From: a virus
Strand: one strand, 5' to 3'
DNA: 64,000 nt
Virus record (IMG/VR): IMGVR_UViG_3300019776_000194
Location: 1-64,000 of that record
Shown: piece by piece, positions 1 through 64,000 of the stretch
Layout of the letters: the number at the start of each line of letters is the position of its first letter
How positions within the stretch are numbered: the stretch's first letter is position 1
The notes under the pieces: model-generated
The model's database searches: none
What the model was told of the DNA's origin: nothing
The model's input: only the letters and a program-made list of their open reading frames with translations
Program-made: the position numbers and the translations under genes

Positions 1-34
1 GTAGAACGAAGTACAAAGGATTTCCGGTGGGATT

Positions 35-208
35 ATGAGCAAAATAATAAAAGCAAACTTCAATAAAAACTATCAAGTTGAGTCAGAAATGCGCGATGCG
101 ATCAGAGAGACCATTTTTAAGTTCGATGGACAAACCTCACTTGTAAGCGCAATCGGCGTCCTTGAGTTGGTCAAAACAGAATTGATTCAGGAGGTCGGAA
201 ATGATTGA
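35..208 (+). CDS. hypothetical protein, 57 aa
   Basis: Complete small ORF (ATG at 35, TGA at 206-208) with a purine stretch GGTGGG just upstream. It shares 8 bp with the next gene (ATGATTGA), the same junction style as the following genes, so it is probably co-translated with them. It is charged and has no motif I recognise. Codons such as GCG, CGC and ATC are commoner here and in the next three genes than after 1070, hinting that this block was acquired separately. Confidence 0.6.
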   Translation: MSKIIKANFNKNYQVESEMRDAIRETIFKFDGQTSLVSAIGVLELVKTELIQEVGND

Positions 209-395
209 ACTAACCATGGATCAGATTAGAAAAGTATGCGCCGAAGAAGCCAAATATCAGCTAATTATTATGCGGCAATACTTAGATGAGAAAGAAGTTG
301 TTTTCTACTTAGAGCTATTGCGCAAAAACACATCAATGATCGAGTTTGACTACTTTAAGAACCATTATGGATTTGGAGATATAGATCATGAGTGA
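201..395 (+). CDS. hypothetical protein, 64 aa
   Basis: ATG is preceded by AGGAGG (190-195) and overlaps the stop of the preceding gene; its own end overlaps the next start by 8 bp. The protein is mostly helical-looking and acidic, with no recognisable domain. Its place in a chain of overlapping small genes marks it as a real phage early gene of unknown role. Confidence 0.65.
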   Translation: MIELTMDQIRKVCAEEAKYQLIIMRQYLDEKEVVFYLELLRKNTSMIEFDYFKNHYGFGDIDHE

Positions 396-672
396 AATAA
401 AACAAATAAGCTCACCAATATCAAGCGGGTGGCGCGGAGACATAAACGGGCATATTGAAAACACCGGATCACATATCCAAGTGTCGGAAATCACCTTAAA
501 ACTTGATAAAGAAACAGCCTATGCGCTTTGCAATGTTCTTGCTGATAGCGCATTTCCGAAAGGGATTCTTTCAAAAGAACAACAAGTAAAGATAAGCAAT
601 CTTGGCGCTGCACTTGGTCGAGTAATTGACCACTATTCTGCGAATAACGGGGAAAGAGAGATTATTAAATGA
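388..672 (+). CDS. hypothetical protein, 94 aa
   Basis: Starts inside the end of the previous gene and ends 4 bp into the next (ATGA overlap). The N-terminus MSEIK is shared with the following gene, perhaps through local duplication of the translation start. It has no recognisable domain. Function unknown. Confidence 0.65.
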   Translation: MSEIKQISSPISSGWRGDINGHIENTGSHIQVSEITLKLDKETAYALCNVLADSAFPKGILSKEQQVKISNLGAALGRVIDHYSANNGEREIIK

Positions 673-1073
673 GTGAAATAAAGCCAGTGAGCATTAAAAC
701 AGCAGAGGAACGCATTCACTCTCTAGCAATTGACGACAAATCTGTTTGGTGCAATGCGTATTTTGACGAGGTTCAAGAACTACGCGCAGCACTAGAAGCA
801 CTGCAAGCAGAGAATGCAAAGCTGAAAGAAGAAAGCCAAAACTACGAAAACGCAGTCAGAATTGTTCAAGAATGGAGTGGTCAACTTACACTAGCAAATG
901 GAGAATTGCGCAACGATAACGCAGCACTCGTGAATGCGAATGAACAACAAGCAAAGCGGATAGCACACCAACAATACTTAATAGACACCCTCATGCTGGA
1001 ATACTGCCCAGATGAGATGACAGAAGAGCAATGGGAAAATTGGAAATCACATCAGAGGAGAGTTGAGTTATGA
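669..1073 (+). CDS. coiled-coil protein, 134 aa
   Basis: Residues about 35-95 form a long heptad-rich coiled coil (repeated L/A-x-x-L spacing with E/K flanks), followed by a short acidic tail rich in Trp and Glu. Small early coiled-coil proteins of this look are common in phages of Gram-negative bacteria, but none is specific enough to name a function. It is linked by 4-bp overlaps to both neighbours. Confidence 0.6.
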   Translation: MSEIKPVSIKTAEERIHSLAIDDKSVWCNAYFDEVQELRAALEALQAENAKLKEESQNYENAVRIVQEWSGQLTLANGELRNDNAALVNANEQQAKRIAHQQYLIDTLMLEYCPDEMTEEQWENWKSHQRRVEL

Positions 1074-1471
1074 AATACATATTAGCCATATCTTTATTAC
1101 TTACTGCTAATTCTGCTATGGCTAATTGTAATGATGAATCTGCGAAGGCTTACATGCTGTGGAAGGAAGCTCGTAATCAGCCTATAGAAGCTCAAAGAGC
1201 TGTGTTGGATGTTCTGCACCACAGACTTCTAAAGTCTCGTCTAACAGCCTGTAAAGAGCTTATGAAGCCATCACAATACCCTTACATGAGATATGGTGTG
1301 AAGAAAGTTAGTAAAGAGTGGTTGACACACTACAGAACAGTACGTAGAATGCCTAAAGTGTTGCAGAGTGAGAAGTATATTTTCTTCAATCACTTTAGAA
1401 GTAAACACAAATGGGCAACAAAACATAAACGTATTGGGGATTTAGTGTTTTCACAGGAAAAGGAGAAGTGA
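1070..1471 (+). CDS. exported SleB-like cell wall hydrolase, 133 aa
   Basis: Residues 1-18 are a clear signal peptide (Lys, hydrophobic core ending SAMA), so the protein is probably exported to the periplasm. After it comes a domain resembling SleB/cell-wall hydrolases (PF07486): a Glu in 'WKEARNQP', then 'EAQRAVLDVLHHRL'. The family cleaves peptidoglycan as a lytic transglycosylase or amidase. It sits in the early region, away from the lysis genes at 27-28 kb, so its role may be something other than final lysis. The family call rests on motif resemblance only. Confidence 0.6.
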   Translation: MKYILAISLLLTANSAMANCNDESAKAYMLWKEARNQPIEAQRAVLDVLHHRLLKSRLTACKELMKPSQYPYMRYGVKKVSKEWLTHYRTVRRMPKVLQSEKYIFFNHFRSKHKWATKHKRIGDLVFSQEKEK

Positions 1472-1472
1472 C

Positions 1473-1712
1473 ATGGATTTATGTATAGAATGCTCTAGGA
1501 AAGGAGTAGGAGAATACTCTGCTAAAAGCTATATGTGTTTGTGCAGATTTATAGAAAAGACAGAACCTTTAAAACAACCAAGCAACACATCAAAACAGAT
1601 GGTGAAGATTATTCTTGAAGAAGCTAAACGCAGAGGATACTCAGAGAGCTACATTGAACATCAAAAGAAGATATTTAATGTGGATGATAATATTGACAGA
1701 AGTAGTATGTGA
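1473..1712 (+). CDS. Cys-rich small protein, 79 aa
   Basis: Starts one base after the previous stop. The first 26 residues carry five cysteines (C4-x2-C7 ... C-x-C near 22-24), which could bind a metal ion, followed by a basic helical part. I do not recognise the family. The preceding GGAGAAGTGAC acts as its ribosome binding site. Confidence 0.55.
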   Translation: MDLCIECSRKGVGEYSAKSYMCLCRFIEKTEPLKQPSNTSKQMVKIILEEAKRRGYSESYIEHQKKIFNVDDNIDRSSM

Positions 1713-1724
1713 AGGAGGAATAAC

Positions 1725-2060
1725 ATGGGTGTAGATTACACACCAATCTTAGGTATTGGTTTAGAGTTTGATGGTCGGTTAGAAGTAATAGAGTTCTTAG
1801 CAAAACATAGGATTATTTTTGATAAAGACTCTGAAGAAATTGAAGAAGATGGCATTATTGAGTTTATGTCAGGGCATTCAAGCAAACTGGATGTAGACTG
1901 CTTAAACTACTATTCAGGAGATTACTATTGGGTAGGGTTTAGAGTGTATCCGCACAAGCTAGAAGGCTTGGCAGACAGTATTGTACAAGCTGAAAGCAAT
2001 TGGAAAGCTCTGTTTCCGAATGTAGAAGCTGGAGTTGTTTATACAGTGCAAATTAGTTAA
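1725..2060 (+). CDS. hypothetical protein, 111 aa
   Basis: Good ribosome binding site (AAGGAGGAATAAC) before ATG. The protein is mixed alpha/beta, acidic and rich in aromatic residues, with no motif that I can assign. It lies in a tightly packed run of small + strand genes. Confidence 0.6.
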   Translation: MGVDYTPILGIGLEFDGRLEVIEFLAKHRIIFDKDSEEIEEDGIIEFMSGHSSKLDVDCLNYYSGDYYWVGFRVYPHKLEGLADSIVQAESNWKALFPNVEAGVVYTVQIS

Positions 2061-2069
2061 GGAGAGCAC

Positions 2070-2285
2070 ATGAAAGAAATTGACAAAGTAAAAGCCTATT
2101 GTGTCATCAATGAAGTGACAATGCAACAAGTGTCCCAGTTTTATAGACGTAAGGGAGATGCTGAACGATGGATTAATGACGCTACTAAGTTTGATGGAGT
2201 ATTTGCGGAGGAGTATAAAGCTAAGTGGTGCTACTGCGTGGCAGAGTTCGTGTTTGATAAATATTATGTTGTGGAGAATGTATGA
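2070..2285 (+). CDS. hypothetical protein, 71 aa
   Basis: AAGGAGAGCAC precedes the start; the stop overlaps the next start (ATGA). It is a small, aromatic-rich protein with no recognised domain. Confidence 0.6.
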   Translation: MKEIDKVKAYCVINEVTMQQVSQFYRRKGDAERWINDATKFDGVFAEEYKAKWCYCVAEFVFDKYYVVENV

Positions 2286-2512
2286 GTGGAACTTATTACG
2301 GGATTAACAGTAAAGTAGCTAAAGCTCTGCAAGAATTCTGTTGTGGCGAAGAATTTGTATTGTATCGAGGAGCCTTCCGATGGTTTAACATGGACGATGA
2401 GGTAATGTCAAATCATTATGAAGGTATGTCTGTTGAGCAAATAGCAGAAGACTTTGAATATGAAATCGTGTACAATGCTAAACACGTAGCTATTTTTAAA
2501 TTGAAAGGGTAA
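2282..2512 (+). CDS. hypothetical protein, 76 aa
   Basis: Translationally coupled to the preceding gene by a 4-bp overlap. Small acidic protein, no recognisable motif. Confidence 0.6.
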   Translation: MSGTYYGINSKVAKALQEFCCGEEFVLYRGAFRWFNMDDEVMSNHYEGMSVEQIAEDFEYEIVYNAKHVAIFKLKG

Positions 2513-2514
2513 TA

Positions 2515-2784
2515 ATGATTGTTTTTAGACGCATTAAAAGTTATACTGAGCATGTAGATGAGTGTTGTTATCATAGAAAACTCACTTCTACAGATTGCCT
2601 CGACATAGCAAATAAACTAAACTTATTTAAGCACCAAGAAATTCAAGACTTGCGAGAATATGTTGCTCAACTTGAGAATCATATTAGAGGTCTTACAACG
2701 ATTTATAGTGAATACCCAAATCCACCGTTTATAGGTGTTTATGAATTAAATGAGGCAGAGCCAAAAGGAAAACTTGTACGATGA
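2515..2784 (+). CDS. hypothetical protein, 89 aa
   Basis: Begins two bases after the previous stop, with AAAGGG as a weak ribosome binding site, and overlaps thyX by 4 bp. A short amphipathic helix lies near residues 38-60. Function unknown; the coupling suggests co-expression with thyX. Confidence 0.6.
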   Translation: MIVFRRIKSYTEHVDECCYHRKLTSTDCLDIANKLNLFKHQEIQDLREYVAQLENHIRGLTTIYSEYPNPPFIGVYELNEAEPKGKLVR

Positions 2785-3470
2785 TTAAAAGTAATATGGA
2801 AGTAAGTTTGATTGACCACATGGGAAGTGATAGTTCTGTGGTACGCGCAGCACGTGTGAGCTTTGCTGGAGATAATAAAGAGTTTGACGAATTAAAAGAT
2901 GCGAAGCTGATTCGATACTTAGCGAAGCATGGGCATATCTCACCATTTCATCACACGTTTATCACAGTGAAAGTGAAGGCTCCTATTTTTGTTTGTCGCC
3001 AATTGGTAAAACACAAGTTCATGCCTTGGAATGAAGAATCAAGACGCTACATTAACAGTGAACCGGAGTTTTATATTCCGACAGATTATCGCAAACCTGC
3101 TGAGAATGTGAAACAGGGTAGTAGTGAAGATTTAGTAACTACACATCATATTAAGTACTTAGACGACCATCATTGCACTGCGGAAGAAGCTGTAACAGCA
3201 CATGCTAAAAATTCCTACACTTTGTATTGTGAACTGATTGATGCAGGAGTGTGTAATGAACAAGCTCGTATGGTGTTACCACAAAATATGATGGTGAACT
3301 ACTACTGGTCTGGGACGTTGAGTGCTTTTGCAGACATGCTTCGACTACGCTTAGACGGACATACTCAAAAAGAGTCACGAGAGGTTGCTAAGATGATTCG
3401 TGATTTAGTAGAGCCTTTATTTCCTGTATCATTACCAGCTTTGTTAGGAGAAAACTATGAAAACAATTGA
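2781..3470 (+). CDS. thyX: FAD-dependent thymidylate synthase ThyX
   Basis: ThyX makes dTMP from dUMP using methylene-tetrahydrofolate and reduced FAD. Length (229 aa) fits the family. The signature lies at about residues 73-90 ('CRQLVKHK' then 'NEESRRY'), followed near the C-terminus by an Arg-x-x-Leu-Pro stretch and an 'HTQKESRE' helix typical of the active site. The classical RHR of the motif reads KHK here, a basic-for-basic change that keeps charge. It belongs to the dNTP-supply set with NrdJ (21210) and the MazG-like proteins. Confidence 0.92.
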   Translation: MIKSNMEVSLIDHMGSDSSVVRAARVSFAGDNKEFDELKDAKLIRYLAKHGHISPFHHTFITVKVKAPIFVCRQLVKHKFMPWNEESRRYINSEPEFYIPTDYRKPAENVKQGSSEDLVTTHHIKYLDDHHCTAEEAVTAHAKNSYTLYCELIDAGVCNEQARMVLPQNMMVNYYWSGTLSAFADMLRLRLDGHTQKESREVAKMIRDLVEPLFPVSLPALLGENYENN

Positions 3471-3807
3471 ACAAATATTCTTAGAAACTAAAGCAACACT
3501 AGAACAACAAGCATTATCATCTGTCCAAGAAGCCCTTGATAAACTTTATATTGAATATCTCCCATATGTTGAAAACGATACAGCTTCTAATGTCTATTTC
3601 ATGTCAACAGATTGGATACGTAGATACTTAGCTGGTAATCTCAGAGAAGATGATTTCAAGATTAACATTCTCGCCGAAGATGTTCGTAGAAAGATTTGGG
3701 ATGAGAACAAAGAGGAATTGAAAGAGCTGATTGCTAAGGATGTACAAGACCGTCTAGCTTATTTGGAGAAGGAACTTCGAGCAAGTTGGGAACATAAATA
3801 TTTTTAA
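3457..3807 (+). CDS. hypothetical protein, 116 aa
   Basis: Starts within the end of thyX (14-bp overlap) behind AGGAGAAAAC. It is strongly helical and charged (K/E/D-rich), with no known domain. Function unknown. Confidence 0.6.
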   Translation: MKTIEQIFLETKATLEQQALSSVQEALDKLYIEYLPYVENDTASNVYFMSTDWIRRYLAGNLREDDFKINILAEDVRRKIWDENKEELKELIAKDVQDRLAYLEKELRASWEHKYF

Positions 3808-3817
3808 GGAGAACAAA

Positions 3818-4213
3818 ATGTTTAGCATATTCAAATCGAAACAAAAACGTGAAGCAGAAGCTTTAGCTAAATTGAAAGAAGATGAACGCAAGAAGAGTTT
3901 AGCACGTAGTATTCCTCCACAACGTAATCCAAGCAACTCCAGTGATGATACATGGGGTTTTCCTGCTGCAGCTCTGTACCCAAGCAACTACAACATTTCT
4001 GCACGAGAAGTGGAAAGTCCTAGTAATTTCTTGTCAGAAGGCTCTGGAAGCTTCTCTGGAGCTGGTAGTAGTTCTAGTTGGAGTAGTTCTTCAAGTGATG
4101 ATAGTAGCTCTCGTAGCTGCTCTAGCTCTTCGTATTCTAGTAGTTATTCTAGTTCTGATAGCTACAGTAGTTCTTCTAGCGATAGCTCTTCTAGCTGCAG
4201 TAGCTCTGATTAA
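3818..4213 (+). CDS. Ser-rich low-complexity protein, 131 aa
   Basis: AAGGAGAACAAA ribosome binding site. The N-terminal third is basic and helical; residues about 70-131 are almost pure Ser with scattered Asp, Tyr and Cys, a disordered tail. The Ser codons alternate TCT, AGT and AGC, so the tail is not a simple DNA repeat and seems kept at protein level. No function can be assigned. A 94-aa ORF in another frame over the same DNA is a shadow. Confidence 0.6.
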   Translation: MFSIFKSKQKREAEALAKLKEDERKKSLARSIPPQRNPSNSSDDTWGFPAAALYPSNYNISAREVESPSNFLSEGSGSFSGAGSSSSWSSSSSDDSSSRSCSSSSYSSSYSSSDSYSSSSSDSSSSCSSSD

Positions 4214-4222
4214 AACAAATAC

Positions 4223-4251
4223 TTGACAAGATTCCTGACATGATCTACTAT
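4223..4251 (+). promoter_or_regulatory. sigma70-like promoter
   Basis: TTGACA (4223-4228), 17-bp spacer, TACTAT (4246-4251), about 40 bp before the gene at 4294. The -35/spacer sequence ACAAGA (4226-4231) reappears inverted as TCTTGT at 4255-4260. Confidence 0.75.
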
Positions 4252-4293
4252 TGGTCTTGTTGGGAATTTTTATTTTACAGATAAGGAGAGAAT

Positions 4294-4647
4294 ATGAGTT
4301 GGCTTGAAGAGTTGAAAGTTGGAGACTTAGTGATAGTGTCTGACAGATATGGAGACGAGATAAAGAAAGTATCTAAAGTGACACCGAAACAAATCAAAGT
4401 GTTTGTAGACTCAACAGGGACAGGGTACGATTCATCTTACTGGAAAGAATCTGGTAATCTTGTTGGTCAAGACCCTTTCTACTATCGACACTTAAAAGAA
4501 GCTACACCCGAAAGATTGCAATTGATTAGGGATAAAAATAAGCTGAATAGGCTTACTAAATGGGTAAAAGACAGTAAGTTTTCACTAGAAGAGTTGGAAT
4601 ATTTCAAGACTTATATTGACAGTAAAAAGGAGAATGTTAATGAGTAA
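4294..4647 (+). CDS. hypothetical protein, 117 aa
   Basis: First gene after the 4223 promoter, with AAGGAGAGAAT before ATG. The N-terminal 60 residues look like a small beta-barrel (alternating hydrophobic and charged: 'KVGDLVIVSD', 'KKVSKVTPKQIKVFV'), followed by a helical C-terminus. Family not recognised. Overlaps the ligase start by 8 bp. Confidence 0.6.
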   Translation: MSWLEELKVGDLVIVSDRYGDEIKKVSKVTPKQIKVFVDSTGTGYDSSYWKESGNLVGQDPFYYRHLKEATPERLQLIRDKNKLNRLTKWVKDSKFSLEELEYFKTYIDSKKENVNE

Positions 4648-6007
4648 TTTATACACAATTATTAAAGAGCTGCAGAATGCTTCCGGCTCAAATGCTAAGA
4701 CAGCTATTTTAGAGGTTAATAAGGATAATGAGCTGTTGAAGGCTTACTTACGTGCGACGTATGATCCTGCTATCAATTACTACCAATCTAAAGTTTCTAA
4801 GAAGTTAGGGTGGAATTTAGATTACTCAGACTACTACGAGGAAAATGGAAATTATTATCCAAACTACTACCATATTTTAAGTGAGATGGAACGCTTATCA
4901 AATAGGGAACTAACAGGAGATAAAGCTAAAAACTACTTGAACGACTTCTACGCTTCTGTGTCCCCAGAATCAAAAGAGTTGATCGAGCTTATGTTGAAAC
5001 GCTCTATCGGAGCTTCTGTAGGAGATACATTGATTTTGAAAGTGTTTCCTGATTTGTATTTTATTCCACCATATCAACGCTGTAGTTTGATGGATGCTAA
5101 AGTGAAAGATCGTTTTAGTAAGCTTGATAGTTTCTTAGTACAAGAGAAACTTGATGGAAGCTTTTGTTACCTTGTTAAAGAGGCTGGAAAGGCTCCAGAA
5201 GCCATCACACGAGCTGGTAGTCGCTATCCCGCAGAGTTTGCAGAAAAGCTCTCCACACCGCAATGTGAGGGGTTTGTTGTGATTGGAGAACTTGTCGTTC
5301 TTGATTACACAGACAACGAAGATGGTGAGTTATTAGACCGTAAAACAGGTAATGGAATACTCAACAGCATCTTGAAGGGTGGGGAGTTGAATGACAATTT
5401 GGAATTTGTTTTGGTAGCTTGGGATTGTATCAACACTGTAGAATTTAAGAATGGGTACAGTAAAGACCCCTATTGTAAACGATTAGAGATTTTAGAACTA
5501 GTATGGGAAACTCCTGTTAAAACTCATTACGTAGACTCTCTAGAGGGAGCTTATAAGATTTATTCAAAATATACAGCAGAAGGTAAAGAGGGTTGTGTAA
5601 TTAAATCTAAAGATTTCCTCTGGCGCGATGGTACATCAAAAAATTGCATCAAGCTTAAGATCGAGTTTGAAGTGGATTTAGAAGTTGTTGCAATCCATGA
5701 AGGCACAGGGAAAGCTTCTGGAATGATGGGCAGCATCACTCTGAGGTCTAGCGATGGATTGATTGTGACAGATTGTGGTAGTGGCTTCTCAGATTCTGAC
5801 AGAGCTGAGTGGTGGTCTGATAAAGATGCTCGCATTGGTAGCATTGTTACTATCAAAGGAAATGATATTATTTCTAAGCGTGAGAATGAAGTGAAGAGTA
5901 TTTTCTTACCCATTTTCTTGGAGCACAGACTTGACAAGACAAAGGCTGACAGTTATTATCGTTGTTATCAGCAATTGGAAGCTGCTAAGAACGGAGGTAA
6001 ATTGTGA
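4640..6007 (+). CDS. ATP-dependent DNA ligase
   Basis: Seals nicks in duplex DNA through a Lys-AMP intermediate. The nucleotidyltransferase motif I 'EKLDG' is at about residues 169-173 (catalytic Lys 170). Motif IV/V-type sequence 'EGCVIKSKD' with 'KNCIKLK' follows, then an OB-fold region with 'LEVVAIHEGTGKASGMMG'. I start it at ATG 4640, which has AAAGGAGAATGTTA upstream, not at the in-frame codon 24 bases earlier. At 455 aa it is close to T4/T5-type ligases. It probably joins Okazaki fragments and repairs nicks with the T7-like replication proteins. Confidence 0.9.
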   Translation: MSNLYTIIKELQNASGSNAKTAILEVNKDNELLKAYLRATYDPAINYYQSKVSKKLGWNLDYSDYYEENGNYYPNYYHILSEMERLSNRELTGDKAKNYLNDFYASVSPESKELIELMLKRSIGASVGDTLILKVFPDLYFIPPYQRCSLMDAKVKDRFSKLDSFLVQEKLDGSFCYLVKEAGKAPEAITRAGSRYPAEFAEKLSTPQCEGFVVIGELVVLDYTDNEDGELLDRKTGNGILNSILKGGELNDNLEFVLVAWDCINTVEFKNGYSKDPYCKRLEILELVWETPVKTHYVDSLEGAYKIYSKYTAEGKEGCVIKSKDFLWRDGTSKNCIKLKIEFEVDLEVVAIHEGTGKASGMMGSITLRSSDGLIVTDCGSGFSDSDRAEWWSDKDARIGSIVTIKGNDIISKRENEVKSIFLPIFLEHRLDKTKADSYYRCYQQLEAAKNGGKL

Positions 6008-6189
6008 CGATTGATTACAGTAAAGTATCTAGATACACTCCATCAACAAATCATTCAGAATTCTTAGGAATGAAGATGCATGCAAGGGGTGATTATGTTT
6101 TGTACGAAGATTATGATGAGTTGTTGACAGCATATGAAAAGCTTATTGGGAAAGTTGGTGGTGGTAGTGCTTTTGAGGAGTTTTTATGA
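6004..6189 (+). CDS. hypothetical protein, 61 aa
   Basis: GTG start overlapping the ligase stop (GTGA), with GGAGG 8 bases upstream. Small protein of unknown function; overlaps the next gene by 4 bp. Confidence 0.5.
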   Translation: MTIDYSKVSRYTPSTNHSEFLGMKMHARGDYVLYEDYDELLTAYEKLIGKVGGGSAFEEFL

Positions 6190-6473
6190 ACAAACAAAAA
6201 CTAATTAGCGCACTACAAAGTAGAATTGCCAAGAGAAGAAACCTCTTAGAAGATGGTTGGGAACTATTTGATGACCTACAAAGAGATGAAGATACAGAGT
6301 ATGATGCTTATTACTTTGTAGTAAGTCTTATCAAAACTGGCTACGAACAGAAAGTTGATAAGCAACTTCTTCGTCAGCTTATTCTGGATGAGAGGGAGTT
6401 GAAAGAGTGGAAGGCTAGGTTTGATACTTCTAGTAAGGCTCTTGGAATTATTGCTAGCATGAGGGAGAAATAA
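6186..6473 (+). CDS. hypothetical protein, 95 aa
   Basis: Coupled to the previous gene by an ATGA overlap. Helical, highly charged, possibly a coiled coil in the last 30 residues. No family recognised. Confidence 0.55.
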   Translation: MNKQKLISALQSRIAKRRNLLEDGWELFDDLQRDEDTEYDAYYFVVSLIKTGYEQKVDKQLLRQLILDERELKEWKARFDTSSKALGIIASMREK

Positions 6474-6474
6474 T

Positions 6475-6657
6475 ATGATATTCATATTAAGTGTTTGGTT
6501 AATTTGTTGTATTGGTGTGATAGCTATGTTTTCAAGTATTATAAAAACCCAAAGAGAGAATTTATATAAATCTAGTATGTATATTCATAGGCTGAAAACT
6601 GTTGCAAAGATGTCGGGTTGCAATCTGGAAGATGTATACGATGATAGGGAGATGTGA
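6475..6657 (+). CDS. small membrane protein, 60 aa
   Basis: One strong transmembrane segment at residues 2-22 followed by a basic cytoplasmic-looking tail (KTQRENLYK). GAGGGAGAAATA precedes the start. Function unknown. Confidence 0.5.
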   Translation: MIFILSVWLICCIGVIAMFSSIIKTQRENLYKSSMYIHRLKTVAKMSGCNLEDVYDDREM

Positions 6658-8372
6658 TGGGAACTTATTCAGGGTATGAGAAAGGTGGAAAGATAATGGC
6701 AACAAAGAATTATGCAACAAAATTTGAACCAGTTGAAACAATGGAGGATATAGCGAAGTATCCTATTTTAGCAATCCCAGAACGATTTATTTCTAAACAA
6801 GCTGCAGAGCATTATGGTATTCGTACAGCAGTTAGTCCTAAAGATGGTAAGACACATATTGCTCACTATTTTCCATACACACTTGAAAATGAGATTGTTG
6901 GGTACAAAAAACGCGACCTTAGCAAACCTAAGATGCAAGATGGACATTTCTCAATTGTAGGATTTCAGTCAGCTAAGTGTGACATGTTTGGAGTTACTGC
7001 TGCCAACAAGACAGGTGCAAAGAAGGCTTTTATCACAGAAGGTGAGTACGACTGTGCCGCACTATGGGATGTTATGAAGGCTAAGTATCCTTCTGCAAAT
7101 CCAAATGTGGTTAGTATAAGTAATGGAACAGCTAATGCTGTGCAAAACATTGGACAGAAACACAATCAAAGCTTTTTGAAGAAGTACACAGAAACAATCT
7201 TAGTATTTGATGCAGATAAAGCTACACAAGAAGAACGTGAAAAACAAAAAATTATGAAGGGTAAAGATGCAGTAGCAGCAGTTTATGGTCTTATGCCCGA
7301 CATTTTTGTGGCACAATTACCAGATGATTTAGACCCAATTGATATGATTAAGCAGGGGTTGGAAGATCAACTATACTGGTGCTGTTTAAAGCCAACAACA
7401 TACACACCAGACGGGTTTGTGAAGTACGAGACATTCAAGGAAAAAGCGTCAGAACTTCCTAAGCTTGGCAAACCTTGGCCTTGGCCTTCAATGACTAAGT
7501 TGAGCTTAGGGAGACGACTTGGCGAAGGGCATTACTTTGGAGCTGGTGTTAAGATTGGCAAGTCTGAATTGGTTAATCAGTTATCAGAGCACATCATCAA
7601 AAATGAAGGTGGTAAGATTGCACTATTCAAATTTGAGGAAGAGCCAGAAATAACTTGCAAAAAGGTAGCTGGTAAAATGTTTGGTAAGGATTTCACCAAC
7701 CCTGAGAAAGTTATTTTTATTCAAGAAGATGGCACTCTGAAGGACATTTATGGTAACGAAATTTACGATACATCACGAGGTTATTTTGACCAAGAGACTC
7801 TGACCAATGCGGTAAACTCCGTTGGTGACAACATTATATACTACAACAATTATGGAGCATGTTCTTGGGATATTGTGAAAGGCGCAATTCGACATGCTGT
7901 ATTAGTAGAAGGTGTGCAGGATATTGTGCTTGACCCAATTTCTCGAATGGTGGCGGGTGTAGCTGCAGCAGAAGCTAACACATTGTTGGAACGATTCGCA
8001 GATGAACTTAGCAAGCTCGCCAAAGATTTAGGATTCACTTATTATTGCTTCTGTCACTTGAAAAGTCCTGAAAGTGGTGTACCTCACGAGCGTGGTGGTA
8101 AAGTGTTAAGTCACCAGTTTACAGGAAGTCGTGCTATGATGCGTTCTACTTATTATATGTGGGGTATTGAACGTAACAAAGACCCAGACCTCCCTGCGAA
8201 GGAACGTAATACCTCAACAATTGTACTGTTAGAAGATCGTAAGTATGGACGTAGTGGATACTTTAAAGTGTACTATAATCCTGAAACTGGAGATTACTTG
8301 GAGCCACCTGAAGGATTCTTAGAAAGCAGTTGTGAACGTATCTCCGAATACACAGGTTGTTCAACATTCTAA
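6657..8372 (+). CDS. T7 gp4-like primase-helicase (TOPRIM + RecA-type helicase)
   Basis: A hexameric replicative helicase with a primase-type TOPRIM domain. TOPRIM: 'ITEGEYD' at about 126-132 and 'FDADKA' at about 184-189. Helicase: Walker A 'GAGVKIGKS' at about 295-303 and Walker B-like 'DIVLDP'. No Cys zinc-binding module precedes TOPRIM, so it resembles the short T7 gp4B or Twinkle form, and priming activity is uncertain. Three starts are possible: GTG 6654, ATG 6657 (behind AGGGAG) and ATG 6696 (behind GGTGG). I give 6657. It is expected to work with the polymerase at 9856 and the SSB at 14059. Confidence 0.88.
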   Translation: MGTYSGYEKGGKIMATKNYATKFEPVETMEDIAKYPILAIPERFISKQAAEHYGIRTAVSPKDGKTHIAHYFPYTLENEIVGYKKRDLSKPKMQDGHFSIVGFQSAKCDMFGVTAANKTGAKKAFITEGEYDCAALWDVMKAKYPSANPNVVSISNGTANAVQNIGQKHNQSFLKKYTETILVFDADKATQEEREKQKIMKGKDAVAAVYGLMPDIFVAQLPDDLDPIDMIKQGLEDQLYWCCLKPTTYTPDGFVKYETFKEKASELPKLGKPWPWPSMTKLSLGRRLGEGHYFGAGVKIGKSELVNQLSEHIIKNEGGKIALFKFEEEPEITCKKVAGKMFGKDFTNPEKVIFIQEDGTLKDIYGNEIYDTSRGYFDQETLTNAVNSVGDNIIYYNNYGACSWDIVKGAIRHAVLVEGVQDIVLDPISRMVAGVAAAEANTLLERFADELSKLAKDLGFTYYCFCHLKSPESGVPHERGGKVLSHQFTGSRAMMRSTYYMWGIERNKDPDLPAKERNTSTIVLLEDRKYGRSGYFKVYYNPETGDYLEPPEGFLESSCERISEYTGCSTF

Positions 8373-8380
8373 AATAAATC

Positions 8381-8409
8381 TTGACAGCTTCAAAAACTTC
8401 CTATAACAT
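8381..8409 (+). promoter_or_regulatory. sigma70-like promoter inside an inverted repeat
   Basis: TTGACA (8381-8386) with TAACAT (8404-8409, 17-bp spacer) or TATAAC (8402-8407, 15-bp spacer). The promoter lies within a 12-bp inverted repeat with one U.G wobble: arms 8382-8393 and 8409-8420. It drives the genes from 8440. Confidence 0.6.
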
Positions 8410-8439
8410 TGAGGCTGTCATTAACCAAAAGGAGAAATT

Positions 8440-8724
8440 ATGAGCAAACTTCGTAAAGAACGTTGGAAAATTCTGAAGCACGTATTTGAAAACATGAAAC
8501 AAATAGCTGAGACAGAAGGTAATGCTATTCACTATGATGGAGAGAATTATTCAGAATACGTTATCACAATTAATGACACATATATGACTTGTGGATTTGT
8601 ACTTGATCGAAGCTGGCATGGTATTTACGAAGATTGTGAAGAGGATGCCAGAACTCCTGCAACAGAGATTTTGGAGCGTATCAAGGGTAGGATTAGTATT
8701 TATAAACAAACTAATATTTGGTAG
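8440..8724 (+). CDS. hypothetical protein, 94 aa
   Basis: First gene after the 8381 promoter; AAAGGAGAAATT ribosome binding site. Basic helical N-terminus, then an acidic alpha/beta part. No recognised domain. Confidence 0.6.
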   Translation: MSKLRKERWKILKHVFENMKQIAETEGNAIHYDGENYSEYVITINDTYMTCGFVLDRSWHGIYEDCEEDARTPATEILERIKGRISIYKQTNIW

Positions 8725-8732
8725 GAGAACAA

Positions 8733-9035
8733 ATGAAAACTAGCATCTTACAATCAATGCTTGCAAGGAATAAAGGGATCATTTTTGGTTTACATGAGCA
8801 ACAAGAAGACCTTATGCGAGACATCCGGACAAATCGCTCTAATACTAAGAAACTACTCATAAGCATGGAGCAATTAGAATATCTCAATGATTCCTACTAC
8901 CGGAAAAAGAGTTCTTTTGAAAAGAACTCCAAGTCCCTCAAGCAATTAGCAGAAATTCAGAAGGAGATTAAAGAGGAGATTAAGCACAATGATGCTATGG
9001 AAGCTTATTTATTAATGTTGGCTTTGAGGGATTAA
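8733..9035 (+). CDS. coiled-coil protein, 100 aa
   Basis: The start at ATG 8733 is preferred because TAGGAGAACAA lies just upstream; an in-frame start 15 bases earlier lacks one. Residues 20-90 are almost wholly helical and charged, a likely coiled coil. Function unknown. Confidence 0.6.
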   Translation: MKTSILQSMLARNKGIIFGLHEQQEDLMRDIRTNRSNTKKLLISMEQLEYLNDSYYRKKSSFEKNSKSLKQLAEIQKEIKEEIKHNDAMEAYLLMLALRD

Positions 9036-9036
9036 T

Positions 9037-9321
9037 ATGGATTACTTGAAAGTAAAGAAATTACACAGTATTGGAGATAGTGGAGGAAGTGATCTTTGTG
9101 TATATGATGATGGTGGCACATTGAAGTTCTCTATGGCAAGTCCAACACGTCCTATACCAGAGTGTAAACCAACAGCAGAAATGTTGAAGAAGGCTTTGGA
9201 GTATGTTGAGAATTATGCAGATGATTGTGATAAATATCTAAACGATTTTGAGGACGGTAAAGATAGGGCTTACAGAAATGTGGCAGCTCATTTGGAAATG
9301 TTGATTAAGGAGGCTAGATAA
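9037..9321 (+). CDS. hypothetical protein, 94 aa
   Basis: Begins one base after the previous stop. The N-terminal half looks like beta strands, the C-terminal half like an acidic helix. No known family. Confidence 0.55.
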   Translation: MDYLKVKKLHSIGDSGGSDLCVYDDGGTLKFSMASPTRPIPECKPTAEMLKKALEYVENYADDCDKYLNDFEDGKDRAYRNVAAHLEMLIKEAR

Positions 9322-9322
9322 A

Positions 9323-9613
9323 ATGGCTAAATATGTGAAGTGTGTTGATAATGATTTGAACAGTATTCCTTTAACAGTTGGTGGTATTTATAAAGTACTT
9401 GACTATGATTCAGCTTCCTATATGATAGAGGACGACACTAAATGCGTAGAGTGGTGGAATAACTACCGATTTGAGGAACTACCAGAAGCCATCACATTCT
9501 CCTCACAACAAGAGTTTGAAGATGCTGTAATGAATGTGCTTAAGGGTCGCTTGGAAGTATTTGAGTGGAGGGAAGGCTGTAAAGAGTATTTTCATATGGA
9601 GGATAACAAATGA
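9323..9613 (+). CDS. hypothetical SH3-like small protein, 96 aa (paralogue of 17014 gene)
   Basis: The first 55 residues (KCVDN, then 'VGGIYKVLDY', then 'WWNNYRFEEL') match the gene at 17014 in pattern (KCIRN, 'VGQIYEV', 'WADNRFEFL'), so the two are paralogues of one small beta-barrel family. I cannot name its partner or function. AAGGAGGCTAGATAAA precedes the start. Confidence 0.6.
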   Translation: MAKYVKCVDNDLNSIPLTVGGIYKVLDYDSASYMIEDDTKCVEWWNNYRFEELPEAITFSSQQEFEDAVMNVLKGRLEVFEWREGCKEYFHMEDNK

Positions 9614-9840
9614 AACTAACTAAAGTAGATATTGCAAAAGCACTTGGAATGACTTACAATGGAACTTCTTGGGTGGCTGACAGTGACGAAGAAGAGTATG
9701 AAGCTCACGAGTTTAGCTTTGGTGGCAAGATAATATTTGTTTGGGCTACTTACAGAAACTTAGACGAAGCTTGGGAAGAAGCTGCTGAGAAGTTGTTAGA
9801 GCCTTTGGTAGATTATTTGCTTGGGAATTTGGATGATTGA
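9610..9840 (+). CDS. hypothetical protein, 76 aa
   Basis: Overlaps the previous stop by 4 bp. Acidic, Trp-rich alpha/beta protein; the N-terminus 'LTKVDIAKALGM' looks like a short helix-turn. Function unknown. Confidence 0.55.
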   Translation: MKLTKVDIAKALGMTYNGTSWVADSDEEEYEAHEFSFGGKIIFVWATYRNLDEAWEEAAEKLLEPLVDYLLGNLDD

Positions 9841-9855
9841 TAGGGAGGTGTGAGT

Positions 9856-11988
9856 ATGGCAACAGAGCTTGTAGGTTGGTATGTTGATGCAGAAGCTGAT
9901 GATTTATATCTGCAAGCTTCTAAAACTTGGTATGCTAAATTAAAAACATTCGATGGCAGTAGAGAGCTGCAGGTATTCCCTTTCCGAGATGGAGTAGAGG
10001 ATACATACAATAAAATCTCTGAATGGATACATTCGTTTCCTGATGGCACACTTGTAGCTGGACACAACATTCTTGGTTATGACTTATGGCTGTTCTGGAA
10101 ACTTTACGACATTGTACCTCGTGTTGGTAAGCAGTCTAAAGATTGGCTTGATGGTAAGCATGTACAATTTGTTGACACATATGTTTTGTCAATGTTCTTG
10201 AATCCAGACCTACCTAAGCATTCTCTTGAGTATCTATCAGGTGGTGATGAGAACGAAGATGGTAAGATTAACTATCGCAAGAGTCTGATTGAAGTTGGAG
10301 CATTAGCATCTGATGCACCTAAAGGAGCTGAGTTCAAGTTCTTTCACGAGCTTATGGTTCCATACTGTGATCGTGACGTTGACGCAGGTATTGTCGTCTT
10401 GAAGAAGTTATGGAATAAGGCTAAAGAACTCTATAAAGATGAGTGGCTCCATCCTAGCTTCAAGCAGATTCAGAAAGACTTCTGGCTTTACAGTGCTCAA
10501 GCATATACTGGCGTAAAGTTTAACAAAGAGAAAGCAGAAGCGTTAGTAGAGGTTGTCACAATTGAGATGCAGAAGCTTAAAGAAGAAGTAGACCCATTAC
10601 TACCTCCAAGACCTCTTAAAACGGCTGAGGAAGCATTCTACAAGATGCCAGCAAAGCCTTTCACTAAGTCTGGAGAAATGTCTGCTAACATGGTTAAATG
10701 GCTTGAGAAGCACAACGCAACTATTGATGCTGAGGGATACATTCATGCTTATGGTACAAAATGTAAACTTGAAGCTAACAAGGTGTTCCCTATTAAGCTC
10801 CCAATGGAAATCGACGATAATACTGAGCTTAAAGATTGGTTCATTGCACAAGGGTGGGAGGCTAGTGAAGGATTTTGGAACTTCAAGAAAGACCCTGTAA
10901 CGAAGAAAAACATGCGCGATGATAAAGGTAAGCTGATTCCTACAACTCCTAAGATTCAGTCTCAAGGTGTTATCTGTCCAAACTTATTAAAGCTTGAGGG
11001 AGAAATTCCAGCTAAGGTTGTAAAGTTCTTGTCCTACCGTAATCGCTTAGGTGTTGTTACAGGTTGGTTGAATAACTGGAGACTTGATTTTGATGGCAGA
11101 CTGAGTGCTGAGATTAGTGGTTATGCCCCTACAAGTCGTGTTAAACATCGTCTCATCTGCAATGTCCCGAAGGCAGATATTAAGGTGTTACTTGGGAATG
11201 AAATGCGTGACTTGTTCACATGCGAGGATGGTTATCATTATGTAGGTTGTGACGCAGCCGCGCTGGAGGCGAGAACCCTCGCAAGCTATACTTGGAAATA
11301 TGACTACGGTTCGTATGCTAAGTTATTGCTTGAAGGAGATGTTCATACTGCTAATGCGTTTGCTTTTTTTCCTCACTTGCACAAAGAATTCGACATTAAC
11401 GAACCTGAATTGAAAGAAAATCCTAAGTTTAAGCCTTGGAGAAATAAGGCTAAGACAGGGCAGTATTTATTAGCTTTCGGTGGAGGAGCACCAAAGCTTG
11501 CTCAGAGCTTAGGTTTATCATCAACAGAGGGTAAAAAATCTTTCGATAACTACTGGACTACTAATGCAGGATTAGGATTGTTGAAAGAAGCTGCTGAGAA
11601 ATATTACACAACAGTTGGTAAGAGTAAATACATTGTAGGAATTGATGGGAGACAAGTTTCTGTGCGAGGCAAGAACGTCTTACTATCGTGTTTAGGACAA
11701 GGCTTAGGTGCTATCTGTATGTCTTATTCAGCTTGTTTTATGGATACTTGGTTGGGCGAGTTACACCTAGATGATAAAGGCAGACCTCATTATGTTTACA
11801 AAGGATTTATTGTAAAAAGGTTGTCAAAAGTGCATGACGAATACTCATGGGAAGTTGAAGATGGGTTAGAGGAAGAGATTCGAGAAATGGCAGAGAAGGC
11901 TATTGTCAAAGCAGGTGAGTATTTAAAGCTATCTATTCCCTTAGCTGCTGAAGGTAAGGTCGGGAAATCATGGAAGGACGTACATTGA
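9856..11988 (+). CDS. family A DNA polymerase (T7-like) with 3'-5' exonuclease
   Basis: Replicative polymerase of 710 aa. Exonuclease domain (1 to about 190): DAEADD (Exo I), 'GHNILGYD' (Exo II) and 'YCDRDVDA' (Exo III). Polymerase: motif A 'CDAAALEAR' near residue 465, motif B R-x3-K-x3-Y-x3-FG in 'RNKAKTGQYLLAFG' near 535, motif C 'VHDE' near 660. ATG 9856 is chosen since GGGAGG sits 7 bases before it; the GTG at 9850 is too close. The stop codon lies inside the -35 box of the promoter at 11985. An HNH endonuclease gene follows directly. Confidence 0.95.
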   Translation: MATELVGWYVDAEADDLYLQASKTWYAKLKTFDGSRELQVFPFRDGVEDTYNKISEWIHSFPDGTLVAGHNILGYDLWLFWKLYDIVPRVGKQSKDWLDGKHVQFVDTYVLSMFLNPDLPKHSLEYLSGGDENEDGKINYRKSLIEVGALASDAPKGAEFKFFHELMVPYCDRDVDAGIVVLKKLWNKAKELYKDEWLHPSFKQIQKDFWLYSAQAYTGVKFNKEKAEALVEVVTIEMQKLKEEVDPLLPPRPLKTAEEAFYKMPAKPFTKSGEMSANMVKWLEKHNATIDAEGYIHAYGTKCKLEANKVFPIKLPMEIDDNTELKDWFIAQGWEASEGFWNFKKDPVTKKNMRDDKGKLIPTTPKIQSQGVICPNLLKLEGEIPAKVVKFLSYRNRLGVVTGWLNNWRLDFDGRLSAEISGYAPTSRVKHRLICNVPKADIKVLLGNEMRDLFTCEDGYHYVGCDAAALEARTLASYTWKYDYGSYAKLLLEGDVHTANAFAFFPHLHKEFDINEPELKENPKFKPWRNKAKTGQYLLAFGGGAPKLAQSLGLSSTEGKKSFDNYWTTNAGLGLLKEAAEKYYTTVGKSKYIVGIDGRQVSVRGKNVLLSCLGQGLGAICMSYSACFMDTWLGELHLDDKGRPHYVYKGFIVKRLSKVHDEYSWEVEDGLEEEIREMAEKAIVKAGEYLKLSIPLAAEGKVGKSWKDVH

Positions 11989-12013
11989 CAATTACCTGTT
12001 TTCGTTGTACAAT
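11985..12013 (+). promoter_or_regulatory. sigma70-like promoter for HNH gene
   Basis: TTGACA (11985-11990), 17-bp spacer, TACAAT (12008-12013). The TGA stop of the polymerase gene is part of the -35 hexamer. Confidence 0.75.
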
Positions 12014-12040
12014 ATTGTTTTAACTTTACAAGGAAAACTT

Positions 12041-12610
12041 ATGGAAATTGAAGAGTTGTTTTATTATTGCGAGGACAGCCCAACAGGTCTGCGAAGAAAG
12101 ACTGATTGGGTATCTGGTAAGAATTACAAAGTTATTAGAGGGTTCAGAGGGGATGTAGCTGGAAGTCAAGGGGGAGGTAGATGTCAATACTGGATGGTTA
12201 AGGTTGGAAACAAAACACTACGTTGTCACAGAATCGTGTGGGAGTTATGTCGTGGAAAACTGGATAAGACTGTGCAGATAGACCATATTGACGGGAACTC
12301 TTTGAACAACAGAATTGAGAATCTTCGTGTTGTTACTAACAAAACCAACTCTAGAAACCAGAAATTCAGGAGTACGAATACCTCTGGCGTATGTGGAGTT
12401 GGTCTTCTTATAAATAAAACAAAAAGTGGTGAGAACAGGTATTGGAAGGCTCAGTGGAATAACTTAGAAGGTAAAAGATGTGCTAAGTGCTTCTCTGTGG
12501 CTTTGTATGGGGAGGAAGAAGCTTTCAAACTAGCTTGTAAGTACAGGGAGAAGGTGATGCAAGAACTTAACGAAGCAGGAGCTGGGTATATTCCTAGACA
12601 TGGCACTTGA
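12041..12610 (+). CDS. HNH endonuclease with AP2-like C-terminus (free-standing homing type)
   Basis: Contains the HNH_3-type core 'CHRIVWELCRGKL' ... 'IDHIDGNSLNNRIENLR' with the catalytic His in DHIDGN, followed by 'NTSGVCGVGL', typical of the AP2 DNA-binding domain of phage homing endonucleases. Likely cuts phage DNA lacking the gene and spreads it by repair. ATG 12041 is preferred over the in-frame ATG 12005, which lies in the promoter. The gene sits just after the polymerase gene and is bracketed by two similar promoters (11985, 12607), each with a -35 made from the stop codon of the gene before it. Confidence 0.85.
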   Translation: MEIEELFYYCEDSPTGLRRKTDWVSGKNYKVIRGFRGDVAGSQGGGRCQYWMVKVGNKTLRCHRIVWELCRGKLDKTVQIDHIDGNSLNNRIENLRVVTNKTNSRNQKFRSTNTSGVCGVGLLINKTKSGENRYWKAQWNNLEGKRCAKCFSVALYGEEEAFKLACKYREKVMQELNEAGAGYIPRHGT

Positions 12611-12635
12611 CAAGTCCAACAGAACGCTCTACAAT
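12607..12635 (+). promoter_or_regulatory. sigma70-like promoter
   Basis: TTGACA (12607-12612), 17 bp, TACAAT (12630-12635). The HNH stop codon TGA (12608-12610) is inside the -35 box. Drives the operon from 12666. Confidence 0.8.
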
Positions 12636-12665
12636 ATCACTTATTAACAAACAGAAGGAGGAATT

Positions 12666-13178
12666 ATGACAACAGTATCACAAGTAGGAAACATTGACAG
12701 CAACGAGAAAGGCTCTGGTGCTCGTTACAATAGTGGGAAGCCTGATTATTCAATGTTGTTATTGAGTGATTTTGCGGAGTATATTGCCAGCACAGTGTCT
12801 TCAGATTTTTGTGACTTAACCAATGTGTTATTTCAACTTGGGGAGTTTCAGAAGACCCACAGTGCTGTAAACTTGGGGACAATCTTACAGATTCTTGGAG
12901 ACGATGCTATAGAAGAATCTACGCATGTGTTCACTTACGGAGCAGCTAAGTATAAGAAATTTAATTGGATGAAGGGTATGCAGTGGAGTGTTCCTTTAGC
13001 ATGTGCAGTACGTCACACGTTGGCAATCATTAATGGTGAAGAAGTTGATGCAGAGTCTGGACGCAAACATTTGGGACATATTTGCTGTAACGTAATGATG
13101 CTAATTCACTATACGCAATACTACAAAGAAGGTAATGATTTGCCTCCACGAGAGTTGTTTGAGGACAGTTATGAGTAG
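12666..13178 (+). CDS. dATP/dGTP diphosphohydrolase-like protein (DUF5664 / MazZ-type)
   Basis: The core 'YGAAKYKKFNWMKG' ... 'CAVRHTLAIINGEEVD' ... 'GRKHLGHICCNVMML' is typical of the DUF5664 dATP/dGTP diphosphohydrolase family, all-alpha NTP pyrophosphohydrolases related to MazG. MazZ members convert dGTP to dGMP in phages with 2-aminoadenine DNA. No PurZ or DatZ is visible in this window, so a base-modification role cannot be claimed; dNTP-pool control is the safer reading. GGAGGAATT is the ribosome binding site, behind the 12607 promoter. Confidence 0.7.
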   Translation: MTTVSQVGNIDSNEKGSGARYNSGKPDYSMLLLSDFAEYIASTVSSDFCDLTNVLFQLGEFQKTHSAVNLGTILQILGDDAIEESTHVFTYGAAKYKKFNWMKGMQWSVPLACAVRHTLAIINGEEVDAESGRKHLGHICCNVMMLIHYTQYYKEGNDLPPRELFEDSYE

Positions 13179-13464
13179 TCTACAAGAGCCACCTATGTTA
13201 TACTTCCTAGCAATGCTATCAAGCTTTGTATTCGTGTTTCTCAAAGCATGGCAACAGCAAAACATCGCTCATAGAACATACTGGTGGATTATGCCAACTT
13301 CTATGTTAATGGCTGTGACAGAAGTTTACTCTGTTTCCATTATGGCTAAGAATGGGCTTGGGTGGATTGTAGTCTTTGTAGGAGTTGGAGCAGGTCTTGG
13401 TGGATCACTGTCAGCTTACTTGCACCATAGATTCTTAATCAAGGAGAAACCATGCCAACAATAG
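13171..13464 (+). CDS. membrane protein, 97 aa, three TM segments
   Basis: ATG 13171 overlaps the previous gene's end by 8 bp. Hydrophobic segments at about residues 9-25, 39-55 and 63-82, with a positive C-terminus. Size and topology resemble small phage membrane proteins, including class I holins, but its early position argues against a lysis role. Function unknown. Confidence 0.6.
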   Translation: MSSLQEPPMLYFLAMLSSFVFVFLKAWQQQNIAHRTYWWIMPTSMLMAVTEVYSVSIMAKNGLGWIVVFVGVGAGLGGSLSAYLHHRFLIKEKPCQQ

Positions 13465-13637
13465 AGGCTAAGTACAACTACCTCCTATCACTCCTCGAAA
13501 TACAAGACATAGATTTATTTGAGAAAGATGCTTGCATAGGAATGCCAAACAGGATATACTTTCAATTCAATGAGTATGAAGTTGTAGGAATGTCTGTAGA
13601 TGATGTTTTGAATAAGTTAGTAAAGGAGAAAACATGA
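13452..13637 (+). CDS. hypothetical protein, 61 aa
   Basis: Starts 13 bp inside the previous gene with AAGGAGAAACC upstream. Small acidic protein, no motif recognised. Confidence 0.5.
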   Translation: MPTIEAKYNYLLSLLEIQDIDLFEKDACIGMPNRIYFQFNEYEVVGMSVDDVLNKLVKEKT

Positions 13638-13927
13638 AACGAACAGTGAAAGAATTATTGCTCAAAGATTTTAATCTAGACGGATACACTGTCGGAGCTG
13701 CTGTAGATTTATTAAACAATTTTAACAGAGATGCTAAAATAGAATTTCTAACTCGATGGGAGTATGATACGTGCTTTGAGATTGAGTTAGTCCGTGAGCA
13801 AACAGATGAAGAGTATGCTTCAGAGCTTGCCAAGAAACAAGCGGAAGAGACAGCAGAGAAAGTAAGAGAGTATGAAGCGTATTTGAAGTTGAAGGCTATC
13901 TACGACAAACTCGATGAAAATGTTTGA
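13634..13927 (+). CDS. hypothetical protein, 97 aa
   Basis: Overlaps the previous gene by 4 bp (ATGA). The C-terminal half is a charged helix, probably a coiled coil. The stop TGA (13925-13927) forms part of the -35 box of the SSB promoter. Function unknown. Confidence 0.55.
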   Translation: MKRTVKELLLKDFNLDGYTVGAAVDLLNNFNRDAKIEFLTRWEYDTCFEIELVREQTDEEYASELAKKQAEETAEKVREYEAYLKLKAIYDKLDENV

Positions 13928-13952
13928 CAAGAAGTTTTAAAGTGTGTATAAT
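13924..13952 (+). promoter_or_regulatory. strong sigma70-like promoter for SSB
   Basis: TTGACA (13924-13929), 17 bp, TATAAT (13947-13952): both hexamers perfect, as expected for a highly expressed SSB. Confidence 0.9.
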
Positions 13953-13959
13953 TACGTTT

Positions 13960-14058
13960 CAAGTGTAGCACATTCATTCTAATGTGCAGGCAGTGTAGTG
14001 TCTTTAGGCAAGTGCTCTACGCAAATCTAAGTAGCAATTCTATAAAGGAAACTAAACA
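13960..14058 (+). promoter_or_regulatory. structured 5' leader of the SSB gene
   Basis: About 100 nt of untranslated leader, long for this phage. It holds a perfect 7-bp hairpin (GCACATT 13968-13974 with AATGTGC 13981-13987, loop CATTCT) and two copies of AGTGTAG. It may stabilise the mRNA or allow feedback by the ssDNA-binding protein; this is inference. Confidence 0.45.
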
Positions 14059-14715
14059 ATGGCAACTAAACAAAAAGCTCAATACGGTACTATCGAAGGT
14101 ACTCTTGTCTACGCTAAAGTAGGTCAACCAGACACCAAATATCAAAGTACAGATAAGGAGTGGAGTATTGAAGTAATCGTAGACGAAGATACAGCAGATG
14201 CATGGGATGCACAATTTAAGAAGCAACCAGCTAAGAAGATTAAAGCTTCTGAGTTTGAAGCTAAATACAAGATTCCTGTACCTGATGCTTTGAAGAATGA
14301 GAAGAACGTCTTTGGTATTAAGCTCAAACGTCAAGCTACAAATGATGGTGTGCCAGTGGATGATGAGTTCCGTCCAAAGGTGTTTGTAGATGATACAGAA
14401 GGTAATCGTACAGAGATTGGTCAAAGTAGATTGATTGCTAATGGCTCATTTGGTAAAGTCTCTTACTACATCTCTACAAATGACTTCGGTACATTTGCTC
14501 GTTTGCAAAATGTGTTGATGGAAGAGGATAATTTTATTGAGTATGAGTCTTCTGGTGGCAGTGGCAAGGCTGGTGATGAGTTTGGCTCTAAGCCAGTGAA
14601 GACAGAAGCTCCTCGTAAGGAAGTTCTTGAAGCACGTCCTGGGAAGGCAGCTCCAGCTAAGAAAGCTAAGCCAGTGGTGTTGGAAGAAGATGACCTTGAA
14701 AGTTCTCCTTTCTGA
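14059..14715 (+). CDS. T7 gp2.5-like single-stranded DNA-binding protein
   Basis: 218 aa: an OB-fold-like N-terminal 140 residues ('GTIEGTLVYAKVGQPDTKYQ', 'WSIEVIVDED', 'RLIANGSFGKVSYYIS') followed by a flexible Gly/Lys/Ala linker and an acidic tail ending DDLESSPF. An acidic tail with terminal Phe is the hallmark of phage SSBs such as T7 gp2.5, used to contact polymerase and helicase. It coats ssDNA at the replication fork. It has its own perfect promoter and is followed by a terminator. Confidence 0.85.
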   Translation: MATKQKAQYGTIEGTLVYAKVGQPDTKYQSTDKEWSIEVIVDEDTADAWDAQFKKQPAKKIKASEFEAKYKIPVPDALKNEKNVFGIKLKRQATNDGVPVDDEFRPKVFVDDTEGNRTEIGQSRLIANGSFGKVSYYISTNDFGTFARLQNVLMEEDNFIEYESSGGSGKAGDEFGSKPVKTEAPRKEVLEARPGKAAPAKKAKPVVLEEDDLESSPF

Positions 14716-14748
14716 GTGTAAAGTAACTTAACCGTATGTAATACAGAC

Positions 14749-14790
14749 AAAGCCCTTGCTCCTCGTGGGGGTGAGGGCTTTATAGTTTTA
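14749..14790 (+). terminator. rho-independent terminator after SSB
   Basis: Stem AAAGCCCT (14749-14756) with AGGGCTTT (14774-14781) plus an inner CTCC/GGGG, followed by ATAGTTTTAT. The GC-rich stem and T-rich tail fit an intrinsic terminator. Confidence 0.8.
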
Positions 14791-14803
14791 TAAGGAGAAG
14801 AAT

Positions 14804-15022
14804 ATGGGAATAGTAAAACATTTTAGAAGTTTAGGTGACGAAGATGAAGTACCTGCAAGAAATCTGTACGTATTAGAGAACACACAAGGATATAACGATT
14901 ATAATAACGGGTATTCTCTGTCTCAGAATCCTTACAATGCTAAGTATTCGGAGGCACAGAACATTGCTTGGCAAGTGGGTTGGTTACGTGCTAAACAAGA
15001 CTTGAACATGTTTGGTATTTAG
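14804..15022 (+). CDS. small protein with ribosome-modulation-factor-like motif, 72 aa
   Basis: Residues about 29-64 read QGYNDYNNGY ... NPYNAKY ... AWQVGWLRAKQ. The spacing G-x-x-x-x-x-G, NPY, then A-W-x-x-G-W-x-x-A is that of the RMF family (PF04957), whose bacterial member silences ribosomes by dimerisation. A phage copy could act on host ribosomes, but only the motif pattern supports this. AAGGAGAAGAAT precedes ATG; it is transcribed after the SSB terminator. Confidence 0.5.
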   Translation: MGIVKHFRSLGDEDEVPARNLYVLENTQGYNDYNNGYSLSQNPYNAKYSEAQNIAWQVGWLRAKQDLNMFGI

Positions 15023-15034
15023 TTAGGAGAACAA

Positions 15035-15211
15035 ATGGAAGACATTACAACACTACGACAGTTCACTCTGTGGATGTTCAAGCAACCTCAAGCTGAGGAG
15101 ATTCTGGCAAACTCTCCAATATTGCGACAGGTTTATAGTGAGATTAAACGTAGCACAATTAACAAGCGACAGAGGTTAAAAATGGTTGCTATGAGGAAGG
15201 GGAAGCGATGA
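15035..15211 (+). CDS. hypothetical basic protein, 58 aa
   Basis: ATG at 15035 behind TTAGGAGAACAA; the TGA (15209-15211) overlaps the exonuclease start (ATGA). The C-terminus is strongly basic (KRQRLKMVAMRKGKR), suggesting nucleic-acid contact. The strong ribosome binding site and the overlap support it as a real gene. Confidence 0.6.
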   Translation: MEDITTLRQFTLWMFKQPQAEEILANSPILRQVYSEIKRSTINKRQRLKMVAMRKGKR

Positions 15212-16314
15212 GTAAACTTGTTTTTGATATAGACTTCATCATTTTTGCAGCAGTAAGCATCGCAGAAGAGAAGTTTATCACAGCAACACATGTTCCTACA
15301 GGTCGTAAGTTTGAATTTGATAACAAGACGAGTTTGTGGGGGCATTACAAGAAAAAAGAAGGTGGCTGGATTGCAGAAGAGAATGCAAAGAACGGTAACA
15401 ACTTCTACAAACCTGAAGATTTTGAAGTGGTAGAGTGTCAACGTCCAAGACCTTTCAAAGTCAAGTATGTAGATAAACTCACAGGTGAGCCTGACCCATC
15501 TAAAGATTATTTCATAAGCCCTTGGGAGGGCGCTAAGAATGTTCTAAACTCTAAGATAGAGAGTATCTGTGAGAAGCTGGGCACAAAAGAGTATTTCGGG
15601 TACACTAGCAAAGGGAAGACATTTCGAGAAGACATTGCAACCATCTTACCCTATAAAGGCAATCGTACAGGACTCAGACCTTTGCTACTTGACAAGATGA
15701 AAGACTACGTATGTGAGCGACACAACATCACTTTGGTAGAGAATATTGAGTCTGATGATGCTGTCAACATTGCAACGCTTGAAGGTTACAATAATTGGGT
15801 CAAGAATGGTAAGAAGGACTGTGACAAAGTTATCTGTGTTCAGGAAGACAAGGATGGCAAGCAATGTAGTGGTTGGCACTTCAATCCTAACAAAGACGAT
15901 AAACCAAGACTTATAGAAGGGCTAGGAAGCCTCTGGTTGGACTCTAAAGGTAAAGTAGATGGTTGCGGTAGGATGTGGCTATTACATCAAGTGTTAAGTT
16001 CAGATGACAGCGATAACTATGCGAGCAATTCAGCATCTGATATTGCTTGGGGTGAAAAGAGTTCTTACAAGTTATTGAAGGACTGTAAGACAGATCGAGA
16101 AGCATTTGAAGCTGTTGTAAAAGGTTACAAAACACTTTACCCAAAACCTATAACTATGGTAAACTTTCGAGGTGATACAATCGTTGTTGATTGGTTATAC
16201 GCAATGAACGAAAACTTCAACTTGGCAAGAATGCTTAGAAAGGTAGATGAAGGTACTATAGATATTGCCACTGTGTTGAAGAAGCTTGACATCCCTCTGG
16301 AGGACACACAATGA
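15208..16314 (+). CDS. T7 gp6-like 5'-3' exonuclease (FEN/PIN fold)
   Basis: 368 aa. The acidic metal-binding residues of flap-type exonucleases are visible: 'VFDIDFIIF' at the N-terminus, 'ENIESDDAVNIA' mid-protein, and the later 'LSSDDSDNYA'. This set and the genome position after SSB match T7 gene 6 type enzymes, which remove RNA primers and process DNA ends. It overlaps the next gene by 4 bp. Confidence 0.78.
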   Translation: MSKLVFDIDFIIFAAVSIAEEKFITATHVPTGRKFEFDNKTSLWGHYKKKEGGWIAEENAKNGNNFYKPEDFEVVECQRPRPFKVKYVDKLTGEPDPSKDYFISPWEGAKNVLNSKIESICEKLGTKEYFGYTSKGKTFREDIATILPYKGNRTGLRPLLLDKMKDYVCERHNITLVENIESDDAVNIATLEGYNNWVKNGKKDCDKVICVQEDKDGKQCSGWHFNPNKDDKPRLIEGLGSLWLDSKGKVDGCGRMWLLHQVLSSDDSDNYASNSASDIAWGEKSSYKLLKDCKTDREAFEAVVKGYKTLYPKPITMVNFRGDTIVVDWLYAMNENFNLARMLRKVDEGTIDIATVLKKLDIPLEDTQ

Positions 16315-16502
16315 GCTGGAACAACGTACTACCAGCTTGGATGCTATTTGAAGAGTCTGCCAAACGTCATGCTATGTGGAGCTGTGCAATGGAAGAGGAA
16401 TGGGATGCTGGTATTTCTGTAGAGGTTCCTAGGAGCTTGTGGAGCATCTCTAGCGCATGTTTTGAAAGTTACAATGAGGGGAAATGGAATGAAGGCAAAT
16501 AA
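16311..16502 (+). CDS. hypothetical protein, 63 aa
   Basis: Coupled to the exonuclease by ATGA and overlapping the next gene by 14 bp. It carries four Trp and several acidic residues; no family recognised. Confidence 0.5.
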   Translation: MSWNNVLPAWMLFEESAKRHAMWSCAMEEEWDAGISVEVPRSLWSISSACFESYNEGKWNEGK

Positions 16503-17007
16503 AAAGAAGCCTGACATATTCACATGGCTTCGTTCAGGACTTAGGAAACTCTCTCAGCGTCACGCACCAATCTATGAAGCGAAAGCTGCAGCAAAGCGAC
16601 CCTACACAGGAGACAATCCAAGACAACGTGTGTGTTTTGAATGTGCTGAATGCAAAGCTCTTGTAGCTAATTCTGAATGTGCTGTCGATCATATTGAAGA
16701 AGCAGGACAGCTTACATGTTGGGATGATTTAGGAGAGTTTGCACGTAAGTTGTTCTGTGCCAAGGAAGGCTTGCAAGTGCTCTGCCACGATTGCCACAAT
16801 ATTAAGACACACATGGCAAAGAACAAATGCAGCAAAGAAGAAGCAGAGATACAGAAGTGTGTAATCAATATTCTAAAAACAGAATCTAAAGAGGACGTTA
16901 TTAACTTCATCAATATGTGGGATTTTGAAGAAAACTACTTGACCAATAACGAAGCTTCACGTAGAATGAGTTTGTTGGAGATTTACAAATTTATTTATAA
17001 GGAGTGA
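16489..17007 (+). CDS. HNH nuclease with zinc-binding cysteines, 172 aa
   Basis: Central core: C-x-x-C in 'CFECAECK', 'AVDHIEEAG', then 'LCHDCHNIKT', the layout of Cys-coordinated HNH nucleases. A basic N-terminus (KKKPDIFTWLRSGLRK) may bind DNA. Being inside the replication operon directly after the exonuclease, it may be a structure-processing nuclease and not a homing enzyme. ATG 16489 is chosen because GAGGGGAAATGGA lies in front. Confidence 0.7.
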   Translation: MKANKKKPDIFTWLRSGLRKLSQRHAPIYEAKAAAKRPYTGDNPRQRVCFECAECKALVANSECAVDHIEEAGQLTCWDDLGEFARKLFCAKEGLQVLCHDCHNIKTHMAKNKCSKEEAEIQKCVINILKTESKEDVINFINMWDFEENYLTNNEASRRMSLLEIYKFIYKE

Positions 17008-17013
17008 AACACT

Positions 17014-17397
17014 ATGAGAGCTAAATGTATTCGTAACTATTATGGCGTAAATCGTTTTAATGTTGGGCAAATTTATGAAGTAAGACCATCTCACTCTACT
17101 GGTCTTGTTGATGTGTTGGTTAAAGGGGAGTGGAGTATAGGATGGGCTGACAACAGGTTTGAATTTTTGTATGAAGTATCCGCAGAACCAGAAAAGAAAC
17201 TCAACACAACCTCCTTAGCACAACACTTAGTCTCAAAGCTCTTTGAGCTAGGTAACGAAGGCGATAAGCTTACAAATCGTATTAGCTTCATGGTGGGAAC
17301 ATACGGAGTTGATGATGAGTGTTCTGGTGGAATGAATAAGGTTGCTTTAGAGAAGTTCTTTGAACGTGTTATTGAGAGTTATAAGGAGAATGTATGA
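17014..17397 (+). CDS. hypothetical SH3-like protein, 127 aa (paralogue of 9323 gene)
   Basis: N-terminal 55 residues share the KC-x-N, VG-x-IY-x-V and W-x-x-N-RFE pattern with the gene at 9323. A helical C-terminal extension of about 65 residues is unique to this copy. AAGGAGTGAAACACT precedes ATG. Confidence 0.6.
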   Translation: MRAKCIRNYYGVNRFNVGQIYEVRPSHSTGLVDVLVKGEWSIGWADNRFEFLYEVSAEPEKKLNTTSLAQHLVSKLFELGNEGDKLTNRISFMVGTYGVDDECSGGMNKVALEKFFERVIESYKENV

Positions 17398-17567
17398 ACA
17401 TACCAGAGCGTTACACAAAAGAGGATGCTACAGAGGAAGATAAGCAAGTGTATGAGCAATACAAAGGCATCCTGAGTAACTTTAAAACAGCTACAGAGGG
17501 TTTGTATATGGTTATGCAACCATTATATGCACCATTAATTGAACATAAGGAGAATGACATTGAATAA
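17394..17567 (+). CDS. hypothetical protein, 57 aa
   Basis: ATG overlaps the previous stop (ATGA) and the ORF runs to TAA at 17565-17567, overlapping the start of the next gene by 8 bp. Acidic helical protein with no motif. Context supports it as translated. Confidence 0.55.
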   Translation: MNIPERYTKEDATEEDKQVYEQYKGILSNFKTATEGLYMVMQPLYAPLIEHKENDIE

Positions 17568-18615
17568 TAATAACGACTGGAAACAACTGGCAATCCGACT
17601 TGCCGAGACTAATGCCCTAAGCTGGAGAGGAATTGCACGAGAGTTAGATGTACCTAAAAGCTCTGTATCAGATCACCTCCGAGCTTACTATAAAGAACGT
17701 GAGAAGGTGGATGATGATACGGATGCTGTCAAACGGGTTGATGAGATGTATGAACAAGCTAGTGTAGTTGCTGACAAAGAATCAGTTAGTTATGAGTCTG
17801 TATTCAAGATAGCCACAGACAAAACAAAACAAGAAGGAACACACTTATTCATTCCAGATGTGCAAGCCAAAGAAGGTGTAGATTTTTCTCACTTAGCTGC
17901 ACTAGGTAACTACATTGTTCATAAGAAACCAGATGTGATTATCAATATTGGCGATTTTGCTGATATGGAAAGTTTATCTTCTTGGGACAAAGGTAAGAAG
18001 TCTGCTGAGGGTAAGCGAGTTATCAAGGATATTAATGCAGCTATTGAAGCTATGTGGATTTTATTAGAGCCTTTGTATAATCTGCAACAATTAGAGCTTG
18101 AAGAATTCGGAGAGATTAAATACAAACCTCGGATGGTTTTGTGTCTGGGGAACCATGAGGACAGGATTACTCGCCATGTAAACAGTTGTCCAGAACTTGA
18201 TGGATTCTTAGGAATACACAGTTTAAAGTACGAAGAGTTCGGTTGGGAAGTTTATTCTTTCCTAACTCCAGTAACAGTAGGAGGAATTGCATATTGCCAC
18301 TACTTCCAAAATGTAATGACAGGCAAGCCAATGACAGGTACTGCAGCTAATATGCTCCCTAAAATTGCACGTTCATTTTCGATGGGACACCGCCAAGTGT
18401 TAGATATTGCAACTCGTTATTTGCAGATTGACGGAGAGCAACAGTTTGGATTGATTGCAGGTGCATTTTACATGCACGAAGAAGATTACAAAGGTCAGCA
18501 GGGGAACCATCATTGGCGGGGAATTGTTGTTAAGCATAATGTAAAAGCTGGTAGCTACAACCCTATGATGGTAAGCATTGATTGGTTGTTGGAGAACTAT
18601 GGAGAAACAGTATGA
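17560..18615 (+). CDS. HTH domain fused to calcineurin-like metallophosphoesterase
   Basis: About 351 aa. Residues 8-45 form a helix-turn-helix ('SWRGIARELDVPKSSVSDHL'), followed by a metallophosphoesterase domain: 'FIPDVQ' (first metal ligand), 'INIGDFAD', 'CLGNHEDR' and a later GHRQ/His pair. Such enzymes cleave phosphomonoesters or phosphodiesters with two metal ions. The HTH fusion suggests action at DNA. TTG 17560 is 7 bases after AAGGAG and is preferred to ATG 17554, which is only one base away. Confidence 0.8.
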   Translation: MNNNNDWKQLAIRLAETNALSWRGIARELDVPKSSVSDHLRAYYKEREKVDDDTDAVKRVDEMYEQASVVADKESVSYESVFKIATDKTKQEGTHLFIPDVQAKEGVDFSHLAALGNYIVHKKPDVIINIGDFADMESLSSWDKGKKSAEGKRVIKDINAAIEAMWILLEPLYNLQQLELEEFGEIKYKPRMVLCLGNHEDRITRHVNSCPELDGFLGIHSLKYEEFGWEVYSFLTPVTVGGIAYCHYFQNVMTGKPMTGTAANMLPKIARSFSMGHRQVLDIATRYLQIDGEQQFGLIAGAFYMHEEDYKGQQGNHHWRGIVVKHNVKAGSYNPMMVSIDWLLENYGETV

Positions 18616-18842
18616 ACAATACTACACTAAAACAAGAGTTAGAAAAGTTATCTGACAAAATCTTTGATAACGCAGATGAATTTATCAGTGTAATGTTTCC
18701 TAATGTCAAACCAGATACAGAACTATGCGGTGTGTACTTTAGTGCATATTCTTGCAGAGTTGAGATGGTATTATATTGTGGTCAGCATATCGTGGATGGA
18801 GTACCTATGGGCGCAGTGTTACAGTGGTTGGAGGATAAATAA
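18612..18842 (+). CDS. hypothetical protein, 76 aa
   Basis: ATG 18612 overlaps the stop of the phosphoesterase (ATGA) behind GGAGAAACAGT. Acidic helical protein; unknown function. Confidence 0.55.
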   Translation: MNNTTLKQELEKLSDKIFDNADEFISVMFPNVKPDTELCGVYFSAYSCRVEMVLYCGQHIVDGVPMGAVLQWLEDK

Positions 18843-19159
18843 TGCAATCCATTACAATCCCTCTATTCAGAAACATCCTACTAACACTCTATGAGAGCGG
18901 CTACATATCAATAGCTCCACAAGGGAACGTAGGAGTTCTTGCAGACAAGACAGCTCTCTTTGACGACAAAGGATATTCTGTAGGATGTACACAGTATCAT
19001 TATGGTGTGGCTTATGCGTATAAGAACGAACCAGATTTGTTAGAATATTTGAAAAGCCTAGACTTGAAGCCCCAAACACTGTATAATGCTTTTATTGTTC
19101 AAGAGAAATTACAAGAGCAAATGCGACAGCACATGGGAAATTTTAACTTTAATTTTTAG
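18842..19159 (+). CDS. hypothetical protein, 105 aa
   Basis: Starts at the last base of the previous stop (TAATG). Mixed alpha/beta, no recognised motif. Confidence 0.55.
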   Translation: MQSITIPLFRNILLTLYESGYISIAPQGNVGVLADKTALFDDKGYSVGCTQYHYGVAYAYKNEPDLLEYLKSLDLKPQTLYNAFIVQEKLQEQMRQHMGNFNFNF

Positions 19160-19170
19160 GAGGGTTTGTT

Positions 19171-19338
19171 ATGAACAAATCATATCGGATACAATGCACG
19201 ATAGATGTTGGGGACGAGTATTCAGAAATGACAGCCGTACAAAATCTAACATCATTTATAATGGATGACGGAGACAATTGGTGTATAGATAATGTGCAAG
19301 TGATTAATGTGGAAGAAATTACAGAAAAGGGACAATAA
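19171..19338 (+). CDS. hypothetical protein, 55 aa
   Basis: ATG behind AGGAGGGTTTGTT, TAA at 19336-19338, next gene starting two bases later. Short beta-rich acidic protein with no known family. The strong ribosome binding site and tight packing support it. Confidence 0.6.
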   Translation: MNKSYRIQCTIDVGDEYSEMTAVQNLTSFIMDDGDNWCIDNVQVINVEEITEKGQ

Positions 19339-19339
19339 T

Positions 19340-19837
19340 ATGAGCTATGACAAAATGGAAGATACAATTCAAGAGGCTTACAAGAATGTGAAGCTGTTTA
19401 ACCAGATTGCTTCCAACTTAGACAACGTAACACCAGAGAGTATTGATAATCAGATATCATTTATTTGGGAAGAGATGTGTGAGGCTATTGATGCTGTGGA
19501 AGCTAAAGATGAAGTTGAGCTGTTAGATGCTACGTGTGATGTTTTCGTAACAGTGACAGGGCTGATGCAGAAATTAGAGGTAGCTGGCTTTGATGTGTCT
19601 GGAGCTTTGAAGAAAGTGAATGAGAATAACTTGCAAAAGTTTCCTGAGTATGATGTACGCAAAGATGTAAATGAGCTAGCTCCCCCTAATACACGCACCA
19701 TTATTGATGGTAATCATTGTGTATTAGTCTTTAAGGATAAAGATACAGGAAAGATTCGCAAACCAACAAACTTTGTACCTGTTAATCTCTCAGGACATGA
19801 AGTAAAAGGTTTCTTATCAGGAGGTGCTAATGTTTAA
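19340..19837 (+). CDS. MazG-like nucleotide pyrophosphohydrolase
   Basis: 165 aa; the all-alpha NTP-PPase signature E-E-x-x-E followed by D-x-x-x-D is visible in 'WEEMCEAIDAVEAKDEVE' and 'DATCDVFVTVTG', with 'NNLQKFP' after it. The family hydrolyses (d)NTPs to monophosphates; phage members trim abnormal nucleotides or ppGpp-related pools. It is the second such enzyme after that at 12666. ATG 19340 is chosen; the in-frame start 33 bases upstream lies in the preceding gene. Confidence 0.75.
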   Translation: MSYDKMEDTIQEAYKNVKLFNQIASNLDNVTPESIDNQISFIWEEMCEAIDAVEAKDEVELLDATCDVFVTVTGLMQKLEVAGFDVSGALKKVNENNLQKFPEYDVRKDVNELAPPNTRTIIDGNHCVLVFKDKDTGKIRKPTNFVPVNLSGHEVKGFLSGGANV

Positions 19838-20357
19838 TATTAGTTGTAGTGATCTTTTGAAGTTAGACGACTTTGCAGGAATGAATGAAGTAGAATTGAT
19901 TCACCCTAAGAATGATGAGATAGTTCTTAATCATGCTCGTACAGCGGGCATGGATATCACAGGGGGCTATGAGTATTCTGCATCACAGCATAAAAATATG
20001 TTTGGTAAAACTGTAATAGGTTATCGGTTGGTTGGGGAGCTTAGGAATGACTCTACATTCCGTTCAAGCCTCTTCTGTACTCCAGAAGTGAGAACACTAA
20101 GTCATCTTCGACGTGACGTAAGCTTGACACAAGAGATGGTAAAGCTGTCTGGAGGTTGTTTCTCCTATGGTAAAAATGCTGAGGATGATGCAGAAGATGT
20201 GCGAGAGTATGAAAGTATGTGGGAACCAGATTGGCAGGTTTTAGAGCAACAAATCAACCTGTTAAACCAGATTGCTATTGACATTCGAGGGACACCTTAC
20301 GGAGCCAATGGTGGGTTAAGAACTTGGTATGAGTACCAAGAGACTTGCGGGGGCTAA
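19830..20357 (+). CDS. hypothetical protein, 175 aa
   Basis: ATG 19830 behind AGGAGGTGCTA, overlapping the MazG-like gene by 8 bp. Acidic soluble protein, no recognised domain. Confidence 0.6.
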   Translation: MFNISCSDLLKLDDFAGMNEVELIHPKNDEIVLNHARTAGMDITGGYEYSASQHKNMFGKTVIGYRLVGELRNDSTFRSSLFCTPEVRTLSHLRRDVSLTQEMVKLSGGCFSYGKNAEDDAEDVREYESMWEPDWQVLEQQINLLNQIAIDIRGTPYGANGGLRTWYEYQETCGG

Positions 20358-20358
20358 T

Positions 20359-20994
20359 ATGGCAAAAAAATTAGTGTATGGTGTTGGTGTAAATGACGCT
20401 GATTATGTTGTAAGTGTCGTGGAAGCTATATCAAATAAAGGGGAGAAACAGGTACAAAGAGTGGTATGGAAGTGTCCTTATTACCAAAGGTGGATGAATA
20501 TGTTAATGAGGTGCTATAGTCCAAAATATCAGGCGAGACAAACCTCTTATGTTGGCTGTTCAGTATGTGACGAATGGCTTTTATTTAGTAATTTTAAAAA
20601 TTGGATGATGACTCAGCAGTGGGAGGGTAAAGCCCTAGATAAAGATATCCTCTGCAAGGGTAATAGAGTATACTCTCCAGACTTTTGTGTCTTTGTTGAT
20701 CAAAACGTAAATAGCCTTCTAGCAGATAGTGCAAAGAAACGAGGAGAGTTCCCAATCGGTGTAAGCCTCCACAAAGAGAGCCAAAGATTGTTAGCCACTT
20801 GCCTAGATGGACGGAGAAAGAAGGTGCATTTAGGTTTCTTCGATAATGCAGATGACGCACATGAAGCTTGGAGAAAATATAAACACGAATTAGCTTGCAA
20901 ACTTGCAGAAACTCAAGTTGATGTCAGGGTCAAGAACGCATTAAAAACAAGAGACTTGGCCTCGGAGTATCAGGAGGTGTTGAATGGAAAGTAA
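20359..20994 (+). CDS. HNH/AP2-type endonuclease (homing type), 211 aa
   Basis: Middle part 'RWMNMLMRCYSPKYQ' ... 'YVGCSVCDEWLLFSNF' ... 'LDKDIL' ... 'GNRVYSPDFCVFV' is the conserved block of a large family of phage HNH-related endonucleases. It is followed by an AP2-like repeat ('PIGVSLHKESQRLLATC' ... 'HLGFFDNADDAHEAW'). The gene at 60903 is a paralogue with the same blocks. Likely a free-standing homing endonuclease. It begins one base after the previous stop with only GCGGGGGC as a ribosome binding site. Confidence 0.7.
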   Translation: MAKKLVYGVGVNDADYVVSVVEAISNKGEKQVQRVVWKCPYYQRWMNMLMRCYSPKYQARQTSYVGCSVCDEWLLFSNFKNWMMTQQWEGKALDKDILCKGNRVYSPDFCVFVDQNVNSLLADSAKKRGEFPIGVSLHKESQRLLATCLDGRRKKVHLGFFDNADDAHEAWRKYKHELACKLAETQVDVRVKNALKTRDLASEYQEVLNGK

Positions 20995-21124
20995 CCAGCT
21001 ATATTATTGTAACTCAGGAGTATTAGTTGCAAATATTATAAAGACACTCCATAATGTGTTAGAGCAATATCCAGAAGCAACATTGCATATTACGCAAGAT
21101 GGGTATATTGTTGTTTGTAAATAG
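20984..21124 (+). CDS. hypothetical protein, 46 aa
   Basis: ATG 20984 is preceded by AGGAGGTGTTGA inside the end of the endonuclease gene; ends at TAG 21122-21124. Small, with no motif. The excellent ribosome binding site is the main support. Confidence 0.5.
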   Translation: MESNQLYYCNSGVLVANIIKTLHNVLEQYPEATLHITQDGYIVVCK

Positions 21125-21127
21125 GAG

Positions 21128-21156
21128 TTGAAATACTGAAGAGTGAGTGGTATAAT
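21128..21156 (+). promoter_or_regulatory. sigma70-like promoter for ribonucleotide reductase
   Basis: TTGAAA (21128-21133), 17 bp, TATAAT (21151-21156). An 8-bp perfect inverted repeat, CTGAAGAG (21136-21143) with CTCTTCAG (21166-21173), brackets the -10 box. Confidence 0.8.
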
Positions 21157-21209
21157 AGTCGTTCCCTCTTCAGAAAAGAGAATTTAAAAATAATTATTGA
21201 AAGGTTAAC

Positions 21210-23063
21210 ATGGATAAAAAAGCATTAGCAGATATTACAGTATTTAACAAATATGCAAAATTTGTGCCTGAGCTAAATCGACGCGAATTGTGGGGTGAAA
21301 TCGTAGATCGTAATGCAGCTATGCATAAAGAAAAATACCCACACATGGCTGAAAAGATTGATGATGTGTACAGTAAATTTGTGAAGACAAAACGTGTACT
21401 ACCTTCCATGCGATCACTACAATTCGGAGGTCGTCCCATTCTTTTAAATGAAGCTCGTATTTTTAACTGCGCATACGCTCCAGCAGAAAGTCCAAAATTC
21501 TTCTCTGAGTTGATGTTCTTGTTGCTTGGTGGAACCGGAATGGGGTATAGTGTACAGCAGCGACACGTTGGTAAGCTCCCCAAGATTAAGCAACCAGAAA
21601 GTGATGGAGAGTATAAGTTTCAGATTCAAGATTCGATTGTAGGCTGGAGTGACGCAATCAAAGTAGTGTGCAAAGCTTTCTTTAATGCTGGAACACTTCC
21701 TGTATTTGATTACCGTGATATTCGGGAAAAAGGAGCAGACTTAGTAACAACAGGAGGACAAGCTCCGGGTCATGCGCCTTTGAAGGCATGCGTGGAACAG
21801 TTAGTGGCTTTATTGCGAGGAGCTATCGGGCGTAAGTTGAAGCCTATTGAAGTACATGATATGGCTTGTATTATTGCAGATGCTGTCTTAGCTGGAGGTA
21901 TTCGTAGAGCTGCTATGATTTCTTTGTTTGACCGTGACGATGAAGAGATGCTGACAGCGAAAGCTGGTGAATGGTACTTGACTCATCCGTATCGTGCTCG
22001 TTCTAACAATTCTGCAGTGTTGCCTCGTGGTGATGTAACTGAAGAAGAGTTTACAAACTTGATGAAGCGGGTTGAAGAATCTGGCTGCGGTGAGCCGGGT
22101 GTGTATTGGACTAATAACGAAGATTGGGGAACCAATCCATGTTGTGAGATTGCACTACGTCCTTATCAGATGTGTAACTTAACAGAGCTAAATGCTGGTA
22201 AGATTTATACTCAAGAAGAGTTTAATGAAGTAGCAAGTGCAGGAGCTTTCATCGGCACATTACAAGCAGGCTATACAGACTTCCACTACTTGAATCCCAA
22301 ATGGAAGATTGCTTGTGAGAAGGATGCTTTGCTGGGTGTGTCAATGACAGGAATTGCATCTGGTACTGTTGAGAAGCTTGACATGAAAGAAGCTGTAAAA
22401 CATGCGAAAGAAACTAATGCTGAAATCTCTAAGATGATTGGCATCAAGAAAGCAGCACGAGTCACCGCAGTAAAACCTGCAGGAACAACTTCTCTTGTCT
22501 TAGGTACATCTTCTGGTATTCACGCATGGCACAACGATTACTACATTCGACGTATGCGGGCAGGTAAAGACGAAGCATTGGCAATGTATATGATGACAGT
22601 AGCACCTGACTTGGTAGAGCAAGATGTGTTTGTACCACACCAAGTAGTTTTGAGCTTCCCACAGAAGGCTCCTGAAGGTGCAGCATTACGTACAGAGTCT
22701 ATGTTGTCTTTACTAGAGCGTGTGAAGAATGTGTCTTTGAATTGGGTTGCACAAGGACATCGTAGTGGTACTAATAAGCACAATGTGTCTTGTACTATCT
22801 CGGTTAAAGATGGAGAATGGAAAGAGTTGACTTCGTGGATGTGGGATAACCGTGAGCACTATAATGGTATTTCTGTTTTACCTTACTTTGGTGCAGAAGC
22901 TTATCCGCAACTGCCATTCGAGGATATTACAAAAGCGCGTTATGAAGAAATGTTGCCGCTATTAGAAACACTTGACATTAGTCAAGTGTATGAAACAAAT
23001 GGTAAGTCAATTAATTTATCATCTGAAATTGCATGTTCAGGTGGTGGTTGCGATATTATTTAA
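21210..23063 (+). CDS. nrdJ: class II (adenosylcobalamin-dependent) ribonucleoside-triphosphate reductase
   Basis: Reduces ribonucleotides to deoxyribonucleotides using a B12-generated thiyl radical. Family blocks: 'LPSMRSLQFGG', 'FNCAYAP' (substrate-side Cys), 'GGTGMGYSVQ', 'NPCCEIAL' (radical Cys then Glu), 'CNLTELN', 'PAGTTSLVLGTSSGIHAWH'. The C-terminal 'ACSGGGCDII' supplies the redox Cys pair. At 617 aa it is the short monomeric type, shorter than the roughly 740-aa Lactobacillus enzyme. The glutaredoxin at 23073 is the likely electron donor. The host must supply or take up B12, but needs no oxygen. Confidence 0.9.
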   Translation: MDKKALADITVFNKYAKFVPELNRRELWGEIVDRNAAMHKEKYPHMAEKIDDVYSKFVKTKRVLPSMRSLQFGGRPILLNEARIFNCAYAPAESPKFFSELMFLLLGGTGMGYSVQQRHVGKLPKIKQPESDGEYKFQIQDSIVGWSDAIKVVCKAFFNAGTLPVFDYRDIREKGADLVTTGGQAPGHAPLKACVEQLVALLRGAIGRKLKPIEVHDMACIIADAVLAGGIRRAAMISLFDRDDEEMLTAKAGEWYLTHPYRARSNNSAVLPRGDVTEEEFTNLMKRVEESGCGEPGVYWTNNEDWGTNPCCEIALRPYQMCNLTELNAGKIYTQEEFNEVASAGAFIGTLQAGYTDFHYLNPKWKIACEKDALLGVSMTGIASGTVEKLDMKEAVKHAKETNAEISKMIGIKKAARVTAVKPAGTTSLVLGTSSGIHAWHNDYYIRRMRAGKDEALAMYMMTVAPDLVEQDVFVPHQVVLSFPQKAPEGAALRTESMLSLLERVKNVSLNWVAQGHRSGTNKHNVSCTISVKDGEWKELTSWMWDNREHYNGISVLPYFGAEAYPQLPFEDITKARYEEMLPLLETLDISQVYETNGKSINLSSEIACSGGGCDII

Positions 23064-23072
23064 GGAGAATAA

Positions 23073-23324
23073 ATGTTAACAGTGTACTCAAAAACAAACT
23101 GCCCTGCGTGTATCAATGTTAAAGTTCTTTTAGATAAATACGGCATTAGTTACGAAGAAATTAATATGGATGAAAATAAGGAAGCTAAAGAGTTTATTAT
23201 CTCTGAAGGACACAGACAAGCTCCTCAGATTTATAAAGGTAAAGATGTGTTTGTACAAGGTGGTTATCTTGGGCTTATTAAGATGACTGAAACAGAAGTT
23301 AAGAAGTTACTTTATGGTACATGA
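23073..23324 (+). CDS. glutaredoxin / NrdH-redoxin
   Basis: 83-aa thioredoxin-fold protein with active site C10-P-A-C13 and the later 'RQAPQIYKG' cis-Pro region and 'GGYLGL' helix start. It sits 10 bp after nrdJ with AAGGAGAATAA, so it is probably the dedicated reductant of the reductase. Confidence 0.9.
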   Translation: MLTVYSKTNCPACINVKVLLDKYGISYEEINMDENKEAKEFIISEGHRQAPQIYKGKDVFVQGGYLGLIKMTETEVKKLLYGT

Positions 23325-23332
23325 ATACAATG

Positions 23333-23353
23333 GGAGGATTTAAAACTTCCTCC
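23333..23353 (+). terminator. hairpin after glutaredoxin gene
   Basis: GGAGGA (23333-23338) pairs with TCCTCC (23348-23353). It lies between the glutaredoxin stop and the next promoter and may end the nrdJ transcript; only a weak T-rich tail follows. Confidence 0.45.
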
Positions 23354-23387
23354 TATAAATTTGTGGAATGCTCCTAGAAAATAGTTC

Positions 23388-23416
23388 TTGACAAAGGAAA
23401 GCTCTTAATCCATAAT
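23388..23416 (+). promoter_or_regulatory. sigma70-like promoter overlapped by a 10-bp inverted repeat
   Basis: TTGACA (23388-23393), 17 bp, CATAAT (23411-23416). The perfect repeat GGAAAGCTCT (23396-23405) / AGAGCTTTCC (23417-23426) encloses the -10 box. Confidence 0.8.
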
Positions 23417-23447
23417 AGAGCTTTCCAAACAAACTAAGGAGAATAAT

Positions 23448-23654
23448 ATGTGGACATTGATATTTGTTTATAGCTTGTATGGAAGTTATATTCCGCACAC
23501 AACAGGCAATAAAGCAGAGATATCGCACCCTGTCACTGTCACCAAAGACTTCAAGACAAAGCAAGGCTGTGAGTTTGTGCAGAAGTGGCTTGAACAGAAT
23601 ACTGTAAATAATCGTAAACGTATTGATGTATCTATTTGCATTAAAGGAGAATAA
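23448..23654 (+). CDS. hypothetical protein, 68 aa
   Basis: First gene after the 23388 promoter (AAGGAGAATAAT). Hydrophobic N-terminus of about 15 residues could be a weak signal or membrane contact; the rest is soluble. Function unknown. Confidence 0.6.
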   Translation: MWTLIFVYSLYGSYIPHTTGNKAEISHPVTVTKDFKTKQGCEFVQKWLEQNTVNNRKRIDVSICIKGE

Positions 23655-23655
23655 C

Positions 23656-23832
23656 ATGAGTAAATGGAAATTTACAGACTTTGGTGGTGAACTGTACGAG
23701 GCAGAATATTTAGAAAAGTTTGATTTCTTTGTTATCCAAAGAATTGATCGAGTTACAGACGTAACTTTTGAATTTGATGTTGAAGAAGTTGAAGATTACC
23801 TCAACAGAGGCATTTGGAGACGACTTTCATGA
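23656..23832 (+). CDS. hypothetical protein, 58 aa
   Basis: ATG 23656 behind AAAGGAGAATAAC, one base after the previous stop. Acidic with aromatic residues; no family recognised. Confidence 0.55.
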   Translation: MSKWKFTDFGGELYEAEYLEKFDFFVIQRIDRVTDVTFEFDVEEVEDYLNRGIWRRLS

Positions 23833-24236
23833 GCCTCAAAGAATTATGGCAACAACCTGAATACAAGGAAAGACTGAAAGAATCTCACAGGCTTGCAAGA
23901 GAACGTATTGCTAAAGTGTTTGATTCAGAATACGACTCCTTAGAGTCGTTAATTCTTGAGATGGCTGATAATCCTCACTATCCGCATAAATTTAAGTTCA
24001 AAGTGCTTAATGAGAGACGCGCTAAGAGTAAGAACAATAGGATTGGGAGTGGAAAGTATTACACCAAGTTTTGTGCGGAAGTGTCTCACTGTGGGAAGTA
24101 TTTTCTAATATCTCCTGAGAGTAGTGAACACGCTAAGGTTGTAATGTCTATGTCAGAGTTAAAGCGTTTGGAAGTTGTAAAGCGGGTGGTAGTCTTTATC
24201 AAGAACACCTATCGTAAATTCAAGAAGGAGGAATGA
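23829..24236 (+). CDS. hypothetical basic protein, 135 aa
   Basis: ATG 23829 overlaps the previous stop by 4 bp. Rich in Lys/Arg ('RRAKSKNNRIGSGKYYTK'), with an N-terminal helix and a central beta part, so nucleic-acid binding is possible but unproven. Confidence 0.55.
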   Translation: MSLKELWQQPEYKERLKESHRLARERIAKVFDSEYDSLESLILEMADNPHYPHKFKFKVLNERRAKSKNNRIGSGKYYTKFCAEVSHCGKYFLISPESSEHAKVVMSMSELKRLEVVKRVVVFIKNTYRKFKKEE

Positions 24237-24237
24237 A

Positions 24238-24477
24238 ATGGATTTTATTAAAGTATGGTGTGAATATGATATGTCTGGACAGTTTGGGGGCAACAGTAAT
24301 GAGGAAGTATTTATTGTGTCGGATTCACTGACAGATGCTGAAATTGATAGTCTAGTGTGTAAAGAACTCCAGTGGATTTGGAAGGATGTAATGGAGGAAG
24401 ATGCACAAGCTGAGAATATCATTGAAGCAAGGTTAGCTGGATGGGAATATATCACAATACAAAATTTGGGGAGTTAG
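24238..24477 (+). CDS. hypothetical acidic protein, 79 aa
   Basis: Starts one base after the previous stop; AAGGAGGAATGAA upstream. Acidic (many D/E) with four Trp; no motif recognised. Confidence 0.55.
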   Translation: MDFIKVWCEYDMSGQFGGNSNEEVFIVSDSLTDAEIDSLVCKELQWIWKDVMEEDAQAENIIEARLAGWEYITIQNLGS

Positions 24478-24479
24478 TG

Positions 24480-24659
24480 ATGAGTTTTATTGAGATGGTC
24501 TTTGCCGTAATGGTAGGTGGATTACTTGTAGTAAGCACAGTAGGTTATTGTCTGTACATTGGCTGGAAATGGGTTTGGAAAGACGTTATGAAGGATTTGA
24601 CTATAGCTTATGACGTATATTTGAAACGTAGTTATGAGACATTTGAGGAGAATAGATAA
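24480..24659 (+). CDS. single-pass membrane protein, 59 aa
   Basis: ATG 24480 two bases after the previous stop. A long transmembrane segment spans residues about 4-27, then a basic tail. Unknown role. Confidence 0.5.
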   Translation: MSFIEMVFAVMVGGLLVVSTVGYCLYIGWKWVWKDVMKDLTIAYDVYLKRSYETFEENR

Positions 24660-24943
24660 TGGCAATCAAAAAGGAAACACTCACATCACTTCGTAAGGAT
24701 GTTAAAGAGTTGAAAGAGCAGTTGGAGAAAACTAATAAAGAACTTGAGTCTGTGAAGTCAAGTAAGGAGTATTACAATAAACGTGCTGAGAAAGCAGAAG
24801 CTGAGACGGAGAGCATCCACAGTTTATTAGATGTCTTACCAAATGCATTAGCTCGTAAAACTGTACCAGACCCTGAACAAACTTGGAAAGTGATTGAACA
24901 TAATTTGATGACTCGATTTGCATCATATTTAGCTTTGCGTTAG
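24659..24943 (+). CDS. coiled-coil protein, 94 aa
   Basis: Starts at the last base of the previous stop (TAATG). Residues 8-58 form a heptad coiled coil (K/E-rich, Leu every 7), then a short hydrophobic C-terminus. Function unknown. Confidence 0.55.
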   Translation: MAIKKETLTSLRKDVKELKEQLEKTNKELESVKSSKEYYNKRAEKAEAETESIHSLLDVLPNALARKTVPDPEQTWKVIEHNLMTRFASYLALR

Positions 24944-24951
24944 GAGAAGAA

Positions 24952-25155
24952 ATGAATATTACAAAAGATACAGTCGTGACATTGACAGTAGGACAAATTC
25001 AAGCAGCATTCACAGAATGGGATAGACGTTATCGTGAAGACCCTGATGAGTTTATGAATGAAGCCTATCGTTTATTGTTTGAAGATGAGAATGACTATGG
25101 TGCAGAAGCTACTCCATATTTCTTGTCTGTTGTCGAAGATTTGAAAGGAGAATAA
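24952..25155 (+). CDS. hypothetical protein, 67 aa
   Basis: TAGGAGAAGAA ribosome binding site; small acidic helical protein ('VGQIQAAFTEWDRRYREDPDE'). No family recognised. Confidence 0.55.
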   Translation: MNITKDTVVTLTVGQIQAAFTEWDRRYREDPDEFMNEAYRLLFEDENDYGAEATPYFLSVVEDLKGE

Positions 25156-25156
25156 A

Positions 25157-25468
25157 GTGAATGACAAAGATTTTATCAAGGAATTGATATCAAGAGGAGC
25201 CAATGCATATGACGGGTACTTTCATTATGCACATTTGGTCGCGGTATTGCTTCCGAAGAACTTACATGGCTCGTTAGAACAGTTATTAACTAATCCTACT
25301 TGGGACGGAGATGTAATTAGTAAGACGTATAGAGATGGGTTATTGCAGTACGGTCTAGCAGTAAGAGTATGTGTAAATAATCAGCAAGGATTTACAGCAG
25401 CAACATACTTTGCGTACACAGTTATGAAAATAATTAACGATATTAAAATGGGCAAGATTGGTGCTTAA
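25157..25468 (+). CDS. hypothetical protein, 103 aa
   Basis: GTG start 25157 behind AAAGGAGAATAAA, one base after the previous stop. Mostly helical soluble protein; function unknown. Confidence 0.55.
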   Translation: MNDKDFIKELISRGANAYDGYFHYAHLVAVLLPKNLHGSLEQLLTNPTWDGDVISKTYRDGLLQYGLAVRVCVNNQQGFTAATYFAYTVMKIINDIKMGKIGA

Positions 25469-25481
25469 CTAAGGAGAATAG

Positions 25482-25796
25482 ATGACTAACAATAAAGGTA
25501 AATATCCTGTAGATGATTCAGGGGATATGATTGACTACCCTTGTAATTGGAATAAACCTGATAACTGGTTTGAAATGAAACCATTCTTTGCTACATTAGA
25601 ATACAAAGGATTTCAACAAGGACGCAGCAGTGTACGATTTATTTTACAAGACGTACAAACTGGTGTAACATACTCCTTAATGCGAAATAGCTTTGACACA
25701 TTCATTACAAAAGCTAAGAACGGCATTCTTGGAGCAGAGTATATTGTAGTAAAACGTGGAGCCAATTATGGCTTGGTATTAACAGAGGATTTATAA
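25482..25796 (+). CDS. hypothetical protein, 104 aa
   Basis: AAGGAGAATAG before ATG. The middle reads as beta strands ('FFATLEYKGFQQGRSSVRFILQD', 'EYIVVKRGANYGLVL'), suggesting a compact beta protein. Function unknown. Confidence 0.6.
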   Translation: MTNNKGKYPVDDSGDMIDYPCNWNKPDNWFEMKPFFATLEYKGFQQGRSSVRFILQDVQTGVTYSLMRNSFDTFITKAKNGILGAEYIVVKRGANYGLVLTEDL

Positions 25797-25806
25797 GGAG
25801 AATATA

Positions 25807-25995
25807 ATGACAAAGTATTACAAAATCGAGGAACAAGAGTTGTTAAGTTTATTATCAGATAGTCGTGAACTAACAGCACTACAAGGAGCTGGTGTGGACA
25901 ATTGGTGTGGTTATGATGATCGTTGGGAAGGTATGGATGAGTGGGAAGAAACCACAGCAGAAGATTTACCAAGTATGTATGAAGAAGCTAACTAG
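25807..25995 (+). CDS. hypothetical acidic protein, 62 aa
   Basis: AAGGAGAATATA before ATG. Very acidic (about one third D/E) with a Trp-rich stretch. Such small acidic proteins often bind host DNA-binding enzymes, but nothing specific shows here. Confidence 0.55.
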   Translation: MTKYYKIEEQELLSLLSDSRELTALQGAGVDNWCGYDDRWEGMDEWEETTAEDLPSMYEEAN

Positions 25996-26019
25996 AAATA
26001 ATGGACAAAGGAGAACGAA

Positions 26020-26292
26020 GTGAAAGATCAACACAAACAAATTAAAGGCTATCGAGACTTATCACAAGAGGAAATCGACTTGATGAATAAGATTAAAGCT
26101 TTAGCAGAGCAAGTTGGAGAGCTTGTGTCGGAAGTAGCTTCTAAGAATGATTGGCTTAATCAGAAGGATGTCTCAATTGCAGATAAACAAGTCTATGATG
26201 ATGCAGTAGATTGGGCAAACAATGCAAAGACAAACTTGCAAGTCGGATTCATGCAGCTCACTCGTGCAGTAGCTAAACCAACAACATTTTAA
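26020..26292 (+). CDS. hypothetical helical protein, 90 aa
   Basis: GTG start behind AAAGGAGAACGAA. All-helical, polar; the C-terminal half looks like a helical hairpin. Function unknown. Confidence 0.6.
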   Translation: MKDQHKQIKGYRDLSQEEIDLMNKIKALAEQVGELVSEVASKNDWLNQKDVSIADKQVYDDAVDWANNAKTNLQVGFMQLTRAVAKPTTF

Positions 26293-26305
26293 GGAGAACT
26301 AAACA

Positions 26306-26668
26306 ATGAGTAACGTATTTGATGATTTAAAACAACGAGCATTAGAAATTAACAAGAAGCAAGAATTACTGAAAGATTACATTGCGCAATTAGAAGCTGT
26401 ACAAGCAATTGATGCAGAGATTAAAGAATTGCAAGAGAAGCGTAAAGCTGTCATTGCTGCTGATACAGAAATCTTTGCTTTGACAAATGAGATTAAAGAG
26501 TTGTCTAAAGAGTTTGGTAAGGCTGCTAAAACTGTGTCTAAAGGTTTCTCATTTAAACCTGCTGTCACGAAACAGTATGTTAAGGCTGCAATCAAGAGTG
26601 ATGCTGCTGTCGCAGTAGTAAAAGAGAAGGGGAATGCTTTTGCTTTCCTTGATAGTAAATTCAACTAA
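26306..26668 (+). CDS. coiled-coil protein, 120 aa
   Basis: AAGGAGAACTAAACA before ATG. Residues 5-75 are a coiled coil rich in Lys, Glu and Gln; the tail is rich in Lys, Ala and Val. Function unknown. Confidence 0.6.
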   Translation: MSNVFDDLKQRALEINKKQELLKDYIAQLEAVQAIDAEIKELQEKRKAVIAADTEIFALTNEIKELSKEFGKAAKTVSKGFSFKPAVTKQYVKAAIKSDAAVAVVKEKGNAFAFLDSKFN

Positions 26669-26677
26669 GGAGAAAAT

Positions 26678-26848
26678 ATGAAGACAGCTTGGTTTTTAAT
26701 CCTCTTATGGATTACAGTGATTGTAGGTTGGTGCATGAATATTTATCAACTTACTCAAATGGGCGGAGAGGTTACAAGTAAATTTATATTGAAAGTTGTA
26801 GGTATATTTGTAGTACCTCTTGGCAGTATTTTAGGTTTATTTAATTAA
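26678..26848 (+). CDS. small membrane protein, 56 aa
   Basis: ATG 26678 behind AAGGAGAAAAT; TAA 26846-26848. Two hydrophobic segments (about 4-22 and 36-55) separated by a short polar loop. It precedes another hydrophobic gene; the pair could be early membrane proteins or an alternative holin set. Confidence 0.6.
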   Translation: MKTAWFLILLWITVIVGWCMNIYQLTQMGGEVTSKFILKVVGIFVVPLGSILGLFN

Positions 26849-26860
26849 AGGAGAATTATT

Positions 26861-27112
26861 ATGGGTTTCTTGCAAATATTAAAATTAGTACTACAATTGC
26901 TTCCATTAATTTTAGAAGCAATTAAGACAGTAGAAGCAGCTTCCAATGTTTCTGGTAATGGTTCTGCCAAACTTGAGTTGGTTAAAGGATTGCTGACAAG
27001 CACAGTTGACATTGGCAACGATGTTGATAAGAGTCAGTATGGTGCAGCAATCGAGAAAGCCATTGCATTGAGTGTTAGCTTCTTCAATACTGTAGGTGTG
27101 TTTAAGAAGTAA
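26861..27112 (+). CDS. hypothetical protein with hydrophobic N-terminus, 83 aa
   Basis: AAAGGAGAATTATT before ATG. Residues 3-25 are hydrophobic but contain Lys and Glu, so the helix may be amphipathic; the rest is soluble. Last gene of the left + strand block, 57 bp before the convergent late unit. Function unknown. Confidence 0.55.
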   Translation: MGFLQILKLVLQLLPLILEAIKTVEAASNVSGNGSAKLELVKGLLTSTVDIGNDVDKSQYGAAIEKAIALSVSFFNTVGVFKK

Positions 27113-27118
27113 TAGACG

Positions 27119-27152
27119 TAAAAAGAGGCGGTGTCCCTTTCAGGAGCCGCCT
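27119..27152 (-). terminator. late-transcript terminator (leftward)
   Basis: Read on the - strand, AGGCGG (27152-27147) pairs with CCGCCT (27131-27126) around a loop that can pair further, and is followed directly by CTTTTTA. This fits an intrinsic terminator closing the leftward late transcripts where they meet the rightward block. Confidence 0.75.
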
Positions 27153-27168
27153 AAGTAGTCCTCTCAGA

Positions 27169-27333
27169 CTAGTAAACACATTGTATTGTAAAGCGGATTC
27201 CTTCGACAGACTCGCTTAACACTACTGTAACATCTTCTACCCTCTTTTGCTCATAGGCTTCTAACAAAGGCTTTAAAGTAATCGAGGGTATTATTTTATA
27301 TACGCAATTACTTGTTCGGGGAGTGATCTTCAA
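27169..27333 (-). CDS. possible small protein, 54 aa
   Basis: An open frame after the holin gene that encodes a protein-like sequence ('LKPLLEAYEQKRVEDVTVVL'). The only plausible start is a TTG at 27333 inside the holin gene's end, with a poor ribosome binding site, so translation is doubtful. Otherwise this stretch holds only the 3' end of the late transcript. Confidence 0.3.
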   Translation of the reverse strand: MKITPRTSNCVYKIIPSITLKPLLEAYEQKRVEDVTVVLSESVEGIRFTIQCVY

Positions 27334-27667
27334 TCGGAGCAAGCTCTCTTGGTACGTTGATGGTGTCTGCTTCTGCCAATTCTGGTAAAGCTTCACCTGT
27401 TGGTTTGGCTGGTAATACACCTGCTTTCTTTGAGGTGACGATATGCATAACTGTGGCTGCAAGAGTAAGCACAGCACCAGAGAAAGCTTCAACAGATGCT
27501 TCATCCAATGGAACTTCATATTGTGTTCCCTTAGTTAGTTTTACGATTGCATACAAGAAAGCTGAAAGAGCTGATACAGAGATAGTACCTTTCTTCCAAG
27601 CTTCTGCGTTGCTGATTTCTTGACCTTTGCGGAATAAATCCCAAAAAGTTGATAATTTACTAAACAT
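27308..27667 (-). CDS. holin candidate, 119 aa
   Basis: Two hydrophobic segments (about residues 28-45 and 62-80) between a charged N-terminus and a long acidic/Pro-rich tail. It follows the endolysin gene by one base with AAAAGGAATGT before ATG. Size, topology and position fit a phage holin that permeabilises the inner membrane; no conserved motif proves it. Confidence 0.6.
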   Translation of the reverse strand: MFSKLSTFWDLFRKGQEISNAEAWKKGTISVSALSAFLYAIVKLTKGTQYEVPLDEASVEAFSGAVLTLAATVMHIVTSKKAGVLPAKPTGEALPELAEADTINVPRELAPIEDHSPNK

Positions 27668-27668
27668 A

Positions 27669-28106
27669 TTACATTCCTTTTAAAAACAATGCTCTTTCCA
27701 TGTGCCTGCGATTGTCAAGCCCTTTAACCACTTTTCCACCAGCCTTATTCCACATTAGGAAGGCTTCTGCAGCTTCCTTCAAGCTTCCCTCACGAATCTT
27801 CCTAGCCACTGTAGACTTAGCAAAAGCTCCAACACCAATGTTGTATGCAAGTGATGTACAAGCTGCTTGTTGATTAGGAGATAGCTCACAGACTCTAGGA
27901 CAGGCTCTATAGACGTTATTTAAGAACTCCTGAGCACGTATAGCCAATTCACTATCAGCCTTCTCCTGAGTCCATTTAAGACCTTTAACAACACCTTTAG
28001 TTTCTCCATATCCTATAGTCCAGATTCCTACAATGTCTTGATAAGCTTCTAGCTTACAACCTTCAAATTGCTTTAGGAGTGGGATTAGTATTTGTAGTGC
28101 TGTCAT
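27669..28106 (-). CDS. endolysin, T4-lysozyme-like muramidase (GH24)
   Basis: 145 aa. The catalytic triad spacing of T4 lysozyme (E11-D20-T26) is reproduced as E15, D24 and T30 in 'LKQFEGCKLEAYQD' and 'WTIGYGE'. Cleaves the glycan strands of peptidoglycan. No signal peptide or SAR helix is seen, so it probably needs the holin. It overlaps the upstream membrane gene by 4 bp. Confidence 0.92.
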   Translation of the reverse strand: MTALQILIPLLKQFEGCKLEAYQDIVGIWTIGYGETKGVVKGLKWTQEKADSELAIRAQEFLNNVYRACPRVCELSPNQQAACTSLAYNIGVGAFAKSTVARKIREGSLKEAAEAFLMWNKAGGKVVKGLDNRRHMERALFLKGM

Positions 28107-28438
28107 GGTCTGTCCTTCTTCAGTATCTCTAGAATCAAATCAATCTTCTCGCCAAGTCTGTTCTCCATTGCAGCAAGCTCTTTCTCAAAACGATTTTCTA
28201 CGCGATCAATAACTTTGTCATGCTCGAAACGAATCCTATCCATTTCCTTATCCCATCGTCTCTCATTATCTTCCACGACAGTTTTATCTGCTTTAACTTG
28301 TTTTACATGTTCAATAGCAGCATCTTGAGCTTCTTTTTCTTTACGTGTCATACTCCATAACGTACCTAGGAGAATACTAACTACACCAAACAAACCCCCT
28401 AGAATCCAGAAAATTGCACTTATCATATCTTGAGACAT
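28103..28438 (-). CDS. TM plus coiled-coil protein, possible i-spanin, 111 aa
   Basis: One N-terminal transmembrane helix (about 7-28), then an 80-residue charged coiled coil ('DRIRFEHDKVIDRVENRFEKEL'). Inner-membrane spanins have exactly this plan and sit in lysis cassettes, but no partner lipoprotein is obvious nearby. It might also be a structural-membrane adaptor. Confidence 0.5.
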   Translation of the reverse strand: MSQDMISAIFWILGGLFGVVSILLGTLWSMTRKEKEAQDAAIEHVKQVKADKTVVEDNERRWDKEMDRIRFEHDKVIDRVENRFEKELAAMENRLGEKIDLILEILKKDRP

Positions 28439-28854
28439 CTATATTTCCTTTTTAAATAAATTAATGATGGTACTGAAAACAGAGCGCAAGATATGATTTC
28501 AAGATGCTCTAAAGCTGGTACGATAATTGTATGGGGTTGCCAGTTGACAGTGGCAAGTAAAGACAAGTGGCATAGTAACATTAGTCCATTGATGAATATT
28601 AGAGGGTAGCTTACTCTAACATTAATGCATATAGCCATAGTAATTTTTATAAGTTCAAACCCCATACAAATAGCAAACCAAATATAGTATTGAGATAGTT
28701 CATGCCCCATAGAGACACTGAAGTTGTGAATACTCTCTAGTGCTATTTGCATAGGTATTAAACTAGAAAAACCCACTACTAGAGTTAGTAGCAGGCTTCT
28801 CTTGCAATCCATATTTAATGCAATAGCAACAATTAATAAGATTGCATATAACAT
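28423..28854 (-). CDS. multi-pass membrane protein, 143 aa
   Basis: About five hydrophobic segments cover most of the protein. I start it at ATG 28854, five bases after the upstream stop; the longer frame upstream lies inside the fibre gene. No ribosome binding site is clear, so it may be translated by re-initiation. It sits between fibre and lysis genes. Function unknown. Confidence 0.5.
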   Translation of the reverse strand: MLYAILLIVAIALNMDCKRSLLLTLVVGFSSLIPMQIALESIHNFSVSMGHELSQYYIWFAICMGFELIKITMAICINVRVSYPLIFINGLMLLCHLSLLATVNWQPHTIIVPALEHLEIISCALFSVPSLIYLKRKYRCLKI

Positions 28855-28858
28855 AATG

Positions 28859-29425
28859 TTATGGGTTCTTAGGAGGTAAGCTTCCCCCTCCGGTTGAAGG
28901 GTCTGGTTCAGGTATTGTGTAGAACACTTCCAACTCAATCTTGTCTAATGACATCTTTTGGGCTGTTGTGTTACCATTACGGAACAGAGCATACAAACCA
29001 AATGCATCGTCATTAACTTCTGCAGGAGTGATAGAAGTAGCACCCCACAAGTCAGCATCACCACCAACAACTTTAGTTACCAAGGAGTTCAATGTGAAAG
29101 CTGTCATACCCCGCCCAACTGCTCCTGTCACACCGCGCAGTTGTAGTCCACCACTATTACCATTTCCTGCACCTGCTGCCAAGAAGCCTGTGCTATATGT
29201 AAACTCATTCTTACCTTTGATACGGGCTACTACACCTACTACAGTCGCATCAAGAGGGATGTCAAAGCCAAAAGCACTCAACTTTAAATATGGTGCATTT
29301 GTGTTTTGTGCTGTAGTTTGTGAGACAGCTAACACACCGTCATCTGCCATAACATTAGCTAGGTTAGTCCAGCCAGCCAAAGAGCCTGCTGTAGATGTTG
29401 CGAGCTTTACTTGTGAATAAATCAT
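28859..29425 (-). CDS. tail-fibre-associated protein, 188 aa (paralogue of 29464 gene)
   Basis: Beta-rich, Gly/Thr/Asn-rich protein with 'FGLYALFRNGNTTAQKMSLDKIELEVFYTI', which matches 'FGVHIQMRNGNTTTQTFSLKYVSITVYYTV' in the adjacent gene. The two are tandem duplicates of a jelly-roll-like domain, likely at the fibre tip or a cell-surface sugar-binding unit. The C-terminus is Pro/Gly-rich. Confidence 0.65.
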   Translation of the reverse strand: MIYSQVKLATSTAGSLAGWTNLANVMADDGVLAVSQTTAQNTNAPYLKLSAFGFDIPLDATVVGVVARIKGKNEFTYSTGFLAAGAGNGNSGGLQLRGVTGAVGRGMTAFTLNSLVTKVVGGDADLWGATSITPAEVNDDAFGLYALFRNGNTTAQKMSLDKIELEVFYTIPEPDPSTGGGSLPPKNP

Positions 29426-29463
29426 TAATTGTTTCCTTCATTGTTATATCTCTTGCGAGACGT

Positions 29464-30018
29464 TTAAAATTCATACATAAAAAATTGTTGTTGGGAGCCT
29501 GACACACCTGCAACTGTGTAATACACTGTTATTGATACGTATTTGAGTGAAAATGTTTGTGTTGTTGTATTCCCGTTCCTCATCTGGATATGTACACCAA
29601 AAGTCGAGTCATTTAAGTCTGCACCCGTTACCCCTGAGAGACCCCATAAAAATGTGCTTCCGTTGGTTGAAGGTATCGTCTTAGTTTGATCGGTAGTCCC
29701 TACAAAATTTGCTGACCCTGTATTTGATGACCCAGTGTACTGTGTACCGCCCTTCCTAAGAGTGCATTGGTAAGCAAAAAAACCCGTGCCACTTACACCG
29801 TTTTTACCTGTAATTGATATCTCAATACCATCAATAGTTGCGGAGGATGGTAAAGGGTTTGATCCAAATGGGTTAAACCCCCTCCAAGGTGTTGAAATAG
29901 TGTTCTGCGCCACACTTGCGGATACTGCGTAATCAGCATCGTTTGTAAGAGCATTATTAGGGTTAGTCCAACTAACTGTCCCAGTGGTGTTTGCAAAAGG
30001 TTGAGTGGAAGTGGTCAT
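29464..30018 (-). CDS. tail-fibre-associated protein, 184 aa
   Basis: Starts within the end of the large fibre gene (4-bp overlap) and shares the domain described for 28859. Starts with a Thr/Asn-rich stretch, ends in an aromatic tail (FFMYEF). Likely a structural or receptor-contact protein. Confidence 0.65.
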   Translation of the reverse strand: MTTSTQPFANTTGTVSWTNPNNALTNDADYAVSASVAQNTISTPWRGFNPFGSNPLPSSATIDGIEISITGKNGVSGTGFFAYQCTLRKGGTQYTGSSNTGSANFVGTTDQTKTIPSTNGSTFLWGLSGVTGADLNDSTFGVHIQMRNGNTTTQTFSLKYVSITVYYTVAGVSGSQQQFFMYEF

Positions 30019-32456
30019 TTCTCATCCGTTCCAAATATATGATAATTAGTGCCATCATAGAAAGCATTAATCATAGCCCCTTTATTAGCAGTAGTAGTAG
30101 TGAATGGTGTTGAATACCACTTTACATTAGCTGGGTATGTTATAGTAAATGCACTGCTCGTACCATCGCTGAGAATAAGAATCTGCACCCTAGTATTAGC
30201 AGGAGGGGCTGTAAAGGTATAGGTAATATTGCCTGTCAACTCATTTTGAATCTTTAAGCTTCCTGTGGAGAAATCTAAAGTAATCGCACCAGTAGTAGTT
30301 GTGATCGTCTCAGGGGTATCCATCACAATGTTCTTCACACCGCTGATTGAATTACTTCCAAAGTTAGCATTAGTAGTAGTAATCACAGTACCACTTGTAG
30401 GAAACGTAACACTTGTAGTTCCTGTAAATGTGAACGTACTAGCGAAAGCACCAGAGTTAGTGTGATTACCACCCAATGTAAGAGTGCTGCTACCATTATT
30501 TACTCCAGTACCACCATACGTGCTTCCAATAATACCCGCATTCCAAGTGCCTGTAGTCACTGTGCCAAGAGTTGTGACACTAGCACTACCAGCAGCAGGA
30601 GCATACGATGCGGAAGCTGTGTAAGCTGCTGTACCTAATGTACCACCTGTACCAACATTCAATGTACTGCCATCTGTACCAGACAGTGTTAATGTATTGC
30701 TAGATGTAAATGTCTTTCCATCTGCTATTGTTAATGTGCTACCTGTTGCTGGGGATGTAATAGCCACCTTATTAACACTTGTAGCACTAGCCACACCGAG
30801 GACAGGGGTAGTCAATGTTGGAGTGTTACTTAGTACAACACTACCAGAGCCTGTAGAGGTTGTAACCCCCGTACCACCATTTGCTACAGCCACTGTACCA
30901 GTTACGTTAGCAGCAGTTCCTGTTGTGTTTTGGTTTAGAGTAGGAAAGTCTCCTGCCACAGCAATACTCAAAGCACCTGTAGTAGTTGTGCTCTTCAGAA
31001 TGCCCGTTGCTAAAGCTGATGTACCTGCGCTATAATCTGTACCAGAAGTAGCTGCACTGATTGCTGTACCATTACCTTTGACTAATCCATTAACTGTCGT
31101 AGATAGAGTAATAGCTGGAGTTGTTGTTGCTGTAGCTACAGAACCTGCAAATCCATTCGCACTAACAACAGAAGCACTTGTCACAGTACCGCCACTGCCC
31201 CCACCTCCTGTAATTGTCACAGTGACAGCACCACCTGTATTAGAAGCTGAAACACCAGCTCCTACAAAGTCTAAGCTTGTCAAGCTACTTGTTAATGTTG
31301 TGCCTTCATCTTTAACAGTGATAGCACTACCACCTGCTGCAGGACTACTAACCCATGTTGTTCCATTGCTTGTAAGAACATTGCCAGATGTACTAGGAGC
31401 TACCAATGTGGGAGAGCTTGTACCATTACCAACCAATACACTACCAGAAGTTAATGTGGTCAGTCCAGTGCCACCTTGAGCTACTGTTACCGCTGCTGCT
31501 GTAGAGAGTAGAGTTCCACTTGTAGGGAATGTGACACTTGTAATTCCTGTGAATGTGAACGTAGAAGTGAATGCACCAGACAACACATGACTACCAGCCA
31601 TTGTCAATGTACTAGAGCCATTATTAACTCCTGTACCTCCATTAGCACTAGCAACTACACCTGTAACATTCCCCGCTGTTGTAGCTGTGGAAGCATTCCC
31701 TGTCAAAGCTCCTACGAACGTAGTAGATGTTACAGAGGACAGTCCTGCAAATGTTGTCACTGTAGAGCCAAGCGAAATACTTGTACTACCGATTGTGACA
31801 GAGCTATTTGTTAAGGCTCCATTAGGAATACTTGTAAGGGAAGCACCACTACCAGCAAATCCTGTCGCTGTCAATATACCTGTACTTGGAATGAATGAAA
31901 GCTTTGTGCTAGATGTCTTAACTCCGTTGTTACCGCTGTTAGCACTAGACCATAAGGGATATACAGGGGTTGCTGTAGCTACATCATTTGTAGTTGTGGC
32001 TGTTGTAGCAATGGCTGCTGTACCAGTGGTGTTCTGATTAAGGGTTGGTACATCTGCAGCTTGAATAGCTGACATAACAACATTAGTGCCATTCCCTCGT
32101 AAGTAAGAACCTGTCGTAACAGCAGCAGCTAAAGCATTCATTGCGGCTTGTTGTGTAGTCTGTCCTGTACCACCTTTGTCAAATCCTACAGTTCCTGTGA
32201 GATTAGTAACAGTAATATCAGATATACTGGCCTTACCATTGAATGTATTCCAATTGGTACTAGTTAAATAACCATTGACAGATGTAGTTGCAGCAGGCAT
32301 ACTAATCACTGGAGTAGTGCCACCAGAGGATACTACAGGAGATGTAGCTGTTACAGAAGTAACTGCACTGCCTCCTCCACCAATCTCATCTACTGTAAGG
32401 TTGAGCTTATCAATGTAGTCTTGTTGTCCTGCATAAAATCTTGTTGATGTTGGCAT
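30015..32456 (-). CDS. tail fibre protein, 813 aa, with GGTG repeats
   Basis: Thr/Ser/Gly-rich protein with many copies of G-G-T-G-x-x-x (such as 'ANGGTGVNNGSSTLT', 'KGGTGQTT') spaced through the shaft; this repeat is characteristic of long phage tail fibres. The C-terminal 80 residues ('ITYTFTAPPANTRVQILILSDG') form a distinct beta domain. Low complexity explains the long open frames on the opposite strand. Expected to reach for host receptors. Confidence 0.85.
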   Translation of the reverse strand: MPTSTRFYAGQQDYIDKLNLTVDEIGGGGSAVTSVTATSPVVSSGGTTPVISMPAATTSVNGYLTSTNWNTFNGKASISDITVTNLTGTVGFDKGGTGQTTQQAAMNALAAAVTTGSYLRGNGTNVVMSAIQAADVPTLNQNTTGTAAIATTATTTNDVATATPVYPLWSSANSGNNGVKTSSTKLSFIPSTGILTATGFAGSGASLTSIPNGALTNSSVTIGSTSISLGSTVTTFAGLSSVTSTTFVGALTGNASTATTAGNVTGVVASANGGTGVNNGSSTLTMAGSHVLSGAFTSTFTFTGITSVTFPTSGTLLSTAAAVTVAQGGTGLTTLTSGSVLVGNGTSSPTLVAPSTSGNVLTSNGTTWVSSPAAGGSAITVKDEGTTLTSSLTSLDFVGAGVSASNTGGAVTVTITGGGGSGGTVTSASVVSANGFAGSVATATTTPAITLSTTVNGLVKGNGTAISAATSGTDYSAGTSALATGILKSTTTTGALSIAVAGDFPTLNQNTTGTAANVTGTVAVANGGTGVTTSTGSGSVVLSNTPTLTTPVLGVASATSVNKVAITSPATGSTLTIADGKTFTSSNTLTLSGTDGSTLNVGTGGTLGTAAYTASASYAPAAGSASVTTLGTVTTGTWNAGIIGSTYGGTGVNNGSSTLTLGGNHTNSGAFASTFTFTGTTSVTFPTSGTVITTTNANFGSNSISGVKNIVMDTPETITTTTGAITLDFSTGSLKIQNELTGNITYTFTAPPANTRVQILILSDGTSSAFTITYPANVKWYSTPFTTTTANKGAMINAFYDGTNYHIFGTDEK

Positions 32457-33289
32457 TAAGCCTCCTCTATTTCAATTGTTGTGCTGTACAAATTCCAATT
32501 AGGAAGGGTCAATGCTGGTTGACTTGCAAGCTTTCCATAAATCTGATATGCTTGTTCAGCAGAGCTGTCACTATCTTGTGGGAATAAGCTTAAGAATATT
32601 GGTCTTGACATGCCGTTACCACGTAAGACATTCATCATTGAGTTTCTATCTGATGGAGTCATAACAGGGAGTGTCAATTGAAGCTTCTTGTTCAATGTGC
32701 CAATATCTGAGACTAAATCACTAGCATCATTGCGAGTGCTTGTAGTGGTTTCTATAGGCTGCCACACAGGAGATAGTTCAGCATCATTCTCAGGACTCCA
32801 ATAAGCTCCCATCACAAGACGAGAAGCTTCTATATATCCTGCAGCATTAGATGTATCTAAGATGATGATTTCAACCTTCTTCACAGACTGTGTTGCAAAC
32901 CAAACAACTCCGTATGAAGCCCCCCCATAACTATATGAATTAACTCCAAGAGGAACATTACCCCAATCCCACATACCGAGGGGTGTTGGAGCTGCTGCTA
33001 GAACAGCTCCTGTATCTAAAACAGCACTAACATCACCAGAGTTTGTGTAACACTTGACTTGGATTGTGGCAGAGGGTGTAAAGTTGCAGAAAGGGAAAGC
33101 AACCATAGACACCATTTCACTGCTGGAAAAGATAACAGTAATTGTTGCAGATGTTCCTGTTGCTCTCCATGTATCAGCTTTACTATCAGTCAACAAGTTA
33201 CTTGCAACTAAAGTTCCTGCTGTGCTAGAGGCTGTCAATATACCTCTATTAGCAGCATTATTATATACTACTCGTAACTTATTGCTCAT
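32456..33289 (-). CDS. tail-tip/fibre-linked beta protein, 277 aa
   Basis: N-terminal 160 residues are beta-sandwich-like ('ATSATITVIFSSSEMVSMVAFPFCNF'), the rest resembles virion adaptor domains ('KLQLTLPVMTPSDRNSMMNVLRG'). It lies between the tip protein and the fibre, with its own promoter (33314-33342), so it probably joins the fibre to the tip. Overlaps the fibre gene by one base. Confidence 0.6.
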   Translation of the reverse strand: MSNKLRVVYNNAANRGILTASSTAGTLVASNLLTDSKADTWRATGTSATITVIFSSSEMVSMVAFPFCNFTPSATIQVKCYTNSGDVSAVLDTGAVLAAAPTPLGMWDWGNVPLGVNSYSYGGASYGVVWFATQSVKKVEIIILDTSNAAGYIEASRLVMGAYWSPENDAELSPVWQPIETTTSTRNDASDLVSDIGTLNKKLQLTLPVMTPSDRNSMMNVLRGNGMSRPIFLSLFPQDSDSSAEQAYQIYGKLASQPALTLPNWNLYSTTIEIEEA

Positions 33290-33313
33290 AATACTCCTTC
33301 TTATTTTCGTATG

Positions 33314-33342
33314 ATTATATCATGTTTATAGTGAAATGTCAA
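33314..33342 (-). promoter_or_regulatory. late sigma70-like promoter for fibre genes
   Basis: On the - strand TTGACA (33342-33337), 17 bp, TATAAT (33319-33314): both hexamers perfect. Confidence 0.85.
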
Positions 33343-33348
33343 TCTAAA

Positions 33349-36042
33349 TTAGCCTATAGCTGTCCATCTAAATCCTACAGTTGCTGCTGCTGCTCCCGTG
33401 CTAGATGTCTGTGATTGTACAACTACGTCATAGTTACTACCACCTGTGTTTGTTACAGATGTAACAGTGATAATCTTTCCTGATGTAGCGCAAGCACTAA
33501 ACCCAAAGTTAGAGTTAGGCATAGTTACAGAGATTGTTGCATTACCACTACCATCTGTTGTAGCAGCTCCACCAGCTAATGTCTTACCCCATGTTGGTGT
33601 AGAAGAACTACCTGCACTTGTGAGAACTTGTCCAGTTGTTCCTGTACTACCATTTAGGTTAAAAGGAATAGCAGAACCTGTTTCAAACTTACCTGTGAAT
33701 AATTTTAGAGCATACGTAGAAGATGGAGCTGATAGTCCTAATGCACCGCCTGCAGAAGAAGTAAAACCAACTAGTTCAGTACCTGTGAAGCTTGCTGTAT
33801 TAGTCACAGAGAACGCCTGAGTTGCTGCAGAGCTGCTGTCATAGACTGCAAATGCAGGTTGAAGTCCACCTCCTGTCGAAGTTCTCTCAACAATAGCTAC
33901 TCTATCATTAGTCGAATTACCTATGGTCATACTACCAACGTTTGAACTAATTACTAGAGTTGTACCGTTGTACAAAAATTTAGTACTAGCATTACCAATC
34001 GAGAACTTATAAGAGCCTCCGTCATATCCAAGCCAAAAACCTGTGCCTGTGTTATATGCTGTTTGTCCACCTTTTACGTAACCTGCTGAGTCTACTTCCA
34101 GTCCTCCTGTATAGACTACTAACGTTGAAAGACTTCCAACCTTGAGGTTACTCAGATAAGGAACAACCCACACTGTCTGATTTAATGTAGAATCAAATAG
34201 TGCCGTGGATTGAAACTGTGATTCACCTGTAGCCAGAGTAAACGGAGTTGTCTGCCAGTTAGCAAGCTGTGTTCCCCAATATCCGTTAGTGGGGAGATTG
34301 TCACCACTTACTGTAAGGGATGAATTAGGACTAGGAACAAATCCATTACTCACTTTTACGTAAGCAATTCTCGCCTGAGCACCTGTGGCTCCTGTTGTGC
34401 CTGTGCTACCTGTATTACTCTTAGACAAAGAGAAAATCTTATCCACTGTAAACACAGTACCAAAAGCATTTGTGTATGTTGCTCTGTATGTTACATTAGA
34501 GTTAGTAACACTGCTCATACCACTTGTCACACTATACTGACCTGCACTTGCACCACTTCCTACGATAGTTGTAGATAAACTGTCAGGATTAGCTTGAACA
34601 GAAAACGTACAAGATGTTGTAACATTAGCACTGCCATAATAGACGATAAAACTACCTGTTGCACTTGAGTAACTAGAAACAACGCCTGCAGAACTAGCAG
34701 GAACTGTCACACTATCGTTTGTCAGAATACCTGATAAACTGTCAACACCCTCTCTTACTTTAATCACAGTGATTGTGTCTGCATATGTATTTGTGTTGTC
34801 AGCAACACGAATTGTTGCAGTATCTGTAGTAAGGTTAGCATATGTCAATGTAGCGTTATTACCTGCCACAGATGTAAGAGTTGCTGTACCACTTGTGACA
34901 GTGTAGTTTGCACCTGTAACATTATTAGGTTTAGCAGTGAACGTAATACTACTTGGTGTTACTGTATTGCTCTTACTAATCTGAAACACTTGACTACTTG
35001 CAGACATTGACATTAGCAATGCATTTGAACCGTTCGTTCCATTAGTGCCATTGGTTCCAGCGTTAGACTTAGCAATAGTAAATGTTTTATCTATCGTATA
35101 TGTATTACCTAGAGGACTTGTGTAAGATGCTCTGTAAGTAACTGTAACCACAGGAGTGCCATTAGGAATACCTGCTGTGACAGAATACACACCTGTCGTT
35201 GAGCCAATTGTTGTTGTGACAGCACTGGCATTCGTCTGAACAGAGAACGTACAAGAAGTTGTTACGTCTGCAGCACCATAATACACTTTAAATGTGCCAC
35301 TAGCTCCTGTGTAACTTGACACAACACCAGTGTCAGATGCTGGAAGAGTGTGAGCCTCATTGGTTAGATAACCAACAACAGCATCAATACCTTCTCTTAC
35401 CTTAACAACAGTGATGCTATCTGATATACCACTACCACCACTGTCAAGTGCTCTCACTGTCACTGTGTCAGATGTCATGTTAGCAAATGTTAGTGTGGCA
35501 CTATCTCCCGCAACTGATGTGAGTGTGCCTGTACCAGAAGTGATAGACCACGTTGGATTGATTGGTAGATTCTCACGTTGAGCTGTGAATGTGACACTAG
35601 AAGGACTATTCACACCAGCTTTGCTTATCTGGAACAACTGAGATGAAGCTGTCACAACAATACTCTTTGTGGTTGGAACAGCAGTGACACCAGCATAAAT
35701 AGCTGCTTTAGCTGTAGCCACATCTGTAAACTTTTGACGGAATGTAACACCACCATTACTACCTGCTGAGAGAACAGTAATGTTAGTGAGATTATTCCAA
35801 GCTACAGGTGTTGTCAGTGTCGCTAGATATGTGGTAAGTGCTGTGACAGCATTATCATATGTTGTTTTCTGTGTTGTCAATCCCCACTTAGTTGCTTCAG
35901 CATCAACAGATGCTTGCTCTGAAATGATATTAGCGTATGCTGTAATCCAACTAGGTTTTTCTTCAATTGACAATATGTTGTCAGAGATGAGCCGTGTTGA
36001 GGCTTGAAGAAGTACATCTCTTGCATTTACAATTGTAGCCAT
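33349..36042 (-). CDS. tail tip/fibre protein with two Ig-like repeats, 897 aa
   Basis: N-terminus is helical with Ala/Thr-rich coil. Two tandem copies (about 145-330 and 350-540) each contain 'FQISK', 'TWSITSGTGTLTSVAG'-type, 'ITVVKVREG' and 'CTFSVQ' segments, i.e. Ig-like beta domains. A short collagen-like (GTN)n stretch separates them. The C-terminal part carries a beta-rich domain with 'WGKTLAGGAATTDGSGNATISV', common in fibre ends. Likely the central host-contact fibre. Confidence 0.75.
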   Translation of the reverse strand: MATIVNARDVLLQASTRLISDNILSIEEKPSWITAYANIISEQASVDAEATKWGLTTQKTTYDNAVTALTTYLATLTTPVAWNNLTNITVLSAGSNGGVTFRQKFTDVATAKAAIYAGVTAVPTTKSIVVTASSQLFQISKAGVNSPSSVTFTAQRENLPINPTWSITSGTGTLTSVAGDSATLTFANMTSDTVTVRALDSGGSGISDSITVVKVREGIDAVVGYLTNEAHTLPASDTGVVSSYTGASGTFKVYYGAADVTTSCTFSVQTNASAVTTTIGSTTGVYSVTAGIPNGTPVVTVTYRASYTSPLGNTYTIDKTFTIAKSNAGTNGTNGTNGSNALLMSMSASSQVFQISKSNTVTPSSITFTAKPNNVTGANYTVTSGTATLTSVAGNNATLTYANLTTDTATIRVADNTNTYADTITVIKVREGVDSLSGILTNDSVTVPASSAGVVSSYSSATGSFIVYYGSANVTTSCTFSVQANPDSLSTTIVGSGASAGQYSVTSGMSSVTNSNVTYRATYTNAFGTVFTVDKIFSLSKSNTGSTGTTGATGAQARIAYVKVSNGFVPSPNSSLTVSGDNLPTNGYWGTQLANWQTTPFTLATGESQFQSTALFDSTLNQTVWVVPYLSNLKVGSLSTLVVYTGGLEVDSAGYVKGGQTAYNTGTGFWLGYDGGSYKFSIGNASTKFLYNGTTLVISSNVGSMTIGNSTNDRVAIVERTSTGGGLQPAFAVYDSSSAATQAFSVTNTASFTGTELVGFTSSAGGALGLSAPSSTYALKLFTGKFETGSAIPFNLNGSTGTTGQVLTSAGSSSTPTWGKTLAGGAATTDGSGNATISVTMPNSNFGFSACATSGKIITVTSVTNTGGSNYDVVVQSQTSSTGAAAATVGFRWTAIG

Positions 36043-37517
36043 TAAATCATAACCTTTACATTAACTCTCACTTCATTTCCCCACTGAGGCTCTAACCCTA
36101 CAATCACACCAAGCTTGCCTGCACTCAAACCAAATCGACTATGTTTCAATGTGACAGCTTGACCAAGTGTAAGCTCTAGGCTCTTTGCAAAACCTACAAA
36201 TTCATACACAGTTCTCTGCGTCTTCACAACACCCAACAAGCGAGTAGCCTCTGCTGTAGCGTCTGCTGCTGTTAGTAGTAGAGTATCTTTCTGAGTAGGT
36301 TCTGTCTGTAATTTATATTTTGTGTTGACAGCACTATCAGTTGATTTGACAGTGAGCCATTCCCTAGCATACAATTCCTTGTGTTCGTCTGGAATGATTG
36401 TGTCTAAGTTGTCTTGAACTGTGTAATTCTTACAATAACCGATTTGCACTGTCGATTGTACAGGTTCTCTACTAGACACTTTCAAACTTCTCTCAACCAT
36501 GTCAGAAGCTGTGATAAGCTTAGGAGTGCCACTAGGAGGAAAGTCAATCCGTAAGAGCTGTAAAAGCCCTGTACGAGACATTGTAATCTGAGCACCAACA
36601 GAGTTAGCTAATTGCTGACATACTTCTAGGACATTAGCTTTGTTGTCTAAGTAAATACCAACAGGCGCTGTGTTAGCTGCTGCAAATGCTGTGAAGTTAG
36701 CTGAGTCAATATCAGCATCTACTAAACGCTTATCAGCTTGCCCCCAATTCTTGACAATGTTTTTAATAATGTCAGTAATTTGATTAGAATATGTTGAAGG
36801 CTTACTTCCTTGAATAGAAGCTGTGATGTTTCCTTTCGGACTGGCTGTAAGACGAACAACACCTGTACCGAGAGTGGGAGTCACTGTGATAGGAACTCCT
36901 TCATCTTTAAACTCAATTACACTTTCAATAGCCCCGTTATGAACTTTGTAATCGTGCAATGTCGCATCAATAAGCAATGGTGTGATATTATGTACTTCAC
37001 CAAAAACTAACGGAAGAAGCTTATCTTTGTTGACAGAACTACCTCCAAGTTTAGCATCTGTAATAGGTGTGTTCAAACGTTGCAAGCTATCACGAATAAA
37101 GAGAGTTATTTCATTTCTGCTTTGACTCCCTATTCCTGAAATCATTCCTTTGACAATCAATCTGAAATCACTTCTATCCCACTTCATATCACCAAAGTAG
37201 ATTGAAATGTCTCTGCTTTCCCAGACATCATCAAGCCAGCCATCCAACTCGCCATTAGCATTTGTAATAGTCACATCACCTACAGAGATTGTAGGTTCTG
37301 AGTCGATAGATAAACTCTCTGTGAGCTTAACACCTCCTGCAATAACACTCCTATAAGAAGTGTTAGCAGGAGTAGCTGAAGGGCTGGTGACATATCCACG
37401 ATTAGACATATATCTAATAGTTTCTGTGCCACCAACGTTTGCTGTTGCTTCAACTAGAATACACCTCATCGCGGAGGGTGTTGAAAGCCATGTTGTGTAT
37501 TCTGCGTCTGAAATCAT
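36042..37517 (-). CDS. tail tip hub-type protein, 491 aa
   Basis: Beta-rich protein immediately downstream of the tape measure, in the place of distal tail/hub proteins of siphophages. Features: 'ISVGDVTITNANGELDGWLDD' and a C-terminal beta part 'LELTLGQAVTLKHSRFGL'. It overlaps the tape measure by 4 bp and the next gene by one base. Confidence 0.65.
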   Translation of the reverse strand: MISDAEYTTWLSTPSAMRCILVEATANVGGTETIRYMSNRGYVTSPSATPANTSYRSVIAGGVKLTESLSIDSEPTISVGDVTITNANGELDGWLDDVWESRDISIYFGDMKWDRSDFRLIVKGMISGIGSQSRNEITLFIRDSLQRLNTPITDAKLGGSSVNKDKLLPLVFGEVHNITPLLIDATLHDYKVHNGAIESVIEFKDEGVPITVTPTLGTGVVRLTASPKGNITASIQGSKPSTYSNQITDIIKNIVKNWGQADKRLVDADIDSANFTAFAAANTAPVGIYLDNKANVLEVCQQLANSVGAQITMSRTGLLQLLRIDFPPSGTPKLITASDMVERSLKVSSREPVQSTVQIGYCKNYTVQDNLDTIIPDEHKELYAREWLTVKSTDSAVNTKYKLQTEPTQKDTLLLTAADATAEATRLLGVVKTQRTVYEFVGFAKSLELTLGQAVTLKHSRFGLSAGKLGVIVGLEPQWGNEVRVNVKVMI

Positions 37518-40500
37518 TCCATTGTCACCTTATTCCAATTTGGGTTATTTTTATCTAAGCCCTCTTGAGTACCTTCTACAATTGTTTCAGCATTAGTTCT
37601 GCTAGTCTCAATCAAGGTATTCATTAAAGCCACTGTTTGTGCTTGTGCATCTTGACGCATCATTGCAATCTCGTTCTTCAAATCTTCCACTTGTAGCTTG
37701 TACTCGTTAGAAGCTGTAGTAGTAGCTGCAGGAGGTGGAGCCATCGAAGCTGCTTTGGCATTCACTTTCTCTACAGAGTCTTGGAAGGATTTGAGAACAT
37801 ATTCTCTTCCATAGATTTCAAACTCACGAGTCCAATATGCCATACCTTCAGCATCAATTTGATTGCCAGTTTTATTAGCAAACTTACTGTACAATGCTGT
37901 GACATAATCTGCACCAGAAGCTCGTCCAAATGTACCGGACAATGCTGCTGCTAATTCAGCAGGAAGTCCTGCTACATCTACAGCAATACCATCAAACACA
38001 CCCATCTTAGTGTACAAATTATTCAACACTGTGAGCTGGCTACTCATTGTGTTAACAGTAGTTGTGTAATAACTTTCCGCTACAGACTCAATAGTGTTCA
38101 TCTGAATAACGAGCTTGATGAGTTCTTGCTTCTGAGCTTCATTGATTGCTACAAGCTTTTCTTCGGCTGAACGACTATCAATGTTCATCGCATCTAGAGA
38201 ATTTGTAATGCTGTTGAAGATTGCTTGATATGCATCACTAGAAGCGTAAGCTGTTCTAGCCAGTTCTAGGTATGTGTTAGCACTACCTGTCAATGCACCT
38301 TGAGCTATTGTATCACCTGCCTGAGCTTTTGTCAATGTTGCTTCATACTGCTTACGTGCTTCTGCAAGCTTCTGTGTCATTGTTAAAGGAGACAAGCTAC
38401 CAAGTTTTAAGCCATCAACATAAGTACGTAATTGTTTCGTAAAGTCAATCATCTTAGTGATAGAATCACGTTCAATTTGGTACTTAGAAATGATACTATC
38501 CTTCAACTCACCAGCAATACTCAATTTCTGTTCAACAGTGATGTCACTAGCCATCATCTTCCATAGCTTCTCTGACTTCTTAACAGCAGCTTCACGAGTA
38601 GCTTCACTACCCCAAAGAACTGTATTGATTTGAGCACGAATGTCACTAGCTTGCTTACTAACACTCAACCACTTCTGAGCTGTCTGAGACAAGTCATTGA
38701 TTGTCTCTTTCAAGTTATCTCTTAGAGTAGTCCAATCAGGGAACATTTGGTCAGTGTTTGTGTAGTCCATCTTTTCTACTACTGCTGTCGTAGCTTCTGC
38801 AGCTTTTTCAGCCCATTGCACCACTTCAGCAAATGCACTAGAAACTTTCATCAAGCCAACAAACAATTCATTGTTACCAGCCTTTTGAGCTGTTTCAACC
38901 ATAGCTCTGAAAGCCTCTCTAGATGTAGGCATTTCTTTACCTAAATCCTTCATAGCTTTTGCCACAGCATCGACTTTGACTTTAGTTTTCTCTTCTTCTT
39001 TGTAGAAGTTTTCATAGTAACTACCTGCTGTTGCTTGGAATTTATCTAGTCCACCAAACAACGTTACAATAGCGTCAGAAGCTTTGATACCTGCTGTGTT
39101 TAAGTCAAATAGAGTATACCCTAAAGCTTTAAACATACCATTCGTAACTGTGATGTTTGTGGCAAGTCTTCCCATTGTGGCAGCAGAAGATTCGTTTTGT
39201 AACGCTAGTTCTTTCAAATTACCTAACAAGTCTTTTGCAATCGAGTTGGTAATCTCTTCAAATGCTTTAGCTACATTTGCAGATGTTTCTTCTGCTGTTT
39301 TACCAAATGTGAAGTTAATAGCATCTGTACGAGACTTAATACTATCTGCATTCATTCCGAGAGCTTTAGCATATTCACTGGTAGTTACCTTGATAGCAGT
39401 GTACATGGAGTTAAGCTGATTTAGCAAAGCTTTGTCAGCCTCTAAATTAGGATTATCTACGTATGATTTACCATCAGATGTAGTTGCTGTACTATTGCTC
39501 AACAGATATTTCCAAGTGTCGGCTCTATCACTTCTCAGTAAACCACCTTCTTGAGTCCAAGCTTGGTTTCTAGTCAAATTATTAGTGCCTAGATTACCTG
39601 TCACAGTTTGTGGAGCAAACTTCTTATCTTCCATACCAATCAATCTTGGCAATACTCCTAGCAGCGCACCAGCATCTGCAGACAGTCCACCAATTCGGAA
39701 TCCTCCATTAATAGCCTTAACACCTTGGAATGCTGCAACAGCCGCTGCAACGTAAGGAGCCATAGAAGCTACAGATGCCCCCATTGAACCTGCTGCTGTA
39801 AGACCTGTAGTAGCACCAGCTCCTATTGTGCTTCCTGTGAGGGCTGCTGTTTCTGCTGCCATTGCTGCAGCAGATGAGCTTAACCCGATTGCTTCACCAA
39901 AAGCACTTGTTGCAAATGATGTGAAGGCTTCTGCTGAAGCTGCAGATGCTGCTGCAAAACCAGTGGTAATAGAGTTATAAAGCGTAGAACCAAGCTGTGC
40001 TATATTACCAATACCGCCTTGAGCACTTGCTGCATTAGGTGATATGATACTTGCTCCGAAGTTAGAAATAGGGTTGATGATTGGACTCAGTACTAGACGA
40101 GCAAACCAAGACTTGATATCTTGAATTAGTTTCTTGACAGCACTCTCACCACTTTTACCAATTGCATTGTACAATCCGTCAGCAATTTTCTTATTAGCAG
40201 CTTGATAGTCTGATTCATATTTATCAGCTAAGTCTTTTAAATTTTTCCTAGCACCTAATTCATCCCTAGCCTCTGATTCTCTTTTTAAATTATCTACAAT
40301 TTTTTGTTGTTGTGTTAGAAGTTCATCATTCAGACCTCTTTGAGCCATATCAGTTAGTTTGTTCTCTTCCTTGACCATCTTCAATCTAAACAACTCACCT
40401 TCGGTCTTACCGTATGCTTCAAGTAACATCTCTTGCTGTTCGGCAGATTTCCCTGTGGCATCAGCTTCCTTAGTTAGAGCATCTAAGTTCTCTTGAAAGT

Positions 40501-42994
40501 TTTTCTGCTTCTTGATTTCAGCATTAATCAAATCTTCTTGGATTACTTTATTTTTAGCAATGACAAGTTGTTTTGCTTTTTCTGCCTTCACCACACCATC
40601 TACAGCTTGCTTATACTCTAGTTGAAGTTTTGTATACTCTTTTTCGGATTGAGTTCGTTTATCATCAACGCCATATTTTTGAAGTTCCTCATATCTTTGC
40701 TTTAGTTCTTGTAAAGTGTTTGAGTACGCAACAGTAGAGTCTCTTAAAGATTTATATACATCGTCCCCTTTGTATTTGTCTTTTATTCCAGCAATAATTG
40801 TATTGTACTCCGATTGCAGTATTATAAGTTTTTTTACTCCGTTTTCTTCCCGATAATACTTTTCATCAATTGCCTTAATTTCTTCCTTCATTTGATTAGT
40901 TTTATCTAGAGACCACTTCTTTAAATCAAGAGCAAGATTTTTCTGCACTTCTGCATTTTCTACCATCATCTGAGTTCCAACACGTAGTCCATTTTGCTTA
41001 GCAGCTTCCTCTTGGATTTTGTTGTATTCAGAAGTAACTTTGGCTAGTCCAATCAATCCGTTCTTGTAGTTCTCAGACTCAGACCCTTCTCTTTTTAAAG
41101 TAGCTGCAACTTCTTGAGATTTACGAATTAGCGCATCATTAGCTTGTTCGAGTTTTGATAAGTCACTAAAATCACGAACTGTTTTTGGAATAGGTGATTC
41201 TTTAATTAGACCATTCTTCTTAGCTATGAGCATGTATTGTTGCTCTAATTCGGCTGTCTCTTGCTCCATTGACTTGACTAAAGCAGGAATTCCTTCTTTT
41301 TGTCTCTCAGCTAATTTAATAGCTTCTTCCTGTGACTCGTTGTATTTATCGTAAGCCCACTTACCAGCCATAATCACAGCAGCTAGTCCAGTCAGTACAA
41401 CTCCGAGAGGTGTTGAAGCTAGAGCAATTGCAGCCTTGGCAATACCGCCTATACCATCAGCTACTTTAATTAATACATTACTTTTTACTACTAATGAAAT
41501 TCCCTCGAATAAATTTGTCAAATATGATATCAAACCACCTGCTACCAGACCTCCAGCAACAATTGAGATAGTGCCTAAATTTTGAGCAACAAAATTAAAT
41601 GCTATACCTAATGTTCTGGCAATTTTTGGAACCATATCTTCTAAGTTCCTAAGAGATTTTACCATTTCTTTAGTAAAACCTTCTTCCTTTGCCATTTCCC
41701 CAACAGCTTTTTCCCAAGCATTTTTTAGTCGAGTCAAGGCACTGTCAAAGGTGATAGGTAGTGATTCAAAATCTTTTCTCATTTGAGGTAGAGCATTAGC
41801 TAAAGAACGTTGTAATAATTCTCCTGTAATTTTTCCCTCCGAACCCATCTTCTTCAATGTTTCAGTTGTGTTGGCTCCCCACTGTCCTGTCCTTCTTAAT
41901 TCAACTTCAATTGCCCTTAGAATGTTAGGAGAAGCTTCTGCTATAGAATTGAACTCGCCGCCATTCAACCTGCCAGCATTCATAGACTGTGAGAATTGCA
42001 ACATAGCAGAAGCTGCCTCTTGTCCTGTTGCACCAGATAACTTCAATGCAGTTCCTAGGGATTCTACCATATCTTTTGTATCTTTACTACTCTTACCCAT
42101 CATCATTAAAGGATGAGATAATCTTGTGTAAAGTTTAAGAGAATCTTCTAATGGAATTCTAATCTTCTGAGACAAGTCAAATAACTCTGATTGAGCTTTT
42201 ACTGCAGATTCCTGAGAGCCTGTAGCAATTTTTAACTTAGCTTCCATCATACTCCAAGCATCTGCTTGTTTTACAATACTGCTTACAAAATTAACACCTA
42301 CATAAGCTAAAGCTGCAGTAGCCATAGAGCGCAGAGTATTAACGTAAACATTTCCTCTGGTATTAACTTCTTCTAACAGTTTTTTCTTCTTGTCAAAAGC
42401 ATCATTCATCTTTAAAGCTTGCTCATGTGCTTTTACCATAGCTAACTGTTGATCTGTGACTCCTCTTGCATTTATTTTCAATGCGTTAGAAGAACTGTCA
42501 AGAGCCTTGATACGTTCTTTTTCAGCAGCTACAGCATCTTTAGTTCTCTGAATATGCATTTCATAATCACGCTTCTCCTGTATAGCTTTTTGTCTTGACA
42601 GCTCATCTGATAGTTTTTTCTCGGCAGAAATCCTAGCATTAACTGCTTCTAAGTAAGCTTCAGTATCTCGTTTCTGTTGCACAAGTTTCCGAGCATTTTC
42701 AGCCATAGCTAATTGCTTATTTATAGACACAGCTTCTCTGAATGATTCTACATACTGCTTTGTTGCAGCATTGTAGTTCATCATATCTAGTTTTTGCTCT
42801 TGAAGCTTGCGCTTCTTTTCTTCGTCAACAACTGCCTTAGTCGATACAGCGAGCTTCTGTTGGGCAATGACAAAAGCTTTAGTCTCAGCATCCACAGAGG
42901 AAGCTGCTTTGGCTAAATTGATAAGGTCTGTAGTAGCATCTTTAATACCTTGCGACTTTACTACGATTGATAATTCACTTGTTGTCATTGCCAT
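37514..42994 (-). CDS. tape measure protein, 1826 aa
   Basis: Longest gene of the window. The N-terminal 230 residues are coiled coil; about 230-430 carries the tape-measure domain ('SQKIRIPLEDSLKLYTRL' ... 'GRLNGGEFNSIAEASPNIL'). Hydrophobic segments near 480-545 and Ala/Gly-rich stretches near 1000-1130 follow. At about 0.15 nm per residue the tail would be roughly 270 nm long. It guides tail-tube polymerisation and is injected ahead of the DNA. Confidence 0.92.
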   Translation of the reverse strand: MAMTTSELSIVVKSQGIKDATTDLINLAKAASSVDAETKAFVIAQQKLAVSTKAVVDEEKKRKLQEQKLDMMNYNAATKQYVESFREAVSINKQLAMAENARKLVQQKRDTEAYLEAVNARISAEKKLSDELSRQKAIQEKRDYEMHIQRTKDAVAAEKERIKALDSSSNALKINARGVTDQQLAMVKAHEQALKMNDAFDKKKKLLEEVNTRGNVYVNTLRSMATAALAYVGVNFVSSIVKQADAWSMMEAKLKIATGSQESAVKAQSELFDLSQKIRIPLEDSLKLYTRLSHPLMMMGKSSKDTKDMVESLGTALKLSGATGQEAASAMLQFSQSMNAGRLNGGEFNSIAEASPNILRAIEVELRRTGQWGANTTETLKKMGSEGKITGELLQRSLANALPQMRKDFESLPITFDSALTRLKNAWEKAVGEMAKEEGFTKEMVKSLRNLEDMVPKIARTLGIAFNFVAQNLGTISIVAGGLVAGGLISYLTNLFEGISLVVKSNVLIKVADGIGGIAKAAIALASTPLGVVLTGLAAVIMAGKWAYDKYNESQEEAIKLAERQKEGIPALVKSMEQETAELEQQYMLIAKKNGLIKESPIPKTVRDFSDLSKLEQANDALIRKSQEVAATLKREGSESENYKNGLIGLAKVTSEYNKIQEEAAKQNGLRVGTQMMVENAEVQKNLALDLKKWSLDKTNQMKEEIKAIDEKYYREENGVKKLIILQSEYNTIIAGIKDKYKGDDVYKSLRDSTVAYSNTLQELKQRYEELQKYGVDDKRTQSEKEYTKLQLEYKQAVDGVVKAEKAKQLVIAKNKVIQEDLINAEIKKQKNFQENLDALTKEADATGKSAEQQEMLLEAYGKTEGELFRLKMVKEENKLTDMAQRGLNDELLTQQQKIVDNLKRESEARDELGARKNLKDLADKYESDYQAANKKIADGLYNAIGKSGESAVKKLIQDIKSWFARLVLSPIINPISNFGASIISPNAASAQGGIGNIAQLGSTLYNSITTGFAAASAASAEAFTSFATSAFGEAIGLSSSAAAMAAETAALTGSTIGAGATTGLTAAGSMGASVASMAPYVAAAVAAFQGVKAINGGFRIGGLSADAGALLGVLPRLIGMEDKKFAPQTVTGNLGTNNLTRNQAWTQEGGLLRSDRADTWKYLLSNSTATTSDGKSYVDNPNLEADKALLNQLNSMYTAIKVTTSEYAKALGMNADSIKSRTDAINFTFGKTAEETSANVAKAFEEITNSIAKDLLGNLKELALQNESSAATMGRLATNITVTNGMFKALGYTLFDLNTAGIKASDAIVTLFGGLDKFQATAGSYYENFYKEEEKTKVKVDAVAKAMKDLGKEMPTSREAFRAMVETAQKAGNNELFVGLMKVSSAFAEVVQWAEKAAEATTAVVEKMDYTNTDQMFPDWTTLRDNLKETINDLSQTAQKWLSVSKQASDIRAQINTVLWGSEATREAAVKKSEKLWKMMASDITVEQKLSIAGELKDSIISKYQIERDSITKMIDFTKQLRTYVDGLKLGSLSPLTMTQKLAEARKQYEATLTKAQAGDTIAQGALTGSANTYLELARTAYASSDAYQAIFNSITNSLDAMNIDSRSAEEKLVAINEAQKQELIKLVIQMNTIESVAESYYTTTVNTMSSQLTVLNNLYTKMGVFDGIAVDVAGLPAELAAALSGTFGRASGADYVTALYSKFANKTGNQIDAEGMAYWTREFEIYGREYVLKSFQDSVEKVNAKAASMAPPPAATTTASNEYKLQVEDLKNEIAMMRQDAQAQTVALMNTLIETSRTNAETIVEGTQEGLDKNNPNWNKVTME

Positions 42995-43006
42995 ATTAGG
43001 CTTCCT

Positions 43007-43848
43007 TTATCTACTTTGTTTTGCAGCCTCAATTGAAGCCCTAAATTTACTTGCTACTGATTTTCTACGTTCTACAGTCATATCTATTTCAGAGTACGGA
43101 GCGGGTCTGCCCATATCTGTTCCTGCATGAACCTCTGAGACGTAAGCACAACTCATCTCGTACAACATATTTGCTTCCCAAGGAGTTAATCGCTTATCAG
43201 CAATCTCATTCCATGAATATAATTCTTGCCACGTTATCGGAGTAGCCCCATTCATACCCTGCCCACAAAGCCCCATCTCATAAAACAAAAGGACTAGAAA
43301 CTCGGCTGTGCATTGCGGCAAAGAGAGTTCTAGTCCTAATTCTTGTTCTAACAGTTTTGCAGCTCTAGTCTTCTTTTCTTTCTCTGGTACGCTGTGATAC
43401 CATCCTAATTGTTTTGCAAAGAGTAGAAGCTCTTCAGACAGGGTTAGAAGAAATTTGCGTTATCTTCCAGAGCTGATTCAGCAAATTCTAACAACCAATG
43501 GTACTCTGGATTGCCGTATAATTCTTCCAGTGCTGCTGTGTTATCATACTTGCTACCATCATCTGCTTCGAGATGTTCAATCTTAGCTGTCATAGCTGCG
43601 ATGAACTTTACACGGTCTGCCAACAATTGCTTGCCAGTGGTTTTAGATTTTACTTTTGCTTGCTGTTTTGCAATGAAGCTATCTGTCTGTGCTTCAGTGA
43701 AATCACGATATTGCTTAGAGGCTTTACCGTAGATGTGAAGAGTGACTTTATTACCTTTATCATCTACTAATTCACCTACGGATGGATGCAATACAGTAAC
43801 TGCGACAGCAGATGTTTTAGCTTTGAGGCTTGAGAGTTTAAATGACAT
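43007..43848 (-). CDS. tail assembly chaperone GT (product of -1 frameshift)
   Basis: The G frame (43848-43444) slips -1 on AAATTTC (plus-strand 43450-43456) and continues to 43007, giving a predicted 280-aa GT fusion. The T part ('LLTLSEELLLFAKQLGWYHSV' ... 'IEAAKQSR') has no ATG of its own. The lambda G/GT system does the same: the fusion loads tail tube subunits on the tape measure. Position just before the tape measure gene agrees. Confidence 0.88.
43444..43848 (-). CDS. tail assembly chaperone G, 134 aa
   Basis: Zero-frame product ending TTC TTC TAA just after the slip site. Basic N-terminal half, acidic helical C-terminus ending ALEDNANFF. Lies between the tail tube and tape measure genes. 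AAGGATATAA serves as ribosome binding site. Confidence 0.85.
   Translation of the reverse strand: MSFKLSSLKAKTSAVAVTVLHPSVGELVDDKGNKVTLHIYGKASKQYRDFTEAQTDSFIAKQQAKVKSKTTGKQLLADRVKFIAAMTAKIEHLEADDGSKYDNTAALEELYGNPEYHWLLEFAESALEDNANFF
43450..43456 (-). other. programmed -1 frameshift site AAATTTC
   Basis: On the - strand the codons GCA AAT TTC contain A AAT TTC, the canonical X XXY YYZ heptamer (AAATTTC). It lies two codons before the G stop, and the -1 frame is open all the way to the T end. Confidence 0.9.
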
Positions 43849-43892
43849 GTTATTTATATCCTTATAGTTTGAGAGAATTTTAATTTATGTTG

Positions 43893-43920
43893 TAAGAGGG
43901 GAATCTATGTTCCCCTTCTT
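43893..43920 (-). terminator. hairpin after major tail protein
   Basis: AGGGGAA (43897-43903) pairs with TTCCCCT (43910-43916), extendable with one bulge to about 10 bp. It lies directly after the tail tube gene and has no long T tract on the - strand, so it may be an attenuator or mRNA 3'-end stabiliser. Confidence 0.5.
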
Positions 43921-43931
43921 GTTGCTAGTTA

Positions 43932-44384
43932 TTAAACAGGTACTTCAACGATCACAGAAGTAATCTCGTAGTTTGCACTACCAGCTACAACGTTATCAAT
44001 CGTACCAATTTTCTTAACGAATGATGTAAACAAGCACATGAAGTATGTTACAGCACCATCTTGTTCTTCTACTTTAACTGCAAATGGCAAGTCTGATACA
44101 GAAGCTGCTTTAACGAGAATCTGACCTGCATCAGAAGCTTTAGAAGCAAACTCGTAAGAGCCTGAACCATTGTTAATACTACCTTTAAATTTCTTAATAA
44201 CACGATTGCTCAATGGGCTATGGTTAATAACGTTAACTGTTGCACCAAAGTCACCTACGTTAGTGATTTCACCAACTTCAACGTATGTTTTAGCTGCAAA
44301 ACCAGCTTGGTCAAATGTTGCTGGATCACCACCTACTGTTGCAATAGAGAGCTTCGTACCTGCTGCGCTGTGAATTTCTGACAT
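43932..44384 (-). CDS. major tail tube protein, 150 aa
   Basis: Beta-rich protein with 'EVGEITNVGDFGATVNVI' near residue 36 and the 'YEFASKASDAGQILVKAA' helix, typical of siphophage tail tube subunits. AAAAGGAAACA is a strong late-type ribosome binding site. A hairpin follows. Directly upstream of the G/GT chaperones, as in lambda (V before G). Confidence 0.85.
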   Translation of the reverse strand: MSEIHSAAGTKLSIATVGGDPATFDQAGFAAKTYVEVGEITNVGDFGATVNVINHSPLSNRVIKKFKGSINNGSGSYEFASKASDAGQILVKAASVSDLPFAVKVEEQDGAVTYFMCLFTSFVKKIGTIDNVVAGSANYEITSVIVEVPV

Positions 44385-44404
44385 GTTGTTTCCTTTTAAT
44401 TATA

Positions 44405-44764
44405 TTAAGCGTATACTGTGATTTTTAATGTTGCTGCGCCTGAAAGGGTAACAACGCCTGTTGTGCCTGCTAAATAAGCTTTAATCTTATCTAAGTTGAT
44501 AATTTTCTTTGCACCTGCTGCGATAGTCACGTTGTAGCCTGCTGACAAGTCAATCGTAGTAGAGGTATTCGGTACAGGGTATGTTGCTGATGGAGACGTA
44601 CCTTTGATGTTCAATGTCAAACTACCGCCTGTAGTATTATCCATCTCTACCAATTGACCACTACCCGCAACGTATGTTAATGTGTCAGAAGCAGATGCTG
44701 TATTGACAGTAGCTGTTGCCACACCTGTTGCACTTTGTAACACTGTGCTTGTTAATGCTGCCAT
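44405..44764 (-). CDS. putative virion protein, 119 aa
   Basis: Thr/Ala/Ser-rich beta protein between tail terminator and tail tube, with AAAGGAAATAAA before ATG. It could be a tail or head decoration; no motif identifies it further. Confidence 0.55.
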   Translation of the reverse strand: MAALTSTVLQSATGVATATVNTASASDTLTYVAGSGQLVEMDNTTGGSLTLNIKGTSPSATYPVPNTSTTIDLSAGYNVTIAAGAKKIINLDKIKAYLAGTTGVVTLSGAATLKITVYA

Positions 44765-44779
44765 TTTATTTCCTTTATT

Positions 44780-44822
44780 AAATTTGCCTTACGGCTAGAT
44801 AAAGCCCTTGAGGGGCAAATTT
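44780..44822 (-). repeat. 9-bp inverted repeat enclosing a small hairpin
   Basis: AAATTTGCC (44780-44788) and GGCAAATTT (44814-44822) are perfect inverted repeats around GGCT/AGCC (44793-44796, 44803-44806). It lies in the gap between two late genes and may process or attenuate the transcript. Confidence 0.55.
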
Positions 44823-44827
44823 TGCTG

Positions 44828-45229
44828 CTAATAATTTTCTTGCCTGTATCTGAAGCGTACAGGTGTTACGAGCCACTGTGCTTCATAAAGTGTGTTCATA
44901 ATGCTACCTGTTTGTTCTATAGAGACTGTTCCAGTCTTGGGAACGACAGGGAAGAGGTCTATGAGAGCTTGTGCGAGTTCTTCTGACTTCTTTGTACCAA
45001 CACCTTCTTTTGTGTATATGTTAAACTGTATCAATCCTGTCAGAGTTTTTCTTGCTGCGCTTACAGTTTGGTTGACAGTTGTAGCAGGAATGATGTATAG
45101 TTCTATGAATGTTGTGTCAGGTTTTGTGAAAGCTACATTCTCGTAAGCAATTGGAATTGCAGGAGATTGAGCTGCTGCCCAAGCTTTCACTTTAGCTTCT
45201 ACTTCTAAGCGTATTGTTCTTTGTGTCAT
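44828..45229 (-). CDS. tail terminator protein, 133 aa
   Basis: Alpha/beta protein with 'RLEVEAKVKAWAAAQ' at the N-terminus, 'FIELYIIPATTVNQTV' and 'LIQFNIYTKEGVGTKKSEELAQALIDLFP', the strand-helix plan of lambda gpU / DUF4128 tail terminators. Caps the tail tube and joins it to the head. Position before the tail tube agrees. Confidence 0.78.
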   Translation of the reverse strand: MTQRTIRLEVEAKVKAWAAAQSPAIPIAYENVAFTKPDTTFIELYIIPATTVNQTVSAARKTLTGLIQFNIYTKEGVGTKKSEELAQALIDLFPVVPKTGTVSIEQTGSIMNTLYEAQWLVTPVRFRYRQENY

Positions 45230-45231
45230 GT

Positions 45232-45729
45232 TTAGCCTATCTTAGCCTTGATCTTAGCAATACTTGTGTCTATCATTGCATATGGCTTGCTGTGAGAACC
45301 GTTCCAATAAGACCAATCACCATAACCCTCAATAACAACAGCCTCACCCTTAGGATACCCTATAGAATCTACACGATAAGCATACGGCACATTATTTGTT
45401 AGTGATAGATATCCATCTTTGGCAACAAATGTCTTAGCTGATTTCATTGCCTCAATTCTTGTTATGCTGTCACCACCGTTGTCAGATTTATCAGAAGTCT
45501 CTTCTTGAGAGATTTTATTCTCTGCAGGATACCATTGATTTGCTAACAAACCATCTGTGTATTCAGGACTGCTAGGAGAAGCTCCTCTAGTTTGTCCTTT
45601 CCAAGAAGGACTTGGTGTGAGGTGAACAACAGACAATGAAGTTTCTACAAACACATCGACTATCTTATCATTAACTTCCTGTTGAAGCTCTTTGATGTTT
45701 GCTTTAATGCTGTCTGCAAAGCTTCCCAT
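45232..45729 (-). CDS. head-tail joining / tail completion protein (HK97 gp10-like), 165 aa
   Basis: N-terminal helix ('SFADSIKANIKELQQEVNDKIVDVFVETSLSV'-type) followed by 'TPSWKG' and 'SLTNNVPYAYRVDSIGYPKG', typical of HK97 gp10-like proteins. First gene after a late promoter (45744-45772) and two bases before the tail terminator gene. Confidence 0.72.
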   Translation of the reverse strand: MGSFADSIKANIKELQQEVNDKIVDVFVETSLSVVHLTPSPSWKGQTRGASPSSPEYTDGLLANQWYPAENKISQEETSDKSDNGGDSITRIEAMKSAKTFVAKDGYLSLTNNVPYAYRVDSIGYPKGEAVVIEGYGDWSYWNGSHSKPYAMIDTSIAKIKAKIG

Positions 45730-45743
45730 TTGTTTGTCCTATG

Positions 45744-45772
45744 ATTATACTATGATAGTGGTTAAAAGTCAA
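45744..45772 (-). promoter_or_regulatory. late sigma70-like promoter for tail genes
   Basis: On the - strand TTGACT (45772-45767), 17 bp, TATAAT (45749-45744). Confidence 0.8.
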
Positions 45773-45779
45773 TAGCTGC

Positions 45780-46058
45780 CTATCGTTGCTTGCAAAATAA
45801 AAATATAGTTCTAGAATCTTTTCTTCCAACAGATGTGGTAATTGAATTTATTAGTTTATACCTAGACTTATCAATCCCGCCTTCTACTAAAATAGAAGTA
45901 ATTGTCCCTGAGTTCTGAGGAGAGGAAGCTGATAAACTCCCCACATCCCATGTACTCTCTACAATTGTTTCACCGTCCTCAAGCCAACCTTCTATCTGCC
46001 AGTTAAGCCCATAATCTAGCTTTGCTCCAACAGAATGTTCAAACTCTTTATCCATCAT
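45780..46058 (-). CDS. putative virion protein, 92 aa
   Basis: Short beta-rich protein with 'LNWQIEGWLEDGETIVESTWDVG', a pattern seen in phage proteins next to capsid or fibre genes. It overlaps the repeat gene upstream by 4 bp. Likely structural. Confidence 0.55.
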   Translation of the reverse strand: MMDKEFEHSVGAKLDYGLNWQIEGWLEDGETIVESTWDVGSLSASSPQNSGTITSILVEGGIDKSRYKLINSITTSVGRKDSRTIFLFCKQR

Positions 46059-47119
46059 TTCACCCTTAATATTCTAATTTCTTTTTTAACATTATCTATC
46101 CTGTTTTCAGCAGTTACGTTAGAGAATCTATTTTGTCTCTTAACATTCAATGTTCTTAGAACATCAAGTACATAAGTGATTGGGGTTTCTACAGTTGCAT
46201 CAGCTACCAACGTATCAGTATCTTCAGAAGCATTTAAAGATGCACCAATACTAGAAGAAACTTCAGAAATACAAGTGTCTCCATCATCGTACACATTAGC
46301 ATTAGCAGCTACAACATTCATAGCATATGATGCTAATGTGTCTGCAACTTCTCCAACTGCAAACGATGCTTGAATTAATGTCGCAGCAGAGGACGTTACA
46401 CTGTCACTGCTTTCTGTTATATTTGCACTACCAGATATGGGTGCGAATCCTGCAGTGGCTGAAATAGTGTCAGCAAGCTCTTGAGCATTTGCTGTGGCAA
46501 CTATTGCAACAGTACCTCCACTTACAACAGAATCAGAAGCTTCAGTTCTGGATACATTTCCAGAAATAGCCACCGTACCAGCAGACGTTACAGTTGTAGC
46601 AGACTCTGTTATTGATGCTGCACAAGAAACTAAAACTCCACCACTACTTGTTGCGCTTGTTGCGTCTTCTGTCATCGAAGAACTTGCAACAATGGCTACA
46701 GTGGAGCTACTTGAAACATTGTCAGCAGATTCTGTGATGTTAGCGTCTCCAGTTATAGGAGTGCTACCAACCGATCCACTACTTGTAACAGTATCTGATC
46801 CTTCTGTAGTACTTGAAGTGCCGACAACAGCCACACTAGAAGTAGAAGACAAGCTTGTAGCTGATTCAGTTATTGTAGCTGTTCCAGATATACTAACAAC
46901 TGTTGCGTTAGTTAGCGAGTCTGCCGATTCAGAAATACTTGCATTACCTGAGACATTCACACTGGAAGTGTTTACAAGAACATCAGCACTCTCTGTTATG
47001 TTCGCAGAAGAGCTTACAGAAATACCGGAGCTTGATGTCAGATTGTCTGGAGACTCTGGGATATTTGCATTAGCAGATATCCCAGAGCCGCTATCTAATA
47101 GAGCTAGTAATAACGACAT
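46055..47119 (-). CDS. repeat-rich virion protein, 354 aa
   Basis: Thirteen or so degenerate repeats of about 22-23 residues, consensus ANITESADSVTSSGTVAIS, cover residues 15 to about 300, ending in a basic tail ('LRTLNVKRQNRF'). The repeat resembles those of beta-solenoid-like phage proteins. The codon mix varies, so the repeats are old. Located between head-associated genes; a capsid-surface or neck fibre is possible. Confidence 0.6.
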   Translation of the reverse strand: MSLLLALLDSGSGISANANIPESPDNLTSSSGISVSSSANITESADVLVNTSSVNVSGNASISESADSLTNATVVSISGTATITESATSLSSTSSVAVVGTSSTTEGSDTVTSSGSVGSTPITGDANITESADNVSSSSTVAIVASSSMTEDATSATSSGGVLVSCAASITESATTVTSAGTVAISGNVSRTEASDSVVSGGTVAIVATANAQELADTISATAGFAPISGSANITESSDSVTSSAATLIQASFAVGEVADTLASYAMNVVAANANVYDDGDTCISEVSSSIGASLNASEDTDTLVADATVETPITYVLDVLRTLNVKRQNRFSNVTAENRIDNVKKEIRILRVK

Positions 47120-47136
47120 CTAAAGCTCCTATTAAA

Positions 47137-48609
47137 TTACTCCCAACCGTACACAAACGTTACCGTATGAGCGATTGTTCCCGATGTACCAACTGTCCCA
47201 ACGTGCTTTGTTACCAATTGAATAAACTCGCCTGCATTGACAAAGATAGGTGCATCACCTAGGTCACAGAATGTTGTGGCTTGTTGCACTGCTGTACTGA
47301 CTGCTTGGTTAGCTGTCACTACTTGAGTGAAAGGAAGTGCAATACGCCTTGGTGCTTTTGCTGCGACACCTTCTACTGTTGCTAAAGAAACGTTTGTATG
47401 CCCCCAAGCTAAAGAGTATTGAGCGATATATGGAGCACCAACAATTACTGTTTGTACATAACTTGTCAGATACAGCCCACGCACTATAAGTCTACGAGAA
47501 GTACCATTTAGTGTAATAGAAGGAACTTGATACGAACAAATAATACCGTCTGTATTCACTGCAAGAGATACTGTCTCCCAGAATTGTCCTCCTAAACCAG
47601 AACCTAAAGCCGCTGTGGTATTTGTTGGAACTGCTGCTGTTGGGTTGGCACTATTAGCATAGTTTGCCAAGCTACCCATTGTACCACCAGACTGACCTTG
47701 ATAACCACCGTAAATTCTATTGCCTTGTGTGGACAATGTTGTGGAAACATTAGAGCCACCTAGACGTACATTGTAAGACCCTAGTTGTGCTTGTAATACA
47801 GACCCTGCACCACCACCTGTAATTCTGTGCTTAAAGCCAAACTGCACACCAGTTGCCATTACGAGACGACCTTGACCTAAAGGCAGGGGTATGCTGCCTA
47901 ATAATTGAGTAGAGATACCGTCATTAACCCAGAAGTATGCTGCCACACCACCTAAGTAACAAATAAACTGATACTTTTTATTATTCGTATAAGTCCAAGT
48001 ACCAGCACCATCTGCTAACGGAAACACTCCTGTCAAAGTTTCAGTTCCGCTATTAGACAATACACCCATTAGTCCTGCTGAGGTAAGCCTAAAGAAGCAT
48101 CCATCTGTAGGTGCTGCAGTAGTTGAAGATGATTGCATTAACCCAAATTCTACAAAAGTGTTGGCACTAGGTTGAGCACTAAAACCAACAGTCATATCAG
48201 CACTCAATGTCTGAGTTCCTGTGTTCGGGAACGTAGCATAAGTTAGCAGTTGTACGCCTGTAGTTGTTGTGGTGATACTAGCAGAGTTCGTAGTAAACTG
48301 CCCTGCTGTCCACGTACTAGCCATTGTAGTGACGTTATGAGAATGCTTACCTGTGTTTTGTGCTGTGTAGTTAAATACTTCTTCGTCAAGAATCAAGTCT
48401 TGAGATACTCGAAGACGGAAATCTGTGTCCACTTCAGAAGAATACAACCAAGGAGTACCTGTTATATCTCCAGTGTCATTCTCATTAAACTGCCTCTGTC
48501 CACCCATATACAACGGATCAAGAGATGATGTGGTTTTTAAGTGCCCACCAGCATCTACTTCAGCTCCGTTGTTGCTTGTGCTGCCAAAAATTTTGCTATC
48601 CAGCGCCAT
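47137..48609 (-). CDS. putative virion protein, 490 aa
   Basis: Beta-sandwich-like N-terminal half (concanavalin-type 'FVEFGLMQSSSTTA', 'KYQFICYLGGVAAYFWVNDG') and a C-terminal beta domain with 'RRLIVRGLYLTSYVQT' and 'FVNAGEFIQLVTKHVG'. Likely a surface or head-fibre protein that binds sugars; unproven. AAAAGGAATAAAT precedes ATG. Confidence 0.55.
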   Translation of the reverse strand: MALDSKIFGSTSNNGAEVDAGGHLKTTSSLDPLYMGGQRQFNENDTGDITGTPWLYSSEVDTDFRLRVSQDLILDEEVFNYTAQNTGKHSHNVTTMASTWTAGQFTTNSASITTTTTGVQLLTYATFPNTGTQTLSADMTVGFSAQPSANTFVEFGLMQSSSTTAAPTDGCFFRLTSAGLMGVLSNSGTETLTGVFPLADGAGTWTYTNNKKYQFICYLGGVAAYFWVNDGISTQLLGSIPLPLGQGRLVMATGVQFGFKHRITGGGAGSVLQAQLGSYNVRLGGSNVSTTLSTQGNRIYGGYQGQSGGTMGSLANYANSANPTAAVPTNTTAALGSGLGGQFWETVSLAVNTDGIICSYQVPSITLNGTSRRLIVRGLYLTSYVQTVIVGAPYIAQYSLAWGHTNVSLATVEGVAAKAPRRIALPFTQVVTANQAVSTAVQQATTFCDLGDAPIFVNAGEFIQLVTKHVGTVGTSGTIAHTVTFVYGWE

Positions 48610-48624
48610 ATTTATTCCTTTTAA

Positions 48625-48915
48625 TTAAGCCCACACCCACCGAACTTTTACCTTGCCAGTAATCTTCTCTGTGGACGTACCATATATTGTAAAACCAACA
48701 CCGTCAGTAGGTACTCCACAAGTTATACTCGTAAAGACTGCTATATAGGCTTGATCGTTTGCTGTGTGATTTGTGGAATCTTCTCTCATTATCCAAGCCT
48801 CAGCAGCACTTGTAGAGAGGATGGCAGATTGACCTGTTACAGCAACAGAAGCTTCATTTGCTCCGTTACTACCAAGTACTCCAAAATCCAGTTCTGCATT
48901 TCCAGTAGCTGACAT
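48625..48915 (-). CDS. putative virion protein, 96 aa
   Basis: Small Ala/Thr/Ser-rich beta protein with 'AELDFGVLGSNGANEASVAVTGQ' and 'KITGKVKVRWVWA'; short proteins of this type lie next to capsid genes in many phages. Function unknown. Confidence 0.55.
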   Translation of the reverse strand: MSATGNAELDFGVLGSNGANEASVAVTGQSAILSTSAAEAWIMREDSTNHTANDQAYIAVFTSITCGVPTDGVGFTIYGTSTEKITGKVKVRWVWA

Positions 48916-48925
48916 AGTTTACCTA

Positions 48926-49324
48926 TCAGGTGTTGGCTGAGTTCAGTGTAAAGGAATTTACTGTAACTACCTGAGATGTTGCGATTGAACTATTATCTAA
49001 GATGAGGTCTGTACCAGACATACCTGCAGTACCTTGTAACCCTGTTGTGCTTCCAGCGCTATCTACGATACGGAAGTAGCCTGCGGTTCCGGTTCCAGAC
49101 GCAGTTCCCGACCAAGTTCCAGATTTAGCTTTAGAAGCACTAGAAGCTGCTGCCATCCAATCTGAAGGGAGTGCCATTTCTACTAGCAAAGTCCCTGTAG
49201 CCGCTGCTGCACAGTTAGCAGGAGCACTACCAGTATAGATACGAAGCTTTGCAGATGTGCTGATTGTAGTTTCGATTGCGTCAAGACGCGCATTGTTTAC
49301 AGCGATAGAATATTGTAAAGCCAT
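48926..49324 (-). CDS. putative virion protein, 132 aa
   Basis: Starts 'NNARLDAIETTISTSAKLRIYTG', followed by 'WSGTASGTGTAGYFRIVDSAG' and a C-terminal beta end; this pattern recurs in phage head-region proteins of unknown function. Start has TAGGAAATAATA. Confidence 0.6.
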   Translation of the reverse strand: MALQYSIAVNNARLDAIETTISTSAKLRIYTGSAPANCAAAATGTLLVEMALPSDWMAAASSASKAKSGTWSGTASGTGTAGYFRIVDSAGSTTGLQGTAGMSGTDLILDNSSIATSQVVTVNSFTLNSANT

Positions 49325-49326
49325 TA

Positions 49327-49731
49327 TTATTTCCTAAGATGAAATTCAAATAAAAAATCATTCCCATTCACACCACTAGGATTGACTGTCTTTAGTGCAA
49401 AGATTTTCCACTCTACACCGTCTATTGTTATTGTGTCACGGTTAGCTTTAATCACAGGAGGTGTTGCATCAGGGTCTGTTTGATTGACAGGACGCATCAT
49501 ACAATATTTATCACCGTCACCAATCATCGTATTGAACTTAGAAGATAGGCCAGCATTACTCTGTGGGAAATCGAACATCCCTTGTTCTACTTGGTACGTA
49601 GTTTTTGTTCTTACCACTTCACCGTCAACGTATTCGTCAGTGTCTGAGTAGATATTCAATACACCAACACCACTGAAAGCACCTAGCATATCTCGTACCA
49701 CATTATGAAATAAATTTAAGTTTATTCTCAT
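49327..49731 (-). CDS. head-tail connector / stopper candidate, 134 aa
   Basis: ATG 49731 overlaps the upstream stop (ATGA). The sequence has an N-terminal helix and beta-barrel-like strands ('TITIDGVEWKIFALKTVNP'), fitting head-closure proteins that follow the adaptor. Four further M residues upstream belong to the other frame. Confidence 0.6.
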   Translation of the reverse strand: MRINLNLFHNVVRDMLGAFSGVGVLNIYSDTDEYVDGEVVRTKTTYQVEQGMFDFPQSNAGLSSKFNTMIGDGDKYCMMRPVNQTDPDATPPVIKANRDTITIDGVEWKIFALKTVNPSGVNGNDFLFEFHLRK

Positions 49732-50162
49732 ACAGGAATCCATGCATCTGTTTTAGCAGCATTGTCAAGTTCCATCTGTTCACTTTGAGTTCCTGCAACA
49801 AAACCCTCATACCAGTCGTCTTGAAATTGCACAAGAGGGTGCGTTGTGTTATTGCTTGCAGAGTATGGGATTGGACAGGTTTGAGAGATGCTTGGGTTGA
49901 GAACTACTTTCGTTAAGAACGTCATGTAGTTGTTAAAAGCTTCGCTCCCCCAGATTTCTATATTAACAAGGCGTTGATGAGTGTTCTGTGATAGTAGAGC
50001 TAAAATGTACTGAGCACATGTTGCTGTAGCTCGTGATAAGCTGTTGTTGCAGTCTGTATAAGTAGTTTCATATACAGAATCAGAAAGCATTGGCAAATCA
50101 GAGGTGTCACCACAACGCAATCTTAGCTTTCCGACAACTGTGGTTGGATCAATTATTGCCAT
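49728..50162 (-). CDS. head-tail adaptor candidate, 144 aa
   Basis: Helical protein ('VGKLRLRCGDTSDLPMLSDSVYETTYTD') with the look of gp6/gp15-type head completion adaptors, which sit on the portal. It is next to the capsid gene. AAAGGAAAACAA before ATG. Confidence 0.65.
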   Translation of the reverse strand: MAIIDPTTVVGKLRLRCGDTSDLPMLSDSVYETTYTDCNNSLSRATATCAQYILALLSQNTHQRLVNIEIWGSEAFNNYMTFLTKVVLNPSISQTCPIPYSASNNTTHPLVQFQDDWYEGFVAGTQSEQMELDNAAKTDAWIPV

Positions 50163-50192
50163 TTGTTTTCCTTTAGATTAGTTTACTAACTG

Positions 50193-50222
50193 AAATACCC
50201 TCCCATTTCTGAGAAGGTATTT
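50193..50222 (-). terminator. hairpin after major capsid gene
   Basis: AAATACC (50193-50199) pairs with GGTATTT (50216-50222). It follows the capsid stop; no U tract on the - strand, so partial attenuation or 3'-end protection is more likely than full termination. Confidence 0.5.
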
Positions 50223-50240
50223 TATTAGTAGACTAAGTTA

Positions 50241-51272
50241 TTAGTTACTTGTGTAAACACGAACTACTGCTTGTGGACGGAGCAATGCTGAAATGTGATT
50301 TGACTCAGTCTCAATATTGATCTTAGTGCCGTCTTGTGATGCTTGTTGGAATGCATACATCTTTTCACCAGCAGTGTTAACGAGTCCAAAACGTTCTGCA
50401 GGAGCAAAGTAGGTCTTAAACATATCAGAACCAGTTGGAACTGCAACACCTTCAGAAGCTGTCACAATCTTAGTGCCATTGTAACTATCACGAACTTCTT
50501 TGAAAGTCAAACCACCGAAGAAGAATTCACGACCATTTGGCAATGGGCTACCACCTGCTGCTAAACGGCTACGCATTGGGTCTAAACCAGCTTGAATAGA
50601 TGTGAATGAGCGATAAGCATCTTTAACCAGTGGATGAATAATCAAAGCATTGAAGAATGCTGTGTCACATGGTACAACAATACCATTATAATTTTCACCA
50701 GCCATACCGTCATAGATAGCAGCGATTACTAACTCAATTTTTGCCAAGATTTCTGTAGTAGTTGTACCTAATACAAAGTCAACAGCAGTACGAGAAACAC
50801 CAAACTCAGTATTCCAGTTTTGAGAGATTGTGCCATTTGGAGCATATGCGGTTGCAGAGAACAACGCCTGAGCACGGGCTTTATTCAATGTCCAATCATG
50901 ATTCTGACGCAAACGTTCCAACTTGCGCATTTGAACTTTTTGCAATTGTTCAACTTCATTGAAGTTGTCGTAAGCAGACTTGTTTTGCAAGTCTTTTGGT
51001 GTAATGTAGTCATCTTGTGGGAAGTGACCTACATTAAAAGAATGCAACTTACGAGTTCCATCTTTACTTACAGTGTTTTTCTCACCACGTACACGGTCAA
51101 CAATTAATGCGCCGTTTTGAGTGGTTTCTTCAAATACAACAACGTCAGAAGCAACACCTTCTTCTGCAAAAATACCCATGGTATTGAAAGTACCATACTG
51201 GATAGGGAGGTTACGAACAGCAGACGTTAAATCAACTACGTCAAAGTTATTTAATGGGCTACGAATTAGCAT
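50241..51272 (-). CDS. major capsid protein (lambda gpE-like)
   Basis: 343 aa, starting 'FDVVDLTSAVRNLPIQYG', with 'DDYITPKDLQNKSAYD' and 'RLRQNHDWTLNKARAQALF', followed by 'PCDTAFFNALIIHPLVKDAY' and a C-terminal 'KTYFAPAERFG'. This is the Phage_cap_E family (PF03864), HK97 fold. It forms the shell together with the decoration protein at 51297. AAAGGAAATATA before ATG. Confidence 0.93.
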   Translation of the reverse strand: MLIRSPLNNFDVVDLTSAVRNLPIQYGTFNTMGIFAEEGVASDVVVFEETTQNGALIVDRVRGEKNTVSKDGTRKLHSFNVGHFPQDDYITPKDLQNKSAYDNFNEVEQLQKVQMRKLERLRQNHDWTLNKARAQALFSATAYAPNGTISQNWNTEFGVSRTAVDFVLGTTTTEILAKIELVIAAIYDGMAGENYNGIVVPCDTAFFNALIIHPLVKDAYRSFTSIQAGLDPMRSRLAAGGSPLPNGREFFFGGLTFKEVRDSYNGTKIVTASEGVAVPTGSDMFKTYFAPAERFGLVNTAGEKMYAFQQASQDGTKINIETESNHISALLRPQAVVRVYTSN

Positions 51273-51296
51273 TATATATTTCCTTTATTATTTAAA

Positions 51297-51992
51297 TTAG
51301 TATTGAGCCAAAACGTCAATTCGTTGAGCTTCCAATTGTGCTTTGATATCTGCACGTTCAGCGTCTGTATCAACAGATGCACCATATGTCAGAGCAGAGT
51401 CTGCAACTGCACAATCACGATACAATACGAGAGCTTTAACGTCAGTGTTAGCTGCTGCAACAACAGAAACTGGAGCGCCTGTAGCATCACCTACCAAAAC
51501 AACTTTAGCAACTTCAGTGCCATCTGTAGCAGTAGCTTCTACCAATTTGTACTTAACAGTACCAGTAACTGTAATTGGAATTGAATCACCAGCAACGAAA
51601 TCTGTAGCACCGTCAGCTAATGTAAATGCGAAACCAGCTTGGTTGAATGCTGTAGCAACTTGACCTACACCAACAACTTTACCTTGTGGGTCGAGCAATG
51701 CGAAATCACCTGCATTAGCAACTGTTTTAGTAATTTTTACAGTGTACTTACCTAATTGCATATTAGCATTAGAAGTCAGAGTAATAGTACCCATAACACC
51801 ATTACCAGTACCTACTGTTGCACCTGCTGTACCTACTGGAGATGCGATGAAAGAGCCTAATACAGAGCCAATTGGCAATGTAGCTGCTGCTTGGTTAATT
51901 GTTACAACTTTCTTAGCTTTACCCCAAGAGATACCTTCTTCTTGTTTTACTACGTTTGAGTAGTGTTGTGTTTCCTGTGCTATAATAGCCAT
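51297..51992 (-). CDS. head decoration protein (lambda gpD-like), 231 aa
   Basis: 'QETQHYSNVVKQEEG' at the N-terminus then 'GSVLGSFIASPVGTAGATVGTGNGVMGTITL' and a C-terminal helix 'LEAQRIDVL' match the gpD-like decoration family; it is longer than lambda gpD (110 aa) owing to an extra middle beta domain. It sits just before the capsid gene in transcription order. AAAAGGAAATAAAT before ATG. Confidence 0.82.
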   Translation of the reverse strand: MAIIAQETQHYSNVVKQEEGISWGKAKKVVTINQAAATLPIGSVLGSFIASPVGTAGATVGTGNGVMGTITLTSNANMQLGKYTVKITKTVANAGDFALLDPQGKVVGVGQVATAFNQAGFAFTLADGATDFVAGDSIPITVTGTVKYKLVEATATDGTEVAKVVLVGDATGAPVSVVAAANTDVKALVLYRDCAVADSALTYGASVDTDAERADIKAQLEAQRIDVLAQY

Positions 51993-52060
51993 ATTTATTT
52001 CCTTTTAATTAGTTGTGGCAGATTGCCATTTTATTGAAGGCTTATATCCAGATGTTCTGG

Positions 52061-52786
52061 TCAAAGCTTACTGCTGAATACAAGCCAATCTTCATCCTCA
52101 AGAGGATTCCAACCTGCTTTGATATTTTTATAAATCACAGCTAACTTAGAGTAAGTTGTATCAAACTCTTTTGCTAGTTTTCTGCTTCCAATCGTGTTAT
52201 CTTGGGTGATTCTGTTAAATACTTTGTCAGCAATCTTCCAAACTTCGATTGATGCATTGGGTTTATTCCAAGGCTTTATTAGTCTATTAGCTTCTGAAGC
52301 TTTTGAAATGTTTATTGAATTATCCCTCTTCTTAGCTAGATTACTCATCAACTTTAAAGTTTCCTCTGAGTGCTTGTAATTTCTAGCAAGGGATGCTACA
52401 CTCATGCGAATCTTTGTCTCTTCAGATGCAACCCTACCTTTTTGAGACTTAGACATTTTCGCCCTAGACTCGGCAGAGAAAACTCTACCTCTGTTTATCT
52501 CAGTCCCACCAATAGATACGTTATATCCAATACTAGGAGTTGGTCTAAGTTTATACTCTAGCTCTAGACAATACTCATAATCAGCTTGAACAATAGTGTC
52601 ACAAACAATGTCGTCACCGTACTTTCTCATTGCATTATGTACTGGAAGATTGCTACCGCTTCTAACTGCATGTAAGTGTTGGGTAAATCGAGTACGTGCT
52701 CCTTTACAGGAAATACCGATGTACCCTTCATTAAACATATCTGTTTGCGTCTTAGAGTGAATCCAATAAACACAGCTTTTATTCAT
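52061..52786 (-). CDS. GIY-YIG homing endonuclease with NUMOD motifs, 241 aa
   Basis: GIY-YIG core: 'CVYWIHSK' (GIY-like strand) and 'EGYIGISCKG', with 'RFTQHLHAVRSG' (catalytic Arg) and a Glu near 'YEYCLELEYKL'. NUMOD3-like helices follow ('FSAESRAKMSKSQKGR'), then a C-terminal HTH-like part shared with the 54154 gene. ATG 52786 is two bases after the scaffold stop. It is inserted between scaffold and decoration genes and may cut phages that lack it. Confidence 0.85.
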   Translation of the reverse strand: MNKSCVYWIHSKTQTDMFNEGYIGISCKGARTRFTQHLHAVRSGSNLPVHNAMRKYGDDIVCDTIVQADYEYCLELEYKLRPTPSIGYNVSIGGTEINRGRVFSAESRAKMSKSQKGRVASEETKIRMSVASLARNYKHSEETLKLMSNLAKKRDNSINISKASEANRLIKPWNKPNASIEVWKIADKVFNRITQDNTIGSRKLAKEFDTTYSKLAVIYKNIKAGWNPLEDEDWLVFSSKL

Positions 52787-52787
52787 A

Positions 52788-53303
52788 TTACTTAGCAGAG
52801 TATTTCTCTGCAAATGCTTTTTCTAAGGACTGAACTTGATCTAACTCAACAACGTTCGCTTCTGCTGCCACGCCAGTTTCTTGAAACAGGGGGCTAGAAG
52901 CCTCTGTCGCTAATGCTGTTGCTTTCGCATCAACAATAAGGTTGAATGTAGCGTCATCTAAAGACTCTGTAGCAGCCATTAAAGCTTCTGCTTTTTCGTC
53001 CCCTACAAATGCTACAATACGTTCTTTACGTGCTGTCATTTTTGCAGTATGAGCATCTACTTCCAATTGTTTCTTAGCTGCGTCTGCTGCTGTTAAAGCT
53101 GCTTGAGCTACTTCTAATTGGGATGTCAGTTCTGCAAAAGAAGCTTCCAAAGAAGCATACTTAGTTGACAGTTCTGAGAATTGAGCTACTTGAGCTTCAA
53201 GAGTTGTTTTGGTAGTAGTGAGTTCAGTAGCAAGCTCTGCTGCAGACATCTCCACATCACCTTCTTTTTCTTTGTTCATGAGTTTTTGAATACCTTTTAG
53301 CAT
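52788..53303 (-). CDS. capsid scaffolding protein, 171 aa
   Basis: Residues 20-100 form a long coiled coil ('LATELTTTKTTLEAQVAQFSEL'), acidic overall. It starts at the last base of the protease stop region and lies before the capsid gene, as scaffolds do. It would template the procapsid and be removed by the S49 protease. Confidence 0.75.
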   Translation of the reverse strand: MLKGIQKLMNKEKEGDVEMSAAELATELTTTKTTLEAQVAQFSELSTKYASLEASFAELTSQLEVAQAALTAADAAKKQLEVDAHTAKMTARKERIVAFVGDEKAEALMAATESLDDATFNLIVDAKATALATEASSPLFQETGVAAEANVVELDQVQSLEKAFAEKYSAK

Positions 53304-54175
53304 TACATGGTTCCTTTTTGTTTATCTACTACATATTTGACAAATTCTTTATTTGTCATAATTCCTGTTACTAATCCGTTTGATAACGAGTCTTCTGCAT
53401 CAAACACCTCTGCTTCAAAACCTTTAATATCAGATATTGAAAGTCCTGTATACTTTGCTACGTGGTCTGTAAACTCATTGTTAAGTTTGTCTACTGATTT
53501 CTGCAAACTTTCCAAGAAGCTCTTCTTAAATGCCCCTGTCTCATCGAATGGGACTTTGTTTTCGCCAGAAGTAATATAAATACGTTTATATCCTTCCATC
53601 TCCATTGCCTTAGAAGTATCAAGCAGGGAAATTACGCAACCAATTGAACCACTAGAAGCCGAAGGATTAATGTAAAGCTCATCACAAACAGCAGCAATCG
53701 CATACGCAGCAGAACAAGCCATTGTGTCAATGTACCCAAGTAAAGTCACACCTTCTTCGTCACACATCTTGCGAATTTCTTCTACCGTTTCAAATACATG
53801 TGAAGCTTCCCCACCTCCTGAGGAGAAATTCATGATGATTGTTGTAGCACCATCTTCAATCGCACTTTCAACATCGTCTTGGAGTGATTGATAACTTGTA
53901 CCAACCTCTCCACATATTGTCTCTACTGGTTTGTAAGTTAAAGTCCCACAAACATCAATCACCACAATAGGAAGTGGACTTTCATCAAAATCATCCATAT
54001 CATCAGGTGTATCTTCCTCTTCTGGAGAATCATCTCCCATAGGAATTAGCATCTGTATACCCTTAGAATTACGAGCCTCTAAGTAATCTAAAATAACATC
54101 AAACGCCTGAGTTGTGATAAGATGGGGTGTATTATGTATTTTTGTCGAGAGCCTTAAGAGGCTATGTTTTGGCAT
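53303..54175 (-). CDS. head maturation protease, S49/ClpP-like (lambda gpC-type)
   Basis: Signal-peptide-peptidase-like fold: 'IVVIDVCGTLT', 'IIMNFSSGGGEAS', nucleophile Ser 155 in 'TMACSAAYAI', and Lys 207 in 'SGENKVPFDETG'. Acidic linker at 48-66. It cleaves the scaffold and other head proteins during maturation. Its ribosome binding site AAGGAGG and first codons lie inside the 3' end of the upstream GIY-YIG gene. Confidence 0.88.
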   Translation of the reverse strand: MPKHSLLRLSTKIHNTPHLITTQAFDVILDYLEARNSKGIQMLIPMGDDSPEEEDTPDDMDDFDESPLPIVVIDVCGTLTYKPVETICGEVGTSYQSLQDDVESAIEDGATTIIMNFSSGGGEASHVFETVEEIRKMCDEEGVTLLGYIDTMACSAAYAIAAVCDELYINPSASSGSIGCVISLLDTSKAMEMEGYKRIYITSGENKVPFDETGAFKKSFLESLQKSVDKLNNEFTDHVAKYTGLSISDIKGFEAEVFDAEDSLSNGLVTGIMTNKEFVKYVVDKQKGTM

Positions 54176-54858
54176 GAAGCCTCCTTATAATTATCTAACC
54201 AAACAGAATAACAGTTATCTTCACTAGGATTCCAACCTGATTTTATTTTGTTTACAACTTTCATAGCAGAGTCGGGCGTTATGCCGAATTCTTTTGCCAC
54301 TGAGCGTCTTCCAATAACTTCACCCTTTGAAAACTTTGCGTAAATATCTAAAGCCAAAGACCAACAATATTTATTAGAGTGAGGATGCTCCCAAGGATTC
54401 TCAAAAGTCATGACAGCCTTACCAATTACTCTCATTCTGGCTAAGTGTTCCTCAGCTACTTTTCTTCCAGTTCTTTTACTGGCAGATTTTTGAATAGCAT
54501 CTGCTGACATTTTCTTGCCAGTATTTATAACCCTCAACTTTTCAACAGCTTCTTTAGAAAGTTTCCTTCCCTCATTCCTAGACTCACCTCCAGCACATAT
54601 ATTCCATGCAATATTAGGTTTACTTCGATAAGCCCATTCTAATAAGTTACAGAATTCTGAGTCATCCTCTGCTAAAATAGTCACTTTAAAGTCGGGATGT
54701 TTTCTCATAGCATTATAAAGCGTATTTTTACAACCTTTTCTAAGCATGTGCATGTGACCGCTCATCCTTTTATTTAAAGACCTAGTAGTAACACCTATAT
54801 AGCCTTGAGTTTTTGGGTTAGTGTGATCTGGACTATGAATCCAATATAAAATTGCCAT
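54154..54858 (-). CDS. GIY-YIG homing endonuclease, 234 aa
   Basis: 'ILYWIHSPD' and 'GYIGVTTR' form the GIY-YIG core, with the Arg/Glu in 'RMSGHMHMLRKG' and 'EFCNLLEWAYRS'. NUMOD3-type helices follow ('LSKEAVEKLRVINTGKKMS'), and the C-terminal HTH ('VAKEFGITPDSAMKVVNKIKSGWNP') matches the 52061 gene. It begins 4 bases after the portal stop and overlaps the protease by 22 bp, so it fills the gap between the two head genes. Confidence 0.88.
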   Translation of the reverse strand: MAILYWIHSPDHTNPKTQGYIGVTTRSLNKRMSGHMHMLRKGCKNTLYNAMRKHPDFKVTILAEDDSEFCNLLEWAYRSKPNIAWNICAGGESRNEGRKLSKEAVEKLRVINTGKKMSADAIQKSASKRTGRKVAEEHLARMRVIGKAVMTFENPWEHPHSNKYCWSLALDIYAKFSKGEVIGRRSVAKEFGITPDSAMKVVNKIKSGWNPSEDNCYSVWLDNYKEASCQNIAS

Positions 54859-54861
54859 TCA

Positions 54862-56373
54862 TCACCCCTTATTGTTAGCATTTTGTGCCGAATTGTCTTT
54901 TCCACCTTTATTAGATGTACTCGTACCACCATTGACAAGACCTGTCCCAACTGCCATACCCTCTGCGGAACTAGATGATTTACCTGCCAATGTGGTAGAT
55001 AGGTTATCAACGTCTACTGGTGCGTTTTCATCTAAAAGTTTGAATCCACCAATTTCACGAATCTTATTCAATACGTCGCGGGTAACTTCTATACCACCAA
55101 CACTGAACACACGTTGCACAAACTTGGAGAACTCTTCTAAACTTGTAGAACTGACATCTTTAAATTTAATTTGTGGAAGCTCTGCTAAGTCCCATCCGTT
55201 TAATGACCACAACTGCTGTACTAAATCCTTGTTCAATGCATTTGCAATTTCACCTAGTCTGTAACTAACAGCCATTGCTAGTAAATTTGTGTCACCATCC
55301 TGTAAACTCAACGACCCAGCAGTATCACTACCCATCTTGACAGCATCACATGACAACACAGACAAAATATTTGCTTGCAATGTCTTAATGATTTCGAGTA
55401 CATTATAGGCTTTACCGCCTTTGGACTCTAACAGTGATACATTGAATAGTTTGCCTTTAGTATCAGGGTCATAAGCCATTGGGAATACAATTCCTCGTTG
55501 CTGACCACTTGCTAAGTCATCTACTATCTTACGGCAAACCTCGTACATTGCTTTTTGGTCATCGGATGCGTCTGGAGCCATGTACTGCGGAGGAATCTCT
55601 AATAGCGGGAGTCCTTGTGTATCTTTGGCAACACCTGTCATCATATTATCTGTAAGCAATGTTAGTTGCTTATAAGCTAAATATGCTGCTTTCAGGATGC
55701 TGTTACCTTCTGGATTACCATTCGTAGGGTCTACGTTGAATAGGATGAATTTCTCACGAGGGATTTTAATTAGACCATTCTCGTCCATGAGGTTAGAGAA
55801 TCTATACCCATTTTCTAAGTTAGCTAGTGACTGAGATACACCGATAAGTTCTCTACCATCTTCTGAGAAGTTCCACTTTTCAATAGTAGCTTGAGGTCGT
55901 GTGCGTAATGCTTTAATACCTACAAGTCCATCGTTATACTTACTTCCGTTAGAACGTAAACGTCTGCGGTAGATTTTCTCTGAAATATGAAAGCCATATT
56001 CTAATACAGGGAAAGTGTTCTGCAATGTTTGCTGGAAAGTGTCTTCCATATCGTGCAGACAAGAATGTAAGAACTTCGCTCGTTCTCTATGCTTAGGACT
56101 ATCATCAAAAGGCTCTACATACATTTCTGCACGATTCATGAGCATTCTGATAGCATTCATCCCGATAGCCACGGGAGGTGACAACCTCATTTCATCTACT
56201 ACTTTGATCCTTGCTGGCATACGAAAAGCTTGATTAGCTTCTTCGTAAATTCTGCCATTAGAAGTTTTTATTACGTTAAATCCTTGCGCACCTAACTTAA
56301 TACGTGGTATAATAGTGCCACTGTCAGGTTGCAGAGCTGTTGAAACGCCATCAGGCGAGTTCGCTTCTGGCAT
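54862..56373 (-). CDS. portal protein (DUF935 / Mu gp29-like), 503 aa
   Basis: Core portal pattern: 'RLSPPVAIGMNAIRMLMNRAE', 'PVLEYGFHISEKIY', 'LRTRPQATIEKWNF', 'LIKIPREKFILFNV' and 'GNSILKAAYLAYKQL', then a helical wing and a Gly/Ser/Asn-rich C-terminal tail. It forms the 12-mer at the packaging vertex. AAGGAGCAATAAAC before ATG, with a promoter at 56415-56443. Confidence 0.87.
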   Translation of the reverse strand: MPEANSPDGVSTALQPDSGTIIPRIKLGAQGFNVIKTSNGRIYEEANQAFRMPARIKVVDEMRLSPPVAIGMNAIRMLMNRAEMYVEPFDDSPKHRERAKFLHSCLHDMEDTFQQTLQNTFPVLEYGFHISEKIYRRRLRSNGSKYNDGLVGIKALRTRPQATIEKWNFSEDGRELIGVSQSLANLENGYRFSNLMDENGLIKIPREKFILFNVDPTNGNPEGNSILKAAYLAYKQLTLLTDNMMTGVAKDTQGLPLLEIPPQYMAPDASDDQKAMYEVCRKIVDDLASGQQRGIVFPMAYDPDTKGKLFNVSLLESKGGKAYNVLEIIKTLQANILSVLSCDAVKMGSDTAGSLSLQDGDTNLLAMAVSYRLGEIANALNKDLVQQLWSLNGWDLAELPQIKFKDVSSTSLEEFSKFVQRVFSVGGIEVTRDVLNKIREIGGFKLLDENAPVDVDNLSTTLAGKSSSSAEGMAVGTGLVNGGTSTSNKGGKDNSAQNANNKG

Positions 56374-56414
56374 GTTTATTGCTCCTTGTAATGCTTATTA
56401 TGTTTATGGTCGTA

Positions 56415-56443
56415 ATTATACCACAAAAGTGTCTTGTTGTCAA
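56415..56443 (-). promoter_or_regulatory. late sigma70-like promoter for portal/head genes
   Basis: On the - strand TTGACA (56443-56438), 17 bp, TATAAT (56420-56415), both perfect. Confidence 0.88.
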
Positions 56444-56461
56444 GATGTTTCTGTAGTATGA

Positions 56462-58133
56462 TTATATAGTTGGTATTGGGGATGGTCTAGTAAAGGACGG
56501 TAAACTGAAGGTCGGAAGTGTGTGGGTTCGCATCAACGCCTTACATGCCGTACCAGTTGCGTCCCAATAATCGTCCTTCTGCTGTCGCTTTCCATCTACA
56601 AAATCTTCTAATTCTGATAACAGTGGCTCAGTATCCCAACTTCCATCATCTAGAATTTTGACAAAACCTGCCTCAGCTAATGTCAAGAATGGCTGCATTC
56701 TGTGTAGTTTACTTTTTGTACCGCCAGACTTATCAATTCTTGCATCGACACCAGCTTCAATTAATGTCTTAACAAAAAACATAGTGGCTGCTTTAGCTGC
56801 TACACCTACGTCTTCAGGTAAGTACACTGCAGGTGAATGTCCTATAGCCTTATCTCTACGGTCTGTTTCTGCAATGTGTTCCATTACACCGTTAATTAGA
56901 GACCTGTATCGTTCTCCGTGATGGATAATGTAATAGCCCGATTTTGTCTTAGACATCATTACAGATGCAGTCCAGTCAGGGTCTGGATAAGCTTCAGAAG
57001 GTAAACTACCTGCAATATCCATACCACGAACTGTTGCTACAATGTCATCAGGAAGTTCTGTAATTACTTCGCACCAATCTCTTTTAAAAAATCCTCTTGA
57101 CTCTTCTTTCGCATGCCACGACCCTAAGTAGAGACGTTCACGTTCAGTGCGCTTCAAGTTCTCCAAACGAGCTACGTAGTTTGGATTCAAGATTTTCATG
57201 ATGGGGTTATCTTTAACCGTAGCAGAAATATAAGTATATGTTTGAGCTTGGATTTTATCTCCATACTTCTCAATCAACTCTTCTTTTGTATCTGCTGTTA
57301 CTGTCACACCGCCATAAGTAGCGTAGTATCTCTCTTTACCAGACAATTCAGGAATGGGAATACCTGTTTCCATATCTAAATACGGCTGTACGAATTGGTA
57401 AAGGTAGGAGGCTCTTGATGGGTTAGCTGTACAGATAAGTTGGTGAGGAGCTTGTGCTTTAGAGCGAATACGAGACTCTAGGTATTTGATTTGAGTTTCA
57501 CTATGCCATTGAGCTTCATCGAAACAAACTAGTGAGAATTGCCCACCGTCAAAGTTGTTAATATCCCTATCTGCTTGACACACTTTAAACTGCACTTGTG
57601 CTCCACTTGGGAATGTGGCTGTCATCTGTGGATGTGTCTTAAACTTTGCTCCGTAATCTTTCCACATATCTTGTGCTTCCATGAACAAACCACCAGCTTG
57701 TGAAAGCTGTGTGGATGTCTCACGAATGAATACACCTCTAAAATATGGGTCGTGAATGTATTTTAGAATTAACATTAACGCTTGGTGCGATTTGCCAGAA
57801 CCTGCCATCTGACGTATTCAAAAGGGGTCGTTACACCCTTCCCGCTTTATTCAAGCTGCTGAAAGTCGCCTTTCAGATTAGACTATATCTTCTGACTCCC
57901 CTGTTTCCACTCACTTGAGTGTACGGCTTTCGCCTAGTCGTTGAACCTTCCTGCAAACAGGCTTGGCTGCGGATTGTCTCTGTGAGAGTTTCCCGCAATT
58001 GAAGGGATGTTTTTAACGTGGAGGCACAGGATTATCTACCACCACCGAATATCACGAAATTAGACTTGCAATTCAGAAACTTCCTGTGAGCTTCTGAAGC
58101 AGGTGCTAATACTTTACGTTCTTTTTTGCTCAT
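56462..58133 (-). CDS. terL: terminase large subunit, split by a group I intron
   Basis: Exon 1 is 58133-58038 (32 codons), exon 2 is 57805-56462; joined they give 479 aa. Walker A reads GGGAGSGKS at residues 30-38, with exon 1 ending GGG and exon 2 starting AGSGKS. Walker B 'VCFDEA' lies near 125-130, then a nuclease region with 'GMDIAGSLP'. Without splicing, exon 1 stops at the TAA two codons after the junction. An ATG at the intron/exon 2 border could start a protein lacking the first part of Walker A. Ribosome binding site AAAGGAG. It packages DNA through the portal. Confidence 0.9.
57806..58037 (-). ncRNA. group I intron, 232 nt, no ORF
   Basis: Read on the - strand, the intron follows a U at the end of exon 1 (GGU|AGAUAA) and ends with G (CAGAUG|GCA), as group I introns require. 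Core elements appear in order: P-type AATTGCGGGAAAC (58000-57988), Q-type AATCCGCAGCCAAGC (57975-57961), R-type GTTCAACGACTAG (57946-57934), S-type AAGATATAGTC (57891-57881). Internal-guide pairing may use GCCTCC near the 5' end. Exact splicing restores the Walker A reading frame. No homing endonuclease lies inside. Confidence 0.9.
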
Positions 58134-58151
58134 TTTACTCCTTTAAATTCT

Positions 58152-58204
58152 GATAGCACACCACACTAACCTTGCTGCTATCTTAGGAGAACATATCTTC
58201 TCCT
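58152..58204 (-). repeat. two tandem hairpins upstream of terL
   Basis: GATAGCA (58152-58158) pairs with TGCTATC (58176-58182); AGGAGAA (58185-58191) pairs with TTCTCCT (58198-58204) around a 6-nt loop. They lie just before the terL ribosome binding site and may affect its translation. The second hairpin contains a Shine-Dalgarno-like sequence paired to its own complement. Confidence 0.6.
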
Positions 58205-58231
58205 CTCACCTCAAAACAAAATTGCAAACAG

Positions 58232-58303
58232 AACGGCTCTACAACGTCACAGGAGAAAGCACGAAGGAGGAGAACGTGCCAAGGAGAATGACGGAGAGCC
58301 GTT
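58232..58303 (-). ncRNA. candidate structured RNA with anti-Shine-Dalgarno loops
   Basis: Three perfectly paired tiers: outer 9 bp (58232-58240 / 58295-58303), middle 5 bp (58245-58249 / 58289-58293), inner 5 bp (58259-58263 / 58275-58279). A 9/9 internal loop and an 11-nt apical loop on the - strand read UUCUCCUUG, UUUCUCCUG and UUCUCCUCCUU. These complement AAGGAGAA, the ribosome binding site of many early genes. Transcribed in the terS-terL message. If transcribed on the + strand instead, the loops would show AGGAGAA, an SD or CsrA-like mimic. Function is inference. Confidence 0.55.
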
Positions 58304-58372
58304 GTATTTACAATCTAAAGAGGTTTATAAGGAACTCCTCAATCCTACACGATGGCTGCAACCTACGAATAT

Positions 58373-58445
58373 TGGATGCGGTCGCCTGACTTGAACAGGA
58401 CTGAAAGCTTATGAGACTTTCGTGCAACCTTTACACTACCCCGCA
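58373..58445 (-). tRNA. tRNA-Met-like (anticodon CAU), possibly degenerate
   Basis: 73 nt on the - strand including an encoded CCA. Acceptor starts TGCGG and pairs with CCGCA, D arm GTGT/GCAC, anticodon stem AAAGT/GCTTT with loop CTCATAA, T loop TTCAAGT with CCTG/CAGG. Acceptor pairs 6, 7 and T-stem pair 49-65 mismatch and the variable loop is only 3 nt, so it may work poorly. CAU could be read as Met or, if modified, as Ile. It sits between terS and terL, transcribed with them. Confidence 0.6.
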
Positions 58446-58536
58446 ATTGTTCTTGCAGACCTCTCATCTACTCGTATGTTTTAATCTAAACATATAAAAT
58501 CAAGGGTTGGCTGATTCCATCCCATATTCTTTACAA

Positions 58537-58911
58537 TTAATCAACTTCAGCGATATTCTCAAAATCTAAAAGTGGTTGACTTTCATCATCTTCATCATTA
58601 TCATCTACAATAATACCGCCATTACGTTGAATACTTAAAAGCAACTCATGATGTTTTGCTGCAAACTCTTTATTCCTAGCTTTCTCAGCAGACTCAACTT
58701 TAATAGACTCCATGTGCATAGTCATAAGAAACTTTGCTGCTTCCATCCTATCTTTCCTACTTGCTGTAGGGTCATCTCTTACAGATACCAAGTATGCCAT
58801 AGATGGTTTATTTTCCTTGTTTAGCAATCGCTTCTGTATAGTAATCGAGTTCTTCTTGCTCTGAACACCTGTCCTTACTATCTCTCCTACTGAATTATCT
58901 ACATCACTCAT
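58537..58911 (-). CDS. terS: terminase small subunit candidate, 124 aa
   Basis: First late gene after the leftward promoter and upstream of terL, the usual place of the DNA-recognising small terminase. Basic/helical N-terminal half ('NSITIQKRLLNKENKPSMAYLV', 'DRMEAAKFLMTM'), acidic C-terminal tail rich in Asp, as in many small terminases. No family motif is decisive, so the call rests mainly on position. Confidence 0.6.
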   Translation of the reverse strand: MSDVDNSVGEIVRTGVQSKKNSITIQKRLLNKENKPSMAYLVSVRDDPTASRKDRMEAAKFLMTMHMESIKVESAEKARNKEFAAKHHELLLSIQRNGGIIVDDNDEDDESQPLLDFENIAEVD

Positions 58912-58943
58912 ACATCTCCTGCTATTATTGTTCTGTTACGCTC

Positions 58944-58972
58944 ATTATACATACAAGATAGTCGTTTGTCAA
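58944..58972 (-). promoter_or_regulatory. main leftward late promoter
   Basis: On the - strand TTGACA (58972-58967), 17 bp, TATAAT (58949-58944), both perfect. Diverges from the rightward promoter at 59015. Confidence 0.9.
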
Positions 58973-59014
58973 GCCCCTTGCAAGAATATTAACAAATTTC
59001 TTAGAAGAAAGCAC

Positions 59015-59043
59015 TTGATTTTATTCACTTTGGGTGCTATAGT
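59015..59043 (+). promoter_or_regulatory. rightward early promoter
   Basis: TTGATT (59015-59020), 17 bp, TATAGT (59038-59043). A 12-bp palindrome ATTTCTAGAAAT (59047-59058) covers the likely start site and a similar half-palindrome TTTCTTAGAA lies near 58997-59006, upstream of -35. Confidence 0.75.
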
Positions 59044-59046
59044 TTA

Positions 59047-59058
59047 ATTTCTAGAAAT
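59047..59058. promoter_or_regulatory. palindromic operator candidate
   Basis: Perfect 12-bp palindrome ATTTCTAGAAAT at the transcription start of the rightward promoter; a regulator bound here would block it. No repressor gene is recognised in the window. Confidence 0.4.
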
Positions 59059-59075
59059 GCTGACAAGGAAATTTA

Positions 59076-59285
59076 ATGGATAACACTATTGAAATTACAA
59101 AACATGGAGATTGGGAAGTAGCAACAAAGAAATGTAAACTTGGGTATACTTCATGGGCAAAGAGGGGTAAAATTCAAGGAACAAATGCCGTAAATGAAAC
59201 AGGACAACATGTATGGTTCAATTTTGGTAATACTCGTGAAGAAGCTCGTAAAGCAATAACAAAAGAACTCAATATAGGAGAATAA
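59076..59285 (+). CDS. hypothetical protein, 69 aa
   Basis: First gene after the rightward promoter; ACAAGGAAATTTA before ATG. Small, basic, 'GDWEVATKKCKLGYTSW'; no known family. Leading early genes of this kind often act on the host. Confidence 0.6.
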   Translation: MDNTIEITKHGDWEVATKKCKLGYTSWAKRGKIQGTNAVNETGQHVWFNFGNTREEARKAITKELNIGE

Positions 59286-59286
59286 T

Positions 59287-59370
59287 ATGGAAGAATACAC
59301 AGAATTAGAATACCTAGATGTAAACGACTTTGTAGAGCACATGCTCGAAGAAGATGAATTTGATAATTAA
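59287..59370 (+). CDS. very small acidic protein, 27 aa
   Basis: ATG behind ATAGGAGAATAAT, TAA at 59368-59370, one base after the previous stop. Eleven of 27 residues are D/E. The ribosome binding site and its place in a chain of close-packed genes support translation. Unknown role. Confidence 0.45.
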   Translation: MEEYTELEYLDVNDFVEHMLEEDEFDN

Positions 59371-59385
59371 TAGAAAGGAAACACA

Positions 59386-59694
59386 ATGCAAGAAAAAACA
59401 ATCACAGGAATGAACTTTGTACGCTTCATGCACGAAGTAGTATCAGCAGTAGAATCTGGCTATACACTCACACTGGAACCTCAACACGCTCCTGTAGGAT
59501 ACCCAAATTACAGTGTTACACTCGTACAATTGCAAGAGGATGAAAGCCTGTCAGTACAAGAGAAAGCAATTCTACAGGAGGTGGTAAATGAAACTAAAGA
59601 GGAAGTTCCTGCTAAAGAAGTTCCAAATACTACTAAAGAATCTCCTGTCGAAGAAGCTCCGAAGAAACAGCAAGGACGACCTGCAAGGAAATAA
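59386..59694 (+). CDS. hypothetical protein with AT-hook-like tail, 102 aa
   Basis: N-terminal 50 residues look compact alpha/beta; then an acidic Lys/Glu/Pro linker and a C-terminal GRPARK, an AT-hook core, which could bind AT-rich DNA. AAAGGAAACACA before ATG. Confidence 0.6.
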   Translation: MQEKTITGMNFVRFMHEVVSAVESGYTLTLEPQHAPVGYPNYSVTLVQLQEDESLSVQEKAILQEVVNETKEEVPAKEVPNTTKESPVEEAPKKQQGRPARK

Positions 59695-59695
59695 A

Positions 59696-59860
59696 ATGAA
59701 ACGTGTAACGTATCGTCTTGATAACGATGTCTATGACGTTGTAGAAACTACATCAGAATGGCTACTTATCGAATACACAGACGATGATTTTAATACAACT
59801 CTGAAACTAGAGTCTCACAAATATAGAAAGGAAGATGACGATGGGGGCGACAGCCGTTAA
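59696..59860 (+). CDS. hypothetical protein, 54 aa
   Basis: Start ATG 59696 just after the previous stop, with AAGGAAATAAA. Small beta-rich acidic protein ('VTYRLDNDVYDVVETT'). The longer in-frame ORF upstream is a shadow of the preceding gene. Confidence 0.5.
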   Translation: MKRVTYRLDNDVYDVVETTSEWLLIEYTDDDFNTTLKLESHKYRKEDDDGGDSR

Positions 59861-60092
59861 TGAAATCACTGGTAAGATTATTAAAAGTGGTGTAGACAAT
59901 TACAAAGACTATTGTGCTAATTTTGATTTGATTGGCAGTGGTGTACAGTATAAGCAACCTGAGACATTGTTTCCAGTAACTGTGCGAATTCCTAAAGATG
60001 TGTATAAAGCTTTCACAGAATTAGCAATTGAAACTGGAACAACTTTAGAGAAGTTGTTAGAGAAACAAGTTCTTAGTAATTTTAATAAATAG
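59835..60092 (+). CDS. ribbon-helix-helix-like protein, 85 aa
   Basis: The C-terminal part 'VTVRIPKDVYKAFTELAIETGTTLEKLLEKQV' has the strand-helix-helix plan of MetJ/Arc DNA-binding proteins, so it may be a transcriptional regulator. The start could be ATG 59835 or 59841 behind GGAAGATGACG. Overlaps the previous gene by 26 bp. Confidence 0.5.
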   Translation: MTMGATAVNEITGKIIKSGVDNYKDYCANFDLIGSGVQYKQPETLFPVTVRIPKDVYKAFTELAIETGTTLEKLLEKQVLSNFNK

Positions 60093-60107
60093 TATTTTGT
60101 AGTAATA

Positions 60108-60132
60108 GCCAAGTATGCATCAAGTGCTTGGC
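60108..60132 (+). terminator. hairpin before phoH
   Basis: GCCAAG (60108-60113) pairs with CTTGGC (60127-60132), followed by AGTTTAACTTT. It may partly terminate the upstream transcript or protect its 3' end. Confidence 0.5.
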
Positions 60133-60160
60133 AGTTTAACTTTAATGTGGAGGTATCTAC

Positions 60161-60901
60161 ATGGCTCGCGTAATTAGCAAAAAAACTAAAAAATCCCCTG
60201 AAACTGCACCTGTAATCAAAGAGAAATTCTTGGAACAGCGTAAACTTGAAATTGAAAGTAAACCAATTGTTCCGATGAACGAACGGCAAGCCGAATACTT
60301 CAAAGCTATCAAAGACTATGATTTGATTGTTGCAACAGGTTTCGCAGGTTCCTCGAAGACATTTATTGCAACTTGTATGGCTGCAGACGCATGGCGAACA
60401 GGGGTTTGTAATAAGATTGTACTTACTAGACCCTCTGTGTCAGACTCTAAGAGTCTTGGTTATTTTGGTGGTGATAAGGACATGAAAGTGAAGAACTGGA
60501 TTATGCCAATGTTATCTGTGTTGTATCAACGCATGGGTAAAGATGTAGTTGATGAAGCAATTGCAGATGGTAATATTCAACTACAGCCTTTAGAGACAAT
60601 CAAAGGGATGAGTTATGGAAGAGGTACATGGGTTATAGCGGATGAAGTCCAAGACTGCAAGATTTCTGAAATTAAGTCTATTATCACTCGTGGTGGTGGT
60701 TGCAAGATGATTTTATGTGGAGATGTTGCACAATCTGCTTTAAACAGTGATAGCGGGCTTGCCATTTTTTCAAGAATTATTGAAAAGAATCCTCGCTTAA
60801 AAGAGTCTGTGGCACGTATTGACTTTGACTCTTACGAGCATATTGTACGCAGTAAGACATGTAAAGATTTGATTATTGCATTTGATAAATCAGGGTACTA
60901 A
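60161..60901 (+). CDS. PhoH-like ATPase, 246 aa
   Basis: Walker A 'GFAGSSKT' at residues about 60-67, 'LTRPSVSD' and 'GGDKDMKVKNWIMPM' blocks, Walker B 'VIADEVQD', and 'LCGDVAQ' sensor are typical of PhoH proteins, widespread in phages and probably RNA/DNA helicase-like. Phage role is not settled. TGGAGGTATCTAC before ATG. An endonuclease gene follows by one base. Confidence 0.88.
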   Translation: MARVISKKTKKSPETAPVIKEKFLEQRKLEIESKPIVPMNERQAEYFKAIKDYDLIVATGFAGSSKTFIATCMAADAWRTGVCNKIVLTRPSVSDSKSLGYFGGDKDMKVKNWIMPMLSVLYQRMGKDVVDEAIADGNIQLQPLETIKGMSYGRGTWVIADEVQDCKISEIKSIITRGGGCKMILCGDVAQSALNSDSGLAIFSRIIEKNPRLKESVARIDFDSYEHIVRSKTCKDLIIAFDKSGY

Positions 60902-60902
60902 C

Positions 60903-61700
60903 ATGAAGATGTCCTCCGCACAACAGAAATCTATCAAAACAAAAGCTACCTTTCTTGGAAAAACTTTTAAAAGTAAAGACTGTGGGGATTTTACAGTATT
61001 AGACTATTTAAATTCTAAACAGGTACTCATACAATTTAATAAAACAAAGTCTCAAAAATGGTGTGAATTGAAAGCAGTCAGAAGTGGCGGTGTTAAAGAC
61101 CCTAATTTCCCATCTATATACGGAGTTGGATTTATAGGAGAGGGTGAATTCTCTTCTAGATTTGTGGGCGGTGCAAATACACCGTGTTATGACTCATGGA
61201 GAGGGATGCTCAGACGTTGCTACTCTGAAGAAAGTCTTATTAAAAGTCCTACTTATGCAGGATGCTCTGTGGCAGAAGAATGGCACAACTTTCAAAACTT
61301 TGCTGCATGGTATTATGAAAACTTAAAAGGTGTATCTGGAAAAGTTCACCTAGATAAAGACATTCTCAAGAAAGGGAACAAGATTTACTGCAAAGAAAAT
61401 TGCTGCCTTGTTAACGTCCAAATCAATTCATTATTTACTGGAGCTAGTATAGTAAATAGGGGTAAGTACCCACTAGGGGTGTTTCTAAGGAAAAGAAATG
61501 GAATGTTTGTTGCGCAAGTAACTAAAGGAAATGGTGCGCAGGAATTTTTAGGTGAGTATAATACACCTGAACAAGCTTTTTATGTCTATAAAAAGCACAA
61601 AGAAGATTTTGTAAAGCAAGTCGCAAACAAGTACAAAGACAGTATTAGAGAAGATGTTTATTTAGCTCTAATGAACTACACTGTCTCAATCGAAGATTAA
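60903..61700 (+). CDS. HNH/AP2-type endonuclease (homing type), 265 aa
   Basis: Paralogue of the 20359 gene: 'CYDSWRGMLRRCYS', 'YAGCSVAEEWHNFQNF', 'LDKDILKKGNKIY' and an AP2-like end 'PLGVFLRKRNGMFVAQV'. It starts one base after phoH with a weak ribosome binding site. The N-terminal 80 residues differ from its paralogue and may carry target specificity. Likely a free-standing homing endonuclease. Confidence 0.7.
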   Translation: MKMSSAQQKSIKTKATFLGKTFKSKDCGDFTVLDYLNSKQVLIQFNKTKSQKWCELKAVRSGGVKDPNFPSIYGVGFIGEGEFSSRFVGGANTPCYDSWRGMLRRCYSEESLIKSPTYAGCSVAEEWHNFQNFAAWYYENLKGVSGKVHLDKDILKKGNKIYCKENCCLVNVQINSLFTGASIVNRGKYPLGVFLRKRNGMFVAQVTKGNGAQEFLGEYNTPEQAFYVYKKHKEDFVKQVANKYKDSIREDVYLALMNYTVSIED

Positions 61701-61709
61701 GGAGAACCC

Positions 61710-62483
61710 ATGAAAGAAAAATTCAACAAACAATTAGCTAAGAACCCATTCTTTGACGATAACAAAGTCCCTGTTAGCTATTCTCCAAGCAAATGTGGGC
61801 GTTTCACTGTAGACATCTATGACTATATCGAATCTCCTTCACAGTTCTCCGACATGATAGATGCCCTAGGTATGATGGAGCAAGATGATGAAATGGTAGT
61901 TAATTTACAATCAGGTGGAGGTTGTCTTAACACTACTGATACACTTCTACATGCTCTACGTAAGACAAAGGGACAAGTTCACTTTATTGCTACAGGATTC
62001 AATGCCTCTGCTGCAACAATTCTCTTGCTGGACGCACCATCCTTTGAACTCAGTGAAGACTTCACAGCTCTGATACACTGTGGGTCGCTTGGAGACGCTG
62101 GCAACTTAAATGAGATGCGCCAGAGTGCAGCTTTCCACATCTCACGTATGGAGAAATTGTTACGTAATACTTACGCTGGATTTATGTCTGAGAAAGAAAT
62201 TGAAGACATGCTGAATGGCAAGGATTTGTTACTTGATAGTGAACAGTGGTGTGAACGACACGAACAGCGCAACAAGTGGATGCAAGAGCAAGTAGAGAAG
62301 TTCGAGAAGGCTGCTCAGAAGGCGTTAAAAGCCCCTAAGAAACCACGTAAGAAGAAAGTTGATAGTGAGGTAGCCAAAACTGATACGAAGGCTTCTGAGA
62401 GCTTTAAAGGCTTGGAAACAGGCTTTGATATGCCAGAAGAAGAGTTGATGTTTTTGGAGAAAGCTGTAAATACTAAGAAGTAA
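61710..62483 (+). CDS. ClpP-like serine protease, 257 aa
   Basis: ClpP/SppA-fold residues: oxyanion 'LQSGGGCLN' at about 67-75, nucleophile Ser 100 in 'FNASAATIL' and His 123 in 'ALIHCGSLG'. A basic, Lys-rich C-terminal tail ('KKPRKKK') and acidic end follow. It is far from the head genes and on the opposite strand from the S49 head protease, so it probably acts on another target early in infection. Confidence 0.8.
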   Translation: MKEKFNKQLAKNPFFDDNKVPVSYSPSKCGRFTVDIYDYIESPSQFSDMIDALGMMEQDDEMVVNLQSGGGCLNTTDTLLHALRKTKGQVHFIATGFNASAATILLLDAPSFELSEDFTALIHCGSLGDAGNLNEMRQSAAFHISRMEKLLRNTYAGFMSEKEIEDMLNGKDLLLDSEQWCERHEQRNKWMQEQVEKFEKAAQKALKAPKKPRKKKVDSEVAKTDTKASESFKGLETGFDMPEEELMFLEKAVNTKK

Positions 62484-62488
62484 TTTAG

Positions 62489-62524
62489 AAGCCTGCTACT
62501 TAACTGTAGCGGGCTTTTATTTTA
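62489..62524 (+). terminator. rho-independent terminator
   Basis: Stem AGCCTGCTAC (62490-62499) / GTAGCGGGCT (62506-62515) with one wobble, followed by TTTATTTTA. Confidence 0.88.
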
Positions 62525-62536
62525 TGGAGAATTATG

Positions 62537-62565
62537 TTGACAAGGATAATTGAGTTGTGTAATAT
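62537..62565 (+). promoter_or_regulatory. sigma70-like promoter
   Basis: TTGACA (62537-62542), 17 bp, TAATAT (62560-62565), directly after the terminator. Confidence 0.75.
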
Positions 62566-62604
62566 ACGTGCTGTCGCTGTGACAAACAGTTTAAAGGGGG
62601 AAAT

Positions 62605-62802
62605 ATGATTTGGATTGTCTTATACTTAGTGTCTAGCTTAATAACATTAATTCTAATTATAAAAGAGGAATATGATAGAGGTATTGATTTGAAATTAGGT
62701 TGGTTACTGCTGTTTATTATAGTCTGCCTTGTTCCAATTGTAAATTTAGCTTGGTTGAGTAGTGTCAGAGAAATAACTATTTTGAAAGGAAAGAAACAAT
62801 GA
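62605..62802 (+). CDS. membrane protein, 65 aa, two TM segments
   Basis: Hydrophobic segments at about 2-18 and 33-52 with a charged loop between, positive C-terminus. AAAGGGGGAAAT before ATG. Unknown function. Confidence 0.6.
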   Translation: MIWIVLYLVSSLITLILIIKEEYDRGIDLKLGWLLLFIIVCLVPIVNLAWLSSVREITILKGKKQ

Positions 62803-62960
62803 ACGTGTATTACTATTACAGGAAACAAGACGGAACACTAGGTAAATTACTGGATGAATCTCCAGAGGCTATCGAGAATATTGATGATACATTAGCATTT
62901 GCTAAAGAGGAGTGGAAGTCTACTCGTGTGTTGGCTGTTATTGAAGGGGGTAAAGAGTGA
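62799..62960 (+). CDS. hypothetical protein, 53 aa
   Basis: ATG overlaps the previous stop by 4 bp (AATGA) behind AAAGGAAAGAAAC; TGA at 62958-62960 overlaps the next start. Small, Tyr-rich N-terminus ('MNVYYYYRKQ'). Unknown. Confidence 0.55.
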   Translation: MNVYYYYRKQDGTLGKLLDESPEAIENIDDTLAFAKEEWKSTRVLAVIEGGKE

Positions 62961-63253
62961 GTAAAACATTACAGGAGCGTGCTATAAATAAACTTAACTC
63001 TATGACTTCAGATGAATTAGTAGAATCAATGAGAAAGCACGGATTTAAATTTGAAGGAGATGAAATGACTCGAAAACTAGCGACTGTCAGAGATTTACAC
63101 AAACTCTGTACCTCGTTAATTGAAGATGGATTTATAGAGGCTGAATTATCATTTAATGATGAATATGGAATAGACTTAGGAGATTTTGGTTACATAGACT
63201 ATGAAGTATTCAAATCTGTAAATGGTAAGACATATATTGATATTCAACCTTAA
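62957..63253 (+). CDS. hypothetical protein, 98 aa
   Basis: GTG start overlapping the previous stop (GTGA). Helical N-terminus and a beta end; acidic. No family recognised. Confidence 0.55.
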   Translation: MSKTLQERAINKLNSMTSDELVESMRKHGFKFEGDEMTRKLATVRDLHKLCTSLIEDGFIEAELSFNDEYGIDLGDFGYIDYEVFKSVNGKTYIDIQP

Positions 63254-63262
63254 GGAGAGCGT

Positions 63263-63565
63263 ATGAGTTACAAGCACGTAAAACTATTAACAGAAGCTGT
63301 GAAGCTTCCTCGTACAAAAGCTAATAACGACCAGCTCTGCACAAAGATTGAAGAGATCATTGCTTCTGTGCAATACACTACTAAAGAATACACATATACA
63401 CAAGGACGACAGCTCAAGAATATGATATGCTTGTGGATTACTGATAATATGACGACAGTAGGTATGACTTTTGAAGCTACTAAGCAATTTAAACAAGGCA
63501 CGACTCGCGTTAAGTGGGTTGAGAGTGTACTAAAACCGTTAGCATTACAATTGGAGGATTTATGA
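63263..63565 (+). CDS. hypothetical protein, 100 aa
   Basis: AAGGAGAGCGT before ATG. Helical, weakly basic; overlaps the NADAR gene by 4 bp. Unknown function. Confidence 0.55.
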   Translation: MSYKHVKLLTEAVKLPRTKANNDQLCTKIEEIIASVQYTTKEYTYTQGRQLKNMICLWITDNMTTVGMTFEATKQFKQGTTRVKWVESVLKPLALQLEDL

Positions 63566-63990
63566 TTAAAGAGTTTCAAGGGGAGTTCCGCTGGTTGAGT
63601 AACTTCACACAAGTTGCTATTGAGCTAGACGGTAGAATGTTTCATTCTGTAGAACATGCCTATATGTCTGCTAAAAGTGATGATGAAGAGTGGAAAGACT
63701 TTTGTGAGAATACTTTCTCAGCAGGGCAAGTGAAGAAAGCCAGTAGAAGCATTACTTTGGTAGATAATTGGGAAGATATTAAAGTAGATATCATGCGGGA
63801 ATGTATAAATCAAAAGTTTAACCAGCCATTCTTTAAAGCCAAACTACTAGCAACTGGAGATACCATCATTCAGGAAGGTAACATGTGGAATGATAAATTC
63901 TGGGGAGTTTGCCTTAAAACAGGTAAAGGACAGAATATCTTAGGAAAGCTCATAATGGAGAAACGAGAGTCTTTGAAAGGTAATAAATGA
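63562..63990 (+). CDS. NADAR-domain protein (YbiA-like), 142 aa
   Basis: 'EFQGEFRWLSNF' and 'FHSVEHAYMSAKS' at the N-terminus and 'EGNMWNDKFWGVC' with 'QNILGKLIMEKR' at the end are the conserved blocks of the NADAR/YbiA family. Members act on ADP-ribose or riboflavin-pathway compounds, and some remove ADP-ribose from guanine in DNA. In a phage it might undo host ADP-ribosylation defence; this role is inference. Confidence 0.85.
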   Translation: MIKEFQGEFRWLSNFTQVAIELDGRMFHSVEHAYMSAKSDDEEWKDFCENTFSAGQVKKASRSITLVDNWEDIKVDIMRECINQKFNQPFFKAKLLATGDTIIQEGNMWNDKFWGVCLKTGKGQNILGKLIMEKRESLKGNK

Positions 63991-64000
63991 AACCAGAATC
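63987..64000 (+). CDS. start of a further gene (truncated by window end)
   Basis: ATG at 63987 overlaps the NADAR stop by 4 bp (ATGA) and continues past the window; only MKPE can be read. Confidence 0.45.

Follow-up and report, generated by a model that had tools for sequence, protein, structure and literature searches.

How is a TerL protein made from a gene whose P-loop codons are split by 232 nt that bring a stop into the reading frame? This question is raised by terL in the window, by which we mean the whole 64,000-nt stretch of viral DNA analysed here. The whole explanation is very probably a self-splicing group I ribozyme that sits in the terL P-loop codons and belongs to a family of mini-introns, the window copy being one that has neither a mobility gene nor a partner.

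The interrupted terL gene

The gene lies on the minus strand. It starts with an ATG at 58133 (MSKKERKVLAPASEAHRKFLNCKSNFVIFGGG), and exon 1 (58038-58133, 32 codons, MSKKERK...IFGGG) terminates in GGTGGTGGT; we placed this exon from its reading frame and from a 97% identical intronless TerL on contig L006. Exon 2 (56462-57805) runs from AGSGKS to the stop and matches Pfam Terminase_6N (5.5e-21) and PHROG 979 (2e-136). It is an open, conserved frame of 447 codons, 97% identical to a relative. When 58037-57806 is removed, GGTGGTGGT is joined to GCAGGTTCTGGCAAATCG and the junction reads ...FVIFGGGAGSGKSHQAL..., which encodes FGGGAGSGKS, so the insertion point is between the third Gly and the Ala (FGGG|AGSGKS). 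The joined exons give a TerL of 479 residues with no internal stop, open to 56462. A sequence-only reading of this DNA had proposed an ORF-less 232-nt intron splitting the Walker A motif at 57806-58037, and the join confirms it to the nucleotide. It had also predicted an early stop without splicing. The unspliced frame continues straight after GGTGGTGGT with AGA TAA, one Arg codon and then a stop, and the product would be a peptide of 33 residues, so a viable phage would depend on splicing.

The same reading had suggested a covariance search with the Rfam group I model and a comparison of terL in relatives with and without the intron. The search gave 74.3 bits (E 5e-17) for RF00028 (Intron_gpI) at 57806-58037, above the gathering cut-off of 50 bits, and this was the sole group I match across the 84,394-base record. 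The comparison found an empty site in L006, where ATTTTCGGAGGCGGG-GCAGGTTCGGGCAAA is uninterrupted and FGGGAGSGKS is continuous. We found no endonuclease ORF in the six frames of the 232 nt; the longest stop-free stretch is 52 codons, which is too short for an intron-encoded endonuclease. Rfam, the empty site, the exon pairing and the covariation described below all agree that the Walker A codons of terL contain a group I intron with no endonuclease inside it.

Finding the intron also corrects the gene call, as terL would otherwise be annotated from inside the P-loop, seemingly without a Walker A motif. A gap of the kind that a terL intron causes is present in Acinetobacter phage YMC13/03/R2096 (KM672662; locus L110, 1285-2200), where terL is annotated only downstream of two apparent introns, the annotation omits exon 1 and the P-loop, and an HNH gene lies upstream.

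Insertion positions among relatives

We took ten IMG/VR contigs as close TerL relatives, and extended these with a wider search (80 loci) and a guide-sequence pattern search (9 loci), some of them overlapping. From the IMG/VR loci and Vibrio phage ICP1 we compiled 24 distinct introns. L052 and YMC13/03/R2096 were excluded, as their 3' boundary goes against the terminal-G rule; in L052 the intron is in the P-loop codons at about 3717-4000, and restoring the frame seems to need a 3' A and not a G.

All 24 introns are 214-301 nt long and ORF-less, and each one follows a U, has G as its last base, and leaves the P-loop in frame once it is removed. They occupy four positions on the F-G1-G2-G3-A-G-[SC]-G-K-S codons, all within 10 nt. 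Site 1 is G2|G3 (six introns), site 2 is G3|A (eleven, including that of the window), site 3 is A|G in a lineage with GGAAGSGKS (five), and site 4 is inside the S codon (two). Introns at the window's position are found in L007 (TerL 96% identical), L011 (56%) and L012-L014 (50%), and in L008 (95%) the group I intron is a different one, placed 7 nt further downstream within the serine codon. No group I intron was found in any of the 18 intronless loci that were scanned. A few of the intron-bearing genes have a second terL intron further along (L011, L060, L080, L085). The one in L011 (5105-5324) is also a group I intron, about 100 nt past the P-loop intron and after the TQLSQAG codons.

The TerL P-loop codons are therefore a repeatedly occupied site for the family of mini-introns that includes the window copy. 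That homing typically targets conserved motifs had been put forward from the sequence, and as relatives have introns at four or more positions of the P-loop codons, the idea turns out better supported than its author could know.

Splice sites and RNA structure

The base before the 5' splice site is U and the last base of the intron is G, as had been read from the letters, with a 3' end of ...CAGATG|GCAGG. Moving the boundary one base along would leave the protein unchanged as well (GGG in place of GGT); it is the U/G rule, the U-G pair of P1 and the P10 pairing that together fix the boundary given here. The internal guide sequence GCCUCCAC (58018-58025) forms P1 with the 5' exon GUGGUGGU (58045-58038), with a terminal U-G pair, one U-U mismatch and two covarying pairs. 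P1 pairs at the expected site in nearly all of the 24 P-loop introns, and it covaries with the exon among relatives. Just 5' of the guide is the P10 strand CCUGU (58026-58030), which pairs with GCAGG of the 3' exon (57805-57801). At site 2 this pairing is contiguous and also covaries with the exon (GCAGG/CCUGU, GCUGG/CCAGU): the introns of L011, L021 and ICP1, whose 3' exon reads GCUGG, carry CAGU or CCAGU instead.

Within the core, the covariance model recognises P3-P4-P6-P7 and J8/7. The Rfam alignment agrees with the earlier reading that the core elements are in order, although that reading had overlooked the absence of P8. The 5' strand of P3 (UCCCUU, 58002-58007) pairs with AGGGGA at 57902-57897, supported by structure and covariation, and the 5' strand of the guanosine-binding helix P7 (GACUA, 57935-57939) pairs with UAGUC at 57885-57881, supported by Rfam and covariation. 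Judging by the spacing in relatives, an 11-nt linker, GUCAGAAGAUA (57886-57896), is in place of the P8 hairpin, and the J8/7 motif is kept. The P9, P9.1 and P9.2 hairpins and the 3' end of the intron (57806-57880) are partly outside the Rfam model; here we relied on covariation (helices 13-15). Stems P7.1 and P7.2 are also present (GGC-GAAA-GCC and CACUC-AAGU-GAGUG). Such stems between P7 and P3' are a mark of subgroup IA, so their presence points to an intron of that subgroup.

We counted covariation on the 15 introns of sites 1 and 2, using a structure drawn on L007. Of the cells, 95.2% were paired, as against 38-45% in slid controls, and P7.2 was paired in 100%. Double-sided changes were seen in 43 of 64 pairs, compared to 11-16 in the slid controls; a structure derived from L007 somewhat favours the true version over slid ones, but the double changes are still far above both controls. 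None of 500 shuffles attained the observed values for pairing and double changes. Single-sequence folding was not unusual (z = -1.04) with a tool that does not handle pseudoknots, and group I introns need one; we set this result aside as uninformative.

If the intron splices as other members of its group, P1 (GUGGUGGU/GCCUCCAC) would set the 5' splice site at the U-G pair, and guanosine bound in P7 would attack it. The 3' site would then be brought into place for ligation of the exons by P10 (CCUGU/GCAGG) together with the terminal G, and the intron would leave the terL mRNA through two transesterifications. The predicted ligated junction is GGTGGTGGT-GCAGGTTCTGG, within the exon sequence GGTGGTGGTGCAGGTTCTGG.

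The missing P8

The core of the window intron is complete apart from P8. There are 10 nt between P3' and J8/7, versus 18-25 nt in the relatives that we measured, and at this place the intron is about 15 nt shorter than that of L007. P8 is usual in group I introns, and the Rfam model score does not require it. Bacillus phage AR9 has a P8-less group I intron in rpoB, annotated as a joined gene, which scores 76 bits in Rfam (L101). Given the Rfam score without P8 and the AR9 member, we treat the window intron as a variant and do not exclude it from group I. A pattern search for P8-less introns gave mostly chance matches in coding sequence, plus AR9 (L101, L108) and L105; the L108 match to the P8-less core pattern had nothing at the Rfam gathering cut-off. 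Loss of P8 is thus rare but not unique.

This loss could weaken or abolish self-splicing, and there are two ways in which it could change the explanation of the locus. In one, the window has a decayed, splicing-deficient copy that lost its activity with P8, and terL is broken, which would mean that the phage is defective, that it is a minority variant, or that its intron depends on a protein or on a second copy in trans. Both the shortened P8 segment and the lack of an endonuclease neighbour (see below) are in line with such decay. Against it, the remaining core helices are all intact and contain covarying pairs, exon 2 has kept its long conserved frame, and AR9 carries a P8-less intron in a joined gene; we consider decay quite unlikely. 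In the other, the deletion is an artefact of metagenome assembly, and the virus itself has an intron with a P8 resembling that of L007. The window virus is known from a single contig, and a hairpin is a plausible spot for a collapse in assembly or sequencing. However, the flanking sequence is clean, the GUCAG of the linker is not simply the L007 sequence minus its hairpin, and a natural P8-less intron exists in AR9, so we find an artefact unlikely as well. From the sequence we infer that loss of P8 is tolerated in this intron and that it is spliced in vivo.

Endonuclease neighbours and mobility

An endonuclease gene lies directly before terL in 19 of 24 intron-bearing loci but in only 8 of 19 intronless ones (Fisher p = 0.025). 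These genes are of the HNH/AP2, HNH/NUMOD3 and zinc-ribbon plus T5orf172 types. The association was not significant in phylogenetically independent pairs (sign test) or in a partial Mantel test of intron against endonuclease (815/5000), and because of these two tests we go no further than to call collaborative homing, with introns beside free-standing HNH/AP2 or T5orf172 genes, the likely mode of the family.

For the window intron, an upstream endonuclease was rejected as a partner: there is no endonuclease gene within 2.5 kb upstream of the intron. A Blast search of the 750 bp upstream against phages gave no match. Just upstream of terL, at 58377-58444 on the minus strand, is a weak Rfam tRNA match (35.6 bits) that ARAGORN did not call, possibly a degenerate tRNA; several relatives have clear tRNAs in the same region. 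An HNH endonuclease ORF (60876-61700, plus strand, PHROG 953) is located between phoH and a Clp protease gene, and it shares 41% identity with the endonuclease that L008 encodes upstream of its terL.

The sequence-only reading had offered a choice between dependence on a nearby GIY-YIG enzyme and present immobility. There is a GIY-YIG/NUMOD3-like homing endonuclease ORF at 54154-54858 (minus strand), in the same late gene block, assigned by PHROG; Pfam adds a borderline GIY-YIG match that falls slightly short of the family cut-off. If it acted in trans it could mobilise the window intron. However, it is 1.6 kb past the terL stop and beyond the portal gene, between portal and the S49 protease, whose start it overlaps. 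Many relatives have a homologue in the same place, and it is equally common in those with the intron (L007, L035/L046, L042, L051, L052) and without it (L006, L027/L059, L030, L032, L055). With no association with intron presence we dropped this ORF as the mobility partner, and consider its involvement very improbable. Immobility fares better. As the window intron has neither an endonuclease neighbour nor P8, it may be an immobile copy, one that lost its neighbour or never had one, and it is now probably only vertically inherited or moved by ordinary recombination.

Whether the family as a whole has moved by homing is a wider question. The introns could instead be ancestral to the TerL lineages, with many losses by recombination with intronless alleles and no homing now, and the upstream endonucleases would then be independent parasites of the region. 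Intron similarity tracks TerL similarity (Spearman 0.74), so much of the descent is vertical or short-range, which fits vertical descent with losses. The upstream endonucleases are also beside intronless terL, their families are mixed, and the partial Mantel result leans the same way. Several observations do not fit. An AU test on the introns rejects a TerL clade that is well supported, L016+L018+L019+L021 (p = 0.0003), but not L016+L019 alone (p = 0.08). The introns of L011 and L016 are 75% identical despite TerLs that are 40% identical, and the pairs L045/L047 and L040/L041 have near-identical TerLs but do not match in intron content. In favour of the main explanation we also count the patchy presence of introns on the TerL tree, with the six site-1 introns needing six changes. 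We regard purely ancestral introns as possible, though we lean against them.

Sites 1 and 2 are one glycine codon apart and have a common guide, GCCUCC against GGUGGU, and the intron tree does not cleanly separate the introns of the two sites. One guide for both sites and a mixed tree suggest sliding by one codon, that is, an intron that may move along the GGT repeat; we offer this as an idea and not as a result. Among the IMG/VR relatives, GGTGGT stands before the site in nearly all intron-bearing alleles of sites 1 and 2 and rarely in intronless ones (for example GGAGGCGGG and GGCGGAGGC), as if synonymous changes made intronless alleles unfit or resistant targets.

Putting this together, we tentatively propose a joint picture to which we would give a little less than an even chance. 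The TerL Walker A would be a landing zone where group I mini-introns, either unrelated or slid, have settled at no fewer than four positions within 10 nt. They would be exchanged repeatedly among distant phages through swappable adjoining endonuclease genes, GGT-GGT-GGT would allow a single guide to be used at two sites one codon from each other, and the P8-less ribozyme of the window would be functional. The relatives provide a natural experiment, since near-identical TerLs differ in the presence or exact site of the intron, with different adjoining endonuclease genes. These phages allow direct tests of collaborative homing, of a slide over one glycine codon and of whether P8 is needed.

Comparison with known systems

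Self-splicing selfish elements have targeted this motif repeatedly. Inteins are known in the TerL P-loop of mycobacteriophages (PMC5050341), in the same motif and at neighbouring insertion points, although these splice as protein and not as RNA, and at least one site differs (TerL1-a, between Lys and Thr). Group I introns in terL have been described for Certrevirus CB7 (PMC7344957), Shewanella phage KASIA (PMC8541194), the Bastillevirinae SIOphi/phiAGATE (PMC11878797) and the Jug phages (PMC12363816), and for several of these and the vequintavirus cases splicing was shown. The introns of CB7 and KASIA carry HNH genes, unlike that of the window, and in the vequintaviruses L002 and L005 the first terL intron comes after the Walker B codons (FDEG|) and not in Walker A. 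Closer to the window are the terL introns of L007, L011, L012, L016, L018, L019, L021 and L036, which have its site and fold, are 225-245 nt long and have no ORF, but keep the P8 segment; several have an endonuclease directly upstream. An ORF-less intron with an adjoining free-standing endonuclease, the layout of many relatives, is also that of the cyanophage psbA intron and a T3/T7-like case, for which, as cited in PMC10448857, collaborative homing with cleavage at the intron site is reported; the window lacks the partner.

The nearest precedent is ICP1 (NC_015157), whose 262-nt ORF-less terL intron is at the identical position (YGGA|AGGGKS), with junctions TAT GGT GGT GCT | AAATAATCC...CATTG | GCT GGC GGT GGT AAG. 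Both introns have the U|..G boundaries, P1 and P10 (CCAGU/GCUGG in ICP1), although their sequences are divergent. Splicing of the ICP1 intron was shown by RNA-seq and RT-PCR, and its authors discuss collaborative homing with a T5orf172 endonuclease gene beside exon 1 (PMC10448857), a neighbour that the window does not have. In the open-access literature we found no paper that describes a hot spot for group I introns at several sites of the TerL P-loop. The intron type and its exact position in terL are thus already known from ICP1, and what we add is the multi-position hot spot in the P-loop, the layout of neighbouring endonucleases and the P8-less core of the window copy.
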